From an uncultured Bacteroidales bacterium (GTDB lineage Bacteria; Bacteroidota; Bacteroidia; Bacteroidales; Bacteroidaceae), in contig CADBXO010000008.1 in the NCBI GenBank assembly GCA_902798685.1, forward strand, positions 31,041 to 95,040: DNA of 64,000 bases. Reading direction: 5' to 3'. Position 1 is the first letter of the stretch. Every line of letters begins with the position of its first letter. The position numbers were made by a program, and so were the translations under genes. This document shows, piece after piece, positions 1 to 64,000 of this stretch. The notes under the pieces are model-generated. The model had not been told where the DNA came from, did not search any database, and saw nothing but the letters and a program-made list of their open reading frames with translations.

Positions 1-1
1 A

Positions 2-730
2 CAGCAGCGCATGAAAGAGCATGTTTCACGTCGCGAGTTGTTGTTGGCCGATAACCGTCTCCTGGCTCAGATGGAGAGCAACGCCGAGCTGGACGCATAC
101 GTTCAGAGCAACGATTTCGAGTGGCTCTACGAGTCCGATTGGATGCAGAACACCTGCGCCGCCATACTCGAGTCAGATGCAATGGAGGAGTACATACAGG
201 GCGAAAAGTTTGATTTTGAGGCCGATAAGGAGCTGGTCCGCAAGCTTTACAAGCAGTTCATTGAGGAGAGCGAGGACCTTGACACACTCCTTGAGGAGCA
301 GAACATCTACTGGAACGGCGATAAGGAGCTCATCGACTCATTCGTAATCAAGACCGTCAAGGCCTTTGAGGACGGAAAGGTAGGCGAGCAGCCCCTCAAG
401 ACCGAATTCAAGGACGATGAGGACCGTCAGTTCGCAATCAACCTGCTGCACCGCGGCCTTGAGATGGCCAAGGAGCGTGAGGAGGTTGTTGCAGCCAATT
501 GCCGCCGCTGGGATCCCAGCCGTCTGGCATTCCTGGACGTAATCATCATCCAGGTTGCAATGGCCGAGATGATAGGTTTCCCGCAGATCCCGCTCAAGGT
601 AACCATCAACGAGTACGTGGAGCTGGCCAAACTGCTCAGCACACCCTCAAGCGGCAGTTTTGTAAACGGAATGCTTGACACCATCGTCAAGGATATGACT
701 TCACAAGGCCGAATCAACAAGGAATTATAA
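2..730 (+). CDS. nusB: Transcription antitermination protein NusB, 3' part
   Basis: The reading frame is open to the left edge, so the gene starts outside the window and about 240 C-terminal residues are seen. Bacteroidota NusB proteins are longer than the E. coli form (about 300 residues), so roughly 60-70 residues are missing. The last 90 residues carry the recognisable NusB fold: the WDPSRLAFLDVIIIQVAMAE helix, then FPQIPLKVTINEYVELAKLL and a STPSSGSFVNGMLD ending. NusB binds boxA RNA with NusE (S10) in ribosomal RNA antitermination. yajC follows after 20 bp in the same direction, the usual Bacteroidales order. Confidence 0.9.
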   Translation, partial: QQRMKEHVSRRELLLADNRLLAQMESNAELDAYVQSNDFEWLYESDWMQNTCAAILESDAMEEYIQGEKFDFEADKELVRKLYKQFIEESEDLDTLLEEQNIYWNGDKELIDSFVIKTVKAFEDGKVGEQPLKTEFKDDEDRQFAINLLHRGLEMAKEREEVVAANCRRWDPSRLAFLDVIIIQVAMAEMIGFPQIPLKVTINEYVELAKLLSTPSSGSFVNGMLDTIVKDMTSQGRINKEL

Positions 731-750
731 ACAAAAAACAATAGATAATT

Positions 751-1203
751 ATGGCTAACATGCTTTTACTCAACCCCTTCCAGATGACATATCAGGAGGT
801 GAACACACACGTTGTAAACTTTATCCAGGACGTAAACCTTGACGCTCCCGCATCTTCATCAGAGGGCGGTCAGGCTCAGGGCGGCGCTTTCGGCCCCATG
901 GGCGGTTTTCTGTGGATCATTATCATCCTGGCCTTCATGATGATCATCATGCGTCCCCGTCAGGACAAGGAGGGTGAGAAGTTCCGCAACGCACTCCAGA
1001 AGGAGCAGGACGTTGTTACCAGCACCGGTATCTTTGGCAAGATCAAGGACATCGACGAGGTTTCTGTAACTCTCGAGATCGCCCAGGGCATGAAGATCAA
1101 GGTTGACAAGCGTTACGTTAACCCCATTCCCACACCTCAGCCCGCAAAGCCTGAGAAGCCCTCACGCCGCAAGAAGGATCCCAGCAAGGACGAAAAGGCA
1201 TAA
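751..1203 (+). CDS. yajC: Preprotein translocase subunit YajC
   Basis: A 150-residue YajC. A single hydrophobic segment (about residues 52-66, FLWIIIILAFMMIIM) is followed by RPRQDKEGEK and the conserved EQDVVTSTGIFGKIKDID region typical of YajC. YajC associates with the SecDF accessory complex in the inner membrane. The N-terminal stretch of about 45 residues before the membrane helix is longer than in proteobacteria, and the C-terminus is a lysine- and proline-rich tail. It lies 20 bp after nusB and 12 bp before the YbbR-like gene, so it is very probably cotranscribed with both. Confidence 0.93.
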   Translation: MANMLLLNPFQMTYQEVNTHVVNFIQDVNLDAPASSSEGGQAQGGAFGPMGGFLWIIIILAFMMIIMRPRQDKEGEKFRNALQKEQDVVTSTGIFGKIKDIDEVSVTLEIAQGMKIKVDKRYVNPIPTPQPAKPEKPSRRKKDPSKDEKA

Positions 1204-1215
1204 AAATTCTGACGC

Positions 1216-2217
1216 ATGCGGGAGCAAGGTAGGCCCAAATCCCGATTTGCAGAATTCTTAAAGAAAATCGGAGATGCCCTTCTGAAACTCTTCAGAGGGG
1301 ATTTCTCCGTTTTTTTGCTTTTCCTGGGCATCACGCTTTTCTTCTGGTGGTCACAGACCATGAACCAGAATTACGAGACCCAGATGAAAATACCCGTATT
1401 GGTGGCCGATGTCCCCGACGCCGTGCGCATGACCAGCGTTCCCGTCCGTCAGATAACCGTTTCACTGAGCGGCAAGGGCTCATTACTTAAGAAGTCGGGC
1501 AGGCGAGGCAGCCGACAGGTGCTGCGCGTAAGCAACTCGGCTTTCACAATGTCTCACGGGCATGCATCATACGCAACATCACACCTGCGTGACTCGATCG
1601 CAGCCATGCTCCCGCCATCGGTTACAATCCATTCAATCTCACCGGATTCGCTTGTATATCAGTACACTATGCAGCGCATCCTGAAGCTCCCCGTGGAGTT
1701 TGAAGGCACCACCGAGAGTCAGGAGCAGTTCTTCCTGGAGCGCATCGAATTCAGCCCAGACAGCGTCGTAGCCAAGATCTTGTTGGCCGATACGGCCGTG
1801 CATCGCGCGGTTGCCGATGTGGCGCAGATTGCCCTTACATCGGACACAATCATAAGGACCGTGGCTCTCAAAGCGGAGAAGGACGTCATTTTCAGCCAGG
1901 ATGAGGTGAACATGACGGTGCTCTCACAGCAGTACACTGAGAAGAGCCTTGAGGTTCCAATTACGGGCGTGAATTTCCCTGAATACGTGTCACTTAAGTC
2001 ATTCCCCGCAAGGGCCGTGCTGACCGTATGGGTCAAGATGTCCGAGTATGACCGCGTCACAGCGGCCGATTTCCAGGTGGTTGTAGATTACAACGATATA
2101 GCCGGCAGCGATGCCTCCAAGGCCCTTCTGCGCATTTATTCACAGCCTGCCAACGTGCGTAACGTCCGACTTCAGACGCGCACCGTTGACTATCTCATGG
2201 AGCGTACAGCCTATTGA
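1216..2217 (+). CDS. YbbR/CdaR-like domain protein
   Basis: A 333-residue protein with one N-terminal membrane helix (about residues 32-47, FSVFLLFLGITLFFWW) and a long extracytoplasmic part with repeated YbbR-like beta domains (for example LKLPVEFEGTTE near residue 157 and KSLEVPITGVNFPEYV near 240). In Firmicutes the family (CdaR) regulates the diadenylate cyclase CdaA. No cyclase gene is seen next to it here, so the role in this organism is unknown. It lies between yajC and coaE with very short gaps, as in other Bacteroidales. Confidence 0.82.
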   Translation: MREQGRPKSRFAEFLKKIGDALLKLFRGDFSVFLLFLGITLFFWWSQTMNQNYETQMKIPVLVADVPDAVRMTSVPVRQITVSLSGKGSLLKKSGRRGSRQVLRVSNSAFTMSHGHASYATSHLRDSIAAMLPPSVTIHSISPDSLVYQYTMQRILKLPVEFEGTTESQEQFFLERIEFSPDSVVAKILLADTAVHRAVADVAQIALTSDTIIRTVALKAEKDVIFSQDEVNMTVLSQQYTEKSLEVPITGVNFPEYVSLKSFPARAVLTVWVKMSEYDRVTAADFQVVVDYNDIAGSDASKALLRIYSQPANVRNVRLQTRTVDYLMERTAY

Positions 2218-2218
2218 T

Positions 2219-2812
2219 ATGAAGGTAATAGGACTGACAGGCGGAATAGGGTGCGGCAAGAGCTATGTGGCTGCCAAGATGCAACTGCACGGCATTCCCG
2301 TGTATGATTCTGATTCACGCGCCAAGCTGCTCACTGCAACTGATCCGGTAATCAAGGAGGCACTCACTGATTTGGTAGGTCCAACTTTGTATTGCCCCTG
2401 CGGATGCGGCGTGATGCAGAAGGAGGTTCTGGCACAGTTCATCTTTGGCAATCCGGAGAATATGGCCAAGGTGAATGAGATAATTCATCCCCGGGTAAGG
2501 GAGGATTTCAAGCGTTGGTGCATCGGCCAGGGAAGTAAGGAATTTTGCATCCTTGAATCGGCCATACTGTTTGAGTCCGGATTTGACAGGGAGGTTGACT
2601 GTACGGTCTGTGTGGATGCTCCGCTGCCGTTGCGCATTAAGCGTTGCGTAAAGCGTGACAATACCACTGAACAGGCTGTGGTGGCCCGAATCAACAGCCA
2701 GATGGACCAAGAGGAGAAGTGCAGGCTGGCTGACTTCGTGATAGTTAATGATGATGTGCAGGATCTGGCTCCCCAGATATCGGCACTGATAGATAATGTA
2801 AGAAAACTTTAA
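2219..2812 (+). CDS. coaE: Dephospho-CoA kinase CoaE
   Basis: The last enzyme of coenzyme A synthesis, phosphorylating the 3'-hydroxyl of dephospho-CoA. It has 197 residues from the ATG at 2219, one base after the stop of the YbbR-like gene. A longer frame reaches back to 2111 but would lie inside the YbbR gene, and the P-loop protein properly begins MKVIGLTGG. The Walker A is GGIGCGKS (residues 8-15), followed by the family's VYDSDSRAK (D30) and the ILESAILFESGFD segment. A CPCGCG cysteine cluster (about residues 59-64) is unusual for CoaE and could be a lineage feature. Confidence 0.93.
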   Translation: MKVIGLTGGIGCGKSYVAAKMQLHGIPVYDSDSRAKLLTATDPVIKEALTDLVGPTLYCPCGCGVMQKEVLAQFIFGNPENMAKVNEIIHPRVREDFKRWCIGQGSKEFCILESAILFESGFDREVDCTVCVDAPLPLRIKRCVKRDNTTEQAVVARINSQMDQEEKCRLADFVIVNDDVQDLAPQISALIDNVRKL

Positions 2813-2828
2813 AACATTAATTGATATT

Positions 2829-3248
2829 ATGCTGAACGAAATTCTGACTATTTCAGGCAAACCGAGCCTGTATAAGCTGCTCACCCGCGGACGCGGAGCA
2901 CTTATCGTAGAGAACATTGACGAGACAAAGAAGCGCATGCCTATCCAGGGTACAGACAAGGTTGTATCACTGGGTGACATCTCAATATTCACCGATGAGA
3001 AGGAGATGCCTCTGCGCGAGGTTTTCCTGGCAATCGAGGCCAAGTATGACAAGAAGGAAATCTCATTTGACTGGCGCAAGGCTTCAAATGACCAGCTCCT
3101 CAAGTTCTTCGGTGAGATCATCCCGGACTTTGACCGCGAGCGCGTTTATCCCAGCCACATCAAGAAAATCGCCGGCTGGTACGATCTCCTGGTAAAATAC
3201 GGCGAGAACGACTTCTCAGAGCCCAAACAGGAAGAGGAGAAAGCGTGA
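2829..3248 (+). CDS. DUF5606 family protein
   Basis: A 139-residue protein that I recognise as the Bacteroidota-specific DUF5606 family (starts MLNEILTISGKPSLYKLL, with VVSLGDISIFTDE and KEISFDWRKASNDQL). The function is unknown. No signal peptide or membrane segment is visible, so it should be cytosolic. It is 16 bp after coaE and closes the operon. Its stop codon TGA (3246-3248) is formed by the first bases of the palindromic repeat that follows, which may have slightly altered the C-terminus (acidic tail EPKQEEEKA). Confidence 0.85.
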   Translation: MLNEILTISGKPSLYKLLTRGRGALIVENIDETKKRMPIQGTDKVVSLGDISIFTDEKEMPLREVFLAIEAKYDKKEISFDWRKASNDQLLKFFGEIIPDFDRERVYPSHIKKIAGWYDLLVKYGENDFSEPKQEEEKA

Positions 3249-3366
3249 CAAAGGGGACGGTTCCGTTTGGCTCGTCTAGAAACAATCCCATCTGGGCTAC
3301 AGTATGCTCAGGTGGGATTTTTGCATAAAGTGAGCGTGCCAAACGGAACCGTCCCCTTTGACACGC
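3243..3366. repeat. Palindromic repeat family B, copy 1
   Basis: About 124 bp. The outer arms are near-perfect inverted repeats: left arm from 3243 (GCGTGACAAAGGGGACGG then TTCCGTTTGGC) and its complement ending at 3366. Inside is a second hairpin with a T-run (see terminator). The TGA at its left end is the stop codon of the DUF5606 gene. Two further copies are at 7763 and 63191. The nested hairpin looks like a REP/MITE-type element that also acts as a terminator. Confidence 0.85.
3284..3323 (+). terminator. Inner hairpin terminator of repeat B copy 1
   Basis: The stem AATCCCATCTG (3284-3294) pairs with CAGGTGGGATT (3309-3319) with one G-T pair, and a T-run follows immediately. In copy 2 the same stem is fully Watson-Crick (CAGATGGGATT), so pairing is kept while the sequence differs. 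It would end the nusB-coaE-DUF5606 transcript. Confidence 0.7.
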
Positions 3367-3406
3367 TTTCAAGTCATATAAAATAATATTTTATATGGCC
3401 GATTTC

Positions 3407-3437
3407 TTGGTTATTTCATGAATATGCAATATCTTTG
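3407..3437 (+). promoter_or_regulatory. Probable Bacteroidota-type promoter for the DUF4954-nagB operon
   Basis: A -7 box TATCTTTG (3430-3437) matches the TAnnTTTG consensus. A TTG (3407-3409) lies 20 bp upstream at the expected -33 position. The start codon at 3474 gives a leader of about 30 bases containing AAAAGGA (3461-3467) as a possible ribosome binding site. Confidence 0.6.
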
Positions 3438-3473
3438 CAACCGCAACTCCTTGGTAAACTAAAAGGACATCAA

Positions 3474-5690
3474 ATGGAAAAAGTTACAGTATTGACTTCG
3501 GATCAGCTTTATAACAGCTTTCTGGATCCCAAGTATATTCCCGCAGGTCAAAACAAGTACTATTTACGCAACACTCAGGTTTGCGCCCCCAAGAACGGTT
3601 GGCGCCACTTGACCAGCAATGAGATTGAGACTCTGGTTAAGAATGACAACACAGCCATGAGCTGGGATAACATTCTTGTGACCGATGAGTTCGACCCCAT
3701 GATGATCAAGAACAACAAGTTCTACGGATTCGTGCGTATCGGCCGAGTAACATCTAACGGACTTCAGTACCACGATCTGCGCCTTTCAATCGGTATCACA
3801 AACAGCTCAATCCACTCCTGCGATATAGGTGACGACTGCGCAATCCACAACGTGCACTACCTGTCACATTATATTATAGGTGACCGATGCATGCTCTTCA
3901 ACATCCAGGAGATGTCCTGCACCGACCATGCCAAGTTCGGCAACGGTATCGTCAAGGAGGGTGAGGCTGAGGACGTACGTGTCTGGCTGGAGCTTATGAA
4001 CGAGACCGGCTGCCGCAAGGTGCTCCCGTTTGACGGAATGATTGCGGCCGATGCCTACATGTGGGCCAAGTTTATCGATGATAAGCGCCTGCAGGACCGT
4101 CTCAAGGCCATTACCCAGAGCTCTTTCGACAGCCGCCGCGGATTCTACGGAACCATAGGTTACGGCAACGTCATCAAGAACTGCTGGATCATCAAGGACG
4201 TAAAGATTGGCAACTGCTGCTACATCAAGGGCGCCAGCAAGCTTAAGAACATAACCATCAACTCATCGGAGGTTGATCCCACCCAGATAGGTGAGAACGT
4301 GGTTCTGGTAAACGGTATCATAGGTTACGGATGCCGCATATTCTACTCAGTAATCGCTGTCCGCTTTGTGCTGGGCAGCCACTCAAACCTGAAATACGGT
4401 GCACGACTCATGAACTCATTCATGGGCGACAACTCCACAATATCATGCTGTGAGGTGCTTCACAACCTCATTTTCCCGGCTCACGAGCAGCATCACAACA
4501 ACTCGTTCCTGATTGCCAGCGTGGTCAAGGGTCAGTCAAACCTGGCTGCCGGCGCGACCATCGGCTCAAACCATAATTCCCGTACATTTGACGGTGAGAT
4601 AGAGGCTGGACGCGGATTCTGGCCGGCTCTTTGCGTAAGTGTAAAACACTCATCAAAGTTTGCCAGTTATACAATGCTTGCCAAGGGCGCATATCCGGCC
4701 GAGTTGAACAACCCGTTCCCCTTTGCACTGGTCAGCAATGATGAGGTTCATGGCGAACTGCACGTTCTGCCGGCATTCTCATGGCTTTACAACATGTTTT
4801 CAATGGCCCGTAACAACTGGAAATACGCCACACGTGACAACCGCGTATTCAAAGTTCAGAACATTGAGTTCGACGCCTACGCCCCTGATTCAATGGAGGA
4901 GGCAATTGAGGCCCGCAAGCTGCTTGACAAGTGGACCGCCAAGGCTTGGCTCAGAAAAGAGGGCAAGAGCCTGGAGGGTGTCAGTGATGATGCTTTGATG
5001 GAGATGGGCCGTAAGCTTCTGAACGGTGATCCCGCCAAATTGGAGGGACTTGAAGTTCTTGGTGAAGGTATTGAGAAATCAAAGCGCAAGGTGGTAATAC
5101 TTCATCCCTACAAGGCATATCACGCATACGGAGACATGCTGACATACTATGCAGTCAGAAATATCGTCTCTTATCTTGAGGATCATGAGGATGAGACATT
5201 CCAGAGCATAAGCAAACGTTTTGACGGTGACCGTGCGCGCGTATGGTTCAACCTGGGCGGCCAGCTCATGTCAATGGAGGATGTTGACCAGCTTCGTTCC
5301 GATATAAAGGACGGTACTCTGAATACCTGGAAGGAGATTCACCACCGTTACAATGAGATCTGGAAGAAATACCCCGTTGACAAACTGCGTCACGCCTATA
5401 TGTCTCTCAAGCACATGCTGGGTGTAGAGACACTTACGGTCGATGACTGGAACAATGCACTCAACAAGGGCATCGATCTGCAGACTTACGTCTACACTCA
5501 GGTATATGAGTCCCGCAAGAAGGATTATGAGAACGAGTTCCGTAAGGCTACGTTCATGAATGAGGAGGAGATGATAGCAGCCTGGGGTAAACTGGAGGAG
5601 AACAGCTTCATCCTTCAGCAGCGCAAGGAACTCAAGGAGTTCACAGAGAGAATTCAGAACATCAAAAAAAGACTTAATATTGAACCTTAA
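3474..5690 (+). CDS. DUF4954 family protein, left-handed beta-helix
   Basis: A 738-residue protein. The ATG at 3474 is chosen because the predicted promoter overlaps the upstream in-frame ATG at 3435 and a purine-rich site precedes 3474. Much of residues 80-420 is built of hexapeptide-like turns (for example IGDDCAIHNV, IGDRCMLFNI, IGNCCYIKGASKL, IGENVVLVNGIIGYG), the sign of a left-handed parallel beta-helix as in acyl- and nucleotidyl-transferases. The C-terminal 250 residues are helical and match the family's second region. I recognise it as DUF4954 (Bacteroidota); its substrate is unknown. The nagB gene follows after 12 bp, which suggests an amino-sugar-related role, but that is inference. 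Confidence 0.8.
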   Translation: MEKVTVLTSDQLYNSFLDPKYIPAGQNKYYLRNTQVCAPKNGWRHLTSNEIETLVKNDNTAMSWDNILVTDEFDPMMIKNNKFYGFVRIGRVTSNGLQYHDLRLSIGITNSSIHSCDIGDDCAIHNVHYLSHYIIGDRCMLFNIQEMSCTDHAKFGNGIVKEGEAEDVRVWLELMNETGCRKVLPFDGMIAADAYMWAKFIDDKRLQDRLKAITQSSFDSRRGFYGTIGYGNVIKNCWIIKDVKIGNCCYIKGASKLKNITINSSEVDPTQIGENVVLVNGIIGYGCRIFYSVIAVRFVLGSHSNLKYGARLMNSFMGDNSTISCCEVLHNLIFPAHEQHHNNSFLIASVVKGQSNLAAGATIGSNHNSRTFDGEIEAGRGFWPALCVSVKHSSKFASYTMLAKGAYPAELNNPFPFALVSNDEVHGELHVLPAFSWLYNMFSMARNNWKYATRDNRVFKVQNIEFDAYAPDSMEEAIEARKLLDKWTAKAWLRKEGKSLEGVSDDALMEMGRKLLNGDPAKLEGLEVLGEGIEKSKRKVVILHPYKAYHAYGDMLTYYAVRNIVSYLEDHEDETFQSISKRFDGDRARVWFNLGGQLMSMEDVDQLRSDIKDGTLNTWKEIHHRYNEIWKKYPVDKLRHAYMSLKHMLGVETLTVDDWNNALNKGIDLQTYVYTQVYESRKKDYENEFRKATFMNEEEMIAAWGKLEENSFILQQRKELKEFTERIQNIKKRLNIEP

Positions 5691-5702
5691 TCATAAACAA
5701 TT

Positions 5703-6497
5703 ATGAGACTGATTATTGAGCCGGATTACGGTAAAATGTCAAAGTGGGCTGCAAACTATGTAGCCAAGTGTATCAATGATGCAAAACCCACGGCTGAGAA
5801 GCCTTTCAAGCTGGGTTGCCCTACCGGTAGTTCACCGTTAGGCATGTACAAGGAGCTTATCGCCCTGAACAAGGCAGGTAAGGTTTCATTCCAGAACGTA
5901 ATTACATTCAACATGGATGAGTATGTAAACCTCCCCGAGGAGCATCCTGAGAGCTACCACTCATTCATGTGGAACAATTTCTTCAGCCACATCGATATCA
6001 AGAAGGAGAACGTGCATATCCTCAACGGCAATGCCAAGGATCTTAAGGCTGAGTGTGAGAATTATGAGAAGGCTATTCTGGCTGCAGGCGGCATTGACCT
6101 GTTCATGGGTGGCATCGGCCCCGACGGCCATATCGCTTTCAACGAGCCGGGCTCAAGCCTTACCAGCCGTACACGTCAGAAGACTCTGACAACTGACACT
6201 ATCATCGCTAACTGCCGTTTCTTTGACAATGATGTCAATAAGGTTCCCAAGACCGCGCTGACCGTAGGCGTAGGTACAGTAATGGATGCCAAGCAGGTAA
6301 TGATCATGGTTAACGGCCATAACAAGGCTCGCGCTTTGCAGCATGGAGTAGAGGAGGGCGTTTGCCAGATGTGGACTATCAGCGCACTTCAGATGCATCC
6401 TCACGCAATCATCGTGGCCGATGAGGCTGCCTGCGGAGAGCTGAAAGTTGATACATACAAGTACTTCAAGGATATTGAGAAGGACAATCTCATTTAA
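5703..6497 (+). CDS. nagB: Glucosamine-6-phosphate deaminase NagB
   Basis: A 264-residue enzyme converting glucosamine-6-phosphate to fructose-6-phosphate and ammonia. The catalytic residues fall at the E. coli NagB positions: D72 in [10 protein letters not shown], and D141, H143 and E148 in [16 protein letters not shown]. The phosphate-binding [12 protein letters not shown] loop (38-49) is present. Length equals the family norm, so it should be functional. It is cotranscribed with the DUF4954 gene and ends before a strong terminator. Confidence 0.96.
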
Positions 6498-6520
6498 TCT
6501 ATTATAGTTTTTGAATCAGC

Positions 6521-6556
6521 AGAAAGGCCCGCTTCCTTATCAGAGCGGGCCTTTCT
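6521..6556. terminator. Strong hairpin terminator between convergent genes
   Basis: A perfect 13-bp stem AGAAAGGCCCGCT (6521-6533) / AGCGGGCCTTTCT (6544-6556) with a 10-base loop. It lies between the 3' ends of nagB (+) and the small lipoprotein gene (-). T-rich on one side and A-rich on the other, it can serve both directions. Confidence 0.85.
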
Positions 6557-6559
6557 CAT

Positions 6560-7042
6560 TTATTTACGGGTAAGCGTTATTTCCAGACTTCGAAGGACTG
6601 CATCGGTTGAACTGAAGGGATACTGGAGTTGTGCTATATGACCCTCCTGACCAGGCTTGACATCAATAATTATCTGATTGTCTTTAAGTTCGGCCGAGAA
6701 CCAATCCCATTCAAAGTATGAGAATCCGGCAATAGGATCAACGTCCTTGACCTCAGGGCGGGTAATTATTGATCGGCTCTGAATTACGCTGTCCAGTGTG
6801 CTGTAGTCATCTTCTGAAAGATAGAAAAATACGTACAGGCTGTCGTTGCGGACCATGTGGAGATAACAATCGGTGTCAAACGGGAAGGCTACGGTATCTT
6901 TGCCGCCATCGGCCCCGAACTCCAGATCTGCGTATCTTGTGTCAAATGTATCACCGACAAGGGTTTTGATAACAATCTCTTTTTTCTCATCCTGGCAGGA
7001 GAGCGCCAGAAGCATAAACAAAGGCAAAATAAACTTTTTCAT
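6560..7042 (-). CDS. Small lipoprotein of unknown function
   Basis: 160 residues from the ATG at 7042. A longer open frame runs back to 7603 but would lie antisense to pgeF and lacks a signal peptide, whereas the shorter form begins MKKFILPLFMLLALSCQDEKKE, a lipoprotein signal with Cys17. The acidic/basic residues after the Cys resemble the export signal that sends Bacteroidota lipoproteins to the cell surface. The rest is soluble and beta-rich with many Asp and Phe/Tyr residues. No family is recognised. It is divergent from pgeF with only 42 bp between start codons. Confidence 0.7.
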   Translation of the reverse strand: MKKFILPLFMLLALSCQDEKKEIVIKTLVGDTFDTRYADLEFGADGGKDTVAFPFDTDCYLHMVRNDSLYVFFYLSEDDYSTLDSVIQSRSIITRPEVKDVDPIAGFSYFEWDWFSAELKDNQIIIDVKPGQEGHIAQLQYPFSSTDAVLRSLEITLTRK

Positions 7043-7071
7043 AAATACAGGACTTGGTGGCGCAAATATAG

Positions 7072-7079
7072 TACTTTTG
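7072..7079 (+). promoter_or_regulatory. Possible -7 box of pgeF
   Basis: TACTTTTG fits TAnnTTTG. The transcript would begin at about 7086, at the ATG (7085), implying a leaderless or nearly leaderless message. No convincing -33 element was found. Confidence 0.35.
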
Positions 7080-7084
7080 CGGTA

Positions 7085-7765
7085 ATGAAAGGTTTGTTTC
7101 GATATGATATTGCTCCTGGCGTTGAGGCCTTCAGCACCCAGCGTGACGCTGAGCTCCCGTACTACGTTGTGCAGCCGCATCAGGTGCACGGCGTTGTCAT
7201 TAAAGAAGTTACGGAGCCGATGACCACACGCGAGCAGCTTGAAGGGGTCGATGCCCTTATCACCAATGTTCCCGGCGTGGCAATTTCTGTACGTACGGCC
7301 GATTGCATTCCGGTGCTGCTTTATGACCCTGTTCACAGGGCAATTGCGGCGGTTCATGACGGATGGCGCGGCACGGTTCAGCGGCTTAGTCAGAAGGTGA
7401 TCGCAGAGATGCAGCGCCGATACGGAACTGTTGCCGGCGATCTTAAAGCGGTCATCGGCCCGGGTATCGGCCCTGAGAGTTTTCAGGTGGGACAGGAGGT
7501 TGTTGATGCGTTTGCTGAGGCCGGATTCCCCATGGATCAGATACTGACAGATTGCGGTCCCAAGGCTCCTACAGAGGAGAATCCCATGGCTGGCGGGCTC
7601 CATATTGATCTGTGGCGTGCAAATGAATGGCTTCTGCAGGAGGCCGGCGTGTCAGACATTCAGGTCTCCGGAATCTGCACCTATCGCAACAACGACCGCT
7701 TCTTTTCCGCTCGCCGCGAAGGCGCAAAATGCGGCCGCATAATCAATTGCATCAAACTGAGATGA
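7085..7765 (+). CDS. pgeF: Peptidoglycan editing factor / laccase-domain protein (YfiH family)
   Basis: 226 residues from the ATG at 7085; an upstream in-frame extension to 6857 would overlap the divergent lipoprotein gene antisense. The YfiH metal site is intact: H35 (QPHQVHG), C74 (RTADCIPVLLYDP) and H91 (VHDGWRG). The family hydrolyses mis-incorporated amino acids from peptidoglycan precursors and has also been called multicopper oxidase or purine-nucleoside-processing enzyme. The protein ends RIINCIKLR, and the stop TGA (7763-7765) is the first triplet of repeat B copy 2. Confidence 0.85.
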   Translation: MKGLFRYDIAPGVEAFSTQRDAELPYYVVQPHQVHGVVIKEVTEPMTTREQLEGVDALITNVPGVAISVRTADCIPVLLYDPVHRAIAAVHDGWRGTVQRLSQKVIAEMQRRYGTVAGDLKAVIGPGIGPESFQVGQEVVDAFAEAGFPMDQILTDCGPKAPTEENPMAGGLHIDLWRANEWLLQEAGVSDIQVSGICTYRNNDRFFSARREGAKCGRIINCIKLR

Positions 7766-7879
7766 CAAAGGGGACGGTTCCGTTTGGCACGCTCAAAAAC
7801 AATCCCATCTGGGCTACAGTATGCTCAGATGGGATTTTTGCTTAAAGTGGGCGAGCCAAACGGAACCGTCCCCTATGGC
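7763..7879. repeat. Palindromic repeat family B, copy 2, with inner terminator
   Basis: The outer arms include a perfect 20-bp inverted pair (AGGGGACGGTTCCGTTTGGC on the left, its complement on the right). The inner stem is AATCCCATCTG (7801-7811) / CAGATGGGATT (7826-7836) plus a T-run, a bidirectionally placed terminator. The left end supplies the TGA of pgeF. The right arm supplies the TAG (7873-7875 on the minus strand) of tex, because the arm reads CCATAGGGGACGG instead of GACAAAGGGGACGG. Both convergent genes therefore stop inside the same element. Confidence 0.87.
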
Positions 7880-10008
7880 ACCATTGCCAGGCTGATGCGC
7901 TGACGCTCAAGGTCTACGCTCAGGACTTTGACCAGGACCTGCTGTTGGAGGGAGACTACCTGGGTGGGGTCCTTTATGAACTTGCCGGGAGCCAGCTGCG
8001 ATATGTGGATGAGTCCTTTTACGTGGACTCCTATGTCTACGAAGGCTCCGAAGTTTGTTATGTTGGAGATTATTCCGGGCAGTTCCATTCCGGCCTTGAC
8101 ATCCTCAATCGTGTGAACCTCATTTGAGAACTCGAATTTGCGTAATGGCCCGCGCGGGTCACGTCCGGGCTTTTCAAGCTCTGCCATGATGTCGGTCAGG
8201 GTGGGGAGTCCCACGGTGGCTGTCACGTACTTGTTGATGTCGATTTTGGCTCTCAACTCTGCAGACTTCATCAGATCCTCAACCGAGCAGCCCAGATCCT
8301 TTGCCATTTTCTCTACGATAGGATAGCTCTCGGGGTGTACGGCCGAGTTGTCCAGCGGCTGCTTGCCACCAGGAACGCGCAGGAATCCAGCCGACTGCTC
8401 AAACGCCTTTGCACCCATGCGCGGAACCTTCATAAGCTCCTTACGGGACTTAAACGGACCGTTCTCTGTGCGGTAGTCCACGATATTCTGAGCCAGTTGC
8501 GGACCCAGACCGCTGATGTATGTAAGAAGGTGCGTGCTGGCGGTATTCACGTTCACACCCACGCGGTTCACGCAACTAATCACCGTCTGGTCAAGCGAGT
8601 GCTTGAGCTCCGTCTGGTTGACATCCTTCTGATACTGGCCGACTCCGATAGACGACGGATCAATCTTTACAAGCTCTGCCAGAGGATCCATAAGTCGACG
8701 GCCGATAGACACTGCACCGCGAACCGTTACGTCATAATCCGGGAACTCGTCGCGCGCAGTCTTCGAGGCCGAATAGATCGAAGCGCCGTCCTCGTTTACG
8801 CTGAAAATCTGAACGCCTGCGGGCAGACGCAAATGCTCCACAAACTCCTTGGTTTCACGTCCGGCGGTACCGTTGCCGATTGCGATTGCTTCAATCTTAT
8901 ATTGCTCCACCAAAGCCTGGATTTTTGCCGCAGCCTGACGAGCCTCGTTGTGGGGCGGGTGGGGGTAGATTGCCTCGTTGTGAAGCAGTGTTCCCTGAGC
9001 ATCCAGACAGACCACCTTACAGCCCGTCCTGAAGCCCGGATCTATGCCCATAACCGCCTTCTGACCCAGTGGAGAGGCCATAAGCAGCTGCTCCAGGTTA
9101 CGTGCGAATATCCTAATTGCCTCAGCGTCAGCCGATTCCTTCGACGATGCGGCAAATTCGTTTTCGACCGATGGCTGCAGCAGGCGGTAGTACGAATCCT
9201 GAACAGCTTCGTCAACCAGTTGCGACACCTCTGATTTGCCGCGGACATACTTGTGCGACAGGGCTTCGGACGTCTTTTCGTCATCGATTTCAATTGAGAC
9301 TCTTAAGAACCCTTCAGCCTCACCGCGGCGCATCGCGAGCAGACGGTGTGACGCGCAGTGTTTCAATGATTCGTTGAAGTCAAACCAGTCGCGGTACTTC
9401 TGTGCATCGGCCTCCTTGCTCTTAACGACCTTGCTGTAGATTCGGGCCTCGCGGCGGTATCCGTTGCGCACCATGTTGCGGGCGCCCTCGTCGAGCGATA
9501 CTTGCTCGGCAATTATGTCCATTGCTCCCTGCAGGGCCTCATCAACGTTTGCTACACCTTTCTTCTTATCTATGTATTTGCCAGCCTCCTTGTCCAAAGG
9601 AACGTACGGGTTCTGCTTCATCACGAACTCCGCCAGCGGCTCCAGGCCCTTCTCGCGAGCGGCATCGGCCCTGGTCTTGCGATGCGGCTTGTAGGGGGCA
9701 TAAATGTCCTCCAACTCGGTGCTGTCCCAGCAGTGCTCAATGCGGTTCTTGAGCTCCGGAGTCAGCTTTTCCTGGCTCTCAATCGTGCTCAGCACCGTCT
9801 CCTTGCGCTTGGCCAAAGTCTCCAGACGCTCCAAAGCGTTGCTGACCTCAGTAACCTGAACCTCATCCATTCCGCCCGTGGATTCCTTGCGGTATCGGCT
9901 TATAAAAGGTATGGTGGCGCCGTTCTCAAGCAGCTTCAAAGTGTTCTCCACCTGATGCTCCCTGAGTCCCGTCTCCCGTACTATTATCTGTATGTATTCG
10001 GTGTTCAT
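7873..10008 (-). CDS. tex: Tex family RNA-binding transcription accessory protein
   Basis: A 711-residue protein with the full Tex architecture: N-terminal helical domain with ENGATIPFISRYRKE (about 29-43), a YqgF/RNase H-like domain starting near residue 320 (VMGIDPGFRTGCK), a helix-hairpin-helix region near 500-560 (NIVDYRTENGPFKSRKELMK) and a C-terminal S1 domain (GIISNITNFGAFVDIG near 645). Tex binds nucleic acid and affects transcription. The final residues LAMVP followed by TAG lie in repeat B copy 2. The S1 domain is complete, but C-terminal tails seen in some homologues are absent, so the repeat may have trimmed the protein. Confidence 0.93.
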   Translation of the reverse strand: MNTEYIQIIVRETGLREHQVENTLKLLENGATIPFISRYRKESTGGMDEVQVTEVSNALERLETLAKRKETVLSTIESQEKLTPELKNRIEHCWDSTELEDIYAPYKPHRKTRADAAREKGLEPLAEFVMKQNPYVPLDKEAGKYIDKKKGVANVDEALQGAMDIIAEQVSLDEGARNMVRNGYRREARIYSKVVKSKEADAQKYRDWFDFNESLKHCASHRLLAMRRGEAEGFLRVSIEIDDEKTSEALSHKYVRGKSEVSQLVDEAVQDSYYRLLQPSVENEFAASSKESADAEAIRIFARNLEQLLMASPLGQKAVMGIDPGFRTGCKVVCLDAQGTLLHNEAIYPHPPHNEARQAAAKIQALVEQYKIEAIAIGNGTAGRETKEFVEHLRLPAGVQIFSVNEDGASIYSASKTARDEFPDYDVTVRGAVSIGRRLMDPLAELVKIDPSSIGVGQYQKDVNQTELKHSLDQTVISCVNRVGVNVNTASTHLLTYISGLGPQLAQNIVDYRTENGPFKSRKELMKVPRMGAKAFEQSAGFLRVPGGKQPLDNSAVHPESYPIVEKMAKDLGCSVEDLMKSAELRAKIDINKYVTATVGLPTLTDIMAELEKPGRDPRGPLRKFEFSNEVHTIEDVKAGMELPGIISNITNFGAFVDIGVHVKGLIHISQLAPGKFIKDPTQVVSLQQQVLVKVLSVDLERQRISLAMVP

Positions 10009-10058
10009 ACCAATCTATTCTTTCAGCAAATATAGCACGTTTTCCGCAATTCCCACCA

Positions 10059-10376
10059 CGCTACCCCCTGACCTTAGGGAACTGTAGCGCCCGTAGCCCC
10101 ATTTCCGTCCCCAAGGTCAGCAGGAAATACGCTATCCCGCAGGCGCCCCCTGCACCTTAGGGAGTCACAACGCAGGTGCAAGCGATTTCATCCCTAACGT
10201 CAGCAGGAAATACGCTTTCCCGCGGGCGCCCCCTGCACCTTAGGGAGTCACAACGCAGGTGCAAGCGATTTCATCCCTAAGGTGAGCTGAAAATACGCTA
10301 TCCCGCGGGCTGCCCCTGCACCTTAGGGAGCTATAACGCAGGTGCGGGCCATTTCTTCCCTAAGGTGCAGCTGCAG
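10059..10376 (-). repeat. Palindromic repeat array A1 (4 units, reverse orientation)
   Basis: Four units at exactly 83-bp spacing; the ACCTTAGGGA arm starts at 10071, 10154, 10237 and 10320. Each unit is an imperfect palindrome with arms ACCTTAGGGA / TCCCTAAGGT around a loop of about 25 bases, then a GC-rich spacer with AATACGCT and CCCGCGGG. Relative to arrays A2 and A3 the units are reversed. The array fills the tex-recA gap (10009-10434) together with the recA terminator. Confidence 0.92.
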
Positions 10377-10384
10377 GGCGCAAA

Positions 10385-10412
10385 AAAAAAGCGACCCGGG
10401 AAGGATCGCTTT
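10385..10412 (-). terminator. recA terminator
   Basis: On the minus strand AAAGCGA pairs with TCGCTTT (10388-10394 with 10406-10412) and a run of Ts follows (A-run 10382-10390 on the plus strand). It lies 23-50 bp downstream of the recA stop codon. Confidence 0.75.
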
Positions 10413-10434
10413 AGAAAAAAGGGCTAGCACTCAA

Positions 10435-11514
10435 TTAATCGTTCATCATTTCGGAGTCTGCATCGGGTTCCGGAGCCTGCGGGTTGCCAAGGATGGCTGC
10501 CATGATTTTCTGCTCCAGTTCCTCAGCCAGCTCGGGATTGTCCTGCATGAGCTGCTTGGTTGCGTCTCGGCCCTGAGCCAGGCGGGTGTCGCCGTAGCTG
10601 AACCATGAGCCGCTCTTCTTGAGGATGCCGTACTCAACGCCCAGGTCAACAATCTCGCCGGATTTGCTGATGCCCTCGCCGAACATGATGTCGAACTCGG
10701 CCTTGCGGAAAGGAGGCGCAACCTTGTTCTTTACCACCTTTACGCGAACCTGGTTACCAACCACGCTGTCACCGTCCTTCAACTGAGTTACGCGGCGGAT
10801 ATCCAGACGGACCGATGCGTAGAACTTGAGCGCGTTACCGCCGGTGGTTGTTTCGGGATTACCGAACATGATGCCGATCTTTTCACGTAACTGGTTGATA
10901 AAGATGCAAGTAGTATTGGTCTTGTTGATGGTCGATGTCAGCTTGCGGAGGGCCTGGCTCATCAGACGAGCCTGCAGACCGACCTTGTTGTCACCCATAT
11001 CGCCCTCGATTTCGGCCTTGGGAGTAAGTGCGGCGACACTATCGATTACGATGATATCGATCGCGCTGGAGCGGATAAGCTGCTCGGCAATCTCGAGTGC
11101 CTGCTCGCCGTTATCGGGCTGTGAAATCCACAGATTGTCGATATCGACCCCGAGTTTAGCGGCGTAGAATCGGTCGAAAGCATGCTCGGCGTCGATGAAC
11201 GCTGCAATTCCGCCGGCTTTCTGGGCCTCGGCAATGGCGTGAATGGCCAGAGTGGTCTTACCTGATGATTCGGGACCGTAAATCTCGATTATTCGGCCGC
11301 GCGGATAACCGCCTACGCCAAGTGCGGCATTAAGGCCGATGGAACCGGTGGGGATGACGTCAACGTTCTCAACGCTTTCGTCTCCCAGTTTCATGATGGA
11401 GCCCTTTCCAAAACTCTTTTCAATCTTGTCAGTTGCTGCCTGCAGCGCTTTGAGTTTCTCGCTCAAACCTGCATTCTGAAGGCCTGACGCGCCCTCAATC
11501 TCTTTCTTTGCCAT
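10435..11514 (-). CDS. recA: Recombinase RecA
   Basis: A 359-residue RecA. Walker A is GPESSGKT (80-87), the DNA-binding loop region contains [19 protein letters not shown], and the C-terminus is acidic ([11 protein letters not shown]) as usual. RecA carries out homologous strand exchange and SOS activation. It stands alone, bordered on both sides by family A repeat arrays in opposite orientation (A1 downstream, A2 upstream). It is an ordinary complete gene with no sign of interruption. Confidence 0.98.
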
Positions 11515-11599
11515 AATATGACTGTAATTAAATTAGCTAATCCCGAAGAGTGTCTTCCAAGGTATCTCTCCAGTAGAGCGCCTTTTGACACTCCGTAGG

Positions 11600-11607
11600 C
11601 AAAGATA
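11600..11607 (-). promoter_or_regulatory. Probable -7 box of recA
   Basis: The minus strand reads TATCTTTG, a full match to TAnnTTTG, 86 bp before the recA start. A -33 TTTG at the standard spacing was not found; the nearest (complement of CAAA at 11621-11624) is too close. No obvious SOS operator was recognised in the leader. Confidence 0.5.
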
Positions 11608-11669
11608 TGAAAACGCGTCACAAATCATAGCCCGACGCGGAAAATTTTATTAACAACCGAATTCTCCCA

Positions 11670-12004
11670 CGCACCTTAGGGATGAAATCGCTTGCACCTG
11701 CGTTGTGACTCCCTAAGGTGCAGGGGTGGCCCGCGAGAAAGCGTATTTCCTACTGATGTTAGGGATGAAAATGGCTCCACCTGCGTTGTGACTCCCTAAG
11801 GTGCAGGGGTGGCCCGCGGGATAGCGTATTTTCCGCTCACCTTAGGGATGGAAATGGCCCTACGTGCGTTCTCGCTCCCTAAGGTCAGGGGGTAACCCGC
11901 GAGAAAGCGTATTTTCGGCTCACCTTAGGGACGGAAATGGGGCTACGTGCGCTACAGTTCCCTAAGGTCAGGGGGAGAGAGCCCGCGGGGAAACGTATTT
12001 TCTG
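11670..12004 (+). repeat. Palindromic repeat array A2 (4 units, forward)
   Basis: Four 83-bp units with arm starts at 11673, 11756, 11839 and 11922. Unit 2 has a degraded left arm (GATGTTAGGG for GACCTTAGGG). Tails alternate between CCCGCGAGAAAGCGTATT and related forms. The array lies between the recA promoter region and the RAYT promoter. The remainder of the 11515-12104 gap holds the recA leader and the RAYT leader. Confidence 0.92.
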
Positions 12005-12035
12005 TGCGGAGGTATCGGGTATCGGACTAAAGAAC

Positions 12036-12043
12036 TATATTTG
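12036..12043 (+). promoter_or_regulatory. Possible -7 box of the RAYT gene
   Basis: TATATTTG fits TAnnTTTG and lies 61 bp before the ATG. No -33 TTTG is seen at the right distance, and the region just upstream is the end of array A2. Confidence 0.45.
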
Positions 12044-12104
12044 CGGATGATAAGTGTCTAACACCATTGTTTGCGAATAAACCTAAACCTAAACCATAAT
12101 TACA

Positions 12105-13073
12105 ATGAAAGATCTTTTCCATGTTTGCATGACCGCGCACAAGGAGGTCATGACGAGAAATTCTGATGACGCTCGCGATTTCACAAATCTTATGGCTTTG
12201 GCTGCGTTCAGAAATGACACCAGCATTCTTGCGGACTCCGTGATGTCTAACCACGTCCACTTTATCGTACTGTCCGAGTCGCCGCATAAATTTGCGCTCT
12301 CACTCAGGTATTCGGTGACCAAACATTTCAACTACGTTTACGGAAGAATCGGCAGGCTCTTTGATAAAAGAGTGTTTATCAAGAAGTTGGAGGGAACGAA
12401 GCATATTCAGATGGCCATAAACTATTGCCTCCGGAATGGCCTGCACCACGGGCAGAGTGAGACCGCTTTCGCGTACCCGTTCAGCACTTGCAACTACATT
12501 TTCTCCCGCGCCAGGGGAATTCAGGACTCGAACCTGTCATTTAATCGGGCCGAGATTCAATCGTACCTGCCCAAAAACGCTTACTTCCCGGATAATTTTG
12601 GCATTGATAGTCAGGGCGTTATATCGAGAAAGACATTTCAGGAAATCAGAATTACCGAATCCTGGTTCGGAACGCCCACCAATTACATTTATAACATGAA
12701 CCGCCGCACGACCGAAGATTGGATAAAGGAGCAGGAGAAGGACGATGTAACGGCCGATCCTATCACGTTGAAAATCATAGAGAAAGGCGTGCAGTTTGAC
12801 TCGGAGGCCGATATGCTTAAGAATGAGATGGGTGGCCGGGCTTCGGTGGTGAACATGAATGACATGGAGGTTTGCTCCGTGGTCGACAACGATATTCTTG
12901 GCCGATACAAGAGCAAGAGCGTCTACCAATTGAATGATAAGCGCCGATGCCAAATCGCTCTGGAACTCATTCACGATTGTCACATCAATGCGATTCAGGC
13001 AGCACGCTGCGTCGCGCTCCCCGTATCCTTCTTGCCCGAAGAGTACCGTCCCAAGAAGCTCCGCTCATACTAG
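12105..13073 (+). CDS. REP-associated tyrosine transposase (RAYT, Y1/HUH family)
   Basis: A 322-residue protein whose first 120 residues match the Y1 transposase (IS200-like) fold: the HUH motif H50-x-H52 in MSNHVHFIV, followed by a helix with INYCLRNGLHHG where Tyr107 is the likely nucleophile (it aligns by eye with the YIxxNPVxxG region of RAYTs). A C-terminal extension of about 200 residues contains no family that I recognise, although residues near 275-320 look like a helix-turn-helix (CQIALELIHDCHINAIQAARCVALP). RAYTs cut and join single-stranded REP hairpins. The gene is single, without TnpB or terminal inverted repeats, and is bounded on both sides by family A arrays, the last starting about 3 bases after its stop codon. 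This is the expected layout of a RAYT with its own repeats. Confidence 0.85.
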   Translation: MKDLFHVCMTAHKEVMTRNSDDARDFTNLMALAAFRNDTSILADSVMSNHVHFIVLSESPHKFALSLRYSVTKHFNYVYGRIGRLFDKRVFIKKLEGTKHIQMAINYCLRNGLHHGQSETAFAYPFSTCNYIFSRARGIQDSNLSFNRAEIQSYLPKNAYFPDNFGIDSQGVISRKTFQEIRITESWFGTPTNYIYNMNRRTTEDWIKEQEKDDVTADPITLKIIEKGVQFDSEADMLKNEMGGRASVVNMNDMEVCSVVDNDILGRYKSKSVYQLNDKRRCQIALELIHDCHINAIQAARCVALPVSFLPEEYRPKKLRSY

Positions 13074-13075
13074 GA

Positions 13076-13570
13076 TGGCGCATTTTCCTGCTGACCTTAG
13101 GGAGAGAAATGGCCGCACCTGCGTTGTAGCTCCCTAAGGTCAGGGGGTAACGCAGGTACGAGCGTATTTTTCTGCTCACCTTAGGGAGAGAAATGGCTGC
13201 ACCTGCGTTCTGACTCCCTAAGGTCAGGGGGTAACGCAGGTGATAGCGTTTTTTCTGCTCACCTTAGGGATGAAAATGGTCCTACGTGCGCTACAGTTCC
13301 CTAAGGTCAGGGGGTGACGCAGGTTCTGGCGTATTTTCTGCTCACCTTAGGGATGAAAATGCTTCTACGTGCGCTACAGTTCCCTAAGGTCAGGGGGTAA
13401 CGCAGGTTCTGGCGTATTTCCTGCTCACCTTAGGGATGAAAATGCTCCTATGTGCGCTACAGTTCCCTAAGGTGCAGGGGTAGCCCGCGAGGAAACGTAT
13501 TTTCCGCGTGACCTTAGGGAAGAAATGGCCCGCACCTGCGTTGTGACTCCCTAAGGTCACTGGGTGGCGG
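13076..13570 (+). repeat. Palindromic repeat array A3 (6 units plus a partial tail, forward)
   Basis: A partial unit tail (GGCGCATTTTCCTG) follows the RAYT stop codon directly, then six units start at about 13091, 13175, 13258, 13341, 13424 and 13508 (83-84 bp each). Stems are ACCTTAGGGA / TCCCTAAGGT. In units 1 and 2 the loop ACCTGCGTT is complementary to the tail AACGCAGGT. Units 3-5 share a different loop (ACGTGCGCTACAG). The last unit is truncated and diverged. The rest of the 13074-13713 gap is the dnaK upstream region. Confidence 0.92.
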
Positions 13571-13645
13571 GGGAACTCTGCCAAAACGGCAGAAATGTCA
13601 TGCCGCGGGGTGCAAATGCGGCTCGAGCAATGCATAAAACCATTC

Positions 13646-13661
13646 TGGCACTGCTTTTGTA
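13646..13661 (+). promoter_or_regulatory. Sigma-54-like motif upstream of dnaK
   Basis: TGGCAC-N5-TTGTA has the -24/-12 spacing of sigma-54 promoters (consensus TGGCAC-N5-TTGCA), with one mismatch at the -12 C. It lies 53 bp before the dnaK ATG. No TAnnTTTG box was found closer. A chance match is possible. Confidence 0.3.
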
Positions 13662-13713
13662 CCATTGTCAGTGTCACATTTTTTGAGTTCAAACAAATAA
13701 AAAACATACAACT

Positions 13714-15639
13714 ATGGGAAAGATTATTGGAATTGACCTTGGAACCACGAACTCGTGCGTTTCAGTTTTTGAGGGTAATGAGCCTGTCGTAATCGCTAAC
13801 AGCGAGGGCAAGCGTACGACTCCTTCAATTGTGGCTTTCGTGGATGGTGGCGAGCGTAAGGTGGGTGATCCCGCTAAGCGTCAGGCTATTACCAACCCGC
13901 AGCGTACCGTGTTCTCAATCAAGCGTTTCATGGGTGAGAACTGGGATCAGGTTCAGAAAGAGATCGCCCGCGTACCTTACAAGGTAGTTAAGGGTGACAA
14001 CAATATGCCGCGTGTGGACATTGACGGACGTCTGTACACCGCTCAGGAGATATCGGCCATGATTCTTCAGAAGATGAAGAAGACCGCCGAGGATTATCTG
14101 GGTCAGGAGGTTACAGAGGCTGTCATCACAGTTCCGGCTTACTTCAGCGACTCACAGCGTCAGGCCACCAAGGAGGCTGGTCAGATTGCCGGTCTGGATG
14201 TAAAGCGTATCGTGAACGAGCCTACCGCTGCCGCTTTGGCATACGGTGTTGACAAGGCTAACAAGGATATGAAGATCGCAGTATTCGACCTGGGTGGCGG
14301 TACATTCGATATCTCCATCCTGGAGTTCGGCGGCGGCGTATTCGAGGTACTCGCCACCAACGGTGATACCCACCTGGGCGGTGATGACTTTGACCAGGTG
14401 ATCATCAACTGGCTGGTTGAGGAGTTCAAGAAGGACGAGGGTGCAGACCTGACTGCCGATCCTATGGCACTGCAGCGTCTTAAGGAGGCTGCCGAGAAGG
14501 CCAAGATCGAGCTGTCATCATCAACCAGTACCGAGATCAACCTGCCGTACATCATGCCGGTAGCAGGTGTTCCGCGTCACCTTGTAAAAACTCTTACACG
14601 TGCCAAGTTTGAGCAGCTGGCCAACGGTCTGATCCAGGCTTGTCTGGAGCCCTGCCGCAAGGCTATGAGTGATGCCGGCCTTAGCAACTCCGATATCGAC
14701 GAGGTAATCCTGGTAGGTGGTTCAAGCCGTATCCCCGCAGTTCAGAAGCTCGTTGAGGATTTCTTCGGCAAGGTACCTTCCAAGGGCGTTAATCCCGATG
14801 AGGTAGTAGCCGTAGGTGCTTCAATCCAGGGCGCTATCCTGAACAAGGAGGGTGGTGTAGGTGACATCGTACTTCTGGATGTAACCCCGCTGACAATGGG
14901 TATCGAGACCATGGGTGGTGTAATGACCAAGCTGATCGAGGCCAACACAACCATCCCGTGCAAGAAGAGTGAAATTTTCTCAACAGCGGCCGATAACCAG
15001 ACAGCCGTAACAATACACGTTCTGCAGGGCGAGCGCCCCATGGCAAGCCAGAACAAGTCCATCGGCCAGTTCAACCTGGAGGGTATCGCACCCGCACGTC
15101 GTGGCGTACCTCAAATTGAGGTTACATTCGATATCGACGCCAACGGTATCCTTAAGGTATCGGCCAAGGATAAGGCTACAGGCAAGGAGCAGGCTATCCG
15201 TATCGAGGCAAGCTCAGGTCTGAGCAAGGAGGAGATTGAGCGCATGAAGGCCGAGGCCGAGGCAAACGCCGATGCCGATAAGAAGGAGCGTGAGAAAGTT
15301 GACAAACTCAACCAGGCTGACTCAATGATCTTCCAGACCGAGCAGCAGCTGCAGGATCTGGGCGACAAGATTCCTGCCGACAAGAAGGCTCCTATCGAGA
15401 GCGCACTCAACGCCCTGAAGGATGCTCACAAGGCTCAGGATCTGGCCGCAATCGACAAGGCTATGGCCGAGCTCAACACCGCCTTCCAGGCAGCCAGCGC
15501 ACAGATGTACCAGCAGAGCGGCGCACAGCCCGGTGCCGGCGCAGGTGCCCAGAGCGGTCCTCAGGACGCCGGTCAGAGCAGCAGCTCCAGCACCTCTGGC
15601 GACAACGTCCAGGACGCTGACTTCGAGGAGGTTAAGTAA
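13714..15639 (+). CDS. dnaK: Chaperone DnaK (Hsp70)
   Basis: A 641-residue Hsp70. The nucleotide-binding domain begins [18 protein letters not shown], contains [14 protein letters not shown] (about 190-203) and [20 protein letters not shown] (about 331-350), and is followed by the substrate-binding domain ([17 protein letters not shown] near 389). The C-terminus is Gly/Gln/Ser-rich, ending in an acidic tail ([10 protein letters not shown]), all typical. It folds and holds client proteins with DnaJ and GrpE; neither partner gene is adjacent. The gene stands alone between array A3 and its own terminator. Confidence 0.98.
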
Positions 15640-15658
15640 CAAACCTCGCAAACAACCT

Positions 15659-15694
15659 AACCGCGTGGCTCATTCCGGGTCACGCGGTTTTTTT
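15659..15694 (+). terminator. dnaK terminator
   Basis: AACCGCGTG (15659-15667) pairs with CACGCGGTT (15681-15689), loop of 13 bases, followed by a run of Ts. It starts 20 bp after the dnaK stop codon. Confidence 0.88.
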
Positions 15695-15705
15695 TGCGCT
15701 TTTTT

Positions 15706-15846
15706 GCCAAAGTGTCCCACGCCCATCGGCCCAAGAATACGCTCTCTCGCGGGTTGTTGTGGGACACTGCCTCTAAATGAGGGGGTGTAACACAACGAGC
15801 GGGCTCAGGGGGCGCAGGGAGGGGGGTGAGCGTGGGACACTTTGGC
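15706..15846 (+). repeat. Palindromic repeat family C, copy 1
   Basis: 141 bp ending in inverted GCCAAAGTGTCCCACGC (15706-15722) and GCGTGGGACACTTTGGC (15830-15846). A second GTGGGACAC lies inside near 15767, so the left arm can pair either with the near arm (small hairpin) or with the far arm (long hairpin). The interior holds AATACGCTCTCTCGCGGG (15736-15753), shared with family A. A nearly identical copy in the same orientation follows msrA. Confidence 0.88.
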
Positions 15847-15855
15847 GAAAATCGC

Positions 15856-15863
15856 TATCTTTG
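15856..15863 (+). promoter_or_regulatory. Probable -7 box of msrA
   Basis: TATCTTTG is a full match to TAnnTTTG, nine bases after the end of repeat C copy 1 and 40 bp before the ATG. The -33 position would fall inside the terminal arm of the repeat (GTGGGACAC), so the element may supply part of the promoter. Confidence 0.5.
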
Positions 15864-15902
15864 TGCGGACAAAAACAAATGAGAAAAAACACGATTTGAG
15901 TC

Positions 15903-16421
15903 ATGAATAAGGAGATTTATTTTGCGGCGGGATGCTTTTGGGGGGCCGAGAAGTACCTCAAGCTCGTTCGGGGCGTGATTAGCACCGAGGTGGGTTTTGC
16001 TAATGGAAATACGCAGAACCCCACTTACAAGGAGGTCTATACCGATACTACGGGATATGCTGAGTGCGTTCACGTAACTTATGACCCGCAGGTTATTGCT
16101 ATTGATAAGCTGACTCGAATATACTTCAAGGCGATTGATCCTACCAGTCTGAACAAGCAGGGGGAGGATGAGGGAACACGCTATCGCACAGGTGTTTATT
16201 ACGGGGCCGATACTGACGCGGCAACGGTTGAACTCCTGCAGAAAGTGTTTGACGAGCAGCAGGAGGCACTCGCACCCGGCCAGAAACTGGCAGTAGAGCT
16301 GTTGCCGCTGAAGAACTTCTATCGCGCGGAGGAATATCACCAAGACTACCTGGACAAGAACCCGACCGGTTACTGTCACCTGACTCCGGCGCTGTTTCGC
16401 TTAGCTGCCGAAGCGAACTGA
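15903..16421 (+). CDS. msrA: Peptide methionine-S-sulfoxide reductase MsrA
   Basis: A 172-residue enzyme that repairs the S-epimer of methionine sulfoxide using thioredoxin. The catalytic Cys11 sits in AAGCFWGAE, and the downstream VGFANGNTQNPTYKEV and YRTGVYY and AEEYHQDYL motifs are all present. No MsrB domain is fused. There is no signal peptide, so it is cytosolic. The gene is isolated, bounded by two direct copies of repeat family C at 56 bp upstream and 15 bp downstream. Confidence 0.96.
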   Translation: MNKEIYFAAGCFWGAEKYLKLVRGVISTEVGFANGNTQNPTYKEVYTDTTGYAECVHVTYDPQVIAIDKLTRIYFKAIDPTSLNKQGEDEGTRYRTGVYYGADTDAATVELLQKVFDEQQEALAPGQKLAVELLPLKNFYRAEEYHQDYLDKNPTGYCHLTPALFRLAAEAN

Positions 16422-16436
16422 ATTACGCTCAATTTC

Positions 16437-16576
16437 GCCAAAGTGTCCCACGCTCATCGGCCCAGGAATACGCTCTCTCGCGGGTGAGTGTGGGACACGT
16501 GCTCATTTGGAGGGGGTGTAACACAACGAGCGGGCTAAGGGGGCGCAGGGAAGGGGTGCGTGTGGGACACTTTGGC
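16437..16576 (+). repeat. Palindromic repeat family C, copy 2
   Basis: 140 bp with the same ends (GCCAAAGTGTCCCACGC at 16437-16453, complement ending at 16576), the same inner third arm (GTGGGACAC near 16490), and the AATACGCTCTCTCGCGGG module at 16467-16484. Differences from copy 1 are scattered substitutions and a small indel, so the copies are related but not recent duplicates. Confidence 0.88.
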
Positions 16577-16656
16577 GGGGAGAGCGGGAAAGGGCCGATG
16601 AGCGAGCAAAAGAAAAAATCTTTACAAACTCGGGCCCCAAGCCTTTTTTTGCGCTA

Positions 16657-16664
16657 TAATTTTG
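16657..16664 (+). promoter_or_regulatory. Possible -7 box for the phosphatase operon
   Basis: TAATTTTG fits TAnnTTTG, followed by a 57-bp AT-rich leader before the ATG at 16722. No clear -33 element. The 16577-16721 gap otherwise shows nothing. Confidence 0.4.
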
Positions 16665-16721
16665 CTATAAATATAAATTGCAGTATTTTTACAACAATTT
16701 AGTAAATAACCAAAGTCGCAT

Positions 16722-18875
16722 ATGAGAAAAATTCTACTCTTTTCTACTCTCAGCCTGTTTACTATGCAGGCTTTCGCTCAACAGCAGATTCCGGAGTACT
16801 GTCTGGAAAATGATGTGGTTCATCGCTACCTGACGGAGGTGCAGTATGACCCTAATGACTACAGCTACTCCAATATCACGGATTACTGCTACAGCTATCC
16901 CTGGGATTGGGAAGGCGAGGGTAAGGGTGTAAGACTTGATTTCCCCAAACCTGTTCCAATCAAACTCGCGAGCGCACTCTCTGTTGCAGGAAAGTTGTAT
17001 GTAGGCGAATCAGAAGATTATTCTGATGCAGATCTGCTGGTAATGGATATTACTCAGGGAACTGATTCTATCAATGTTTGGAATCTTATTCCCGGAAGAA
17101 CTTACAATTGGAAGTTGGTCGATGCAGAAAGCGGTGCTTTGATTACATCCGGTAAGTTCAAGACCACCGGAACACTGCGTATGCTCAAGATTGACAATGT
17201 GTTCAACGTCCGTGACATGGGTGGTTGGATATCAGAGTTGAATGGCCAGCCTCTGAAATACGGAAAGATTATCCGCGGTTCAAGGTTGAATGTCAATAAG
17301 GATACAACCAAGATGATAACCAAAGCAGGCGCTGAGGAATTAGTAAGGGTAGGTCTTAGATCAGAACTTGATATGAGAGACGCTGGCCATTCCAAGAATG
17401 CAAAAAATGCTTTCTTTGGCACAAACTATCCTATTCTCAATGTTGACGAGGCCTACAGAAGCCGTATTGCAACATTTGCTGACGCGCCTCAGAGCATTAA
17501 GGGTATCAACCAGCTTATTAAATGGCTCAAGCAGGATAAGCCGGTATATCTTCACTGCTCAGTCGGTGCTGACCGTACCGGAACAATCGCATATCTGGTC
17601 GGTGCATTGTGCGGTATGAGCGAGGATGCTCTCTGCAAGGAGTTTGAGCTCACATCATTCTCTGGTGACAAGATAGACAATGAGGCAGTCAGCAATCCTA
17701 AGAACCTTCAGGAGAAATATGAGCGTCTGGTACGTCAGAGAGACTATACCGGCCGTCTTGACAAGAATGACAACAATGAGAGTTACAAGTTCGCCAAGAT
17801 GGTGGATAAAGTCAAGACTTTCCCCGGTACAACATTATCCCGTAAAGTTTTCAATCATCTGACAACAGGAGTTAGTAGCAATTATGGCAGCGGTAAAGTA
17901 TCAGCAGATGATCTGGTTTGGCTTGTAAATTACATGACAGGTTATGTAATAGTCAAGGATATTACAATTGACTGCAATGCATCCCTGACTATGAATAAAG
18001 GTGAAGAGTTTAACCTGAATGCAAAAGTCCTGCCTGACACTGCTACAAACAACACCTTGACATACGTTTCAAGTGATCCTTCAATCGTTACAGTATCTGA
18101 CGAGGGAGTTATCAAGGCATTGTGCTGCGGTGATGCAACCATATATATCAAGGCTGATGATTTAGTTAAGACTGTTAGGGTAACCGTCAACAGAATCGAG
18201 TCAATCACCCCCGCTAACGTAGAGTACAAGGGTGAGACCCTCAATTTCAAGACCCCTGTAACCAACAAGGTAAAGGACGGATCGTTCGAGTACGGCTACT
18301 ACTTCAATTGGAAGAACGCGAGTGACGCCGATATGACATCGGCCGGATTTGACCTGACCAAGTACAGCCAGGATGCAGACAGCGTATATCTGCAGTCAAA
18401 GATTGACGGTGATGATGCATCAGAGGGTTCAATCCGCATGGAGTGGATCGTTTCAAAGAAGAAGACCTATGCATTCGGATTCAGGATCAAGAACTCAACT
18501 GACCTGACCACCACCAAGAATGAGAACCTCAAGATAATGCTCACCAATGACGGCAAGCCCGACAACAACCCGGATGCCATCATACTGAGCGCACCTTCAT
18601 ACAATGGCGAGTGGACCGATGTACAGTACGTATTCACAACAACCACCCAGAACCGTCTGCGCATAGTATTCACACACCTGAGCCAGAACGGCAACAACAC
18701 CTGCTTTGACAATTTCTACCTGGCAGAGCTGAACGTACCTTCAACCAGTATGATCAACCAGGTAGAGGCCGATGTCAGGGCCGATGACCGCATCTTCAAT
18801 CTGGCAGGCCAGGAGGTCACCAACCCAGGCAAGGGCGTTTACATCCGCAACGGAAAAAAGTTCATAATCAAATAA
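16722..18875 (+). CDS. Exported tyrosine-phosphatase-like protein with Ig-like domain, paralogue 1
   Basis: 717 residues. Signal peptide 1-19 (ends QAFA before QQQ). A fibronectin-like segment spans about 65-148 (NLIPGRTYNWKLV). A tyrosine/dual-specificity phosphatase domain spans about 160-370, with NVRDMGGW (162-169), KIIRGSRL, and the catalytic loop H278-C279-x5-R285 (HCSVGADRTG). A bacterial Ig-like (BIG2) domain is at about 425-492, then a beta-rich module, and a C-terminal tag ending GVYIRNGKKFIIK. Periplasmic or secreted location is expected; the substrate is unknown (phosphotyrosine, phospholipid or inositol phosphate are options). It heads an operon with a lipoprotein and a second paralogue. 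Confidence 0.82.
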   Translation: MRKILLFSTLSLFTMQAFAQQQIPEYCLENDVVHRYLTEVQYDPNDYSYSNITDYCYSYPWDWEGEGKGVRLDFPKPVPIKLASALSVAGKLYVGESEDYSDADLLVMDITQGTDSINVWNLIPGRTYNWKLVDAESGALITSGKFKTTGTLRMLKIDNVFNVRDMGGWISELNGQPLKYGKIIRGSRLNVNKDTTKMITKAGAEELVRVGLRSELDMRDAGHSKNAKNAFFGTNYPILNVDEAYRSRIATFADAPQSIKGINQLIKWLKQDKPVYLHCSVGADRTGTIAYLVGALCGMSEDALCKEFELTSFSGDKIDNEAVSNPKNLQEKYERLVRQRDYTGRLDKNDNNESYKFAKMVDKVKTFPGTTLSRKVFNHLTTGVSSNYGSGKVSADDLVWLVNYMTGYVIVKDITIDCNASLTMNKGEEFNLNAKVLPDTATNNTLTYVSSDPSIVTVSDEGVIKALCCGDATIYIKADDLVKTVRVTVNRIESITPANVEYKGETLNFKTPVTNKVKDGSFEYGYYFNWKNASDADMTSAGFDLTKYSQDADSVYLQSKIDGDDASEGSIRMEWIVSKKKTYAFGFRIKNSTDLTTTKNENLKIMLTNDGKPDNNPDAIILSAPSYNGEWTDVQYVFTTTTQNRLRIVFTHLSQNGNNTCFDNFYLAELNVPSTSMINQVEADVRADDRIFNLAGQEVTNPGKGVYIRNGKKFIIK

Positions 18876-18899
18876 CAAATAACCTTAAACTTACTAACA

Positions 18900-19442
18900 A
18901 TGAAAAAGTTCAGAATTTACTCAATGATGCTGCTGTCAGTAGTGATGGGCATCTCATTGGTTTCTTGCGGTTCAACCGGCAGTGCAACCAAGAAAGAGAA
19001 GAAGGCTCTCGTTCTTCAGGAGGGTGACAAGGCTACCCTTGAAGTAGGTGAGGACTACACCACAATCACACTGCCCATAGAGCAGACAGCCGAGGATATG
19101 GCTCTTTATGAGACAGACGTAATGGGCTATCTCTCAGCTTCAAACGCACCTATCTCTACCGATGGTAGGACATGGGATACATTCCCCATCTACTATTACC
19201 TGCACAACTCATCTGATTGGCTCTTCCAGGGCATTTATGCAAATCCGGAGGAGATCCAGATGACAAGAGTTAAGCAGATCCGCGTTGCCAACCGCCGCAA
19301 GTATCTGAGAGATTTCGTTGACCAGATGCCTATGCTTGCAAACTCAAAGCAGAAGAAGGTTGATGACAGCTTCCAGAATGAGGTACGCTTTGGCACACAG
19401 TACTACTACTTTGTAGAGATTGTCCTTAAGGATCCCAGATAA
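18900..19442 (+). CDS. Lipoprotein between the phosphatase paralogues
   Basis: 180 residues with a lipoprotein signal (hydrophobic core then SLVSC, Cys23). The mature part is rich in Tyr, Asp and Lys, with YYYLHNSSDWLFQGIYANPEEIQMTRVKQIRVANRRKY. No family is recognised. It lies 24 bp after the first phosphatase gene and its stop overlaps the start of the second by one base, so the three are surely coexpressed. A membrane-anchored partner of the phosphatases is a reasonable but unproven guess. Confidence 0.72.
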   Translation: MKKFRIYSMMLLSVVMGISLVSCGSTGSATKKEKKALVLQEGDKATLEVGEDYTTITLPIEQTAEDMALYETDVMGYLSASNAPISTDGRTWDTFPIYYYLHNSSDWLFQGIYANPEEIQMTRVKQIRVANRRKYLRDFVDQMPMLANSKQKKVDDSFQNEVRFGTQYYYFVEIVLKDPR

Positions 19443-21598
19443 TGAGAAAGTTATATTCTTTGTTGGCTCTGTCCCTGCTTTTTGCAGGGGCGAGCGCGCA
19501 GGATCCCGTCCGTTATACGGTCGAGAAGGATATCATCCACTCATATCTGACTGATTTTGACTACGATACCATTCCCCTTACGGTAGAGAAGGTGATGGAC
19601 TATTTCAATATGCCTCACGTAACTGACGCCAGCAAGCCCGCCACAGCTCCTGAGAACCGTCTGGATGCCCCTGCACCCTACAGAATCACATGGACCCATC
19701 AGGACGGGGCCGATGCCCAGCGAGTAGACGTAGCACCTGATACCCGTTTTGCACGGGGTGTCATCAGTTTCACAGTCAACAAAGACACATCGGTCTATGA
19801 CCTTTATAACATGGTTCCGGGCGAGACTGTATACTACAGGGTAGTCTCTGTCAAGGATGATGTAGAGACCACCGTGGCCAATGGCAGCATCCTGCCTACC
19901 GGAAATCTGCGCTGGATATATGCCGAGGGTACATGGAACGTACGCGATATGGGCGGCTGGAAAGGTCTGGGCGGCAATACCATCAGGTACGGACAGATAT
20001 TCCGCGGCGGTCAACTGACCAACCCCAAGGATCCCTATAACGTTCTGCTTACCAGTGCCGGAATAGAGGCCATGCGCAACGCCGGAATCCGCGCTGAGCT
20101 GGATCTGCGCAGCAGCACCCAGGCACACTACAATTACGCCTCATTTGCAATAAAGGATGCAAACAACAAATACGATGCTGACTTTACCAATATAGCCACC
20201 ACCAGCGCCCGTATGTGGAATTATGACGGTGATGATTCCAATATCCGCGCTTTCCAGTGGATTATCAAGGAACTCAAGGCCGGCAAGCCCGTATTCTTCC
20301 ACTGCCAGAACGGTGCAGACCGTACCGGTACCATGGGACTGCTCATCGGCGCCCTTCTGGGTATGAGTGAGAGTGACCTGGCCAAGGATTATGAGCTGAC
20401 CACCTTCTGTCAGGAGGCAGCCGTAGACTTTGATGCCACTGAGGTGGGTTTTGCACGTCTGCGCAACTATGAGGGCAAGAAGGGCTCCGTTGATGGCAGC
20501 AGTAACCCCAAGGACTACATGTTCGCACCCGTAATTGACAAGTGGAATGGTAATGAGTATAAAGGTATGACCCCACAGCGAATAGTCTATAACTTCTTCA
20601 AGAACGGAAAAGGCAGCACCAAGGTCAGTTCATCGGACCTTATCTGGTTCATAAACTACATGACCGGTTATACCATAGTTGACGATTTCACTTATGACGG
20701 CGGCATACTGATGAACCTTGAGAAGAGACAGCAGGCAGACCTGAACGTCAAACTATCTCCCGAGAACACCACAAACAAGACCGTTGTTTACACCTCAAGC
20801 AATCCCACAGTAGCCACAGTATCTGAAGACGGTATCATCACCGCATGGACTGCGGGTCAGGCAACTATCACAATGAAGATTGACGGCATTGTCAAGAGTG
20901 TCAGCGTGAACGTTCCCAAGATCGAGTCAATCTATCCCTCATCAGTAACCTTTGCAGGTGAGACCTATGGTTGGAAGAGCCCCGTGAGCAACAAGGTCAG
21001 TGACGGCTCATTCGAGTACGGAAACTACGGCTCATGGGTAAGCTGCGCCGGCAATACCCTGTCAAATGATAATTTCACCCTCAAGAGATACCAGGAGGAT
21101 CAGGACAGCGTATATCTGGAGTCAAAGATTGACGGCGACGAGGCATCCGAGGGTTCAATCCGCATGGAGTGGATTACCACCAAGAAGAAAATGTTCGTGT
21201 TGGGATTCAGAGTCAAGAACTCCACAGACCTGGTTACCACCAAGAACCCCAACCTCAAGGTCATGCTCACCACTGACGGTGCCCCCGATGATGACCCCAA
21301 CGCCACCATCCTGGAGTTTCCCTCATACAGCGGAGAGTGGACCGAGGTTCAGTACATCTTCTCGACCAAGTCAAACTACAACAGAACACGTCTGATATTC
21401 ACTCACCTGAGTCAGAACGGCAACAACACCTGTTTTGACAACTTCTATCTGATGGAAGTGGACGTTCCTACGGCACTGGAAATGATAGAGGCTCAGCCCG
21501 GATGGGCCAGGGCATATGACATCAACGGCCGCGAGGTTGATAGCAACACACGCGGCCTGAAGATAATTAACGGCAGGAAAGTGCTTATTTCTGAGTAA
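19442..21598 (+). CDS. Exported tyrosine-phosphatase-like protein with Ig-like domain, paralogue 2
   Basis: 718 residues with the same layout as the gene at 16722: signal peptide 1-19 (GASA before QD), fibronectin-like region, phosphatase domain with NVRDMGGW and H287-C288-x5-R294 (HCQNGADRTG), BIG2 domain (VVYTSSNPTVATVSEDGIITAW) and a C-terminal module nearly identical in its middle (SVYLESKIDGDEASEGSIRM). The tail is GLKIINGRKVLISE. Its 3' end overlaps the convergent FabZ-like gene by 14 bp. The C-terminal halves are more alike than the phosphatase halves, suggesting different substrates but a shared anchoring or sorting role. Confidence 0.82.
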   Translation: MRKLYSLLALSLLFAGASAQDPVRYTVEKDIIHSYLTDFDYDTIPLTVEKVMDYFNMPHVTDASKPATAPENRLDAPAPYRITWTHQDGADAQRVDVAPDTRFARGVISFTVNKDTSVYDLYNMVPGETVYYRVVSVKDDVETTVANGSILPTGNLRWIYAEGTWNVRDMGGWKGLGGNTIRYGQIFRGGQLTNPKDPYNVLLTSAGIEAMRNAGIRAELDLRSSTQAHYNYASFAIKDANNKYDADFTNIATTSARMWNYDGDDSNIRAFQWIIKELKAGKPVFFHCQNGADRTGTMGLLIGALLGMSESDLAKDYELTTFCQEAAVDFDATEVGFARLRNYEGKKGSVDGSSNPKDYMFAPVIDKWNGNEYKGMTPQRIVYNFFKNGKGSTKVSSSDLIWFINYMTGYTIVDDFTYDGGILMNLEKRQQADLNVKLSPENTTNKTVVYTSSNPTVATVSEDGIITAWTAGQATITMKIDGIVKSVSVNVPKIESIYPSSVTFAGETYGWKSPVSNKVSDGSFEYGNYGSWVSCAGNTLSNDNFTLKRYQEDQDSVYLESKIDGDEASEGSIRMEWITTKKKMFVLGFRVKNSTDLVTTKNPNLKVMLTTDGAPDDDPNATILEFPSYSGEWTEVQYIFSTKSNYNRTRLIFTHLSQNGNNTCFDNFYLMEVDVPTALEMIEAQPGWARAYDINGREVDSNTRGLKIINGRKVLISE

Positions 21599-22004
21599 GC
21601 ATGAATGAGAGTTGGCCCTGGGCACAAACCTCATCGCCAACGTAAGCCGTTGAGTTAACCTGTATAAACTGTCCGCGACACCTTCCAAGGGTTGAGCGGA
21701 CAGTTACTTTATCACCCGGGTGAACCTGCTTTTTGAAACGCACCTTGTCCATACCGGCATAGAGAGCCAGATGGTCATACAGCTTGTCCTGGAAAAGCAG
21801 CACGCTTCCCTGAGCCATAATCTCGCACAGGATCACTCCCGGCACGATTGGGTTGCCGGGAAAATGACCGCGTGTGTAGTAGGGATCGGCAGGGACTGTG
21901 TAGTCTGATTCCACACCTTCATCAGTTGTGCGCGAGCGGTCCACAAGGAGCATAGGATCCCTGTGGGGCATGAACTGCGCCAACTCTTCCTTGTTCATCT
22001 CCAT
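21585..22004 (-). CDS. FabZ-like 3-hydroxyacyl-ACP dehydratase
   Basis: 139 residues with a hot-dog fold: FMPHRDPMLLVDR near the start, catalytic H47 in RGHFPGNPIVPGVILCEIMAQ and E61. It dehydrates beta-hydroxyacyl-ACP. It is the last gene of a leftward operon of acyl ligase, FabF and this enzyme, with one base between the FabF stop and its ATG. The bifunctional housekeeping LpxC/FabZ is normally elsewhere in Bacteroidales, so this is probably an accessory lipid pathway. Confidence 0.82.
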   Translation of the reverse strand: MEMNKEELAQFMPHRDPMLLVDRSRTTDEGVESDYTVPADPYYTRGHFPGNPIVPGVILCEIMAQGSVLLFQDKLYDHLALYAGMDKVRFKKQVHPGDKVTVRSTLGRCRGQFIQVNSTAYVGDEVCAQGQLSFMLTQK

Positions 22005-22005
22005 A

Positions 22006-23256
22006 TCAGTCCTTGTAACGCTTAAGGGTTACTGCTGCATTGTGACCGCCAAAACCGAGAGAGCAGGAGAGTGCATACTCAGCCTGAACCTTACGTGCGG
22101 TATTGGGGATATAGTCCAGGTCGCACTCGGGATCGGGCTCCTTATAGCCGATGGTAGGAGGCAGAACGCCGCTCTCCAGAGCTATGGCCGATGCAATCAA
22201 CTCGACTGCACCAGTTGCACCCAGCATATGTCCGTGCATGGACTTTGTTGAACTGATCATGACCTTACGGGCCTGCTCCTCACCAAGCGCAATCTTGATG
22301 GCCTTGGTCTCGCAGGCGTCGTTCATATGGGTTCCTGTACCGTGTGCGTTGATATAGAGAAGGCTGTTGTCATAACCGGCCTCATTCAAGGACTGGCTCA
22401 GTGCGGCTGCGGTAGTTGTGCCGTCGGGACGGGGAGCGGTGTAGTGGTATGCATCGCAGGTGTTTCCGTAACCTACAACCTCGGCTATGATGTGGGCTCC
22501 GCGCTTAACGGCGTGCTCATACTCCTCAAGAACCAGGATTCCGGCACCCTCGGCCATAACGAATCCGCCGCGACGTGCATCGAACGGCAGGCAGGCCTCA
22601 GCGGGGTTCTGGGCAGTTGTCAGAGCCTTCATGTTTGCAAATCCGCCTATGGCCAACTCGTTTACTGCAGCCTCGGTACCACCGGTTATGATGGCATCGG
22701 CCAATCCGAACTTGATGGCGCGGAATGCCTCACCGACAGCGTGTGTGCTGGTGGCGCAGGCTGAAACTACGGGAAGGCAGGGACCCTGGGCGTTGAACTT
22801 GATGGCAATGTTGCCGGCGCCAAGGTTACCAATCATCATGGGGATGAACAGAGGTGATACGCGCTTGGCACCCTCGTTGGCCATAACCAGAGTCTGGTCA
22901 ATGAATGTCTGCATGCCACCAATTCCTGAGCCTACGTAACAGCCCAGACGGCCCGGCTCAATGTTCTCACCTGCCTTGAGACCGCTCTGCTCCATTGCCT
23001 GGATGGCGGCGCAGATGCCGAACTGGCTGAACTTGTCGCTGCGGCGTACGCTGCCGGCATCCATACCCATCTCGGTAGGCTTGAAATCCTTTACCTGACC
23101 TGCTACATGAACGGTCAGCTCACCAAAACGGTCCAGACCCTCGATCTCTGAAATACCCAGACGTCCGTTCTCCAGACTCTCCTTGAACTCACTTATGTTC
23201 TTACCGATGGATGTGATCACACCCATACCGGTAATTACTACTCTTTTTGTTTCCAT
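22006..23256 (-). CDS. fabF: Beta-ketoacyl-ACP synthase II (FabF type)
   Basis: A 416-residue condensing enzyme. Catalytic C167 in VVSACATSTHA, H305 in INAHGTGTHMND and H343 in STKSMHGHMLGATGAVE form the Cys-His-His triad; the C-terminal GFGGHN loop is present. It elongates acyl-ACP with malonyl-ACP. It lies between the acyl ligase and the dehydratase in one operon, which points to a dedicated fatty-acid or acyl-modification route rather than the general FAS II set. Confidence 0.9.
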   Translation of the reverse strand: METKRVVITGMGVITSIGKNISEFKESLENGRLGISEIEGLDRFGELTVHVAGQVKDFKPTEMGMDAGSVRRSDKFSQFGICAAIQAMEQSGLKAGENIEPGRLGCYVGSGIGGMQTFIDQTLVMANEGAKRVSPLFIPMMIGNLGAGNIAIKFNAQGPCLPVVSACATSTHAVGEAFRAIKFGLADAIITGGTEAAVNELAIGGFANMKALTTAQNPAEACLPFDARRGGFVMAEGAGILVLEEYEHAVKRGAHIIAEVVGYGNTCDAYHYTAPRPDGTTTAAALSQSLNEAGYDNSLLYINAHGTGTHMNDACETKAIKIALGEEQARKVMISSTKSMHGHMLGATGAVELIASAIALESGVLPPTIGYKEPDPECDLDYIPNTARKVQAEYALSCSLGFGGHNAAVTLKRYKD

Positions 23257-23279
23257 ATCGCAAAATTACTGTTTACTGC

Positions 23280-24839
23280 TTATTTGTACATGAAACGGCG
23301 GATGCTTCCTTTGGGAGTCTTCACAAAAGGCTCAAATTTGAGTTCAAAACCGTCCACATGAGAGTAGGCGGGGATCTCCTGATTGAGCTTTGCAATGTTT
23401 CCTGCCATTACTGCGTTAAGCGCATCGTTATCCATTCCGCTTGCACCAACCTGATCCAGATTGGGTACGATCAATGCTGTCAAATGTCCCTTGCGGTCCA
23501 CAATTATCGACTCCTGAACGTATGAGAGGGCGTTCAGAACCACCTCAATCTCCTCGGGGAATATGTTCTGACCGTTGGCTGACAGGAGCATGTTCTTGCA
23601 TCGGCCGGCCAGGAATACGGTGGTGTCCTTATCAATTGTACCCATATCGCCTGTGCGGAACCAGCCGTCCTTGTCCAACTCTATGCGGCACTCAATACCC
23701 TCGGCCACGATTTCACCTACAGACTTCATCTTATACTTGCCCTTCTCGCCGATTGATATGGTGGGGCAGGCCTCGGTCATACCGTAACCGGTTACGAACG
23801 GGATTTGCAGTTTCTGGGCCATCAGATCCTCAAGGTCAAACGCCATTGCGGCACCGCCGGTAACCAGGAGCTCAATGTTCTCACCGAATGCTGACATGAA
23901 GATGGTGCGCAGCGCAATGCAGTAGTCAAGGTTATTCTTGTAATCGGCCAACTTCTGCTTGCCGGACTTGCTGCTTACGAACTCGCCGATGGTGTTGTCG
24001 AGCATCTTGACCAGGATAAGCGGAACGGCAAAGAATACGTTGGGCTTGACCTCGTTGAGTGCGGGTTTCAGGTAGGCGGGGATAGGGGGCATTCCAAGGA
24101 TGGTCAGGTGCATGCCCAGGCACAGGGGCTCAATGGCATCGTACATCATGCCGAATATGTGCGCAAACGGCAGCACGCTCAGGTAGGTCTGGCCCTCACG
24201 GTAGGGGAAATGGCGCGGAATCAGGTAGACGTTTACGCTGAAGTTGCGTACTGTCAGCATAACGCCCTTGGGATTGCCTGTTGAGCCCGATGTGTAGTTC
24301 AGGCCGCACAGCTCATCGGCAGGACGGTCTTCATAGCCCTGGAAGTCCTGGGCCCTGAAGCCGCCTGGGTGAGCATCTTTCATTATGCTTTCACGGTTGT
24401 TGTATATCTCAGCAAAGTTCCCACGGCTGGCCAGGAGTTCACCGGTGTGGACATCGATTGCGCCTTTCAAATTAGGCATCTGCTCAAAGTCCATCTTGTC
24501 CATCAGGCGCTTCTCAGTGTAGAGCAGCACGCTGTCGGAGTGGTTTACCAGGCTCATGGTGTCAGTGGGAGTATATCCGTCAAACAGCTGGACGCCTACG
24601 TAGCCGCCGGTCATGATTGCCATAAAGGTCTTGGCCCAGCCTGCGCAGCTCTTTGCGTTCAGGGCAATCTTATCGGCCTTGTTGATTCCTGCGGCTTTCC
24701 ACATCAGGTGGTCGGCCTCAATCTGTGCGGCCAGCTGACCGTAGGTTGATACGGGGTGTTTGTAGTCGTTGAGCGCTGCATCGTTCCAGTGCTTGCGGAC
24801 TGTTGATTCGAATTTCTTGATAAAAGTTACGTCGTACAT
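23280..24839 (-). CDS. AMP-dependent acyl ligase (acyl-CoA/acyl-ACP synthetase)
   Basis: A 519-residue ANL-superfamily enzyme. The P-loop-like motif LNYTSGSTGNPKGVML (about 180-195), the GYGMTEACP motif (about 359-367), GWFRTGDMG and a terminal lysine region TPKGSIRRFMYK (K near 512) make it catalytically complete. It activates a carboxylic acid as adenylate and passes it to CoA or ACP. With FabF and a dehydratase downstream, an acyl-ACP synthetase role is likely. It is the first gene of the operon. Confidence 0.85.
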   Translation of the reverse strand: MYDVTFIKKFESTVRKHWNDAALNDYKHPVSTYGQLAAQIEADHLMWKAAGINKADKIALNAKSCAGWAKTFMAIMTGGYVGVQLFDGYTPTDTMSLVNHSDSVLLYTEKRLMDKMDFEQMPNLKGAIDVHTGELLASRGNFAEIYNNRESIMKDAHPGGFRAQDFQGYEDRPADELCGLNYTSGSTGNPKGVMLTVRNFSVNVYLIPRHFPYREGQTYLSVLPFAHIFGMMYDAIEPLCLGMHLTILGMPPIPAYLKPALNEVKPNVFFAVPLILVKMLDNTIGEFVSSKSGKQKLADYKNNLDYCIALRTIFMSAFGENIELLVTGGAAMAFDLEDLMAQKLQIPFVTGYGMTEACPTISIGEKGKYKMKSVGEIVAEGIECRIELDKDGWFRTGDMGTIDKDTTVFLAGRCKNMLLSANGQNIFPEEIEVVLNALSYVQESIIVDRKGHLTALIVPNLDQVGASGMDNDALNAVMAGNIAKLNQEIPAYSHVDGFELKFEPFVKTPKGSIRRFMYK

Positions 24840-24902
24840 AAAAAACTATTGAATTAAAGTTGGTGCCTTAGCCGGGCAACCCGGCCCCGGGCGATTATGA
24901 CA

Positions 24903-24937
24903 CAAAAATAGCCCCTCGGGTACTCCCGAAGGGCTAT
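24903..24937 (-). terminator. Terminator of the cotH-trpB-transglutaminase operon
   Basis: Stem 24908-24920 / 24925-24937 (ATAGCCCCTCGGG with CCCGAAGGGCTAT, 12 of 13 pairs, 4-base loop). On the minus strand five Ts follow. A TATTTTTG box (24903-24910, minus strand) overlaps its tail and could start the acyl ligase operon 57 bp further on. Confidence 0.8.
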
Positions 24938-24983
24938 ATAACCTGTGTTTGTGGCTAATTGAAGCCTGCTTGTGGCGAATTAT

Positions 24984-26456
24984 TTACTTTATAACCACCT
25001 TGCGGCCGTTGATTATGTATAAGCCGGGCTCAAGTTCACCTAATTCTTTGTTGAGTCTGACGCCAAGGATGGAGTAGATGACATTATTCTCAGGAGCACT
25101 CACGCGTGCCACACCTGTAACATGGTCATACTTGTAGTCGGCAATCAGAGTGCGGTTGTCAAAGTCCCAGCCGGATGACTGACCCTGGCCGTAAATGAGT
25201 GAGTTGGGGTGAGACTCGGCAAACGTGAGATTATCCCAATCATTCACAATGTCATACTTGCCCAACAGCAGCCAGTTCTCATTTTCATAACCGGATACCA
25301 AGGGGTCCGATGAGCTGTTCATCGGGTCATTCCAGGTAACGTCAACGGCGTACCAGTTTTCGTCATTCATCTTGACCTCAGTCCACATATGGCTCTCGGG
25401 ATTAGCGTTGCGGCTGGCCAAGGCATCACCTACAGCCAGAATGCACGGAATATCCAACTGGTCACAAAGCACCTTGAAAGCGCGGGCGTATCCCTCACAT
25501 ACAGGACCTCTTTCACCGCTTGTGCCGCGCAGTGCGCTCATGGGGCTCCACACTATCGACGGTGAGTTTTGCGGGTCATAGCATGAGTTGTAGGCGTTAT
25601 GCATGGTGAGCCAGTTGTTCAGATACCGGATCTGGTCATAACGGGTGGTTTTGGGAACATCGGTCAGGATGGAATCTACCAGACCTTTGTATTCCTGAAC
25701 TGCCGCTGTCAGGACGGTGGGGTCACGGAAATCCTCAATGCGCCAATCATAACCAGTATCGTCAACCTGAATGGCAAATAAAACATATAAGATATAACTG
25801 ACACTGTCTCTGCCGCTTTCTTGGAGGAAACCGCAAGAATATTCGCAAGATGTGCACCAACTCCAGTAATTGCGCAACCAGAATGCCTCGGGATAGTCAT
25901 AACTCATACTCATGAACATATACGGTATGAAATCACGGACGTCACCCAGATATTCATCGTCATGCTGATCAATATCATTCTGCATGGCAGTACGGGCAAA
26001 GTTGGCAAGGGCTGTCCGATCCTGGTCTACTACATCCTGAGGGTACGTGAAAGTTACACCACCATGTACCTGCTTGAGAACAACAAAAGTTTGACCGGTG
26101 CCAAACTGTATGGTGTTTCTCCTGTCTTTGCTGGGGTTGGAGAGGTAGTTTGTGCGGCCGTCAAGTACCTCCTTGACACGCTTTCCGTGATTGTCGTAGA
26201 AAGTGCGCATGTAATCGGGCAGATTGTAGATGCGGTCAATCCAACGGATGGTGTCTGGAGCGGGCGCACCGGCACGACGGGTGTCAATCTTTGACTGGAC
26301 ATCGGCCGATTCCCAATCAAGGTTCGAGATAAACTCGTTAAGGTCAAACTCATGGAATTCACCCATGACAGAGCCCTGATAGGTCTGGGCAAAAACATAA
26401 GACGGAAGCAGCAGCATGACTGCCGCAACCGTCTTACGTATTGATGATATGGTCAT
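24984..26456 (-). CDS. Exported transglutaminase-like protein
   Basis: 490 residues with a signal peptide (cleavage after VFA, residue 23). The transglutaminase core lies in the middle: C320 in GERGPVCEGYARAFK, H356 in ESHMWTEV and D372 in WYAVDVTWNDP form the usual triad. The family includes proteases and cross-linking enzymes; the actual reaction is unknown. The C-terminus ends GLYIINGRKVVIK, closely resembling the tails of the two phosphatase-like proteins at 16722 and 19442. It is last in an operon with cotH and trpB, 7 bp after trpB. Confidence 0.8.
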   Translation of the reverse strand: MTISSIRKTVAAVMLLLPSYVFAQTYQGSVMGEFHEFDLNEFISNLDWESADVQSKIDTRRAGAPAPDTIRWIDRIYNLPDYMRTFYDNHGKRVKEVLDGRTNYLSNPSKDRRNTIQFGTGQTFVVLKQVHGGVTFTYPQDVVDQDRTALANFARTAMQNDIDQHDDEYLGDVRDFIPYMFMSMSYDYPEAFWLRNYWSWCTSCEYSCGFLQESGRDSVSYILYVLFAIQVDDTGYDWRIEDFRDPTVLTAAVQEYKGLVDSILTDVPKTTRYDQIRYLNNWLTMHNAYNSCYDPQNSPSIVWSPMSALRGTSGERGPVCEGYARAFKVLCDQLDIPCILAVGDALASRNANPESHMWTEVKMNDENWYAVDVTWNDPMNSSSDPLVSGYENENWLLLGKYDIVNDWDNLTFAESHPNSLIYGQGQSSGWDFDNRTLIADYKYDHVTGVARVSAPENNVIYSILGVRLNKELGELEPGLYIINGRKVVIK

Positions 26457-26463
26457 AAAAATG

Positions 26464-27828
26464 TTACTTGTTCAGTGCATCGGCACTAGCCATGTAGCGG
26501 GCAAGCTCCTCGTCACTTACGTGGAAGTCCTGGAGTTCACCTGAGATGTACTGGTCGTAGGCTGACATGTCTACGAATCCGTGGCCTGAGAGGTTGAAGA
26601 GGATAGTCTTCTGCTCACCGGTCTCCTTGCACTTGAGAGCCTCGCGAACGGTAGCTGCGATGGCGTGGCATGACTCGGGAGCGGGGATGATACCCTCAGT
26701 CTGGGCGAACAGCACACCTGCCTTGAATGACTCGTTCTGCTCAATGTCAACTGCCTCCATGAAGCCGTCCTTCATAAGCTGTGACAGAACTACACCTGCA
26801 CCGTGGTAACGCAGACCGCCGGCGTGGATGGTAGCGGGCTTGAAGGTGTGGCCCAGAGTGTACATAGGCAGCAGCGGAGTAAGACCTGACTCATCACCAA
26901 AGTCATACTCGAACTTACCGCGTGTAAGCTTGGGGCATGAGGCGGGCTCGGCAGCGATGAAACGTGTCTTCTTGCCCTCCTTGATGTTGTGACGCATGAA
27001 CGGCAGAGCCAGACCGCAGAAGTTTGAACCGCCACCGAAGCAGGCAATCACGATATCGGGATACTCGCCTGTAAGAGCCATCTGCTTCTCAGCCTCAAGG
27101 CCGATGACAGTCTGGTGCATGCAGACGTGGTTCAGAACTGAACCCAGAGCGTACTTGCAGTTCTTGGTGGTAACAGCCAGCTCGATAGCCTCAGAAATGG
27201 CGCAACCCAGTGAACCCTGATCATTGGGGTTTGCAGTCAGGATATCCTTACCTGCGCGGGTTGACATAGAGGGTGAAGGAGTGATGGCAGCACCGAATGT
27301 CTGCATGATTGAACGGCGGTAAGGCTTCTGGTTGTAGCTGGCCTTAACCATATATACGGCACACTCAATGCCGAACTTCTTGGTAGCGTAACTCAAAGCG
27401 CCGCCCCACTGACCGGCACCGGTCTCGGTGGTCAGGTTGGTGATACCCTGCTTCTTGGCATAGTAGGCCTGAGCAAGGGCTGAGTTCAGCTTGTGTGAAC
27501 CGGCGGGTGATACGCTCTCATTCTTGAAATATATGTGTGCGGGAGTACCCAGAGCCTCCTCAAGTTCGTATGCACGAACCAGCGGGGTGCAGCGGTATGA
27601 TGCATACTGCTGACGGATCTCCTCAGGTATCTCGATCCACTCATCTTTCTGGTTGAGCTCCTGATTGGCGCACTCCTCGACAAAGATGGGGTAGAGGTCT
27701 TCAGGTTTCAAAGGCTGACGTGTTCCAGGGTGCAGGAAAGGCAGAGGTTTGTTGGGCATAATAGCCTGGATGTTGAACCAAGCTGTCGGAATTTCATTCT
27801 CAGGGAGCAGGTACTTTTTCTGTCTCAT
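26464..27828 (-). CDS. trpB: Tryptophan synthase beta subunit, TrpB2 type
   Basis: A 454-residue PLP enzyme. K113 in SPAGSHKLNSALAQ binds PLP, and ETGAGQWGGAL and CFGGGSNFCGL (phosphate loop) are present. The length and the N-terminal extension identify the TrpB2 group, which works without a tight TrpA complex. It condenses indole with serine, or can scavenge indole. No trpA or other trp gene is near; it sits oddly between cotH and a secreted transglutaminase. Confidence 0.9.
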   Translation of the reverse strand: MRQKKYLLPENEIPTAWFNIQAIMPNKPLPFLHPGTRQPLKPEDLYPIFVEECANQELNQKDEWIEIPEEIRQQYASYRCTPLVRAYELEEALGTPAHIYFKNESVSPAGSHKLNSALAQAYYAKKQGITNLTTETGAGQWGGALSYATKKFGIECAVYMVKASYNQKPYRRSIMQTFGAAITPSPSMSTRAGKDILTANPNDQGSLGCAISEAIELAVTTKNCKYALGSVLNHVCMHQTVIGLEAEKQMALTGEYPDIVIACFGGGSNFCGLALPFMRHNIKEGKKTRFIAAEPASCPKLTRGKFEYDFGDESGLTPLLPMYTLGHTFKPATIHAGGLRYHGAGVVLSQLMKDGFMEAVDIEQNESFKAGVLFAQTEGIIPAPESCHAIAATVREALKCKETGEQKTILFNLSGHGFVDMSAYDQYISGELQDFHVSDEELARYMASADALNK

Positions 27829-27867
27829 AGTAAGTAATTTAATATTGAAGGTTATTATTGAGGTTTA

Positions 27868-30207
27868 TTAATTTCCAAGTTTGGTTATGTTAGCGTCAAT
27901 CCAGTCCCAGCGCTTTCTGAATGCCGTTTTCATGGCATCGACAGCCTGCTGGAATGAGAGGTTGTAGTCACCGTTCTGCTTGTAGTTGGTCAGGTTGCGG
28001 TTTTCGGCCCATATGGTGTTGTTGGATGACTCTGACAGGCGGATGTATTCGGCCATCTGGTCAATGTAGATGGGCAGACTGTCTCTCCAAACATACTTAT
28101 ACTCGTTCCAGCGTGCAACCAGACGGTCTCTGAATTCTTTGTCATATTTGGCCAGATCAGCAAAGTAATACTTGTTATTTCCCTTGTTGTCCATCTTGAG
28201 GAGTTCCCACTGCCTGATTCGGCTGTTCTCACTGCTGCCGGCGCTGCCGTACGCTGCGTCATTGTACAGGGTGAAGGTGTGGTAGTCAAAGTCCCATACA
28301 GGGCCGTAGCAGAGTTTGCCGCCGGCATCCTTGTACATGTATGCGCTGTGAGGTCCGGCGTTGGGCCATGTGTTGTATGAGTCGTGGTTCATGGTTATCT
28401 CCATGATAAGCACATAGTCTATGGCTCTGTCATAATCCAGATACTGCTTAATTTTTGTATTGTTGTTGGGATTGGGCTTCATTTCGTTGTAAATGGCATC
28501 CTCCATGTTCTTGACGTAACTCTGAAGGTACTTGAACGTGGGAGATGCTGATGTCAGCAGATTGCCGTTCTCATCCTCATCAGGATCTTTAAGTACGTAG
28601 GGCACCTTGTAGCGGCTGTTTGAACCGGTGCTGCGGAATCCAACCATGGGACTCTTGTCATAACGGTCACTGGAGTTGTAACCAAGGAAGTCATCAATGA
28701 CTATCAGCATTCCGCCGTTTGCGGGATCCTGCAGGTTAGGCGCTGCAATGTCAACGCGGTGGTTGTCAATCCTGATCTGCTCGCAGAGGTAGTAGTTACC
28801 CATATGCTTGCCGTTCCATACCAGCTCCACGAACTTGCCTTCAACGGTGTAGGGCATATGTGTGTGACGTGAAATCCAGAATGCGGCATCATTACGCAGC
28901 AGGGTGCGGTCCTTGTAGTTTGCCAGCAGGCACCAGCGCTTCTGCTTGTGCATGCCCAGGATCTTGGCTTTCTCATCCAGCCTAAGCGCGTAAGGCTTCT
29001 TGTTGGTCTCGGTCCAAGTACCGTTTCCGCGGCCCTTAAGACTGAGCGTACCCTCATAATCAACAGTACCGTCGGGCAGTTCAATGCGCATTGTAGAACC
29101 CTCAACCCAGGTATCACGACGGGTCACAGACTTACCGTTGGTATTGATCCTGACTACGGGCAGATGAGAGTTGTACATGGTCATCTTGTAATCCTTGTGA
29201 GCTCCGTATTTCCATACCGTCACGGTTACAGGTGAGTTGTTCATGTTTATTGTGTTGAACTGACCCTCAACAAGTACGCTGTCGCCAAGAGTGATCTTGT
29301 CACCGTTATGGTCGAACAGGAACTTCTGGTCTGAGAAATCCGTAACTGTAGGCAGGCAGTAGAAGAATGTCTCAACCTGATCAGCATACCTCATGGCCAC
29401 ATTGTTGCCCATCATGACGGAATTCAATGTGATTGTAATCTTGCGGATATATACGGGCGTTGACGTGATTGTGGTGTCAGACGTATACATCTTGAGCAGG
29501 ATATAGCCGTCAGCGGGCTCCTCTTCAAGCAGGTTGATTCGTGCGGCCCATGTGCTGTCAGCGGGCTGGAATGTCAGATCCTGCAGAGTATATTTCTTGC
29601 GGAGCGAGTGCTCCAGTGAGTCTGTTATGAAAATTGATGCGCTGTCACCAAAGAACAGGTCGTACGGATTGGTGCGCAGATATACCGTGATATCCTTGGC
29701 TCCGTCTACAAATGCTGCAACCGATTCCTGATTCATTATTCTCAGTGAAATGCCCGTGGACTGCTCGCGCGGAATCATGTTCAGGACAGTCTCATCAGAG
29801 TAGATGACTGTGTCCTCATCGGCCACCATGAGAGAGATTATGTCACCGGACTTCATTCCGTATTTCATGTTCATGACAATGTTCCAGATGCTGTCCTTGC
29901 CCAATTTGTAAGACTTTATCTCGGCAAACTGGTACTTGGCGCCGGCGGTGTCACTGATCTGAACGGTTACATCCTGCCTTGAAAGGAGGTTTACGGGAAT
30001 GGTTCGGACACGGAATATCGTTGAGTCACCCTCATTGAAGGTGAGTGTATCCTGAGTAATGGTCTCGACGTGCTTGAATTCCTTTTGCGGAATCACGGGA
30101 TCAGGAAAGATAATCTCCGGTTTTTCGTCCTGACAGGACCAGAGCGCGCCTGCCGTAAGTGCTGCTATCAACAGCTGATTAATGCGTGTCAGTAATGATT
30201 TCTTCAT
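27868..30207 (-). CDS. CotH kinase family lipoprotein
   Basis: 779 residues with a lipoprotein signal ending LWSC (Cys25) followed by QDEKPE, the acidic pattern of surface lipoproteins. The first half (about 40-360) is beta-rich and Ig-like without a recognised family. From about residue 385 it matches CotH: LSLKGRGNGTW, KKPYALRLDEKAKILGM, RWCLLANYKDRTLLRN, GNYYLCEQIRID and the metal-site-like VWDFDYH. CotH proteins are atypical protein kinases in spore formers; in Bacteroidota they are common extracellular proteins of unknown target. It is first gene of a leftward operon. Confidence 0.85.
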   Translation of the reverse strand: MKKSLLTRINQLLIAALTAGALWSCQDEKPEIIFPDPVIPQKEFKHVETITQDTLTFNEGDSTIFRVRTIPVNLLSRQDVTVQISDTAGAKYQFAEIKSYKLGKDSIWNIVMNMKYGMKSGDIISLMVADEDTVIYSDETVLNMIPREQSTGISLRIMNQESVAAFVDGAKDITVYLRTNPYDLFFGDSASIFITDSLEHSLRKKYTLQDLTFQPADSTWAARINLLEEEPADGYILLKMYTSDTTITSTPVYIRKITITLNSVMMGNNVAMRYADQVETFFYCLPTVTDFSDQKFLFDHNGDKITLGDSVLVEGQFNTINMNNSPVTVTVWKYGAHKDYKMTMYNSHLPVVRINTNGKSVTRRDTWVEGSTMRIELPDGTVDYEGTLSLKGRGNGTWTETNKKPYALRLDEKAKILGMHKQKRWCLLANYKDRTLLRNDAAFWISRHTHMPYTVEGKFVELVWNGKHMGNYYLCEQIRIDNHRVDIAAPNLQDPANGGMLIVIDDFLGYNSSDRYDKSPMVGFRSTGSNSRYKVPYVLKDPDEDENGNLLTSASPTFKYLQSYVKNMEDAIYNEMKPNPNNNTKIKQYLDYDRAIDYVLIMEITMNHDSYNTWPNAGPHSAYMYKDAGGKLCYGPVWDFDYHTFTLYNDAAYGSAGSSENSRIRQWELLKMDNKGNNKYYFADLAKYDKEFRDRLVARWNEYKYVWRDSLPIYIDQMAEYIRLSESSNNTIWAENRNLTNYKQNGDYNLSFQQAVDAMKTAFRKRWDWIDANITKLGN

Positions 30208-30318
30208 AGCGGCCCCAAATTTACAACTTTTAAGGCAGACCCCACACCTTATTTAGTTAAATATAAGCCTGTGTATAAAAAACCGCCTCTGGATATAGCA
30301 GGGAAGCGTAGAAATGTT

Positions 30319-30326
30319 TATATTTG
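30319..30326 (+). promoter_or_regulatory. Possible promoter of the capsule locus
   Basis: TATATTTG matches TAnnTTTG, 39 bp before the first capsule gene. A -33 element is not obvious. No inverted repeats bracket it, so no sign of the invertible promoters known in Bacteroides fragilis capsule loci. Confidence 0.45.
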
Positions 30327-30364
30327 TAAAAATTTTCCATCAGTTCTCTTCTAACTTGATATAA

Positions 30365-32302
30365 ATGAAAGGATTCATCAAGAATATTACCGAATGGTAT
30401 TTCTCAAAAAAGGCTATACCTTACTGGTGCATTCTCCTGCTTGACTGTTTTCTGGTCCTAATAAACGGATACATTGCCTTGTTCCTGACCCGTCAGCAAG
30501 CATTCCACAATGACATACTGTTCAAGACCAACAGTTGGGGCATCCTGATAACCATGTTTATCTACGCCGTCTCCTTCAAGTTGTTCCACACATATCACGG
30601 CATAGTACGTTACTCCACGTTCCATGACCTGGTAAACATATCGTCATCAACCACCACCGCCGCCATCATATCCTACGGAATGTCCAAGATGCTCCGTAAT
30701 ATCCAGGTGACAGCGGTAGCCATGCCAAACTTCTACGGACAGTTCATAATGCTGGTAGGAGTGACGATGGCCATGTTTATAGTCCGAGTAGCGGTAAAGT
30801 TCATGTTCGAACTCTCCAGGACCGATGCCCGCACTACCAACATATTCATCTACGGTGTGCTTGAGGGTGGCGTAAGTCTGGCCAAGAGTGTGTTCAACCA
30901 GGATGTCAAGAAATACACCCTGAAGGGTTTCGTAAGCCCGTCGGGTGACTTTGTAGGCCAGCGCCTGCTGGGCGTTCGCGTCTACCCCGAGAACCTGAAC
31001 CTGGCCAACATAATGGTGGAGAACGATATCCACGCCATCATGGTCAGCCCGTTACAGACCGACCACTTCCGCGAGCGTCAGGAATTCATAACCTCCCTGA
31101 CCGATGCCGGAATCAAGATAATGGTCATGAACCAGAGCGAGGAGTGGGACGGCAAATCCCCCCTGAGCCACGAGCGAATGCGTGACATCGAGATCGAGGA
31201 CCTGCTGCCCCGCGACAAGATAGAGGTCGATATGGACGCCATAGGCCAGAACCTGCGCCGCAAGCGAATTCTGATTACAGGTGCTGCAGGTTCAATCGGT
31301 GGCGAGATGGTCCGCCAGATAGCCAAGTACAATCCTGCCGAGATGGTGCTGATTGACCAGGCTGAGACTCCCATGCATGATGTCCGCCTGTTTATGGCAG
31401 AGCGTTATCCCAAGATCAAGTGCTATACCATTGTGGGCAGCATAACCAATAAGAAGTTCATGGAGACAATCTTTGAGAGCCACAAGCCTGATTATGTTCT
31501 CCATGCAGCTGCTTACAAGCATGTTCCAATGATGGAGGATAATCCAGCCATGGCGGTTCAGAATAACATTGCCGGTACAAGGGTTATTGCAGATTTGGCA
31601 GTAAAATACAGGACTGCTAAATTTGTGATGATTTCTACAGATAAGGCCGTGAACCCCACCAATGTTATGGGTTGTTCAAAGCGTATCTGTGAGATATACT
31701 GCCAGTCACTTAACCAGGCCATTGTGGATGGTAAGGTTGATGGTATTACCCAGTTCGTTACAACACGTTTTGGTAACGTGCTGGGTTCTAACGGTAGCGT
31801 TATTCCTATCTTCCGTGAGCAGATTAAGAACGGTGGTCCTATTACTGTGACCGACCCCGAGATGGTGCGCTACTTTATGCTTATCCCTGAGGCCTGTAAA
31901 CTGGTTCTTGAGGCCGGTACAATGGGCAAGGGTGGTGAGATTTATGTCTTCGATATGGGTAAGCCTGTAAAGATTGTAAATCTGGCCAAGCGTATGATTA
32001 AGCTTAGCGGTGCTAAGAATATTGACATTGTATTCACGGGCCTGCGTGACGGTGAGAAACTGTATGAGGAGGTTCTGGCATCAGCTGAGAATACCTTGCC
32101 TACAGACCATCCCAAAATCCTGAGGGCTAAGGTTCGTGAGTATGACTATGAGACTGCCGTTGAGAATGAGGAGCGTCTGCTAAAGCAGTCATACACGTTT
32201 GATGATATGGAGATTGTTCGGATAATGAAGGAGATAGTTCCGGAGTTTAAGAGTAATAATTCTAAGTACGAAGTATTGGATTTGAAAACAGTAGAAGCAT
32301 GA
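30365..32302 (+). CDS. WbpM/CapD-like membrane UDP-GlcNAc 4,6-dehydratase
   Basis: 645 residues: four membrane helices in the first 140 residues (for example CILLLDCFLVLINGYIALFL), a second Rossmann-like region, then the SDR domain with GAAGSIGGEM (about 304-313). The active site reads STDKAVNPTNVMGCSK with Met in place of the usual Tyr, as known for WbpM. It converts UDP-GlcNAc to UDP-4-keto-6-deoxy-GlcNAc. The first part of the gene is GC-rich and the last third clearly more AT-rich, which may mark a recombination joint. Its stop overlaps the start of rfbB by 4 bases. Confidence 0.88.
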   Translation: MKGFIKNITEWYFSKKAIPYWCILLLDCFLVLINGYIALFLTRQQAFHNDILFKTNSWGILITMFIYAVSFKLFHTYHGIVRYSTFHDLVNISSSTTTAAIISYGMSKMLRNIQVTAVAMPNFYGQFIMLVGVTMAMFIVRVAVKFMFELSRTDARTTNIFIYGVLEGGVSLAKSVFNQDVKKYTLKGFVSPSGDFVGQRLLGVRVYPENLNLANIMVENDIHAIMVSPLQTDHFRERQEFITSLTDAGIKIMVMNQSEEWDGKSPLSHERMRDIEIEDLLPRDKIEVDMDAIGQNLRRKRILITGAAGSIGGEMVRQIAKYNPAEMVLIDQAETPMHDVRLFMAERYPKIKCYTIVGSITNKKFMETIFESHKPDYVLHAAAYKHVPMMEDNPAMAVQNNIAGTRVIADLAVKYRTAKFVMISTDKAVNPTNVMGCSKRICEIYCQSLNQAIVDGKVDGITQFVTTRFGNVLGSNGSVIPIFREQIKNGGPITVTDPEMVRYFMLIPEACKLVLEAGTMGKGGEIYVFDMGKPVKIVNLAKRMIKLSGAKNIDIVFTGLRDGEKLYEEVLASAENTLPTDHPKILRAKVREYDYETAVENEERLLKQSYTFDDMEIVRIMKEIVPEFKSNNSKYEVLDLKTVEA

Positions 32303-33426
32303 AGCGTTCAATTATCATAACCGGCGGAGCAGGCTTTATAGGTAGCCATGTGGTCCGCCTTTTTGTTAATAAATACCCGGATTACAAAGTAATAAATCTT
32401 GACAAACTGACTTATGCGGGAAACCTCGATAACCTTAAGGATATTGAGGATAAACCAAACTATAAGTTTGTCAAGATGGATATTTGTGACTTTGACGGTG
32501 TACTCAAACTGATGCAGGATGAGAAGGTGGATGGAATCATCCATCTGGCTGCAGAATCTCATGTTGACCGCTCAATCAAGGATCCGTTTACTTTTGCTCA
32601 GACTAATGTAATGGGTACTTTGAGCCTGCTTCAGGCTGCCAAGTGCTATTGGGATGGAAACTGGGAAGGAAAGCGCTTCTATCATATTTCTACTGATGAG
32701 GTATATGGTGCTCTGGAGATGACCAATCCGGAGGGTATCAAGCCTCCGTTTACTACTAAAGCTAGTTCTGGTGAGCATCACTTGGCTTATGGCAGCAAAT
32801 TCTTTACTGAGGATTTGAAGTACCAGCCGCACAGCCCTTATAGTGCTTCTAAAGCATCATCTGATCACTTTGTACGTGCATTTCATGATACTTATGGAAT
32901 GCCTACAATCGTAACCAACTGCTCAAATAACTACGGCCCTTATCAGTTCCCTGAGAAACTGATTCCGCTGTTCATTAACAACATTCGCCACCGCAAACCG
33001 CTGCCCGTTTACGGCAAGGGAGAAAACGTCCGTGACTGGCTGTTTGTTGAGGATCACGCCCGTGCAATTGACTTGATTTTCCATCAGGGCAAGATCGCTG
33101 AGACCTACAACATTGGTGGTTTTAACGAGTGGAAAAATATTGACATTATCAAGGTCCTGATCAACACCGTTGACCGTCTGCTTGGACGCAAGGAAGGTGA
33201 GGATATGGATTTGATTACATACGTTACAGATCGTGCCGGTCATGACCTGCGTTACGCCATTGACTCAACAAAACTTCAGCGCGAGTTAGGATGGGAGCCA
33301 AGTCTCCAGTTTGAGGAGGGAATAGAGAAGACCGTACGCTGGTATCTGGACCACCAGGACTGGGTGGATAACGTAACCAGCGGCGAGTATCAGAAGTATT
33401 ACGACTCAATGTATAAGAACCGCTGA
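32299..33426 (+). CDS. rfbB: dTDP-glucose 4,6-dehydratase
   Basis: A 375-residue SDR enzyme. GGAGFIGSHVVR binds NAD near the N-terminus, HISTDEVYGAL and YSASKASSDHFVRA (YxxxK) form the active site, and GEHHLAYGSKFFTE is an insert. It makes dTDP-4-keto-6-deoxyglucose, the branch point to dTDP-L-rhamnose (RfbC, RfbD) and to dTDP-Fuc3NAc or Qui3NAc (FdtA, FdtB, acetyltransferase) encoded further on. Confidence 0.94.
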   Translation: MKRSIIITGGAGFIGSHVVRLFVNKYPDYKVINLDKLTYAGNLDNLKDIEDKPNYKFVKMDICDFDGVLKLMQDEKVDGIIHLAAESHVDRSIKDPFTFAQTNVMGTLSLLQAAKCYWDGNWEGKRFYHISTDEVYGALEMTNPEGIKPPFTTKASSGEHHLAYGSKFFTEDLKYQPHSPYSASKASSDHFVRAFHDTYGMPTIVTNCSNNYGPYQFPEKLIPLFINNIRHRKPLPVYGKGENVRDWLFVEDHARAIDLIFHQGKIAETYNIGGFNEWKNIDIIKVLINTVDRLLGRKEGEDMDLITYVTDRAGHDLRYAIDSTKLQRELGWEPSLQFEEGIEKTVRWYLDHQDWVDNVTSGEYQKYYDSMYKNR

Positions 33427-33890
33427 TGGATGACCTAAGGTGGTATGCCCTTCGTGCGTTCCGCAATAAGATGCAACCCCTGATGCGTGATGCTCAGGAG
33501 GCCGGTCATCGTGTATACTACGCCAATTGTCTGTCAACCATATTCTTTATTCACTGTCCATTAGAGTGGCTCACCGAATTCAAGAAGAGTCACTTAACCG
33601 ATTTCATGATTTACACCGATCCGTCCGGTAAGCCAGCGCCCATCCGTGATCGCGAGATGGAATCCTTTATAATGGTCACATCAGTAAGTTATGACCAAGA
33701 TATTGAAATACTGGAACCCAAACTCCAGTATGCCCAGGGCGACCTTGTCCGCGTTACAGACGGAATTTACAAAGGCGCTACAGGAGTAGTAAAACGTATC
33801 AAAAAGGACCGTAAACTCCTTGTAGCCATAAACGGCGTGGCAGTAGTGGCAATCAGCCACATTCCCATGCAATACCTTGAAAAAGTCTGA
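33426..33890 (+). CDS. UpxY-like NusG-family transcription antiterminator
   Basis: A 154-residue NusG paralogue: the NGN domain starts WYALRAFRNKMQPL, and a KOW motif (YAQGDLVRVTDGIYKGATGVVKRI) lies at about 105-130. In Bacteroides such proteins (UpxY) let RNA polymerase read through the long capsule operon. The gene overlaps rfbB by one base. It is unusual in being third rather than first, directly upstream of a new promoter and a 160-base leader, which may be where it acts. No UpxZ-like inhibitor gene is seen. Confidence 0.8.
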   Translation: MDDLRWYALRAFRNKMQPLMRDAQEAGHRVYYANCLSTIFFIHCPLEWLTEFKKSHLTDFMIYTDPSGKPAPIRDREMESFIMVTSVSYDQDIEILEPKLQYAQGDLVRVTDGIYKGATGVVKRIKKDRKLLVAINGVAVVAISHIPMQYLEKV

Positions 33891-33939
33891 CACCCTTCAA
33901 CCTGTTAATAAGTTCCCAACCAACTTTCCGAATGAGCGT

Positions 33940-33960
33940 TAATATTATTTAATAATATTA
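33940..33960. promoter_or_regulatory. AT-rich perfect palindrome at the promoter of the rfbA operon
   Basis: Two 10-bp arms TAATATTATT / AATAATATTA around a single T. It ends 3 bp before the -7 box at 33964, covering the -33 region. The position is that expected for a repressor or activator site. Confidence 0.5.
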
Positions 33961-33963
33961 TCG

Positions 33964-33971
33964 TAACTTTG
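33964..33971 (+). promoter_or_regulatory. Probable internal promoter -7 box of the capsule locus
   Basis: TAACTTTG matches TAnnTTTG; transcription would begin near 33978, giving a leader of about 160 bases before rfbA. Confidence 0.55.
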
Positions 33972-33977
33972 TAGTTA

Positions 33978-34140
33978 TATACAATAACCATACTTTGTAT
34001 GGTCAAACGGTCTACAGGGCACTCTTGGATAGGAGCCGCCCCGTAACGGCAACCAGGACACTGTCGCGCAAGCCCGTAAATCCACCCGCACACCCGTGTC
34101 GGGGAGTCCTACAATTATCTATAAATCAACAAGTTTTAAC
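33978..34140 (+). other. Structured 5' leader of rfbA and downstream genes
   Basis: The leader begins with a 7-bp hairpin ACCATAC/GTATGGT (33987-34003) with loop TTT. Further on are CCGTAACGG and CCCG-TGT-CGGG hairpins and a longer pairing AGGAC/GTCCT enclosing the 3' half. It is much more GC-rich than the promoter and contains no convincing ORF. It follows the UpxY-like gene directly, so it is a candidate for the antiterminator's recruitment site. I recognise no known riboswitch. Confidence 0.4.
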
Positions 34141-35016
34141 ATGAAGGGAATCGTTTTAGCAGGAGGCTCGGGCACACGTTTGTACCCAATCACCAAAGGA
34201 GTGAGCAAACAAATGCTCCCCATCTTTGACAAGCCAATGATATATTATCCCATCAGCGTTCTGATGCTGGCCGGGATTCGTGAGATACTGATCATTTCCA
34301 CTCCGCACGACCTGCCGGGATTTAAGCGTTTGCTAGGTGACGGCTCAGATTACGGCGTACGTTTTGAGTATGCTGAGCAGCCCAGTCCTGATGGTCTGGC
34401 ACAAGCGTTTATTATTGGCCGCAAGTTCATAGGCAACGATTGTGTCTGCCTTGTACTTGGTGACAATATATTCTACGGCAACGGTTTTACTTCAATGCTT
34501 AAGAACGCCGTTAAAGATGCAGAGGAAAACAGCAAAGCCACAGTATTTGGTTACTGGGTTAGTGATCCTGAGCGATATGGAGTTGCTGAGTTTGATGCTG
34601 AGGGAAACTGCTTGAGTATTGAAGAGAAACCTGCTAAACCTAAGAGCAACTACGCTGTGGTAGGTTTGTACTTCTATCCCAACAAGGTTGTAGACGTCGC
34701 TGCACAAATCAAACCGTCCGCTCGTGGTGAGTTAGAGATTACTACTGTTAACCAGGAGTTTCTTGCCGCAGGGCAGCTGAAGGTTCAGACACTTAGCCGC
34801 GGATTTGCTTGGCTGGATACCGGTACTCATGATTCTCTGAGTGAAGCAAGCACATTCGTCGAGGTGATTGAAAAGCGTACCGGCCTCAAAATAGCCTGCC
34901 TGGAGGGTATCGCCTATAGCCGAGGCTGGATCTCAGATGATAAAATGCGAGAATTAGCTAAGCCAATGTTGAAAAATCAGTATGGCCAGTACTTAATGAA
35001 ACTGATCGAAAAGTGA
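34141..35016 (+). CDS. rfbA: Glucose-1-phosphate thymidylyltransferase
   Basis: 291 residues from the ATG at 34141; an upstream extension to 34096 would lie in the leader, and the family begins MKGIVLAGG. The nucleotide-binding [11 protein letters not shown] (8-18), [16 protein letters not shown] and VLGDNIFYG motifs are complete. It makes dTDP-glucose, feeding RfbB. Overlap of 4 bases with rfbC indicates translational coupling. Confidence 0.95.
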
Positions 35017-35582
35017 ATATAATTGAAACCCCGATAAAGGGGACACTAATAATAGAACCCAAAGTCTTCAAAGACGCCAGAGGTTATTTCTTCGAGTCCT
35101 TTTCCCAAAGAGAATTTGATGAAAAAGTAACACCAATCCTAGGCCGGAAAGTCCAGTTTGTACAGGATAACGAATCTATGTCAAGTTATGGAGTAATGCG
35201 TGGCTTACACTTTCAACGTCCGCCTTTCACCCAAAGCAAATTGGTCAGATGTGTACGCGGAGCCGTACTTGATGTTGCAGTGGATATTCGCAAAGGAAGC
35301 CCCACATACGGTCAGCACGTAGCCGTAGAGCTTAGCGAGGAAAACAAACGCCAATTCTTTATCACCAAAGGCTTTGCTCATGGATTTGCCGTACTTAGTG
35401 AGATTGCAGTATTCCAATACAAATGTGACGAATTCTACCATCCCGAATCCGATGGAGGAATAAGCATCCTGGACAACTCGCTTGGAATTGATTGGAGAAT
35501 TCCCGTAGAGAAAGCAATTCTGAGCGAGAAAGATACCAAGCACCCTTTGCTCAAAAATTTTGAAACACCATTCGTAATATGA
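35013..35582 (+). CDS. rfbC: dTDP-4-dehydrorhamnose 3,5-epimerase
   Basis: 189 residues, starting with GTG at 35013 that overlaps the rfbA stop (GTGA). The catalytic base H66 lies in [13 protein letters not shown], and [11 protein letters not shown]-like and [14 protein letters not shown] segments are family hallmarks. It converts dTDP-4-keto-6-deoxyglucose to the L-lyxo form for rhamnose synthesis. The stop overlaps the rfbD start (ATGA). Confidence 0.94.
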
Positions 35583-36502
35583 CAATACTAGTTACAGGAG
35601 CCAACGGCCAACTTGGCAACGAAATGCGTATAGTTGCCAAGAACAGCAAAGACCGCTACATCTTCACAGACGTAGTAGACGCCTCCGAGGAGTCAATCGC
35701 TATGCTCCGCAAGTTGGCTGGCAACGACATAAAAACAGATACCGTTCATCTTGACATAACCAACCTGGATGACATTCGCAAAATCGTCAAGGCAGAAAGT
35801 GTCAACGCAATTGTAAACTGCGCAGCCTATACCAACGTAGATGCAGCAGAAACCAATCAGGAACTTGCAGAACTGCTAAATGCAAAGGCCCCCCAGAACC
35901 TTGCTGTTGCAATGAAGGAGGTAGGGGGAGCCCTAATCCACATCAGTACAGACTACGTATTTGGCAAAGAACCCTACAACACACCCTGCAAAGAAGACCA
36001 GAAAGGAACTCCTACTGGAGTCTACGGCCTAACCAAACTCCACGGAGAGCAAAACATCATAGCCTCAGGCTGCAACTACATCATAATTCGTACGGCCTGG
36101 CTTTACAGCGAGTTCGGTAAAAACTTTGTGCGTACCATGCTCAACCTGACTGCCACCCGTCCGGAACTTAAGGTCGTATTTGATCAGGTAGGAACTCCTA
36201 CTTACGCCGGAGACCTGGCACAGACTATTGTGACTATTGTTGGTAAGCCTCAAACGGGTATTTATCATTACAGCAATGAGGGTGTTTGCTCATGGTTTGA
36301 CTTTACCAAGATGATTGCAGAATACAGTGGACAAACTAACTGCGATATCACCCCCTGTCACAGCGAAGAGTTTCCTAGCCCAGTCAAGCGTCCTTCATTC
36401 TCAGTTTTGGATAAGACCAAGATCAAGCAGACATTTGGCATAACCGTTCCGTACTGGACGGACACGCTTAAAAAATGCATAAGCAACCTAATTGAACCCT
36501 AA
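35579..36502 (+). CDS. rfbD: dTDP-4-dehydrorhamnose reductase
   Basis: 307 residues. ILVTGANGQLGNEMR binds NAD(P)H at the N-terminus; HISTDYVFGKEPY, then YGLTKLHGEQ (YxxxK) form the active site. It completes dTDP-L-rhamnose. It is coupled to rfbC and followed by the GHMP kinase after 11 bp. Confidence 0.94.
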   Translation: MTILVTGANGQLGNEMRIVAKNSKDRYIFTDVVDASEESIAMLRKLAGNDIKTDTVHLDITNLDDIRKIVKAESVNAIVNCAAYTNVDAAETNQELAELLNAKAPQNLAVAMKEVGGALIHISTDYVFGKEPYNTPCKEDQKGTPTGVYGLTKLHGEQNIIASGCNYIIIRTAWLYSEFGKNFVRTMLNLTATRPELKVVFDQVGTPTYAGDLAQTIVTIVGKPQTGIYHYSNEGVCSWFDFTKMIAEYSGQTNCDITPCHSEEFPSPVKRPSFSVLDKTKIKQTFGITVPYWTDTLKKCISNLIEP

Positions 36503-36513
36503 TATACTACATC

Positions 36514-37686
36514 ATGCAGTGCGAGGAAAAATTCAACCAGATATACGGACGTGATCCTGAGGGCAAGTCATTCTGCCCATACAGGATATGCCCCATAGGT
36601 GCTCACTCGGACCATAACCTGGGTAAGATAACAGGTTTAGCCATAGACAAGGGCATCCATATAGCGTATGCACCCAAACATAACGGAGTGGTGGAGATGG
36701 CTTCACTGCAGTTCCCCAAGCGTGCGCAGTGGCATATTGCATCGGTCCCGGCTCAGAAACAGAATGATTGGGCGGATTACCTGCGTGGAGCTACTCTGTG
36801 TTTGGCTAAGCAGTACCGTCTGAGCGTAGGCTTGTGTGGTGTGATTGAGGGTACGCTGCCCATAGGTGGATTGAGCAGCAGCGCCGCCGTAATCATCAGC
36901 TTTCTGATTGCGCTGTGTAATGTGAATGACATCAAACTCAGCCAGCAGGAGATAATAGATATAGCTTATGATGCTGAGCTTAACTATGTTGGTGTAAGCG
37001 TAGGCAAACTGGACCAGAGTTGTGAGGTACTGAGCAAGAAGAACCATCTGCTCTATCTGGACACTAAAGACAACCACTACGAGCTTATACCTGAGAGTCC
37101 TAAGATGAAGCCCTACAAGATAGCCATATTCTTTAGCGGACTGGAACACAATCTGGCCGGCTCCAAGTACAATATGCGTGTCGATGAGCTCCGCGCGGGA
37201 GTTTATGCTCTGCAGGCTCTGGCTGGCATGGAATACGGCAAGTTCAACCAGGCCAACGCCCGTAACGTGCCCCGTGAGGTCTATGAGCAGTTCAAGGACC
37301 GTCTGCCAGTACAGTGGGCACGCCGTTGTGAGCATTGGTACACAGAGTTTGATAGGGTGGAGAAGGGAGCCGAGGCTTGGCGCCGCGGTGACATAGACCT
37401 TTACGGAAAGCTCTCATTTGAGTCCGGTTGGAGCAGCATCCACAACTGGGAGAGCGGAGCCCCCGAGCAGATTCGCCTCTATGAGATAATGACCCAGACC
37501 GACGGCATCTACGGCGGCCGATTCAGCGGAGCCGGATTCAAAGGCTGCTGCATGGCCCTGATAGACCCCGCCTTTGAGGAGTCAATATCACGTGAGGTAA
37601 CAGAGAAATATCTTGCATCATATCCCGCCATGAAAGGCAAATATGATGTCTATATATGTGACAGCGCAAACGGAGTAGAATTATGA
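36514..37686 (+). CDS. GHMP sugar kinase (galactokinase-like)
   Basis: A 390-residue GHMP kinase. Motif 1 is PIGAHSDHN (27-35), replacing the galactokinase G-E-H-T-D-Y; motif 2 is PIGGLSSSAAV (116-126); motif 3 is GGRFSGAGFKGCC near the C-terminus. It should phosphorylate a sugar at C1. The changed motif 1 and the following nucleotidyltransferase and UDP-uronate-4-epimerase genes suggest a uronate (glucuronate or galacturonate) rather than galactose, which is inference. Its stop overlaps the next start (ATGA). Confidence 0.75.
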   Translation: MQCEEKFNQIYGRDPEGKSFCPYRICPIGAHSDHNLGKITGLAIDKGIHIAYAPKHNGVVEMASLQFPKRAQWHIASVPAQKQNDWADYLRGATLCLAKQYRLSVGLCGVIEGTLPIGGLSSSAAVIISFLIALCNVNDIKLSQQEIIDIAYDAELNYVGVSVGKLDQSCEVLSKKNHLLYLDTKDNHYELIPESPKMKPYKIAIFFSGLEHNLAGSKYNMRVDELRAGVYALQALAGMEYGKFNQANARNVPREVYEQFKDRLPVQWARRCEHWYTEFDRVEKGAEAWRRGDIDLYGKLSFESGWSSIHNWESGAPEQIRLYEIMTQTDGIYGGRFSGAGFKGCCMALIDPAFEESISREVTEKYLASYPAMKGKYDVYICDSANGVEL

Positions 37687-38420
37687 AATGCCTGTTCCTA
37701 GCCGCCGGCTACGCCACCCGGCTCTATCCCCTGACTGAGAACTTTCCCAAGCCCCTGCTTGAGGTAGCCGGCAAACCCATCCTTGACTGGCTCATAGATG
37801 ACATGGCCCAAACCGGTCTGGTAGACGAATACATAGTAATAAGCAACCACAAGTTTGCCCAAATATTCCGCGACTGGGCCGCTCGCCACACCTCCGTAAC
37901 CATACGCGTGGTTGATGATGGCACTATGACCAATGAGACCCGCCTGGGCGCAGTCAGAGACATCCAGTTTGCCATTGAGCAGTTGCACCTGGATGATGAT
38001 CTTTTGGTTATGGCTGGGGATAATCTGCTGGACTTTAGTCTCTCCGGCTTTATTAATTATGCTAAGGTAAAGGCTGCCACATGTGTGATGCGGTATTATG
38101 AGCCCGATGATGCTAAGCTTCACAAAAGTGGGGTGGCTGAACTTGGACTGGATGATAAGCTGATTGCCATGCAAGAGAAACCGGCTGAACCTAAGAGTCA
38201 CTGGTGCTTGCCGGCATTCTACTATTATACTAAGGCTGATGCGCAGTTGGTGCAAAAGGGTATTGACAACGGTTGTGGCACAGATGCACCGGGCAGTTTC
38301 ATTGCTTGGCTCTGTGGTCAGACTCAGGTTTATGCTTGGGAGATGCCCGGGCACAGGTATGATATTGGCAACTTGGAAAGCTATGAGGAGGTGAAGAGAA
38401 TATTTGAGAAGAATAAATAG
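37683..38420 (+). CDS. Sugar-1-phosphate nucleotidyltransferase
   Basis: A 245-residue GT-A fold enzyme: MKCLFLAAGYATRLYPLTEN is the nucleotide-binding signature (a variant of GGxGTRLxPLT), followed by FPKPLLEVAGKPI and MAGDNLLDF (DxN metal site). The C-terminal domain is short. It probably activates the sugar-1-phosphate made by the preceding GHMP kinase, with which its start overlaps. The first half is GC-rich and the second AT-rich, hinting at mosaic origin. Confidence 0.78.
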   Translation: MKCLFLAAGYATRLYPLTENFPKPLLEVAGKPILDWLIDDMAQTGLVDEYIVISNHKFAQIFRDWAARHTSVTIRVVDDGTMTNETRLGAVRDIQFAIEQLHLDDDLLVMAGDNLLDFSLSGFINYAKVKAATCVMRYYEPDDAKLHKSGVAELGLDDKLIAMQEKPAEPKSHWCLPAFYYYTKADAQLVQKGIDNGCGTDAPGSFIAWLCGQTQVYAWEMPGHRYDIGNLESYEEVKRIFEKNK

Positions 38421-38437
38421 AAAGGATAATCTCGCAT

Positions 38438-39481
38438 ATGAAAACAATACTAGTAACCGGAAGTGCCGGATTCATAGGAGCCAACCTAGTACTAAGGCTA
38501 CTGGAAAGCCAGGAACCCACCAAAATAGTAGGCCTGGATAACCTAAACAACTATTACGATCCCAGCCTAAAAGAATACCGCCTATCATTAATAGACGATA
38601 AGGCCAAGGTACACCCCGAGCATAGCTATAGCTTTATTAAAGGCAGCATAGCTGACCGCGAACTAATTAGCCGCCTATTTGAAGAGAACAAATATGACAT
38701 AGTGGTCAATCTGGCTGCCCAGGCTGGTGTTCGCTATAGCATTGAGAATCCCGATGTTTATATAGAGAGCAATATAATAGGATTCTACAACATTCTAGAA
38801 GCCTGCCGTCACAACCCCGTGGATCATCTAGTCTACGCCAGCAGTAGCAGCGTCTATGGAGGCAACAAGAAAGTACCCTTCAGCACCGATGACCGCGTAG
38901 ACAACCCCGTGAGCCTCTATGCCGCCACAAAGAAGAGTAACGAGCTCATGGCCCATTGCTATAGCAAGTTGTATAACATACCATCTACGGGCCTGCGTTT
39001 CTTCACCGTCTATGGCCCAGCCGGTCGCCCCGATATGGCGTACTTTGGCTTCACCAACAAACTTCTGAAGGGAGAGACTATTCAGATATACAACTACGGC
39101 AACTGCCGCCGCGACTTCACCTATGTCGATGACATCGTAGAAGGTGTTGTCCGTGTGATGAACAAAGCACCGGAGAAGAAAACAGGCGAAGATGGATTGC
39201 CGATACCTCCGTATGCTATTTACAACATCGGTGGTGGACAGCCCGAGAACCTGCTTGATTTTGTAAACATACTGCAAGAGGAATTACTTCGTGCTGGTGT
39301 TCTTCCTAAGGACTATGACTTTGAGGCACACAAGCAATTGGTGCCGATGCAACCAGGCGATGTACCAACTACATATGCCGATAGTACAGCACTGGAACAT
39401 GATTTTGGCTTTACTCCTAGAATTTCACTGAGAGAGGGATTGAGAAAGTTTGCAGAATGGTATAAAGAGTTATACGGATAG
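38438..39481 (+). CDS. UDP-glucuronate 4-epimerase-like SDR
   Basis: 347 residues. GSAGFIGANLVLRLL binds NAD; ASSSSVYGGNKKVPF and SLYAATKKSNELMAHCYSKL (YxxxK) form the active site; the VYGPAGRPDMA and RRDFTYVDDIVEGV motifs are those of UDP-GlcA 4-epimerases (CapI/LpsL type). It would interconvert UDP-glucuronate and UDP-galacturonate. No UDP-glucose dehydrogenase gene is present in the window, so the uronate may come from the kinase/nucleotidyltransferase pair upstream. Confidence 0.82.
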   Translation: MKTILVTGSAGFIGANLVLRLLESQEPTKIVGLDNLNNYYDPSLKEYRLSLIDDKAKVHPEHSYSFIKGSIADRELISRLFEENKYDIVVNLAAQAGVRYSIENPDVYIESNIIGFYNILEACRHNPVDHLVYASSSSVYGGNKKVPFSTDDRVDNPVSLYAATKKSNELMAHCYSKLYNIPSTGLRFFTVYGPAGRPDMAYFGFTNKLLKGETIQIYNYGNCRRDFTYVDDIVEGVVRVMNKAPEKKTGEDGLPIPPYAIYNIGGGQPENLLDFVNILQEELLRAGVLPKDYDFEAHKQLVPMQPGDVPTTYADSTALEHDFGFTPRISLREGLRKFAEWYKELYG

Positions 39482-39590
39482 TGTAAATAGAGGAACGTTT
39501 TTCATTTTCTTACTGCGAGTGATAGAGGAGAATATAGATAGGGGTAGTTACAGCTCCTTTTAGTTAGAATACTTTTATAGAAATAATAGA

Positions 39591-40292
39591 ATGAATATCG
39601 CAATAATATTATCAGGAGGAGTTGGAGCACGTATGGGCCGTACTATTCCCAAACAGTACATTGAAGTATGTGGTAGCCCAATTATTGAGTATTGTCTTGA
39701 AACTCTATTATTTCATAAAGACATAAATATGGCAATTATTGGTGTTGCTGACGAATGGAAGTGCTTTGTTAAAGACTGTGTTTCTAGAATTGGAACAAAA
39801 ATACCTGTCTATTATTCAAAGCCAGGAGAAATTAGGCAGAGTACCATTATTAATGCTCTTCAAGTTGCAAAACGACATGGGGCAAAAGCCTATGATTTAG
39901 TCCTTATTCATGATGCAGCTCGACCATTATTGACAGCAAAACTCATTTCTGATTGTTTGGAGACATGCAAAGAAGCAGATGCTGTTCTTCCTGTCATTCC
40001 TGTTAAAGATACCACATACCTTAGTCATGATGGCGTTCATATAGATTCATTGCTTGAACGTAAAACGCTTTGGAACGGTCAGGCCCCAGAAGCGTTCAAG
40101 TTTGGTACTTATTATGATGCCAATATGCGTTTGACAGAAGATGAGTTGAATAAAATTACAGGTAGTACAGAAGTATCATATCGTACGGGGTTAAAGTGTA
40201 TCCTTATTCCAGGTGATTCGAATAATTTTAAGATTACTACTCCTGAAGACTTATCTAATTTTGAGTCAATTATTAAGAATGAAAGCATATAA
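39591..40292 (+). CDS. IspD/TarI-like cytidylyltransferase (pentitol-5-phosphate type)
   Basis: 233 residues. The CTP site LSGGVGARMGRTIPKQYIEV (7-26) and the IHDAARPLL motif are those of IspD; here the neighbours (dehydrogenase, Rpe-like epimerase, TagB/TagF-like transferase) point to the CDP-ribitol-type branch (TarI/Bcs1) rather than isoprenoid synthesis. It begins 109 bp after the epimerase gene, where base composition turns AT-rich. Its 3' end overlaps the dehydrogenase gene by 14 bases. Confidence 0.78.
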   Translation: MNIAIILSGGVGARMGRTIPKQYIEVCGSPIIEYCLETLLFHKDINMAIIGVADEWKCFVKDCVSRIGTKIPVYYSKPGEIRQSTIINALQVAKRHGAKAYDLVLIHDAARPLLTAKLISDCLETCKEADAVLPVIPVKDTTYLSHDGVHIDSLLERKTLWNGQAPEAFKFGTYYDANMRLTEDELNKITGSTEVSYRTGLKCILIPGDSNNFKITTPEDLSNFESIIKNESI

Positions 40293-41295
40293 TCTTCATG
40301 CTGTAAATGATCTTCGTTATGAAGAGGTAGCAATGCCGGAGTGTCCAAGAGGTTGGGCAATTATTAAAGTAAAAGCTACTGGAATATGTAGTTCGGATGT
40401 GCCTAGAATTTTCTCCAAAGGTACATATCATTTTCCTACTATACCAGGTCATGAGTTTTCAGGCATTGTCCATTCTGTTGCGGATGAAGGCAGTGAAAAA
40501 TGGGTTGGAAAACGAGTCGGTATATTTCCTTTGATACCTTGTCGTAAGTGTCAATCCTGTTTAGATAAACACTATGAAATGTGTGAACATTATGACTACA
40601 TAGGTTCTAGACGCGATGGCGCATTTGCAGAGTATGTTGCTGTTCCTGTTTGGAACCTTGTGGAGTTACCGGATGATGTGCCTTTTGAAGTTGCGGCCAT
40701 GATGGAACCGTTTGCTGTAGCATTACACGCAATGAAGATTGGTGGGATATCTTCAGGTATGACTGTGGGTATTATTGGTACAGGAATGATTGGTATTGCC
40801 GCTGGGCAATGGGCAAAGAAGTATGGTGCAAAAAAAGTTACTGTTATTGGTAGAAGTGAAGATAAAAGGGAGATGGTGGAAAACTGCAATTTAGATTATA
40901 CTGTATGCATAGATAATAATAAAGTTGCGGAATTTGATTTCGTACTAGAAGCAGTTGGTACGCCCAATTCTATAAATCTTGCTATAAGTGCGACAAAGAG
41001 AGGGGGACAACTAGTCTTGATGGGTAATCCAAGCGGAGATATCATCATCAATCAGTTAGTATTCTGGAAGATTCTTCGTAAACAGCTTCATCTGAAAGGA
41101 ACATGGAATTCATTTTTTGATGGTACCAATCCTTCTGATTGGACGGACGTAGTTACTTCTTTGGAAACAAAAGAGATAGAAGCTGAATGTCTAATAACTC
41201 ACAAATTTAGCCAAGAGCAATTATTTGAAGGTCTGGAGCTGATGAAACATCATATAGAGCCATATTGCAAAGTAATGACTCTTTGGAATGAATAA
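40279..41295 (+). CDS. Zinc-dependent alcohol dehydrogenase, TarJ-like
   Basis: 338 residues from the ATG at 40279; an in-frame upstream start at 40213 lies deep in the preceding gene. It is a medium-chain dehydrogenase: catalytic-zinc GICSSD and GHEFSG motifs, a four-cysteine structural zinc loop (CRKCQSCLDKHYEMC) and GIIGTGMIGIAAGQWAKKYG for NAD(P). With a cytidylyltransferase upstream and an Rpe-like enzyme downstream it may reduce a pentulose-5-phosphate to a pentitol-5-phosphate. Confidence 0.8.
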   Translation: MKAYNLHAVNDLRYEEVAMPECPRGWAIIKVKATGICSSDVPRIFSKGTYHFPTIPGHEFSGIVHSVADEGSEKWVGKRVGIFPLIPCRKCQSCLDKHYEMCEHYDYIGSRRDGAFAEYVAVPVWNLVELPDDVPFEVAAMMEPFAVALHAMKIGGISSGMTVGIIGTGMIGIAAGQWAKKYGAKKVTVIGRSEDKREMVENCNLDYTVCIDNNKVAEFDFVLEAVGTPNSINLAISATKRGGQLVLMGNPSGDIIINQLVFWKILRKQLHLKGTWNSFFDGTNPSDWTDVVTSLETKEIEAECLITHKFSQEQLFEGLELMKHHIEPYCKVMTLWNE

Positions 41296-41308
41296 ATAAC
41301 GAACAAAT

Positions 41309-41977
41309 ATGAGCGGAAAAATATCAGCGTCAATGATGTGCTCAAACCTCGTTGACTTAAAAGAAACACTACGCATTTTCGAAGAAGAAGGAGTAGAGTA
41401 TCTCCACATAGATATGATGGATGGAACATTTGTTCCCAACTTTGGGTTGGGGGTTGATTATATTCGTGGACTTAGAGAATTAACGAGTATCCCTCTCGAT
41501 ATGCACCTAATGATAAAAGATCCTGAGTACAAGTTTCAATGGATAGGCATCAAAGAGACTGATGTAGTATCTATTCATTATGAGAGTACTTTTCAGGTTC
41601 AAAGAGCATTAGACTATCTTCAGCCTTTTGGTTGCAAGCGTTTTTTAGCTATTAACCCTGCCACACCAGTTTATGTGCTAGAAGAGGTCATGGATTATAT
41701 TGATGGAATAAACCTTTTAATGGTCAATCCAGGTTTTGCAGGACAGAAAATAGTTCCTTCTACATTAAAAAAAGCGGAGAAGGTTATTCAACTACTATAT
41801 GATATGCACCATGAAAATATCACAGTTGAAGTGGATGGGAATATTACTTATGAAAACGCGGCGATATTAAAGAATCTTGGAGCGGAATTGTTCGTGGCAG
41901 GTTCGTCTAGCCTTTTTAAGGGTAAGGTTAGCCAATATAGAAACAACATAATACGATTAAGAGAGGTATTGTCTTAG
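41309..41977 (+). CDS. Ribulose-phosphate 3-epimerase-like protein
   Basis: A 222-residue TIM barrel of the Rpe family: HIDMMDGTFVPNFGLG (34-49) with metal-site residues, DMHLMI, LLMVNPGFAGQKIVPST and VEVDGNI are all present. It interconverts ribulose- and xylulose-5-phosphate or a related pair. Its presence in the polyol cluster suggests a dedicated pentulose-phosphate supply, so the polyol might derive from xylulose-5-phosphate. Housekeeping rpe should lie elsewhere. Confidence 0.82.
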   Translation: MSGKISASMMCSNLVDLKETLRIFEEEGVEYLHIDMMDGTFVPNFGLGVDYIRGLRELTSIPLDMHLMIKDPEYKFQWIGIKETDVVSIHYESTFQVQRALDYLQPFGCKRFLAINPATPVYVLEEVMDYIDGINLLMVNPGFAGQKIVPSTLKKAEKVIQLLYDMHHENITVEVDGNITYENAAILKNLGAELFVAGSSSLFKGKVSQYRNNIIRLREVLS

Positions 41978-42000
41978 AATGTTGTAATAAGATATAAGAG

Positions 42001-43284
42001 ATGAGTATCATTGTAAAGCTTAAACAGTTAATAGCAACACACTTTCCCGTGGTATCTGATATAAAAAAAATGATACTAATTCGTAGTGTTGAAAAGAAAC
42101 AAAGAAGTGCATTATCGATACTTAAGAAAAAAGAGGTTTATAGATGTGTTTTTTTAGCTATTGATATTAGCGTATGGAAATATGATGGAGTATTTCGCTT
42201 AATGATGAATAACTCTCGTTTTGAGCCAATTGTTTTGGTGTGCCCAATGGTTAATCACGGCGAAAAAGTGATGTGGGAAAAAATGGAACAATGTATTTCT
42301 TTTTATAAGGAAAAGGGATATAATGTAGTTAGTTCATATGATAGAAATAATCATAGGTTTATAGATTTGAGAAAAGAACTGGCTCCTGATATTTTGTTCT
42401 ACACTAATCCATACAAGGGTTTAATAGATGATCGCTATTTTATAACTAATCATCTGGATTTGTTGACAGTATATGTCCCTTATTTCTTGTCCAATGCAAA
42501 AGATATCAATTTTAGCAATAATCAATTACTTCATAATTTAGTATGGAGAAATTATTTGGAATTTGATTTCAATTTAGAAGTATGTAAGAAATATACTTTA
42601 AATAGAGGCAAAAATGCTGTCGTCACAGGTTATCCTGGTATTGAGTCACTTATTGATCACCATAATTACAAAGATCAGTTTAATGGCGATAAACGAAAGC
42701 GTATCATATGGGCACCACATCACATGCTGGAGGCGGGAAAATACGGTCATTCGTGTTTCTTGAAATACGCAAATTATATGTTGGATATTACTAAATCTTT
42801 TGAAAATGAAGTTATTTTTATTTTCAAGCCACACCCTCTTTTAAGGGCAAAGTTATATAAAGAATGGGGGACGAAGAAAACGGATGAATACTACTATAAC
42901 TGGTCAAATGGAAATAACACAACTATTAATGAAGGAGATTATTACGATTTATTTTTATCAAGTGACGCTATGATTCACGATAGCGGTTCATTTGTCGTAG
43001 AATATCTGTATGTTAATAAGCCTGTTATGAGAACAGTAAATGATGTGCCACTCGAAGAACAATTTAATGAATTTGCTTTGACATGTTTACAGAACTATTA
43101 TATGGCAAATAATGAGGCCGATATTAAACAATTTGTAAATAATGTAATAAATGGGATTGATCCGTTAGAGGAACGGCGAACAAGGTTTGTACATGAGGTA
43201 TTAATGCCCAAAGGAAGCCCTTCCCAGAATATTATTACTGATATAATTGATAGTATAGATAATCAAATTCAATATAGAAATTAA
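42001..43284 (+). CDS. CDP-glycerol/ribitol phosphotransferase-like protein (TagB/TagF)
   Basis: 427 residues with a GT-B-type C-terminal half resembling teichoic acid polymerases: RIIWAPHHMLEAG, VIFIFKPHPLLR and LSSDAMIHDSGSFVVEYLY (UDP/CDP-binding region). The N-terminal half is less conserved. It would transfer a polyol-phosphate from the CDP-polyol made by the three preceding genes to a saccharide or to a growing chain. Strongly AT-rich, consistent with transfer. Confidence 0.72.
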   Translation: MSIIVKLKQLIATHFPVVSDIKKMILIRSVEKKQRSALSILKKKEVYRCVFLAIDISVWKYDGVFRLMMNNSRFEPIVLVCPMVNHGEKVMWEKMEQCISFYKEKGYNVVSSYDRNNHRFIDLRKELAPDILFYTNPYKGLIDDRYFITNHLDLLTVYVPYFLSNAKDINFSNNQLLHNLVWRNYLEFDFNLEVCKKYTLNRGKNAVVTGYPGIESLIDHHNYKDQFNGDKRKRIIWAPHHMLEAGKYGHSCFLKYANYMLDITKSFENEVIFIFKPHPLLRAKLYKEWGTKKTDEYYYNWSNGNNTTINEGDYYDLFLSSDAMIHDSGSFVVEYLYVNKPVMRTVNDVPLEEQFNEFALTCLQNYYMANNEADIKQFVNNVINGIDPLEERRTRFVHEVLMPKGSPSQNIITDIIDSIDNQIQYRN

Positions 43285-44733
43285 ATGGCAGAATCAGTTA
43301 GAAAACAACTGACACACGGAATAGCATGGAACTTTATCGAGAAAGTTTTGATGGAGGGGGTGCAATTCATTATAGGTGTTATATTAGCCAGATTGCTAAT
43401 GCCTTCAGATTTTGGCTTGATAGGAATGTTGGCTATTTTTATTGCCATTTCTAATGTTTTTATTGATGGAGGTTTCGCTAAGGCTTTAATACAGAAGAAA
43501 GACTGCCAAGATATAGATTTTTCCACTGCTTTTGTGGCAAATATATTATTAGCCACAATAATATACACAGTCCTATTTTTTACAGCACCCCTTATCGCTG
43601 TTTTTTACGACGAACCTATATTAACAACACTTACACGTGTATTAGCTTTAAATTTTCTCCTAGGGTCTTTTAATATTGTTCAGCGAGCAAGGTTGATGGC
43701 TAAAGTTGATTTTAAGTCATTGGCACAAATTAAAGTCATCTCAGTCATTTTAGGTGGCCTTGTCGGCGTAGTTATGGCTTACCGAGGTTTGGGCGTATGG
43801 TCGTTAGTAGGGCAGACCATTAGTACAACTATCATGCAAATCTTTCTATTTCCTTTCTATTCCCAATGGAAGCCATCATTTCGTTTTTCGCGTGATTCTT
43901 TTAAGCAGTTGTTTGGATTTGGCTCTAAACTTATGATTACAGGAGTAAGTTCTGTCATTATCAATAATATCAGTACCATTTGTATTGGACGTGTATATAA
44001 TAGTATTAGTTTAGGTTTTTATACAAGAGCATCACAATTTTCACAACTGATTTCTTTTACAGTAAATGATGTCCTTGGTAATGTGACGTTTCCTGTGTTG
44101 AGTCATCTTCAAGATGAACGAGACCATATGATATCTGTGTATAGGAAAACTCTATATTTGACGGCTTTAGTTATTTTTCCAATAATGATATTGTGTGCAC
44201 TACTTGCCAAACCAATAATATTGATATTACTTACTGAAAAATGGTTGCCATGCGTTGTTTTGATGCAATGGTTGTTTCTTGCTAGAATGTTCACACCACT
44301 ATCATCAGTAAACATGAACATTCTTAACGCAATAGGAAGATCAGATTTGTTCTTGAAACTTGATTTTTCAAAGATACCACTCATAATATTAAGTTTAGTA
44401 ATTACTATACCCATAAGTGTTGAAGCAATATGTATAGGTAGTTTTGTAACATCTTTCATTTGTTTTTTTATTAATGCTTATCTACCAGGTCGTATGTTTG
44501 GATATGGAGCATGGCTGCAGATTAAGGATTGGAGATATATTTTCTTGTCGATTTTAATCATGACTGTTTTTGTTTTGTTATTTACTCATTTTGTTGAAAA
44601 TATGTGGTTGCAAATGTTTGTTGGAGGTGCAATTGGAGCGATTTCGTATTTAGCGTGCTGTTACCTGTTTGGATTGATAAATAAGGAAATGATAGATATG
44701 ATTAAACTTAGAAAAAGTAGCAAAAATGGATAA
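43285..44733 (+). CDS. wzx: O-antigen/capsule repeat unit flippase Wzx
   Basis: A 482-residue polytopic MOP-family protein with about 12-14 membrane helices, of the WzxC type; starts KQLTHGIAWNFIEKVLMEGVQ and contains NVFIDGGFAKALIQKKDC and LARLLMPSDFGL. It moves undecaprenyl-linked repeat units across the inner membrane. It begins at the base after the preceding stop and overlaps the next gene by 8 bases. Confidence 0.88.
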   Translation: MAESVRKQLTHGIAWNFIEKVLMEGVQFIIGVILARLLMPSDFGLIGMLAIFIAISNVFIDGGFAKALIQKKDCQDIDFSTAFVANILLATIIYTVLFFTAPLIAVFYDEPILTTLTRVLALNFLLGSFNIVQRARLMAKVDFKSLAQIKVISVILGGLVGVVMAYRGLGVWSLVGQTISTTIMQIFLFPFYSQWKPSFRFSRDSFKQLFGFGSKLMITGVSSVIINNISTICIGRVYNSISLGFYTRASQFSQLISFTVNDVLGNVTFPVLSHLQDERDHMISVYRKTLYLTALVIFPIMILCALLAKPIILILLTEKWLPCVVLMQWLFLARMFTPLSSVNMNILNAIGRSDLFLKLDFSKIPLIILSLVITIPISVEAICIGSFVTSFICFFINAYLPGRMFGYGAWLQIKDWRYIFLSILIMTVFVLLFTHFVENMWLQMFVGGAIGAISYLACCYLFGLINKEMIDMIKLRKSSKNG

Positions 44734-45136
44734 GCCACTGATCGTAAATCTTCCTAAGTTCCTCGATGCACGAGGCAACTTGTCTTTTGTTGAACAAGGT
44801 AAGCATATTCCTTTTGTTATTCGTCGCACCTATTGGCTGTATGATGTACCAGGTGGCGAGGCGCGTGGTGGTCATGCATATAGAGAAAACAACGAGTTTA
44901 TCGTTGCATTGTCAGGTAGTTTTGATGTAATCATAGATGATGGCGTGAAAAAACAGACATATACACTTAATCGTTCTTATTATGGGTTATTAGTACCAAA
45001 AGGACTTTGGCGAGAAATGGTAAACTTCTCTACGAACTCATTAGCAATGATCTTGTCATCAACTGATTATGATGCAGATGACTATGTGCGCGACTATGAT
45101 GTTTTTCTTAAACTGAAAAATGATGGCAAAATATAA
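44726..45136 (+). CDS. fdtA: dTDP-6-deoxy-hex-4-ulose 3,4-ketoisomerase FdtA, copy 1
   Basis: A 136-residue cupin of the WxcM/FdtA family: DARGNLSFVEQG, YDVPGGEARGGHAYRE (catalytic His near 51) and the CNWREMVNFS-like tail. It converts dTDP-4-keto-6-deoxyglucose to the 3-keto form on the way to 3-amino sugars. A second, similar gene follows immediately with a 17-base overlap. Confidence 0.85.
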   Translation: MDKPLIVNLPKFLDARGNLSFVEQGKHIPFVIRRTYWLYDVPGGEARGGHAYRENNEFIVALSGSFDVIIDDGVKKQTYTLNRSYYGLLVPKGLWREMVNFSTNSLAMILSSTDYDADDYVRDYDVFLKLKNDGKI

Positions 45137-45563
45137 TGTTTATGATTGCTCAATGATAGAGTTGAGCAAACACCATAGTGATAGAAAGGGAAATATATCG
45201 GTTGTACAGAATGGAGATACAATTCCGTTTAATGTGAAGAGGGTATACTACCTATATGATGTGCCTGGAGGTGAGAGTCGCGGAGCACATGCCCATCGTG
45301 AGTTGAGCCAACTCATTGTTGCTGTAAGTGGTAGTTTCAGAGTAACGCTTGACGATGGTAATGTAAAACGCAGTTTTGTGCTAAATCGTCCATACCAGGC
45401 TTTGTATGTTAAGCCAGGTATATGGCGTGACCTTGATGATTTCTCATCTGGAGCAGTATGTCTAGTTTTAGCAAGTGATGTGTATAAGGTTGAAGATTAT
45501 ATACGCGATTATCAAGAGTTTCTTGCTTTTCGCCAAGTAGAAATGACAGATAACACTGATTAA
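45120..45563 (+). CDS. fdtA: FdtA-like ketoisomerase, copy 2
   Basis: A 147-residue cupin of the same family: [33 protein letters not shown] and [15 protein letters not shown]. The active-site AHAHRE is the canonical form, whereas copy 1 has GGHAYRE, so copy 2 may be the main enzyme and copy 1 may have shifted specificity (FdtA versus QdtA type). The start could be 45120 or 45123. Confidence 0.85.
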
Positions 45564-45565
45564 TT

Positions 45566-46024
45566 ATGATACATCAATTAGCGGATTGTATGAACCCGAA
45601 TGTGCCTGAGAGTACGAAAATTTGGCAGTTTTGCGTAGTACTACCAAAGTGTATTATAGGAGAAAATTGTAATATATGCTCACATTGTCTTATAGAGAAT
45701 GATGTGGTAATTGGTAATAATGTTACCATCAAATGCGGTGTGCAAGTCTGGGATGGTATTACGTTGGAAGATAATGTTATGATTGGCTCAAATGTAACAT
45801 TTACAAATGATATGTATCCTCGTTCTAAAAACAAAAACTGGAAGTTGTTAAAAACAAAAGTTTGTAAAGGAGCAACGATAGGTGCTGGTTGTGTAGTTCT
45901 TCCCGGAATAACGATCGGAGAAGGAGCATTTGTGGCTGCTGGTTCAGTTGTTACCAAAGATATACCAGCTGGAGAATTATGGCTGGGTAATCCTGCTAGG
46001 TTTTTTAGAAAAGTAGATTTTTAA
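45566..46024 (+). CDS. Hexapeptide-repeat acyltransferase (FdtC/QdtC-like)
   Basis: A 152-residue left-handed beta-helix enzyme with repeats [21 protein letters not shown] and [19 protein letters not shown], then the catalytic region [11 protein letters not shown] and [26 protein letters not shown]. It should N-acetylate the 3-amino group of dTDP-3-amino-3,6-dideoxyhexose. Position between FdtA and the aminotransferase supports this. Confidence 0.84.
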
Positions 46025-46027
46025 GAG

Positions 46028-47137
46028 ATGATTTCATTTTTATCACTAAAAGACGTAACGGCTCTCCATGGAGCTGAGATTAATGAGGCGGTAAGCCGTG
46101 TAGTAAATGGCGGTTGGTACTTGCAGGGCAAAGAGAACGAAAAGTTTGAGACGAATTATGCCCAGTTTATTGGCTGCAAGTATTGTATTGGTTGTGCAAA
46201 CGGATTGGATGCGCTTATTTGGATTTTCCGTGCGTATATTGAGATGGGAGTTATGCAACCGGGTGATGAGGTAATTGTCCCTGCAAATACATACATAGCA
46301 ACTATTCTTGCAATTACGGAAAATGGTCTTAAACCCATCCTTATTGAGCCCAAAGTCAATACATTAGAGATTGATGATAACCTTATTGAGGCAGCTATTA
46401 CTCCCAAGACCAAGGCAATAACCATAGTACACCTTTATGGTCGCGATGCTTATACAGAGAAAATAGGTTCTCTCTGTAGGAAATATAACCTGAAGCTTAT
46501 TGAGGATAATGCGCAAGCCCATGGCTGTAAGCATACGGATGGTCGCATCACAGGTTCTATTGGAGATGCCGCAGGTCATAGTTTCTACCCAGGTAAAAAC
46601 CTTGGGGCATTAGGTGATGGTGGTGCTGTAACTACTAATGATTATGATCTGGCTACTACAGTAAGAGCGTTGGCAAATTATGGATCGCAAAAGAAATATG
46701 TGTTTAAATACACTGGTCGAAATAGCCGTTTGGATGAGATTCAGGCAGCGGTGCTGGATGTGAAGTTAAAGTATTTGGTAGATGATAATGCTCATCGAAA
46801 GATGGTCGCGAATTATTATTACAATCATATCAATAATAATCTAATAACTCTGCCAGACAGACTTAATGACGATCTGAATGTATATCATTTGTTTCCAATT
46901 CTGGTCTCAGAAGGAAAGCGTGATGCTTTACATGATTATTTGGAACAGAATGGAGTGGGAACCATGATCCATTATCCTATCGCACCTCATAAGCAAGAAT
47001 GCTATAAAGAGTGGAATAGTATGAGATTGCCTATTACAGAGCAAATTGCGAATGAGGAGTTGAGCTTGCCGATAGGGCCGAGCATAAATGAGGAGGAAAT
47101 CAATTATATAATTAATTTGATTAATGGCTTCAAATGA
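46028..47137 (+). CDS. fdtB: dTDP-3-keto-sugar aminotransferase (DegT/FdtB type)
   Basis: A 369-residue PLP aminotransferase. PLP lysine K190 lies in [28 protein letters not shown] and EDNAQAHG segments are typical of the VioA/FdtB group. With RfbA, RfbB, FdtA and the acetyltransferase it completes dTDP-Fuc3NAc or dTDP-Qui3NAc synthesis; the distinction cannot be made from sequence by eye. Confidence 0.9.
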
Positions 47138-47172
47138 AGTTTTAATTAGTTGTAATGTAACGAATTGTAATA

Positions 47173-48078
47173 ATGTCTAGAACAAAACTGGTTTCATGTG
47201 TTGTTGTTTCGTATAATTCTTCAAATACAATTATTGAAACATTAAATAGCATAAAAGATCAGACATATAAGCAAATTGAATTAATAATATCTGATGATTG
47301 TTCTACTGATGATACCGTTTTAATCTGTAGGAAATGGCTGGAAATGTATTCAAAACGATTTGTTCGTGTTGAGTTAATAACAGTAGATAAAAATACTGGT
47401 ATAACAGCAAACTTTAACAGAGCAATAATTGCCTGCAGAGGAGAATGGGTTAAAGAATGCGCTGCAGATGATATACTTTTAGATAATTGTATTGAGGATT
47501 ATATGATTTTTATTAAAGATAATCCTGAAGTGCGCTGGGCGGCTTCTCTTATTAGAAAGTATATGGAAATAATAGATGAGAAATGTTGTGTGGAAAGGAA
47601 GTATGTTGCATCCCGTTCATTTTATAATCTATCGTCAGAATGCCAATTGAAGCATATTGCGATGGTTAACAGAATACCAGCTGCATCATTGTTTTATCAG
47701 CGTTCCTTATTTGAAGAGTTAGGCGGATATGACGAAACATATTCATTCGAGGATTATCCATTTCATGTAAAAGCACTAGAACATGGGTATAAGTGTTTTT
47801 TTATGGATATAGAAACAGTCGGTTATAGAATTCATAACTCTACTTCAAATGGAGGTGAGCAACTTTTTCATATGAGTTTCCTTAATGAGTGTAGACGTTT
47901 CCAAAAAGAGAGATGCTTTAAATATTTGTCAAATTGGCAGAAATATGGACAATTAGCAATATGGAAGATCCAAGATATTATAGTAATGATGCATTTAAAT
48001 AAGAATAATTTTATAATGTCTCATACTTACAATTTTGTATTCCTGTTAATATGTAAGCTGTTTAATCTTAGTTATTAA
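47173..48078 (+). CDS. Family 2 glycosyltransferase
   Basis: 301 residues with a GT-A fold: SCVVVSYNSSNTIIETLNSI at the N-terminus, IISDDCSTDDTV (nucleotide site), and ECAADD as metal-binding region. Donor and acceptor are unknown. AT-rich, like the genes around it. Confidence 0.85.
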   Translation: MSRTKLVSCVVVSYNSSNTIIETLNSIKDQTYKQIELIISDDCSTDDTVLICRKWLEMYSKRFVRVELITVDKNTGITANFNRAIIACRGEWVKECAADDILLDNCIEDYMIFIKDNPEVRWAASLIRKYMEIIDEKCCVERKYVASRSFYNLSSECQLKHIAMVNRIPAASLFYQRSLFEELGGYDETYSFEDYPFHVKALEHGYKCFFMDIETVGYRIHNSTSNGGEQLFHMSFLNECRRFQKERCFKYLSNWQKYGQLAIWKIQDIIVMMHLNKNNFIMSHTYNFVFLLICKLFNLSY

Positions 48079-48096
48079 ATTATTGTTGTTTTTCTT

Positions 48097-49509
48097 ATGA
48101 GGGTTGGGAAGCATTTGATAGTTGCCATATTCTCATTTCTACTTTATTGGGTAGTTCCCAATGGCACCCATTGGGGATTGATGGTGATGTGCTTTGTTCT
48201 ATTTTTATTGATTTCGTATGATTTGCTTAAAGATGATTTTATAAATAGGGATTATATTTCTTTTAATAGTATTTTTTTGACGTCATTCTTTTTGACAACG
48301 TTTGCTTTTCCGGTTTTCATTTTATCATCTGATTCGCTTCTAAGCCAGTTTACAGATTTGAGTATGGTGGTATTTCAATATGTGGATTTCAATTATTTAG
48401 CTCGAGGCGTTTTTTTGAGTTTGATGGCGATTTCTATATATGCGGCTGTATATCTTAAAAACTATAAAACTGTTTTAGTCGAAAAAAGCAGTCAACATAA
48501 TAGAGAATTATCAAAAAAGAACATTGATATGTTCTTGCTAATAATTCTTATGGTCACTATTTTTAACGCCTTTTATAGTCTCAATACATATGCAGTTACT
48601 AATCTTCAACAGAATGCTTATGTATATGATTTATTAAAGGCTTCTTTAGTTATTTCTTTTTTGGCGAGGATTCATGATATAAGTAAAAGACCACAATCTT
48701 CAGATCGTTTTATTCTTTTTATTAAGAACAATCTTTACCCCATAATAATTGCTATTATAGCGACTCTTCTTTTTTTGTATTTTGGCGTTAGGAATCTGGC
48801 TATTTCTGTAGTTCTTATTGTTGTAACAGTAATGGTTGTTTATTACACTAAGATTTCATTTAAGTATGTTCTCGTATTACTCGTAATAGGAACGCTCTCT
48901 CTTTTCGTAATTAGAGAGACAAGACATAGTGATTCGTCAATTATGAATTCAAATTTAGCAACAACAGTCGCTGCTGCAAATGTAAAACAAACTCCGGCAC
49001 TCTTGCTGTTTTCTGATTTAATAGGTGCTTGCCAAGAATTAAGTCTCGGAATAGAAATAAAAGATAAAACGGGACTCCAAAATCCAGAGCAGGTTGTTTT
49101 GTTGCCTTTTTTACCGTTCCCCGTACTCCCATCTCTAGTAAGTAATCTACTATGGGATAAATCATATCAAGAAGCTACGGCCGCATTTATCCTCAACGAT
49201 TATATGCTTGCCACTTCCAATAAACAAGCTTCATACGGAAAGCATTGTGTTAGTGATCTTTATATGAAATGGGGCGTATTAGGCGTTATTTTGTTCTTCG
49301 CATTTCTTGGTAAAATAATAGCAACACAAAATGCCAACAAGCACAACAACTATTTTTCAGCTGCTATTATAATTTGTTTAACATCCTTGTCGTTGTTTCT
49401 GGCAAGAGGGTCACTTATTGATTTGATAAGGCCTATGAGTTATGTTTATTTTATGATTTTATTATTTTCTAAAAAGAAGAGCATTATTAAATTAGAAATG
49501 CAAGAATGA
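48097..49509 (+). CDS. wzy: O-antigen/capsule polymerase Wzy
   Basis: A 470-residue polytopic membrane protein with about 11 hydrophobic segments and a large extracytoplasmic loop (about 285-385, with GLQNPEQVVLLPFLPFPVLP). Primary sequence is poorly conserved in this class; the identification rests on topology, a late YGKHCVSDLYMKWGVLGVI helix and position next to Wzx and glycosyltransferases. Its stop overlaps the next start by 4 bases. Confidence 0.75.
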   Translation: MRVGKHLIVAIFSFLLYWVVPNGTHWGLMVMCFVLFLLISYDLLKDDFINRDYISFNSIFLTSFFLTTFAFPVFILSSDSLLSQFTDLSMVVFQYVDFNYLARGVFLSLMAISIYAAVYLKNYKTVLVEKSSQHNRELSKKNIDMFLLIILMVTIFNAFYSLNTYAVTNLQQNAYVYDLLKASLVISFLARIHDISKRPQSSDRFILFIKNNLYPIIIAIIATLLFLYFGVRNLAISVVLIVVTVMVVYYTKISFKYVLVLLVIGTLSLFVIRETRHSDSSIMNSNLATTVAAANVKQTPALLLFSDLIGACQELSLGIEIKDKTGLQNPEQVVLLPFLPFPVLPSLVSNLLWDKSYQEATAAFILNDYMLATSNKQASYGKHCVSDLYMKWGVLGVILFFAFLGKIIATQNANKHNNYFSAAIIICLTSLSLFLARGSLIDLIRPMSYVYFMILLFSKKKSIIKLEMQE

Positions 49510-50597
49510 TTAGGATACTACATTTGCCGGGAATGTTACATGGTGGCGTCGGCAGCGTCATTATGAACTTATTTAGACGAATAGATAAGACACAATTTGT
49601 CTTTGACATTTGTGTGATTGAGGACACTTCATACCGACGGGAAATAGAATCTTACGGTGGTAAGTTAATTGTTATACCCAAAAGAAAAAATGTTGGTACC
49701 ATTAAATACATAAAAAACATAAAGAAAATTATCGATGAAAATGGATATGATATAGTTCACATTCATTCGGTCTTTACCGGCATTTTTTCATTGATTGCAG
49801 CATACCTTTCACATGCTACGATAAGGATATACCATGCACATAATACGGTTGACAATATTGTATCTAATAGCCGGTTTAGTTTTGTCGTGGTACCTGTGTT
49901 AAGGTTTCTTATAGGTGTGATGTCAACAGTAAAAATAGCCTGTGGCAGGGAGGCAGGAAAATATGTATTTGGGAATAGAAAGTATGAAGTAATACCAAAT
50001 GGAGTCGATTTATGCAGGTTTAAGCCGATGAGTACAAAGGATCGGGAGAGGTTAAGAGAAGAATTGGGATACAACAGTAAAGATATTGTTGTTGGAAATG
50101 TAGCATCGTTTATAGAGGTTAAGAATCAGTCTTTCTTTATAGATTTGGCAAAGTCAGATAAACAGGGAAGGTGCAAATTCCTTTTGGTCGGTGACGGACC
50201 GATGCTTGAAGACGTTAGGAAGAATGCAAACGAAAACAAGTTGGATGAAAAAATCTCCTTCGTTGGTAATAGAAATGACACACATTTACTATTTAATTCG
50301 ATGGATGTATTCTGCCTACCCTCTTTTTTTGAAGGGCTTCCTGTCACAGCAATAGAAGCACAGGCATGTGGGACACCGGTTGTTACATCGTCAAGGGTGA
50401 CAGATGAGGCTGATATGGGTATTGTACCGTACGAAAGAATTGTGGATTTTAATCCCATAGATTGGATTGGATGTTTTTACAGATTAGAAAAGTCTGCAAA
50501 TAGAGATGAAGAAGCAATATTGACAAAAATGAAGTCAATGCATTATAACATAGAAGATTCAGTCAAAAAGATTGTATCTTATTACCTAACAAAGTAG
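49506..50597 (+). CDS. Family 4 glycosyltransferase
   Basis: 363 residues, GT-B fold. HLPGMLHGGVGSVIMNLFR near the N-terminus, CGREAGKYVFG mid-protein and the GT4 signature VFCLPSFFEGLPVTAIEAQACGTPVV (E-x7-E) near 268-293. Retaining sugar transferase of unknown linkage. Overlaps wzy by 4 bases. Confidence 0.87.
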   Translation: MIRILHLPGMLHGGVGSVIMNLFRRIDKTQFVFDICVIEDTSYRREIESYGGKLIVIPKRKNVGTIKYIKNIKKIIDENGYDIVHIHSVFTGIFSLIAAYLSHATIRIYHAHNTVDNIVSNSRFSFVVVPVLRFLIGVMSTVKIACGREAGKYVFGNRKYEVIPNGVDLCRFKPMSTKDRERLREELGYNSKDIVVGNVASFIEVKNQSFFIDLAKSDKQGRCKFLLVGDGPMLEDVRKNANENKLDEKISFVGNRNDTHLLFNSMDVFCLPSFFEGLPVTAIEAQACGTPVVTSSRVTDEADMGIVPYERIVDFNPIDWIGCFYRLEKSANRDEEAILTKMKSMHYNIEDSVKKIVSYYLTK

Positions 50598-50605
50598 CAC
50601 AAGCA

Positions 50606-51295
50606 ATGAATACTATCAGTAAGATAAAGAAGGCTTTGAGGGATATGAGTTTAAAGGTTTGTTTGAAAAGCCGTGAAAAACTAAACCCCTATTTCGCACC
50701 GTATAGACGAAAGAAACTAAAGAGGACAGATTTCACTATTATTTCAAACAACTGCTGGGCGGGACATGTGTACAGATATTACGGCCTCTCATACACGACC
50801 CCCACAGTCGGACTGTTTTTTTTTGCGGATGATTATCTGAAATTCATAAAGAATCTGAAGCATTATATAAACTCTGATTTGCATTTTATACCTCTTTCAG
50901 AGAGTCGACACGAGAAGGAATTAAGAATACAAGGTGGCAAGTCATTAGCTTGCCCAATAGGTGTTCTTGACGACATAGAAATCATATTCTTGCATTACAA
51001 AACAGAACAAGAAGCTAACACAAAATGGTCACGGAGGAAAAAGAGAATTAATTGGGATAATCTATATGTCAAAATGTCCCAAATGAATGGATGTTCATAT
51101 GAAATGATGTGTGAATTTGATAATCTGCCCTACAACAATAAATTCATTTTTGTTAGACAAAAATATGGATTAAAGTCGGAGGTGGTTTATGAAAGCTATG
51201 AGAATGACAATGAAATAACTAATGATACGAATTATTTCAGAAAGTATATAAATATTACTAATTGGCTGAATGGAAAGCCGTATAGAATGTATTGA
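50606..51295 (+). CDS. DUF1919 family protein
   Basis: A 229-residue protein of the DUF1919 family: ISNNCWAGHVYRYYGLSYTTPTVGLFF (about 48-74), FLHYKTEQEANTKWSRRKKRIN and KFIFVRQKYGLKS. It is usually annotated as an exopolysaccharide biosynthesis protein and occurs within capsule loci; its reaction is unknown to me. No signal peptide or membrane helix. Confidence 0.75.
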   Translation: MNTISKIKKALRDMSLKVCLKSREKLNPYFAPYRRKKLKRTDFTIISNNCWAGHVYRYYGLSYTTPTVGLFFFADDYLKFIKNLKHYINSDLHFIPLSESRHEKELRIQGGKSLACPIGVLDDIEIIFLHYKTEQEANTKWSRRKKRINWDNLYVKMSQMNGCSYEMMCEFDNLPYNNKFIFVRQKYGLKSEVVYESYENDNEITNDTNYFRKYINITNWLNGKPYRMY

Positions 51296-51300
51296 AAGAG

Positions 51301-52107
51301 ATGTATTTGCCAGCAATAAGTGTTATAATGAGTGTCAAGAATGGAGCAGACTGTCTTGACAAAAGCATTAATTCCATATTATGTCAAACTTTTGCGGATT
51401 TTGAGTTCATTATTTGCGATGATGGAAGTACGGATGATACACTAGACAGGTTGCAAGCATATGCTGAGCAGGATACCCGAATAAGGGTGTTGCATAACGA
51501 TGAAAGTAAAGGTCTTGCTTTCTCATTAAACAGGTGTATAGAAGAAAGCAAAAGCAATATTCTAGCACGGCAGGATGCAGATGACTGGTCAGATAAAAAA
51601 AGATTTGAAATACAGTATCGGTTTGTGGAAGCACATCCTGAATATGCCATTGTTGGGACACAATGGTATAATGTCTCTGGAGATGGCCATTTAAAGCTGT
51701 CAAACGTAAAGGCCCTTCCTACAGCAAAAGATCAAATAAAGGGCGGCCTTTTCTTGCATCCGACATGGATGATGAGAAAAAACTTATTGGCTAAAGTGGG
51801 TTTTTATACAGTTAATCAATATACGAAACGTAGCCAAGATTATCATCTTTCTATGAAAGTTTTGGGCGAAGGTTTGCAAATATATAATATGGCAGCCCCC
51901 TTATATTTTTATTCCGCAGATGATGCCACAATCTCACGATCAATCGATTGGAAAAGAGTAAAAGGGTTAATGTGGATAAGATATGACGGTTATAAGAGAA
52001 ATAAGTTGCCTCTCTGGGCATATATTTATGTTTTAAAACCGGTAATAGCCAATCTTATACCACGTAGAATTATGGTGAGGCATTATAAATCAGTTTATAG
52101 TAAATAA
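51301..52107 (+). CDS. Family 2 glycosyltransferase
   Basis: 268 residues from the ATG at 51301; an alternative TTG at 51292 overlaps the previous stop. GT-A fold: AISVIMSVKNGADCLDKSINSI, CDDGSTDDTLDRL and ARQDADDWS (DxD metal site). Likely adds one sugar of the repeat unit. Confidence 0.85.
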   Translation: MYLPAISVIMSVKNGADCLDKSINSILCQTFADFEFIICDDGSTDDTLDRLQAYAEQDTRIRVLHNDESKGLAFSLNRCIEESKSNILARQDADDWSDKKRFEIQYRFVEAHPEYAIVGTQWYNVSGDGHLKLSNVKALPTAKDQIKGGLFLHPTWMMRKNLLAKVGFYTVNQYTKRSQDYHLSMKVLGEGLQIYNMAAPLYFYSADDATISRSIDWKRVKGLMWIRYDGYKRNKLPLWAYIYVLKPVIANLIPRRIMVRHYKSVYSK

Positions 52108-52116
52108 TATTATAAT

Positions 52117-53208
52117 ATGAGTGTATTTAAGGACAAAACACTGCTCATAACGGGTGGTACGGGTAGTTTCGGAAATGCGGTACTCCGCAGGTTTTTGGAT
52201 AGTGACATTAAGGAGATTCGCATCCTTAGTCGCGATGAGAAGAAACAAGACGATATGCGTCACTTCTTGCAGGCAAATCGCGGTGAAGTAGCTCACAAAG
52301 TGAAGTTTTATATTGGAAATGTACGCCAGCGCGAAGCGGTGGACTTTGCCATGAATGGGGTTGATTATGTTTTCAGTGCTGCAGCATTGAAACAGGTTCC
52401 TTCATGTGAGTTTTTCCCAATGGAAGCTGTTCGTACAAATGTAGAGGGAACTAATAATGTTCTTTTAAGCGCAATTGCTCACGGTGTGAAGAATGTCGTA
52501 GTTCTAAGCACTGATAAAGCTGCATATCCAATCAATGCTATGGGTATTTCCAAGGCTATGATGGAAAAAGTGGCCATAGCTCAAGGCCGTGCTCTTGGTG
52601 TTGGAGCCAAGACCACTATTTGTTGCACCCGTTATGGAAATGTTATGGCAAGTCGTGGCTCAGTTATTCCTTTGTGGGTAGAGCAGATGATGGAAGGGAA
52701 GCCTATTACCATTACAGATCCGAATATGACCCGTTTTATGATGACCCTAGACGATGCAGTAGATTTGGTAATATATGCTTTCACTCATGGCGAGAATGGT
52801 GATTTGTTTGTTCAGAAAGCACCGGCAGCAACACTTGATGTATTGGCTGAGGCCTTGAAACAAACATACTCTAAAATTGATTCCAAGTATGGTGAGACAG
52901 AGGTGAAGGTCATTGGAACCCGTCACGGAGAGAAATTGTACGAAACACTCGTTACCCGTGAGGAAATGGCAAAGGCCATTGATATGGGGGGGTACTATCG
53001 TATACCTTGTGACAACCGTGATTTGAATTACGATAAGTTCTTTACAGAAGGTGACCATAAGGTGGAAACCGTTGAAGAGTATCATTCCCACAATACCAAG
53101 CGTTTGGATGTTGAGGGTATGAAGGAATTACTCCTGAAACTCAACTTTATTCGTGAGGATCTTGGATTGCAGCCCAGGGCAAAGGCGCGTGATTACCGTT
53201 CAGAGTAA
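52117..53208 (+). CDS. UDP-GlcNAc 4,6-dehydratase/epimerase (FnlA/CapE/WbjB type)
   Basis: A 363-residue SDR. GGTGSFGNAVLRRFL binds NAD, AALKQVPSCEFFPMEAVRTNVEG and STDKAAYPINAMGISKAMMEK (Met in the YxxxK position) are typical of CapE/FnlA. It is soluble, without the membrane part of the gene at 30365. It makes UDP-2-acetamido-2,6-dideoxy-L-arabino-4-hexulose, first step to UDP-L-FucNAc. Followed by the reductase and the 2-epimerase, matching the FnlABC order. Confidence 0.88.
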   Translation: MSVFKDKTLLITGGTGSFGNAVLRRFLDSDIKEIRILSRDEKKQDDMRHFLQANRGEVAHKVKFYIGNVRQREAVDFAMNGVDYVFSAAALKQVPSCEFFPMEAVRTNVEGTNNVLLSAIAHGVKNVVVLSTDKAAYPINAMGISKAMMEKVAIAQGRALGVGAKTTICCTRYGNVMASRGSVIPLWVEQMMEGKPITITDPNMTRFMMTLDDAVDLVIYAFTHGENGDLFVQKAPAATLDVLAEALKQTYSKIDSKYGETEVKVIGTRHGEKLYETLVTREEMAKAIDMGGYYRIPCDNRDLNYDKFFTEGDHKVETVEEYHSHNTKRLDVEGMKELLLKLNFIREDLGLQPRAKARDYRSE

Positions 53209-53225
53209 TATTAAACGATAGCAAT

Positions 53226-54092
53226 ATGAAATTCTTTATATGCGGCTGCAACGGTATGGCAGGCCATACTATCAGTCTTTATCTTCAGGAACAAGGACAT
53301 GAGGTCTATGGCTTTGACCTTAAAGAGAGTAAGTTAATTAAGAGTTTTGCTGGTAATGCTTTTGATACCGATACTATTGCCCGAGTTATCAAGGAAGGTA
53401 AGTATGATACTGTGATTAATTGTATTGGTGTGCTGAACCAGTTTGCAGAGAACAACCATGATCTGGCTGCTTTCTTGAATAGCTACTTCCCTCATTTCTT
53501 GGCAAAGGCCACAGAGGGTACAGGTACCCAGGTGATCCACATGACTACTGACTGTGTATTCTCTGGCAAGAAGGGCAGTTATTCAGAACATGACTTTCGC
53601 GACGGTGAGACATTCTATGATCGCAGCAAGGCATTAGGTGAACTTGATGATGAGAAGAATCTGTCTTTGAGAAACTCTATTGTTGGTGCTGATATCAATC
53701 CTAAAGGAATTGGTTTATTGAATTGGTTTATGAACAATACCACATGTGAGAAACCGGTAGTGAATGGTTATACTAAAGCGATGTGGACGGGCCAGTGTAC
53801 ATATCAGTTAGCAAAGACCATGGAAGCAGCTGCGAAAGAACGTGCTAACGGTCTTGTAAATGCAGTACCCGATACCGATATTTCCAAGTATGAGCTTCTT
53901 AAACTCTTTAATAAATATCTAAGAGGTGGACGTGTTCAAATTAACCCTGTTGAAGGCGTTAATGCTGATAAGAGTTTGAAGCGTACTAATTGGGATTTCA
54001 ATTATAGAATTCCTGATTATGAGCAAATGGTAGCTGAAATGGCAGAATGGATTTATAAGCATAAAGAGTTGTATCCCCACTATAATTTGTAA
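53226..54092 (+). CDS. UDP-sugar reductase (FnlB/CapF/WbjC type)
   Basis: A 288-residue SDR related to dTDP-4-dehydrorhamnose reductase: CGCNGMAGHTISLYLQEQGH at the start, MTTDCVFSGKKGSYSEHD and YDRSKALGELDDEKNLSLR. The cupin domain seen in S. aureus CapF is missing, so the protein is of the single-domain kind. Acts between the CapE-like enzyme and the 2-epimerase. Confidence 0.82.
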   Translation: MKFFICGCNGMAGHTISLYLQEQGHEVYGFDLKESKLIKSFAGNAFDTDTIARVIKEGKYDTVINCIGVLNQFAENNHDLAAFLNSYFPHFLAKATEGTGTQVIHMTTDCVFSGKKGSYSEHDFRDGETFYDRSKALGELDDEKNLSLRNSIVGADINPKGIGLLNWFMNNTTCEKPVVNGYTKAMWTGQCTYQLAKTMEAAAKERANGLVNAVPDTDISKYELLKLFNKYLRGGRVQINPVEGVNADKSLKRTNWDFNYRIPDYEQMVAEMAEWIYKHKELYPHYNL

Positions 54093-54097
54093 AAAAA

Positions 54098-55222
54098 ATG
54101 GGCAAACTGAAATTAATGACTATCGTGGGCACACGCCCCGAAATCATAAAAATGTCAGCCATCATTAAGAAGGCGGACAAGTATTTTGACCAGATATTGG
54201 TCCACACGGGTCAGAACTATGATTACACCCTGAACGAGGTATTTTTCAAAGATCTTGGCCTTCGTGAGCCAGATTATTATCTGGGCGTAGTGGGTGAGAA
54301 CCTTGGCCAGACTATGGGTAATGTTATTGCAAAGAGTTATGAACTGATGGCTGAGGTGAAACCGGATGCTGTTATTGTTCTCGGTGATACGAACTCTTGT
54401 CTTTGCGTTATATCTGCCAAGCGCTTGAAGATTCCTATCTTCCACATGGAAGCAGGTAACCGCTGCAAGGATGAGAATCTTCCGGAGGAAGTAATCCGTC
54501 GCGTAGTTGACGTGACTAGCGATATTAACCTTTGCTATAGCGAACACGCCCGTCGTTATATCCTTGATACAGGTGTGAAACCAGAATACACATATGTGGT
54601 TGGTTCACCTATGGCTGAAGTGTTGAAAGAAGTGCTTCCTCAGATTGAGGCAAGCACAGTACTTGAAGATTTAGGATTGGAGAAGGGGAAGTACATTTTG
54701 CTTTCAGCGCACCGAGAGGAAAATATTGATATTGAAGCAAACTTCTTTTCGCTGATGAATGCAGTGAACACTATGGCAGAAACTTACGACATGCCGGTGC
54801 TTTATAGTTGCCATCCCAGAAGTCAGAAGATGATAGAAAAACGGGGTTTTAAGTTCAATGACAAAGTTATTCAACATAAGCCTCTAGGTTTTTTTGACTA
54901 TAATAAACTTCAGCAGAATGCTTTTTGTGTTGTAAGTGATAGTGGTACAGTACCAGAGGAAGGAGCTTTCTTTGGTTTCCCTGCAGTGAGCATTCGCACT
55001 TCTACAGAGCGTCCCGAGGCTATGGATAAGGGAGTTTTTACTATTGGTTCAATCACTTCTGAGCAGGTGCTACAGGCTGTTGATTTGGCTGTGAGTATGC
55101 ACGCTAATGGTGATGATGCTTGCTCTGTTCCCGCATATACAGATGAGAACGTATCTACTAAGATAATCAAACTCATCCAAAGCTATGTGGGTATAGTTAA
55201 CAAGATGATCTGGAAAAAGTAA
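54098..55222 (+). CDS. UDP-N-acetylglucosamine 2-epimerase family (FnlC/CapG/WbjD)
   Basis: A 374-residue GT-B-like epimerase: MTIVGTRPEIIKMSAIIK at the N-terminus, VHTGQNYDYTLNEVFF, HMEAGNRCKDENLPEEVIRR and SDSGTVPEEGAFFGFP are the family motifs. Following FnlA- and FnlB-like genes, it should perform the last C2 epimerisation to UDP-L-FucNAc (or L-QuiNAc) instead of making UDP-ManNAc. Confidence 0.87.
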   Translation: MGKLKLMTIVGTRPEIIKMSAIIKKADKYFDQILVHTGQNYDYTLNEVFFKDLGLREPDYYLGVVGENLGQTMGNVIAKSYELMAEVKPDAVIVLGDTNSCLCVISAKRLKIPIFHMEAGNRCKDENLPEEVIRRVVDVTSDINLCYSEHARRYILDTGVKPEYTYVVGSPMAEVLKEVLPQIEASTVLEDLGLEKGKYILLSAHREENIDIEANFFSLMNAVNTMAETYDMPVLYSCHPRSQKMIEKRGFKFNDKVIQHKPLGFFDYNKLQQNAFCVVSDSGTVPEEGAFFGFPAVSIRTSTERPEAMDKGVFTIGSITSEQVLQAVDLAVSMHANGDDACSVPAYTDENVSTKIIKLIQSYVGIVNKMIWKK

Positions 55223-55240
55223 AATACTCACATTATTACT

Positions 55241-56221
55241 ATGATTATTAGAGGGAAAGTCATTAGCGTAGAGGATAATAATTTGCTCATAAGCAAAGGC
55301 TATAGTATTAAGAGCTCTCGAGAGAGATTTAAGCTTGTTGATAGCAAGTATGGGCTATTATCATTATTTTCACTAACAAGACGATTCTTTCGAGCTGAGA
55401 TTACAGGCTTCTACATCCTTGAAGGTGGAACACAACTGGCAATATTCAAGAAAGGTATCTTTCGAAAATTTCCAAGCGAAAGGTCATTTATAAAGATTTG
55501 TAGTACTCCTAGAGGTTCAAAACCCCTAAATCTTGTCGCAAAGTCAAAAGAAGAGGTGCTTTTTGGTGAGTATTTCCAAAATGTTGAAAATGTTCCGGTA
55601 CATATTTATTTGCTTAATATCATAACGGGTGTACTAAATGTTGTATATACCTTTAAAAAGGGAGAGATTAACCATATTCATGGATTGTTTAATGATCCGT
55701 TTTCTAACAGGATATGGGTAGTAACAGGAGACAAGGAGCGTGAATGTATCATTGGTTACACAGAAGATGACTTTGAGCATTTTAAGGAAGTATTTAGGGG
55801 CGGACAGGAATTTAGATGCTGCCAAATGTTCTTCTATCCAGACTTTATTGTGTATGCTACAGACTCGCAGTTTATTGCCAATTCCATTAAACGAATAGAT
55901 AGGAAGACCTTAGAGATTATTGAATTGCAATCCGTACAAGGGTCTGTAATTAAAGGAGGGCAAGTTGGCAATGTCTCATACCTTTCAACAACTGTAGAAC
56001 CTTCTAATGTGAACACAGACAAATATGCACATATTTGGGTCTCAAAGGATGGTCTTCACTGGGAGGAGCGTTATAAGGCGAGGAAGGATTGGATGCCAGC
56101 AATTATGCAGTTTGGAACGTTCGAGTTTCCTCACTATGAAGGAACGATAAAAGATAAACTATACTTTTCAGGACGGGCAGTGAAAGGTCTGGATGGAAAA
56201 AGTACATATATTGAACTATGA
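55241..56221 (+). CDS. Hypothetical protein, possible beta-propeller
   Basis: 326 residues, no signal peptide or membrane helix. Beta-rich with two Asp-box-like repeats (IIGYTEDDFEHFKEVFRGG near 168-186 and HIWVSKDGLHWEERYKA near 266-282), resembling sialidase-type or BNR propellers. The substrate-binding function is unknown. It lies between the FnlC-like epimerase and the WbuB-like transferase and overlaps the latter by 4 bases, so it may assist L-FucNAc transfer; that is only inference. Confidence 0.6.
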   Translation: MIIRGKVISVEDNNLLISKGYSIKSSRERFKLVDSKYGLLSLFSLTRRFFRAEITGFYILEGGTQLAIFKKGIFRKFPSERSFIKICSTPRGSKPLNLVAKSKEEVLFGEYFQNVENVPVHIYLLNIITGVLNVVYTFKKGEINHIHGLFNDPFSNRIWVVTGDKERECIIGYTEDDFEHFKEVFRGGQEFRCCQMFFYPDFIVYATDSQFIANSIKRIDRKTLEIIELQSVQGSVIKGGQVGNVSYLSTTVEPSNVNTDKYAHIWVSKDGLHWEERYKARKDWMPAIMQFGTFEFPHYEGTIKDKLYFSGRAVKGLDGKSTYIEL

Positions 56222-57426
56222 GGGTATTATTGATAACACAATATTTCTACCCAGAAAATAACTTTAGGAGCACAGAAATGGCCACGGAACTAGTCAAGCG
56301 TGGTCATTCAGTTGATGCTTTGGTCGGTATTCCCAATTATCCGAAAGGGCGTTATTTTGAGGGGTATGGCATCTTTAAGAAAAGACATGAAGTGTTGGAT
56401 GGTGTAAATGTATATCGTACTTTTCAGACACCAAGAGGAAAAGGAGGGTGGAGATTGCCAATTAATTACTTCAGTTTTGTCATATTTGCATGTCTTAGAA
56501 TCTTATTTCAGTTTGCATGGAGGAAATATGATGCTGTTATAGTGTATGAGCCTTCGCCAGTATTTCAAGCAATTCCAGCTATTTTATATAAGAAATTACG
56601 CAAAGCGCCGATATATTTCTGGATAATGGATATTTGGCCGGATGCTATGATGTCCGGAGGTGGTATTAAAAATAAGCGCCTATTAGATTCGGTAGCCAAG
56701 GTAGTAAGATGGATATACAATAGATGCGACAGATTAATGGTATGTAGTAAACGTATGGCGGACTCTGTTGTGGAACAAGGGGATTATCGTGATAAACTAT
56801 TGTACTTTCCTAACTGGAGTGAAGATATGAAAAAAGGCGATCTGTCATATCCACTCCCTGAGTTTGTTGACGGATACCGTATTATGATGATTGGTAATTT
56901 GGGCAAATCACAAAATCTGGATGCTGTTGCATTGCTTATTAAGGAGTTGAGCGATCTGAAGGACCTTAAGTGGTATTTTGTAGGCGATGGAAGTGAAAGA
57001 GGATGGCTTGACAATTATATAAAAGAGAATTCTCTTCAAGATTGTGCTTTTACGTTAGGACGTTTCCCGTATGAAGCGATGCCTAGCATGCACCAAGCAG
57101 CGGATGCTCTCATTTTGGCACTTAGGCCTGGCTTTAAACATTTGGAAAGAATTGTGCCTTCCAGATTGCAATCATATATGTCAGCTGGGAAACCTGTATT
57201 AGCTATGCTCGGTGTTGGTGGTAAGGAGTTAATCGAAGAAGCTGATTGTGGATATGCCGTTGAGCCGGGTAATTACATGGCGCTTGCAGATATTATCCGT
57301 AATAAGGTGTTGAAAGATAAAGAGACGTTTGCACTAAAGGGACAAAATGGCAGAGCCTATTTTGAGAATAATTTTACTATGAATAAATGTATCGATAATC
57401 TGTGTGAAATCATTGGCGCAAATTGA
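56218..57426 (+). CDS. wbuB: WbuB-like GT4 glycosyltransferase (L-FucNAc transferase)
   Basis: A 402-residue GT-B enzyme that begins MRVLLITQYFYPENNFRSTE, has IPNYPKGRYFEGYG and IMDIWPDAMM, and the GT4 region VPSRLQSYMSAGKPVLAMLGVGGKEL. I recognise the WbuB/WcaI-type group, which in E. coli O26 sits with fnlABC and wbuC, all of which have counterparts here. Predicted to transfer L-FucNAc (or L-QuiNAc). Confidence 0.82.
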   Translation: MRVLLITQYFYPENNFRSTEMATELVKRGHSVDALVGIPNYPKGRYFEGYGIFKKRHEVLDGVNVYRTFQTPRGKGGWRLPINYFSFVIFACLRILFQFAWRKYDAVIVYEPSPVFQAIPAILYKKLRKAPIYFWIMDIWPDAMMSGGGIKNKRLLDSVAKVVRWIYNRCDRLMVCSKRMADSVVEQGDYRDKLLYFPNWSEDMKKGDLSYPLPEFVDGYRIMMIGNLGKSQNLDAVALLIKELSDLKDLKWYFVGDGSERGWLDNYIKENSLQDCAFTLGRFPYEAMPSMHQAADALILALRPGFKHLERIVPSRLQSYMSAGKPVLAMLGVGGKELIEEADCGYAVEPGNYMALADIIRNKVLKDKETFALKGQNGRAYFENNFTMNKCIDNLCEIIGAN

Positions 57427-57433
57427 TTAAGAA

Positions 57434-58021
57434 ATGAAGGAAAAAAAATTAAGTACAACTTTTAAGTTGATGAGAGCTTTAGGCTTCAACTATTCAGAAG
57501 AGGAATATGGAGATGTTAGTATTTGGAGAGTTATATGGCAATTCTTCCATAATATTCACCAGAAGCGTCGTCAAAACATGATGGACTGGGCCATATTAGA
57601 ACCATTTGCTCCAAGAAAACTTCGTCCAAGGTTGATGCGAAAAATGGGCTGTCATGTAGGAAAGGGATGTTTTATAGGTGACCATGTTAGAATAGATCAA
57701 GGTCATGCAGATATGATAATACTAGAGGACAGCGTATCGGTAGCAAGTGGTACTCGTTTACTTTGTCATCAACGAGATTTCTCAGATTATTGTGTAGGGG
57801 ATGACTATATGAAACTCGGATATATTGTAAAACCTATTGTCTTGAAAAAAGGATGTTTGATAGGTATGGAGAGTTTTGTCATGCCAGGCGTAACCGTTGG
57901 TGAAGGTGCTATAGTTGGAGCAGGTTCTCTTGTAACTAAAGATATTCCTGCATGGACAATTGCTGCTGGAAGACCTGCTAAAGTCCTTAAGGAAATACCC
58001 ATACGAGAAGATAAGCAATAG
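57434..58021 (+). CDS. Hexapeptide-repeat acyltransferase
   Basis: A 195-residue left-handed beta-helix protein with a helical N-terminal 70 residues, hexapeptide region from CHVGKGCFIGDHVRID, a catalytic LLCHQRDFSDY (His) and TVGEGAIVGAGSLVTKDIPAWTIAAGRPAK. Probably O- or N-acetylates a sugar of the repeat unit. An A8 run within codons 3-5 (57441-57448) could allow slippage. Confidence 0.82.
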   Translation: MKEKKLSTTFKLMRALGFNYSEEEYGDVSIWRVIWQFFHNIHQKRRQNMMDWAILEPFAPRKLRPRLMRKMGCHVGKGCFIGDHVRIDQGHADMIILEDSVSVASGTRLLCHQRDFSDYCVGDDYMKLGYIVKPIVLKKGCLIGMESFVMPGVTVGEGAIVGAGSLVTKDIPAWTIAAGRPAKVLKEIPIREDKQ

Positions 58022-58031
58022 TATTATTTCT

Positions 58032-58700
58032 ATGTATAGAGCTGTAAAGAGGTTTTTTGATTTTATATGTGTACTATTAGCGATAATAGTGCTATCGCCG
58101 ATATTTGTATTGACAGCTATTGGTATCCTAATCAGTGATTGGGGGCCTATTTTTTATAAGGCTAATCGTATTGGGAAGGGGAATAGACCGTTTAAGATGT
58201 ACAAGTTCAGGTCAATGAAGGTGCTTAAAGCACCAAAGAAAGGTGCTGAAGCAAGTCTGAGGCCTGATGAGGACCGTATATTCCCATTCGGCCATTTTAT
58301 CCGCAAGGCTAAGATTGACGAACTGCCTCAGTTGATTAATATCTTGAATGGCACGATGTCGATTATCGGCCCACGTCCTGTGGCTGAAGATCAGTTTGAT
58401 ATGTTCCGGTATGGAAAGTGGAATGAGGCCGCAAAGGTCCCTGTGGGTCTAAGTGGTCCGGCTGCGCTGTATGATTATATTTATGGTGATCAGATAACCG
58501 ACGAGAAGGAGTATATGGAGAAGGTATATCCTACACGTAGGGAACTGGAATATACTTATGTGCAAAAGGCTGGTCTTTGGTATGACTTGAAGATGATTAT
58601 ATATACCGTGATTTGCATTTTGTATTCACTGTGTGGAAAAGAATGTACTTGGATTCTCAAGGAATTGGTTGAGGATGCTAATAAAACGATGGACAAATGA
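58032..58700 (+). CDS. Initiating phosphoglycosyltransferase (PglC/WcaJ C-terminal type)
   Basis: 222 residues from the ATG at 58032; an in-frame start at 57960 would overlap the preceding gene and place charged residues before the membrane helix. One N-terminal hydrophobic segment (FFDFICVLLAIIVLSPIFVL), then KMYKFRSMKV, RPDEDRIFPFGHFIRKAKIDELPQ and the IIGPRP motif of the bacterial sugar transferase family. It places the first sugar-phosphate (probably a 6-deoxy-HexNAc) on undecaprenyl phosphate. Composition is less AT-rich from here on. Confidence 0.9.
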   Translation: MYRAVKRFFDFICVLLAIIVLSPIFVLTAIGILISDWGPIFYKANRIGKGNRPFKMYKFRSMKVLKAPKKGAEASLRPDEDRIFPFGHFIRKAKIDELPQLINILNGTMSIIGPRPVAEDQFDMFRYGKWNEAAKVPVGLSGPAALYDYIYGDQITDEKEYMEKVYPTRRELEYTYVQKAGLWYDLKMIIYTVICILYSLCGKECTWILKELVEDANKTMDK

Positions 58701-59548
58701 ATATACTTGTGACCGGTTCGGCCGGAATGATTGGTGGATATGTTGTTAAGGGCTTGATAGAGAAGGGACATACGGTTATTGGTGTTGACCGTAGAGTTTC
58801 CGATGTCAAATTGCCTGGTTTGCACCAAGTGATTCTAGACTTGTCATCTAAAGCTGCTGTGATGCAGTTGTTTGATGATAAGAAAATTGATCGTGTTATT
58901 CATTTGGCAGCTTTGGCACATACTTCCGGCGTTGCTGATGTTTCTTGGGAGGCTTTCAAGAAGGTTAATGTGGATTGTGCTGTTAATCTGTTTGAGGCTT
59001 GCGCCAAGTTTAATGTCCCGGTCCTGTTTATCAGCACCGTTGATGCTATTGGCATGGTGAAGGGCATGATTACGCCAGAGACAGAGTTGAACCCCATCTC
59101 CAACTACGGCAAGAGCAAGGCTATGGCGGAGGGGCGGCTGAAGGAGATTTGCACGACTTGGAATATCTATAGGTTCTCACCGGTATATACGGAGGATGTT
59201 AAGCGTGACATTCAGAAGCGGTATTATCTGAAATATCCTAATTGGGCTTATTTGATTGGCGGTGGCCAGCAGTTTGAGGTGCTTAATGTAACCGCGGCTG
59301 TTGGGGCTATGGTTGATTGGGTTGACTTGCCGGTGGATAATACTATTCATATCATCAAGGATGAGGAGTTGCTTGACAGCGCCAAGGTGATTGCCGAGGA
59401 GCGTGCTGAGGGCCGCGCTAAGCATTTGATCCGGTTGCCCCGGTGGCTGGTGGTTTGTGGGTATGGCTTGATTCGCGTTGTTTTTGGGCGGAGTAATAAG
59501 ACTTATTTGGTGTTTAAGGCTTTGTGGCCGTTTAGGACGGTGGGATGA
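58697..59548 (+). CDS. NAD-dependent epimerase/reductase (WbpV-like)
   Basis: A 283-residue SDR: TGSAGMIGGYVVKGL, HLAALAHTSGV, FISTVDAIGM and NYGKSKAMAE (YxxxK). Such enzymes beside the initiating transferase typically reduce UDP-4-keto-6-deoxy-GlcNAc to UDP-QuiNAc or UDP-FucNAc; the keto sugar would be made by the WbpM-like gene at 30365. Overlaps the transferase gene by 4 bases (ATGA). Confidence 0.78.
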   Translation: MNILVTGSAGMIGGYVVKGLIEKGHTVIGVDRRVSDVKLPGLHQVILDLSSKAAVMQLFDDKKIDRVIHLAALAHTSGVADVSWEAFKKVNVDCAVNLFEACAKFNVPVLFISTVDAIGMVKGMITPETELNPISNYGKSKAMAEGRLKEICTTWNIYRFSPVYTEDVKRDIQKRYYLKYPNWAYLIGGGQQFEVLNVTAAVGAMVDWVDLPVDNTIHIIKDEELLDSAKVIAEERAEGRAKHLIRLPRWLVVCGYGLIRVVFGRSNKTYLVFKALWPFRTVG

Positions 59549-59607
59549 TGAGTTATAATCCGGGTGTAATGGGGATTTATTAATACTTCTTTATTGGAAT
59601 ACCACTG

Positions 59608-59937
59608 ATGGGAAGAGGTAATAAAAAAAACAATAATAACAAAAAAAGGCAAAAGCCCAATAAGAGTATATCCTCTTTTTGGAAACAATTGCCTAAGTAC
59701 TTAAGCATAATTGGTTTCTCTTTCTATGCAGGTGTATATTATGAAGAAACAATGATGCAGAGAGAGGCCAATGAAAGAGACAAAAAATATTACCTTGAAT
59801 TACAAGAACTGACTAATAGGTGGAATGAAAAGGAGAGAAACTATCAAGAAGAGATTGATAGGTTGAGAAAAGAAAATATGGATAATTATATCAAGTCATT
59901 AGGATATGAAAAAGTTGAAGAGACAGCAAACAAATAA
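59608..59937 (+). CDS. Small membrane-anchored coiled-coil protein
   Basis: 109 residues. A strongly basic Asn/Lys N-terminus (GRGNKKNNNNKKRQKPNK, with A8 and A7 tracts in the DNA), one short membrane helix (about 31-46, YLSIIGFSFYAGVYYE), then a charged coiled coil to the end. No family recognised. Its 3' end overlaps the next gene by 32 bases in another frame. Confidence 0.55.
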   Translation: MGRGNKKNNNNKKRQKPNKSISSFWKQLPKYLSIIGFSFYAGVYYEETMMQREANERDKKYYLELQELTNRWNEKERNYQEEIDRLRKENMDNYIKSLGYEKVEETANK

Positions 59938-60823
59938 TCCATCAACTCTTCAAAACACAGTTGATGACTTGAAATCGGTATTTCCCGATATTGACGTTCA
60001 AGAAGAAAAGAAGATAAAGGAATCTATTGGAGAATTGGAGGAAGTTGTGCAAGATAGGGTTAGCAATAGAAATGAGTTATTATTAAGACTATTCTTTGTC
60101 TTAGTATCCGTATCTATATCCTTTTGCGTATTATTTATAGATAGGAATAATGTCCTTAAGGATAGGATTGAGATTCTGGAACAACGCGATTCATTATATA
60201 GGGAGATACTGGGCAGCGACACTACAGGGGCTGTTAGCTACAGAGTAAGGGACAATAAACCCATTACTTATCATGAAATGGCAATAGAAAATGATGTGCT
60301 TCATGGTTCGGTAGATAGTTATAAAAAATGGGACTCTTTGCTTTGTGAGATAATGGGCGTGTCTGAACAAGGAAAAGTTAGGTATTATACAAGTTATGAT
60401 AAAATCATTACATATGAAGATCTTGCAACTGAGAATTCGAATTATATAGAACAGATATATCGGTTAGAACAAGAACTTGATTCTTTAAGGCAATCGAATG
60501 TGATTTCTAATCAACTTTTATGGAAAAGGGATGGAAGAATCATATATTTAGTTAAATCTAATAGACCGATTTCATATGAAGAATTGGCAACAGAAAGGGA
60601 TTCTTTATTAAACAGAATAGATAAATTAAGTAATGATCTTTCATTGTCAGAAAAGAAACTAAATTTGATAACGAAACAATTTCCTATAGAGATTGTGTGT
60701 GGGGATGGCTTTATTACTTTAAAATCTGAGCAGTTAGATTCGGCCTTAGTGTTGTTGCCTTATTATAGAGATAGATTATCATATGATCCGGAAAAACAAC
60801 TATGGCGCATAACTGTAAAATGA
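59906..60823 (+). CDS. Membrane-anchored protein with three internal repeats
   Basis: 305 residues, one membrane helix (about 56-72, LLRLFFVLVSVSISFCVLF). The outer part has three degenerate repeats of about 60 residues, each with a basic-polar strand, then PITYHEMAIEND, IITYEDLATENS or PISYEELATERD, and a heptad-like coiled coil. It ends with a small beta region. No family known to me. The overlap with the upstream coiled-coil gene suggests the two work together, perhaps at the envelope during chain length control, but this is a guess. Confidence 0.6.
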   Translation: MKKLKRQQTNNPSTLQNTVDDLKSVFPDIDVQEEKKIKESIGELEEVVQDRVSNRNELLLRLFFVLVSVSISFCVLFIDRNNVLKDRIEILEQRDSLYREILGSDTTGAVSYRVRDNKPITYHEMAIENDVLHGSVDSYKKWDSLLCEIMGVSEQGKVRYYTSYDKIITYEDLATENSNYIEQIYRLEQELDSLRQSNVISNQLLWKRDGRIIYLVKSNRPISYEELATERDSLLNRIDKLSNDLSLSEKKLNLITKQFPIEIVCGDGFITLKSEQLDSALVLLPYYRDRLSYDPEKQLWRITVK

Positions 60824-60935
60824 TTGTTTTTCTTGGTTGTCAGTATGGTAGCTTCTAGTAATTGTTGACTCTATGGAGTTTAGTAGATGATAAGATTTGT
60901 TTCTAGTATGTGATGATAAGCAAATTATAAGTAAT

Positions 60936-61613
60936 ATGAAATACTTAATTGTTGTAGCGCACCCGGATGATGAGGTACTGGGCTGCGGGGCTTCCATTTA
61001 TAAGTGGACTCGTAACGGTGACATAGTGGATGTTTGCATTATGTCTGCAGAGGCAAAAGCACGTGCATTCCGTCCAGATGATAAGGCGTTGGATGATGAT
61101 ACTCATGCCGCTTTAAAGTATCTTGGTGTTGGAAGTGAGTATGAGGGCAAGTTCCCAAATATTGAGATGAATACAGTGCCGCATCTGCAGTTGGTTCAGC
61201 ATATTGAGAAGGCTATTCTGGAGAGTGAACCGGATATTGTGATTACTCATCATCCTGCAGACACTAATAATGATCATTTGCAGACTTCTATGGCTTGCCA
61301 GGAGGCGATTAGGTTATTCCAACGCCGCCCTGAGGTTAAGCCTATCCAGGAGTTCTGGTATATGGAGGTGCCTAGTTGCACGGAATGGGCATTGAATACT
61401 GCTATGAACCGCTTCCAGCCAAATACTTGGGTGGAGGTAGGTAAAGATGGTGTTGATGCTAAGGTTAAGGCTCTTTCTATGTACCGGGGCGTAATGCGTC
61501 CTTATCCGCATCCTCGCAGTGTGGAGGCTATTGAGGGCTTTGCTGCATATCGGGGGTGCCAGGCTGGATGCTTTTATGCGGAGGCGTTTGAGGTGGCGTT
61601 GAGGAGGTTGTGA
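60936..61613 (+). CDS. PIG-L family deacetylase
   Basis: 225 residues from the ATG at 60936 (the preceding 112-bp gap holds nothing else). The zinc site AHPDDEVLGCG (8-18) and THHPADTNNDH are intact. Such enzymes remove N-acetyl groups from GlcNAc-containing compounds. Likely modifies a HexNAc residue or nucleotide sugar of the capsule. Confidence 0.87.
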   Translation: MKYLIVVAHPDDEVLGCGASIYKWTRNGDIVDVCIMSAEAKARAFRPDDKALDDDTHAALKYLGVGSEYEGKFPNIEMNTVPHLQLVQHIEKAILESEPDIVITHHPADTNNDHLQTSMACQEAIRLFQRRPEVKPIQEFWYMEVPSCTEWALNTAMNRFQPNTWVEVGKDGVDAKVKALSMYRGVMRPYPHPRSVEAIEGFAAYRGCQAGCFYAEAFEVALRRL

Positions 61614-61634
61614 TATCTTGCATCGGCAGTAAAT

Positions 61635-62069
61635 ATGGAGATTCAGTTGTTGAATAGTGGGTTGTTATCGGCCCTACATGATAAGGCGCAGGTGAATGAG
61701 CGGCTCAGGCAGAACTATGATCTGAGGACGACGCCGGAGGATGGGAGCCAGCGGATGCTAAATGTGCTCCAGCCGGGTACGAAAGTGGCTGTGCATCGGC
61801 ATTTAAAGACATCGGAGACGGCTATTTGCGTGGAGGGGTGCATCGACTGGATTTTCTATGAGGAGTTGCCTAATGTTGATGCCGGAGGGCCTATTCACGA
61901 TGGCGAGACGGCGGCCGATGAGAGCCAGTTTAAGGAGGTGGCGCGGTTCCGGATTTGTCCCAGGGAGGGGCAGTTCGGGATTCAGATTCCTAAGGGGGCT
62001 TGGCATAGTATTGAGGTGCATGAGCCCAGCGCTATTTTTGAGGCTAAGGATGGTAAATACATGGGATGA
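61635..62069 (+). CDS. wbuC: WbuC family cupin protein
   Basis: A 144-residue cupin: NVLQPGTKVAVHRHLKTSETAICVEGCIDW (metal-binding HRH and E) and PKGAWHSIEVHEP. WbuC accompanies the L-FucNAc gene set in E. coli O26 and other O-antigen loci; its reaction is not known. Here it is separated from wbuB by seven genes. Overlaps the next gene by 4 bases. Confidence 0.8.
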   Translation: MEIQLLNSGLLSALHDKAQVNERLRQNYDLRTTPEDGSQRMLNVLQPGTKVAVHRHLKTSETAICVEGCIDWIFYEELPNVDAGGPIHDGETAADESQFKEVARFRICPREGQFGIQIPKGAWHSIEVHEPSAIFEAKDGKYMG

Positions 62070-63193
62070 AACTAGATAAGAATCAACGAGCGTTTTTGGC
62101 TTTGCTGAAAGCCGGGCTTTGGGAGAAGAAGGCTCGGCTTTTGTCGTCTGATGGGGTTGACTTTGCCTGTGTGTATAAGTTGGCTCAGGGGCAGTCTGTA
62201 GCGGGATTGGTAGCTGCGGGGTTGGAGCGTGCTGCTGATTTCAAGGTGCCTCAGGCTGATGCTTTGGCTTTGGGTAGTTTCGTTTTGCAGTTGGAGCATC
62301 GGAATAAGGCAATGAATCTGTTCATTGCTGAACTTATCACAAAGCTTAAGAGCGCTGATATTTATGCTGTATTGGAGAAAGGACAGGGGATTGCTCAATG
62401 CTATGAACGGCCATTATGGCGTGCATGTGGTGATGTTGATCTCTTTCTCAGTGGTTACAACTACGTAAAGGCAAAGGATCTTTTAACTCCGTTGGCTACC
62501 CATATTGATGATGAAAATGAGTATAGAAAACACTTGGAGTTGATTATTGGCAAATGGTGTGTTGAGTTGCATGGTAATCTTCGTAGTGGGTTCTCAAGAC
62601 GGGTTGACAGGGGACTTGATTATATAGAACAAGACATTATTGCAAACGGTAAGGTGAGGTCATGGCAGAATGGAGATGTTGAGGTGCCTTTGCCAAGTGC
62701 TGATAATGATGTCATTATTATTTTTACTCATATACTGCAGCATTTCTTTCTGGGCGGAATTGGATTGAGGCAGATTTGCGACTGGTGTAGGTTGCTTTGG
62801 AAGTTTGCCGGAGAGATTGATGTTTGTTTGCTTGAGCGTCGGCTTCGGAGTATGGGGCTGATTCCTGAGTGGAGGGTGTTTGCTGCTTTAGCTGTGGATT
62901 ATCTGGATATGCCGGTTGAGGCATTGCCTTTTTATGTGGATTCTCCCCGCAATCATAGGCGGGCGGCTAGAGTTATGGCTTTGGTGCTTGATTCCGGCAA
63001 TTTTGGTCGCAATAGGTTAGATTTCCATAAGCAGGAGGACTCTGCAAATAAGAAGCATTTGCTTTCTTTTTGGTGGTATACTAGGTATGCTTATCGGCAG
63101 TTTGGGATCTTTCCTTTTGAGGCTGTTAAGGGGTGGCTGCGGTTGTTGTTTATGGGCACCCGGGCTGCTGTGATGCGGGCTTTAAAAAGGTGA
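62066..63193 (+). CDS. Nucleotidyltransferase family protein
   Basis: A 375-residue protein of the uncharacterised nucleotidyltransferase family common at the ends of capsule loci; the key region is ALERPLWRACGDVDLFL-like (GDVDLFL, Asp pair near residue 124-126). The C-terminal 150 residues are helical with Trp and Arg. The substrate is unknown. Its TGA (63191-63193) is the start of repeat B copy 3. Confidence 0.72.
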   Translation: MKLDKNQRAFLALLKAGLWEKKARLLSSDGVDFACVYKLAQGQSVAGLVAAGLERAADFKVPQADALALGSFVLQLEHRNKAMNLFIAELITKLKSADIYAVLEKGQGIAQCYERPLWRACGDVDLFLSGYNYVKAKDLLTPLATHIDDENEYRKHLELIIGKWCVELHGNLRSGFSRRVDRGLDYIEQDIIANGKVRSWQNGDVEVPLPSADNDVIIIFTHILQHFFLGGIGLRQICDWCRLLWKFAGEIDVCLLERRLRSMGLIPEWRVFAALAVDYLDMPVEALPFYVDSPRNHRRAARVMALVLDSGNFGRNRLDFHKQEDSANKKHLLSFWWYTRYAYRQFGIFPFEAVKGWLRLLFMGTRAAVMRALKR

Positions 63194-63280
63194 CAAAGGG
63201 GACGGTTGACTTTGACTTACCCTTCGGCCGTCGACCGTTGGTTCCCCTTCGGGCCGTCGAGCTAAACCTTCCGTTTGGCA
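63191..63280 (+). repeat. Repeat family B, copy 3 (split left arm only)
   Basis: Begins TGACAAAGGGGACGGTT as in copies 1 and 2, then about 60 unrelated bases (containing a direct repeat of CCCTTCGG-CCGTCGA), then CCGTTTGGCAC, which is the rest of the same left arm. The right arm and inner hairpin are missing. The TGA again forms the stop codon of the preceding gene. Confidence 0.7.
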
Positions 63281-63315
63281 CTTTTTAGTAACATCGGCCT
63301 TACATATTGATATCG

Positions 63316-63350
63316 GCCCTCGCAACATATGGCGTTGCGGGGGCTTGTTG
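63316..63350 (+). terminator. Terminator at the end of the capsule locus
   Basis: GCCCTCGCAAC (63316-63326) pairs with GTTGCGGGGGC (63334-63344) with one G-T pair, 7-base loop, then a T-rich TTGTTGTTTT. It lies 120 bp after the last capsule gene. The remaining 63281-63455 stretch shows nothing else. Confidence 0.75.
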
Positions 63351-63458
63351 TTTTGTATGGATATTATATCATTTTTCTTCTGCTTAGTTGGGTGATTTTT
63401 ATTCTCTAACTTGGGAGTGGGATTTCTCGTGCATCGGCCCATATTGATAGTATCGTTC

Positions 63459-63521
63459 AATCGGTACCAACGTAGCGGTCGAATCGGTACCACCGTAGCG
63501 GAGCAATCGGTACCATCATAG
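63459..63521. repeat. Triple 23-bp direct repeat
   Basis: AATCGGTACCAACGTAGCGG occurs at 63459, with variants at 63482 and 63505 (third one truncated to AATCGGTACCATCATAG). The period is 23 bp. It directly abuts the IS3-family end and looks like the end of another element with repeated terminal sites, left behind or truncated; this interpretation is uncertain. Confidence 0.7.
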
Positions 63522-63547
63522 TGAAGTGAACCCCAAAAGTTGGACGG
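63522..63547. mobile_element. End of an IS3-family (IS150-like) insertion sequence
   Basis: The sequence TGAAGTGAACCCCAAAAGTT followed by GGAC is the typical terminal inverted repeat of IS150-group elements. It lies just past the stop codon of the transposase read on the minus strand. The other end lies beyond the window. Confidence 0.7.
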
Positions 63548-63552
63548 ATTAA

Positions 63553-64000
63553 TTAATGATTTGATATTTGGAGAGCTCGGTATTGTGCCGGGCTCTTTCC
63601 GTCTAACCTCAGTTTGATTCTGTCATTGTTGTAATACTTGATATACTCATCCAGCGCTGCTTCAAAGTCATCAATAGTATTCCAACGCTGCAAATATAGC
63701 AACTCAGACTTCATAAGTCCAAAAAAGTTCTCCATCATAGAGTTATCCAGGCAATTGCCTTTGCGTGACATGCTTTGGATTAATCCGTTGACTTTTAGTT
63801 TGTTCTGATACATCTCATGTTGATAATGCCATCCCTGATCCGAATGGAGTATAAGTCCCTTAGGCGGATTTTTACGGATAATAGCTTCATCAACCATTTT
63901 TATAACAAGATTGAGATCCGGATGACGTGATCTTGCGTATGCCACAATCTCACCGTTGTTCATATCCAATATGGGTGAGAGATATCCTTTTTCATCATTT
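63553..64000 (-). CDS. IS3-family transposase (integrase core), partial
   Basis: The frame is open to the right edge, so only the C-terminal part (about 149 residues) is present. DDE signature: GLILHSDQGWHYQ (second Asp) and MSRKGNCLDNSMMENFFGLMKSE (Glu), then the IS150-type tail YIKYYNNDRIKLRLDGKSPAQYR. The first Asp lies outside the window. The visible part is intact, so the element may be complete. Confidence 0.92.
   Translation of the reverse strand, partial: NDEKGYLSPILDMNNGEIVAYARSRHPDLNLVIKMVDEAIIRKNPPKGLILHSDQGWHYQHEMYQNKLKVNGLIQSMSRKGNCLDNSMMENFFGLMKSELLYLQRWNTIDDFEAALDEYIKYYNNDRIKLRLDGKSPAQYRALQISNH

Follow-up and report, generated by a model that had tools for sequence, protein, structure and literature searches.

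Ordered arrays of REP palindromes beside RAYT genes are already known from Pseudomonas: the sections of PMC3116915 used here describe ordered REP/REPIN arrays in P. fluorescens SBW25, some of them beside each RAYT gene. For the TnpA_Y1 transposases, the printed table in the portion of PMC6006769 used here gives subclass 2.6 a length of 179 and the motifs WQ and YIH[QN]NP; according to the same portion, subclasses 2.6 and 3 carry no tag, as is the case for the repeats reported below. A search of open-licence PMC papers found no report of the present arrays or of this RAYT branch.

The locus described here lies in a stretch of 64 000 nucleotides (the window) from the genome of an uncultured Bacteroidales bacterium. 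It is probably a RAYT/REP-type system, in which a host-maintained Y1 HUH protein would take as its substrate the single-stranded hairpin unit found around its own gene.

Layout of the locus and of the hairpin unit

A RAYT-like Y1 HUH protein of 322 residues is encoded on the forward strand by the ORF at 12105–13073, with H50-x-H52, Y107 and a C-terminal extension of about 190 residues. The sequence-only reading had counted 14 repeat copies in three arrays around this gene and recA, and 4 + 4 + 6 units were found: A1 at 10071–10366 on the reverse strand (units 10071–10117, 10154–10200, 10237–10283 and 10320–10366), A2 at 11673–11968 on the forward strand (11673–11719, 11756–11802, 11839–11885 and 11922–11968) and A3 at 13094–13557 on the forward strand (13094–13140, 13178–13224, 13261–13307, 13344–13390, 13427–13473 and 13511–13557). 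Coordinates and strands agree with its placing of the RAYT gene between A2 and A3, which are both in direct orientation, and of A1, reversed, beyond recA. A3, read as starting directly after the RAYT stop codon, has its first hairpin 20 bp from it. recA (10435–11514, reverse strand; Pfam RecA) is situated between the inverted arrays A1 and A2. As synteny markers we used the left neighbour of A1, an ORF at 7873–10008 on the reverse strand which we take to be a Tex-like gene, and the right neighbour of A3, dnaK (13714–15639, forward strand; Pfam HSP70). The RAYT gene is flanked by A2 and A3 in all six genomes that carry its clade (clade a), and A1 is present in four of the six.

A 47-bp hairpin, ACCTTAGGGA-N27-TCCCTAAGGT (10 + 27 + 10), with a linker of 36–37 bp is a more fitting description of the unit than an 83-bp palindrome. 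Unit spacings are 83, 83, 83 in A1 and in A2 and 84, 83, 83, 83, 84 in A3, so the proposed period of 83–84 bp holds throughout. The proposal of one common stem likewise stands, the arms of the 14 window units showing 0–2 mismatches in total per unit to ACCTTAGGGA / TCCCTAAGGT. Information content in a fixed register was about 1.9 bits per base in the arms, 1.12 in the loops and 0.64 in the linkers (155 unique units that passed a filter on the arms, a selection that itself raises arm conservation). Compared with a REPIN, in which two inverted REPs pair into a single hairpin and move together, the 47-mer folds as one 10-bp stem; the linker together with its flanking arms folds likewise, and single units are rare.

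The GTAG/CGTC tag expected at the foot of a RAYT/REP hairpin was missing in nearly all of the 155 units: GTAG was present in one outer 3′ flank and no outer 5′ flank, and CGTC in no outer 3′ flank and two outer 5′ flanks. GTAG of the opposite strand, seen as CTAC, occurred in eight outer 5′ flanks and in 26 cases inside the loop. An Rfam scan of the arrays gave no family above chance; the sole match, mir-24, was at chance level (E = 0.39) and a non-coding RNA family was rejected. The even lengths would also suit a CRISPR-like array with a 47-bp repeat and a 36-bp spacer, but the linkers are alike between units, sharing sequence where unrelated spacers would be expected, and it is the hairpin loops that vary; we attach almost no probability to this reading.

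Of the other five clade-a genomes, four have the recA segment (A1–A2) the opposite way round from the window. Inversion of recA with respect to the RAYT gene is seen in two of the six (the window genome, G000, and G008), as judged on assembled MAGs, not on reads, and the ends of the inversion fall in the inverted arrays. We propose that the segment is inverted because inverted array pairs can recombine, which would turn it round. A misjoin during assembly is unlikely, since the longest exact inverted match between A1 and A2 is only 55 bp. Repeat-driven inversion as a genus-wide trait was rejected: no array-like flanking repeats were present at four outgroup loci in which the genes are oriented differently (G014, G035, G001 and G028), and the inversion is therefore claimed for G000 and G008 only. 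There, it provides a concrete case of arrays marking a change of gene order.

The RAYT protein, its sister clades and their stems

The AlphaFold2 model of the protein had a pLDDT of 89.1. Its best PDB match in Foldseek was 4er8 (E. coli TnpA_REP with a REP hairpin; E = 2.4e-5), with TM scores of 0.34 by query and 0.61 by target, only the N-terminal part being matched; IS200-type transposases followed at ranks 2–30, with IS608 and ISDra2 among ranks 2–23. H50, H52 and Y107 are invariant in the 14 aligned homologues, and together with the Foldseek matches this gives the Y1 fold, HUH pair and catalytic tyrosine of the Y1 HUH superfamily. Profile matches were under their cut-offs (NCBIfam REP_Tyr_transpos, 26.2 bits with a cut-off of 80; Pfam Y1_Tnp, E = 0.011 only). 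In the 14 aligned proteins (306–378 residues) the Tyr motif is YxLRNGLHH-like and the W motif is absent; comparison by eye with the printed table detected neither the published W motif nor the printed Tyr motifs, including, as far as the table in the portion of PMC6006769 used here goes, YIH[QN]NP and WQ of subclass 2.6.

The RAYT gene is under purifying selection, with dN/dS of 0.044–0.105 in all 15 pairs among the six clade-a genes, and is present in one copy in each of the six genomes. Because the repeats that go with sister transposases of related species are different, the system appears to be a divergent branch of RAYT/REP, a known kind.

A flanking hairpin matched between left and right in 22 of the 30 Y1 loci of the genus (weakly in three: G017e, G031f and G084); in the other eight, five clade-c RAYTs among them, no such match was seen within 700 bp. 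One of these eight, G000c, has a distant inverted pair, with hairpins downstream. Flanking hairpins differ between the RAYT clades of the genus. The RAYTs with TAGGGA-type stems form one group of ten (support 100/100), and where these families differ in stem, the difference in one arm is mirrored in the other (ACC/GGT to ACG/CGT). Over the 37 genus genomes, stem ACGTTAGGGA was counted 18 times in G032, once in G026 and not at all in 35, and stem GATAGGGA 41 times in G017, 41 in G035, seven in G029 and not at all in 34; both are concentrated where the matching RAYT occurs. Each transposase thus has one co-varying repeat family, although the tie is not strict for the window stem (10 of 31 genomes; see below).

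A single system made up of RAYT and arrays, as first supposed from the letters, is supported by the Foldseek matches to TnpA_REP and IS200-type TnpA, by the clade-specific hairpins, by the two stems that follow their RAYT in the 37 genomes and by the presence of the window repeat in six of six clade-a genomes. The 83–84 bp period is common to three stem families, which makes the origin of REP arrays directly testable.

Dispersal and turnover of the arrays

Counts were made with exact patterns, which overlook diverged copies. ACCTTAGGGA-N{20,40}-TCCCTAAGGT was found at 32 places in the window genome (2.26 Mb, 42 contigs, 83.7% complete), 11 of them within the window arrays; the reversed control gave 0, so the repeat is not due to chance. 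The 12 arrays seen in this genome lie between the main ORFs (overlaps of 1–2 bases at ORF ends; small mechanical ORFs disregarded), i.e. the repeats are extragenic and dispersed as in RAYT/REP systems.

The sequence-only reading expected the repeat in genomes with this RAYT clade and its lack in others, and took equal frequency in both as evidence against itself. The first expectation was borne out, with 3–77 copies of stem ACCTTAGGGA in all six clade-a genomes; the second was not, as ten of the 31 genus genomes without clade a carry 1–18 exact copies. None was found in 262 genomes outside the genus. Frequencies are not equal: copy numbers with and without clade a differ (Mann–Whitney p = 5.8e-5, kinship ignored), while a tree-aware test had four independent pairs only, two to four agreeing and none disagreeing (median p = 0.25). 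The species tree omits seven of the 37 genus genomes (G032, G023, G002, G029 and G027, no recA match at the threshold; G019 and G010, a partial recA match without the locus). The window stem is tied to the clade-a RAYT strongly, yet not strictly.

Ordinary tandem repeats, growing and homogenizing by RecA recombination or slippage, with a RAYT that landed there by chance and is now inert on them, would explain why the repeat remains in these ten genomes, seven of which show the recA–dnaK junction free of RAYT (G012, G013, G015, G018, G020, G021 and G022), and why arm quality is not worse without RAYT (0.27 mismatches per unit against 0.35 with, p = 0.28). In line with the RAYT/REP reading given below, neighbouring units within an array had a loop identity of 0.750 (n = 57), while comparison of orthologous arrays across genomes gave 0.658 (n = 759) and that of non-orthologous arrays at most 0.659 (n = 1406), units under 40 bits being excluded. 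In favour of the tandem-repeat explanation, the homogenization within arrays of G008 (0.779, against 0.68 between arrays) is as from plain tandem duplication. We nevertheless consider this explanation unlikely: two other stem families follow their own RAYT in the 37 genomes, most RAYT loci are bracketed by hairpins of their own, the RAYT gene itself is conserved, and spread to unlinked intergenic sites with a single 83-bp period exceeds local expansion.

Array presence and unit number vary at the same site among close relatives. Arrays are missing at collinear sites for the metK upstream array (G011 and G026) and the radA-like array (G012), where the flanks are too diverged for an exact target site, clean excision or target duplication to be read. 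Corresponding array sites were seen in two species at metK (G000/G012), an epimerase-type gene (G000/G010) and an esterase (G000/G026). This variation, stems that change with the RAYT clade and the Rfam result above speak against arrays that are chiefly regulatory or structural DNA selected by the host (terminators, supercoiling or nucleoid-protein sites, as argued for REP/BIME). The DNA helix has 10.5 bp per turn; the period of about eight turns, the position of the 12 arrays between main ORFs and the sites shared by two species would fit such a role, which we regard as very unlikely.

Movement of arrays as blocks was rejected, unit order being no more than weakly shared between arrays. Units of the same rank from the 5′ end gave 0.672 versus 0.642 in G000 (p = 0.003) and 0.687 versus 0.677 in G008 (p = 0.0535), and from the 3′ end p was 0.638 and 0.811, respectively (11 of 12 G000 arrays and 13 of 18 G008 rows; one L249 unit out of register). 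Single units made up one of 55 sampled clade-a arrays (147 bp from its neighbour) versus nine of 28 without clade a, in 63 stretches selected because they matched, single hits with at least three mismatches being excluded. In this sample two G008 arrays each appear as two, a G012 unit (gap 23) is spurious and one G023 single is near a contig end. In a separate tabulation of loci the entries overlap, so the spacing counts taken from it are redundant.

In a RAYT/REP-type system, the reading that we favour, the protein would recognize the hairpin where the strand is exposed and nick next to it, and nicking would seed the unit in further intergenic regions. Afterwards RAYT action, recombination or slippage would lengthen, shorten and homogenize the arrays, 83 bp at a time, and arrays would outlast loss of the RAYT. 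It is improbable that what moves and multiplies is the entire 83-nt unit rather than just the hairpin; the RAYT would then free a single-stranded circle that is copied into head-to-tail multimers, fixed-period arrays would be the product of the enzyme and not of later recombination, and inverted arrays would be a switch inverting segments such as that of recA.

Relation to known systems

The locus extends the RAYT/REP kind to a divergent protein branch below the Pfam cut-off, in Bacteroidaceae with rumen-dwelling relatives. Several sister transposase and stem pairs, with stems differing on both arms, occur in one genus and form a natural experiment on the co-evolution of an HUH protein and its hairpin.

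IS200/IS605 insertion sequences share the catalytic fold (IS608 and ISDra2 matches), but here there is one clade-a copy per genome (six of six) and a long C-terminal extension. With TnpA_Y1 subclass 2.6, as presented in the portion of PMC6006769 used here, the system has in common a Bacteroidota host, the lack of a GT[AG]G tag and unusual gene-side hairpins copied elsewhere; it differs in protein length (306–378 residues in the 14 aligned), in its YxLRNGLHH-like motif and in having no W motif there. The REPIN/REP clusters of SBW25, in the sections of PMC3116915 used here, are similarly evenly spaced, head-to-tail and in some cases beside a RAYT. Singlets and doublets are commonest in SBW25, whereas one of 55 clade-a arrays is single here (places chosen by match); the initial view of tandem REP arrays as less usual is half right, since ordered arrays had been described. 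Compared with the RAYT/REP systems (REPtrons) of Proteobacteria, the GTAG tag and W motif are lacking, the Tyr motif is YxLRNGLHH, the C-terminal extension is of about 190 residues, the stem is of 10 bp with a 27-nt loop and the repeats are mostly arrayed. As in those systems, with E. coli TnpA_REP (4er8) as the best structural match, a Y1 HUH fold is combined with palindromic repeats that flank the gene, are dispersed intergenically and form a family of their own for each transposase.

The repeat arrays and the RAYT protein

The sequence-only reading had counted 14 repeat copies in three arrays around recA and the RAYT gene (12105-13073, plus strand); the count was borne out, and a spacing of 83 or 84 bp was measured in the window. 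Array A1 (10071-10366) lies on the minus strand, and arrays A2 (11673-11968) and A3 (13094-13557) lie on the plus strand. The repeat unit consists of a 47 bp hairpin, ACCTTAGGGA-N27-TCCCTAAGGT, and, after it, 36-37 bp of linker. The exact hairpin pattern was found at 32 places in the window's own genome (G000) and the reversed control at none. A BLAST search of the same genome with the A3 region gave 11 places on seven contigs, three of them inside the window. Together with an extra one on C20, 12 arrays were observed in the genome, situated between the main ORFs. Two short tandem repeats with periods of 24 and 23 are present at window positions 63371-63515.

The 322-residue ORF gave no Pfam match at E 0.001; Y1_Tnp was obtained at E 0.011, and 12 of 14 homologues gave this match with E values up to 1. 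The NCBIfam model REP_Tyr_transpos scored 26.2 against a cutoff of 80. Residues H50, H52 and Y107 are invariant in the alignment of the 14 homologues. The best structural match of the AlphaFold2 model (pLDDT 89.1) was 4er8, a structure of the RAYT of E. coli with a REP hairpin (E 2.4e-5; TM 0.34 by query and 0.61 by target), and ranks 2-30 were IS200-type transposases. For the six genes of clade a, the RAYT branch of the window, dN/dS was 0.044-0.105 over 15 pairs.

Two further full-length RAYT relatives were found in the own genome, one of clade b (41% identical) and one of clade c. Among the matches listed for 393 genomes of the order, the three from the own genome were the whole-profile matches, the others covering mainly the N-terminal part. 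A further Y1-type match, in a 297-residue open frame, lies outside the window about 3 kb to its left (G000:C8:27738-28148). The clade-c RAYT is located directly 3' of a PIF1-HRDC helicase gene in all five genomes examined (L027:864-3074; loci L003 and L049-L052) and is one half of a conserved HUH protein/helicase pair.

Gene order and array neighbours

recA loci were obtained for 30 of the 37 genus genomes. Nearer relatives without clade a have the order tex(-) recA(+) dnaK(+); in G012, G021 and G030, 107 bp separate recA from dnaK. The array-RAYT-array block sits between recA and dnaK in five of the six clade-a genomes; in G008 it sits between recA and tex, and the contig stops inside the array beyond recA. 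A1 was found in four of the six. recA and the RAYT gene run in the same direction in G011, G006, G009 and G026 and in opposite directions in G000 and G008. The window sequences outside A1 and A2 match G006, and the recA segment between these arrays is reversed relative to that genome; the G008 order would fit a further inversion with its ends in A1 and A3. From these comparisons, in which the relatives include MAG-type assemblies and A1 and A2 share an exact match of at most 55 bp, inverted arrays mark inversion ends in two of the six clade-a genomes. Where inverted arrays flank metK or the RadA-like gene, no inversion relative to G011 was found.

Recombination genes adjoin arrays (window A1/A2, L079:5922-8540, L090:6210-6992): recA, a gene which we take to be RadA-like (its product has AAA and Lon_C domains) and, in G008, ruvC. 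This may be coincidence. In G006, G009, G021 and G026, arrays at L085, L086, L088 and L089 have a different loop type (GGCCCGTACGCG or similar) and adjoin a regulator pair, presumably BlaI/BlaR1-like. A further intergenic motif, GAACCGTCCC / GGGACGGTTC, is repeated in several genus genomes (recA-dnaK gaps of L134 and L149; L171; downstream in L049; near 8090 in L081).

Stem types, distribution and turnover

Left and right flanks matched each other at 22 of 30 Y1 loci, three weakly (G017e, G031f and G084), and gave no match at eight (L042, L034, L003, L049-L052 and L055); L042, from G017, has an 84 bp array about 1 kb downstream. The stem sequence varies with RAYT clade. The G032 RAYT (62% identical) is accompanied by ACGTTAGGGA/TCCCTAACGT with a period of 83 bp, that of G035 by GGATAGGGA/TCCCTATCC with 84 bp, that of G014 by TTAGGGACA, those of clade b by GTCGGAGCGTCC-type stems and that of G019 by TGTCTCAGGAAC; the G032b repeats recur with a period of 95. 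More distant Y1 genes, in G028 (L054) and G068 (L053), are flanked by tandem repeats of 63 and 52 bp, respectively. In a protein tree for which the program warned of long branches elsewhere, the ten RAYTs whose stems are of the TAGGGA type make up a single group (support 100/100).

The G032 stem is present in 18 copies in G032, one in G026 and none in 35 of the 37 genus genomes; the GATAGGGA stem has 41 copies in G017, 41 in G035, seven in G029 and none in the remaining 34. The window's stem occurs in 16 of 299 genomes, all within the genus (16/37), and is absent from 21 genus genomes. The expectation that the repeat tracks the RAYT clade held in one direction: all six clade-a genomes carry it (G000 32, G006 29, G008 77, G009 23, G011 3 and G026 14 copies), but so do ten genus genomes without clade a (G027 18, G012 15, G010 14, G021 13; three each in G013, G020 and G023; one each in G015, G018 and G022). 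Uncorrected for kinship, copy numbers differ markedly between the sets (Mann-Whitney p 5.8e-5), as do genomes with at least ten copies (5/6 versus 4/31; Fisher p 0.0016). On a recA-tex-dnaK tree of 30 genomes, four independent pairs on supported branches gave two to four agreements and no disagreement (median p 0.25), and RAYT presence requires five changes. The simplest reading is that the RAYT was lost repeatedly, or in part transferred, and arrays were left behind.

The distance between neighbouring units of an array is 82-85 bp; the one exception is spurious. Among arrays sampled at places picked by match, 1/55 was single in clade-a genomes (147 bp from the next) versus 9/28 in the others, and median size was three versus two (p 1.4e-5). 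Arm mismatches did not differ between clade-a and other genomes (p 0.28), and thus no arm decay was seen without the RAYT. Loop identity was 0.750 for adjacent units (n = 57). Across genomes it was 0.658 for orthologous (n = 759) and 0.659 for non-orthologous arrays (n = 1406), which argues that units turn over within a genome. Arrays are homogenized inside in G008 (0.779 versus ~0.68 between arrays) and hardly so in G000 (0.658 versus ~0.645). The array upstream of metK is missing from the collinear site in G011 and G026, and that adjoining the RadA-like gene from G012; no exact junction was readable at these sites.

Comparison with known RAYT/REP systems

A search of open-licence PMC papers found nothing on this RAYT branch. 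P. fluorescens SBW25 is described as having ordered tandem clusters of REPs and REPINs, some adjoining RAYTs (PMC3116915), and tandem REP clusters are described more widely (PMC3733652); TnpA_REP recognizes GTAG and the stem (PMC8266576). Hairpins without a tag adjoin Bacteroidetes Y1 genes of subclass 2.6, and the published Y1 classification lists a W motif together with Tyr motifs, for example YIH[QN]NP (PMC6006769). The window branch has YxLRNGLHH or near, without W at that place, and a C-terminal extension of about 190 residues. The window system has no GTAG/CGTC tag and its RAYT lacks the published protein motifs. By most of the sequence tests made, it nevertheless appears to work like RAYT/REP, with a putative enzymatic step.
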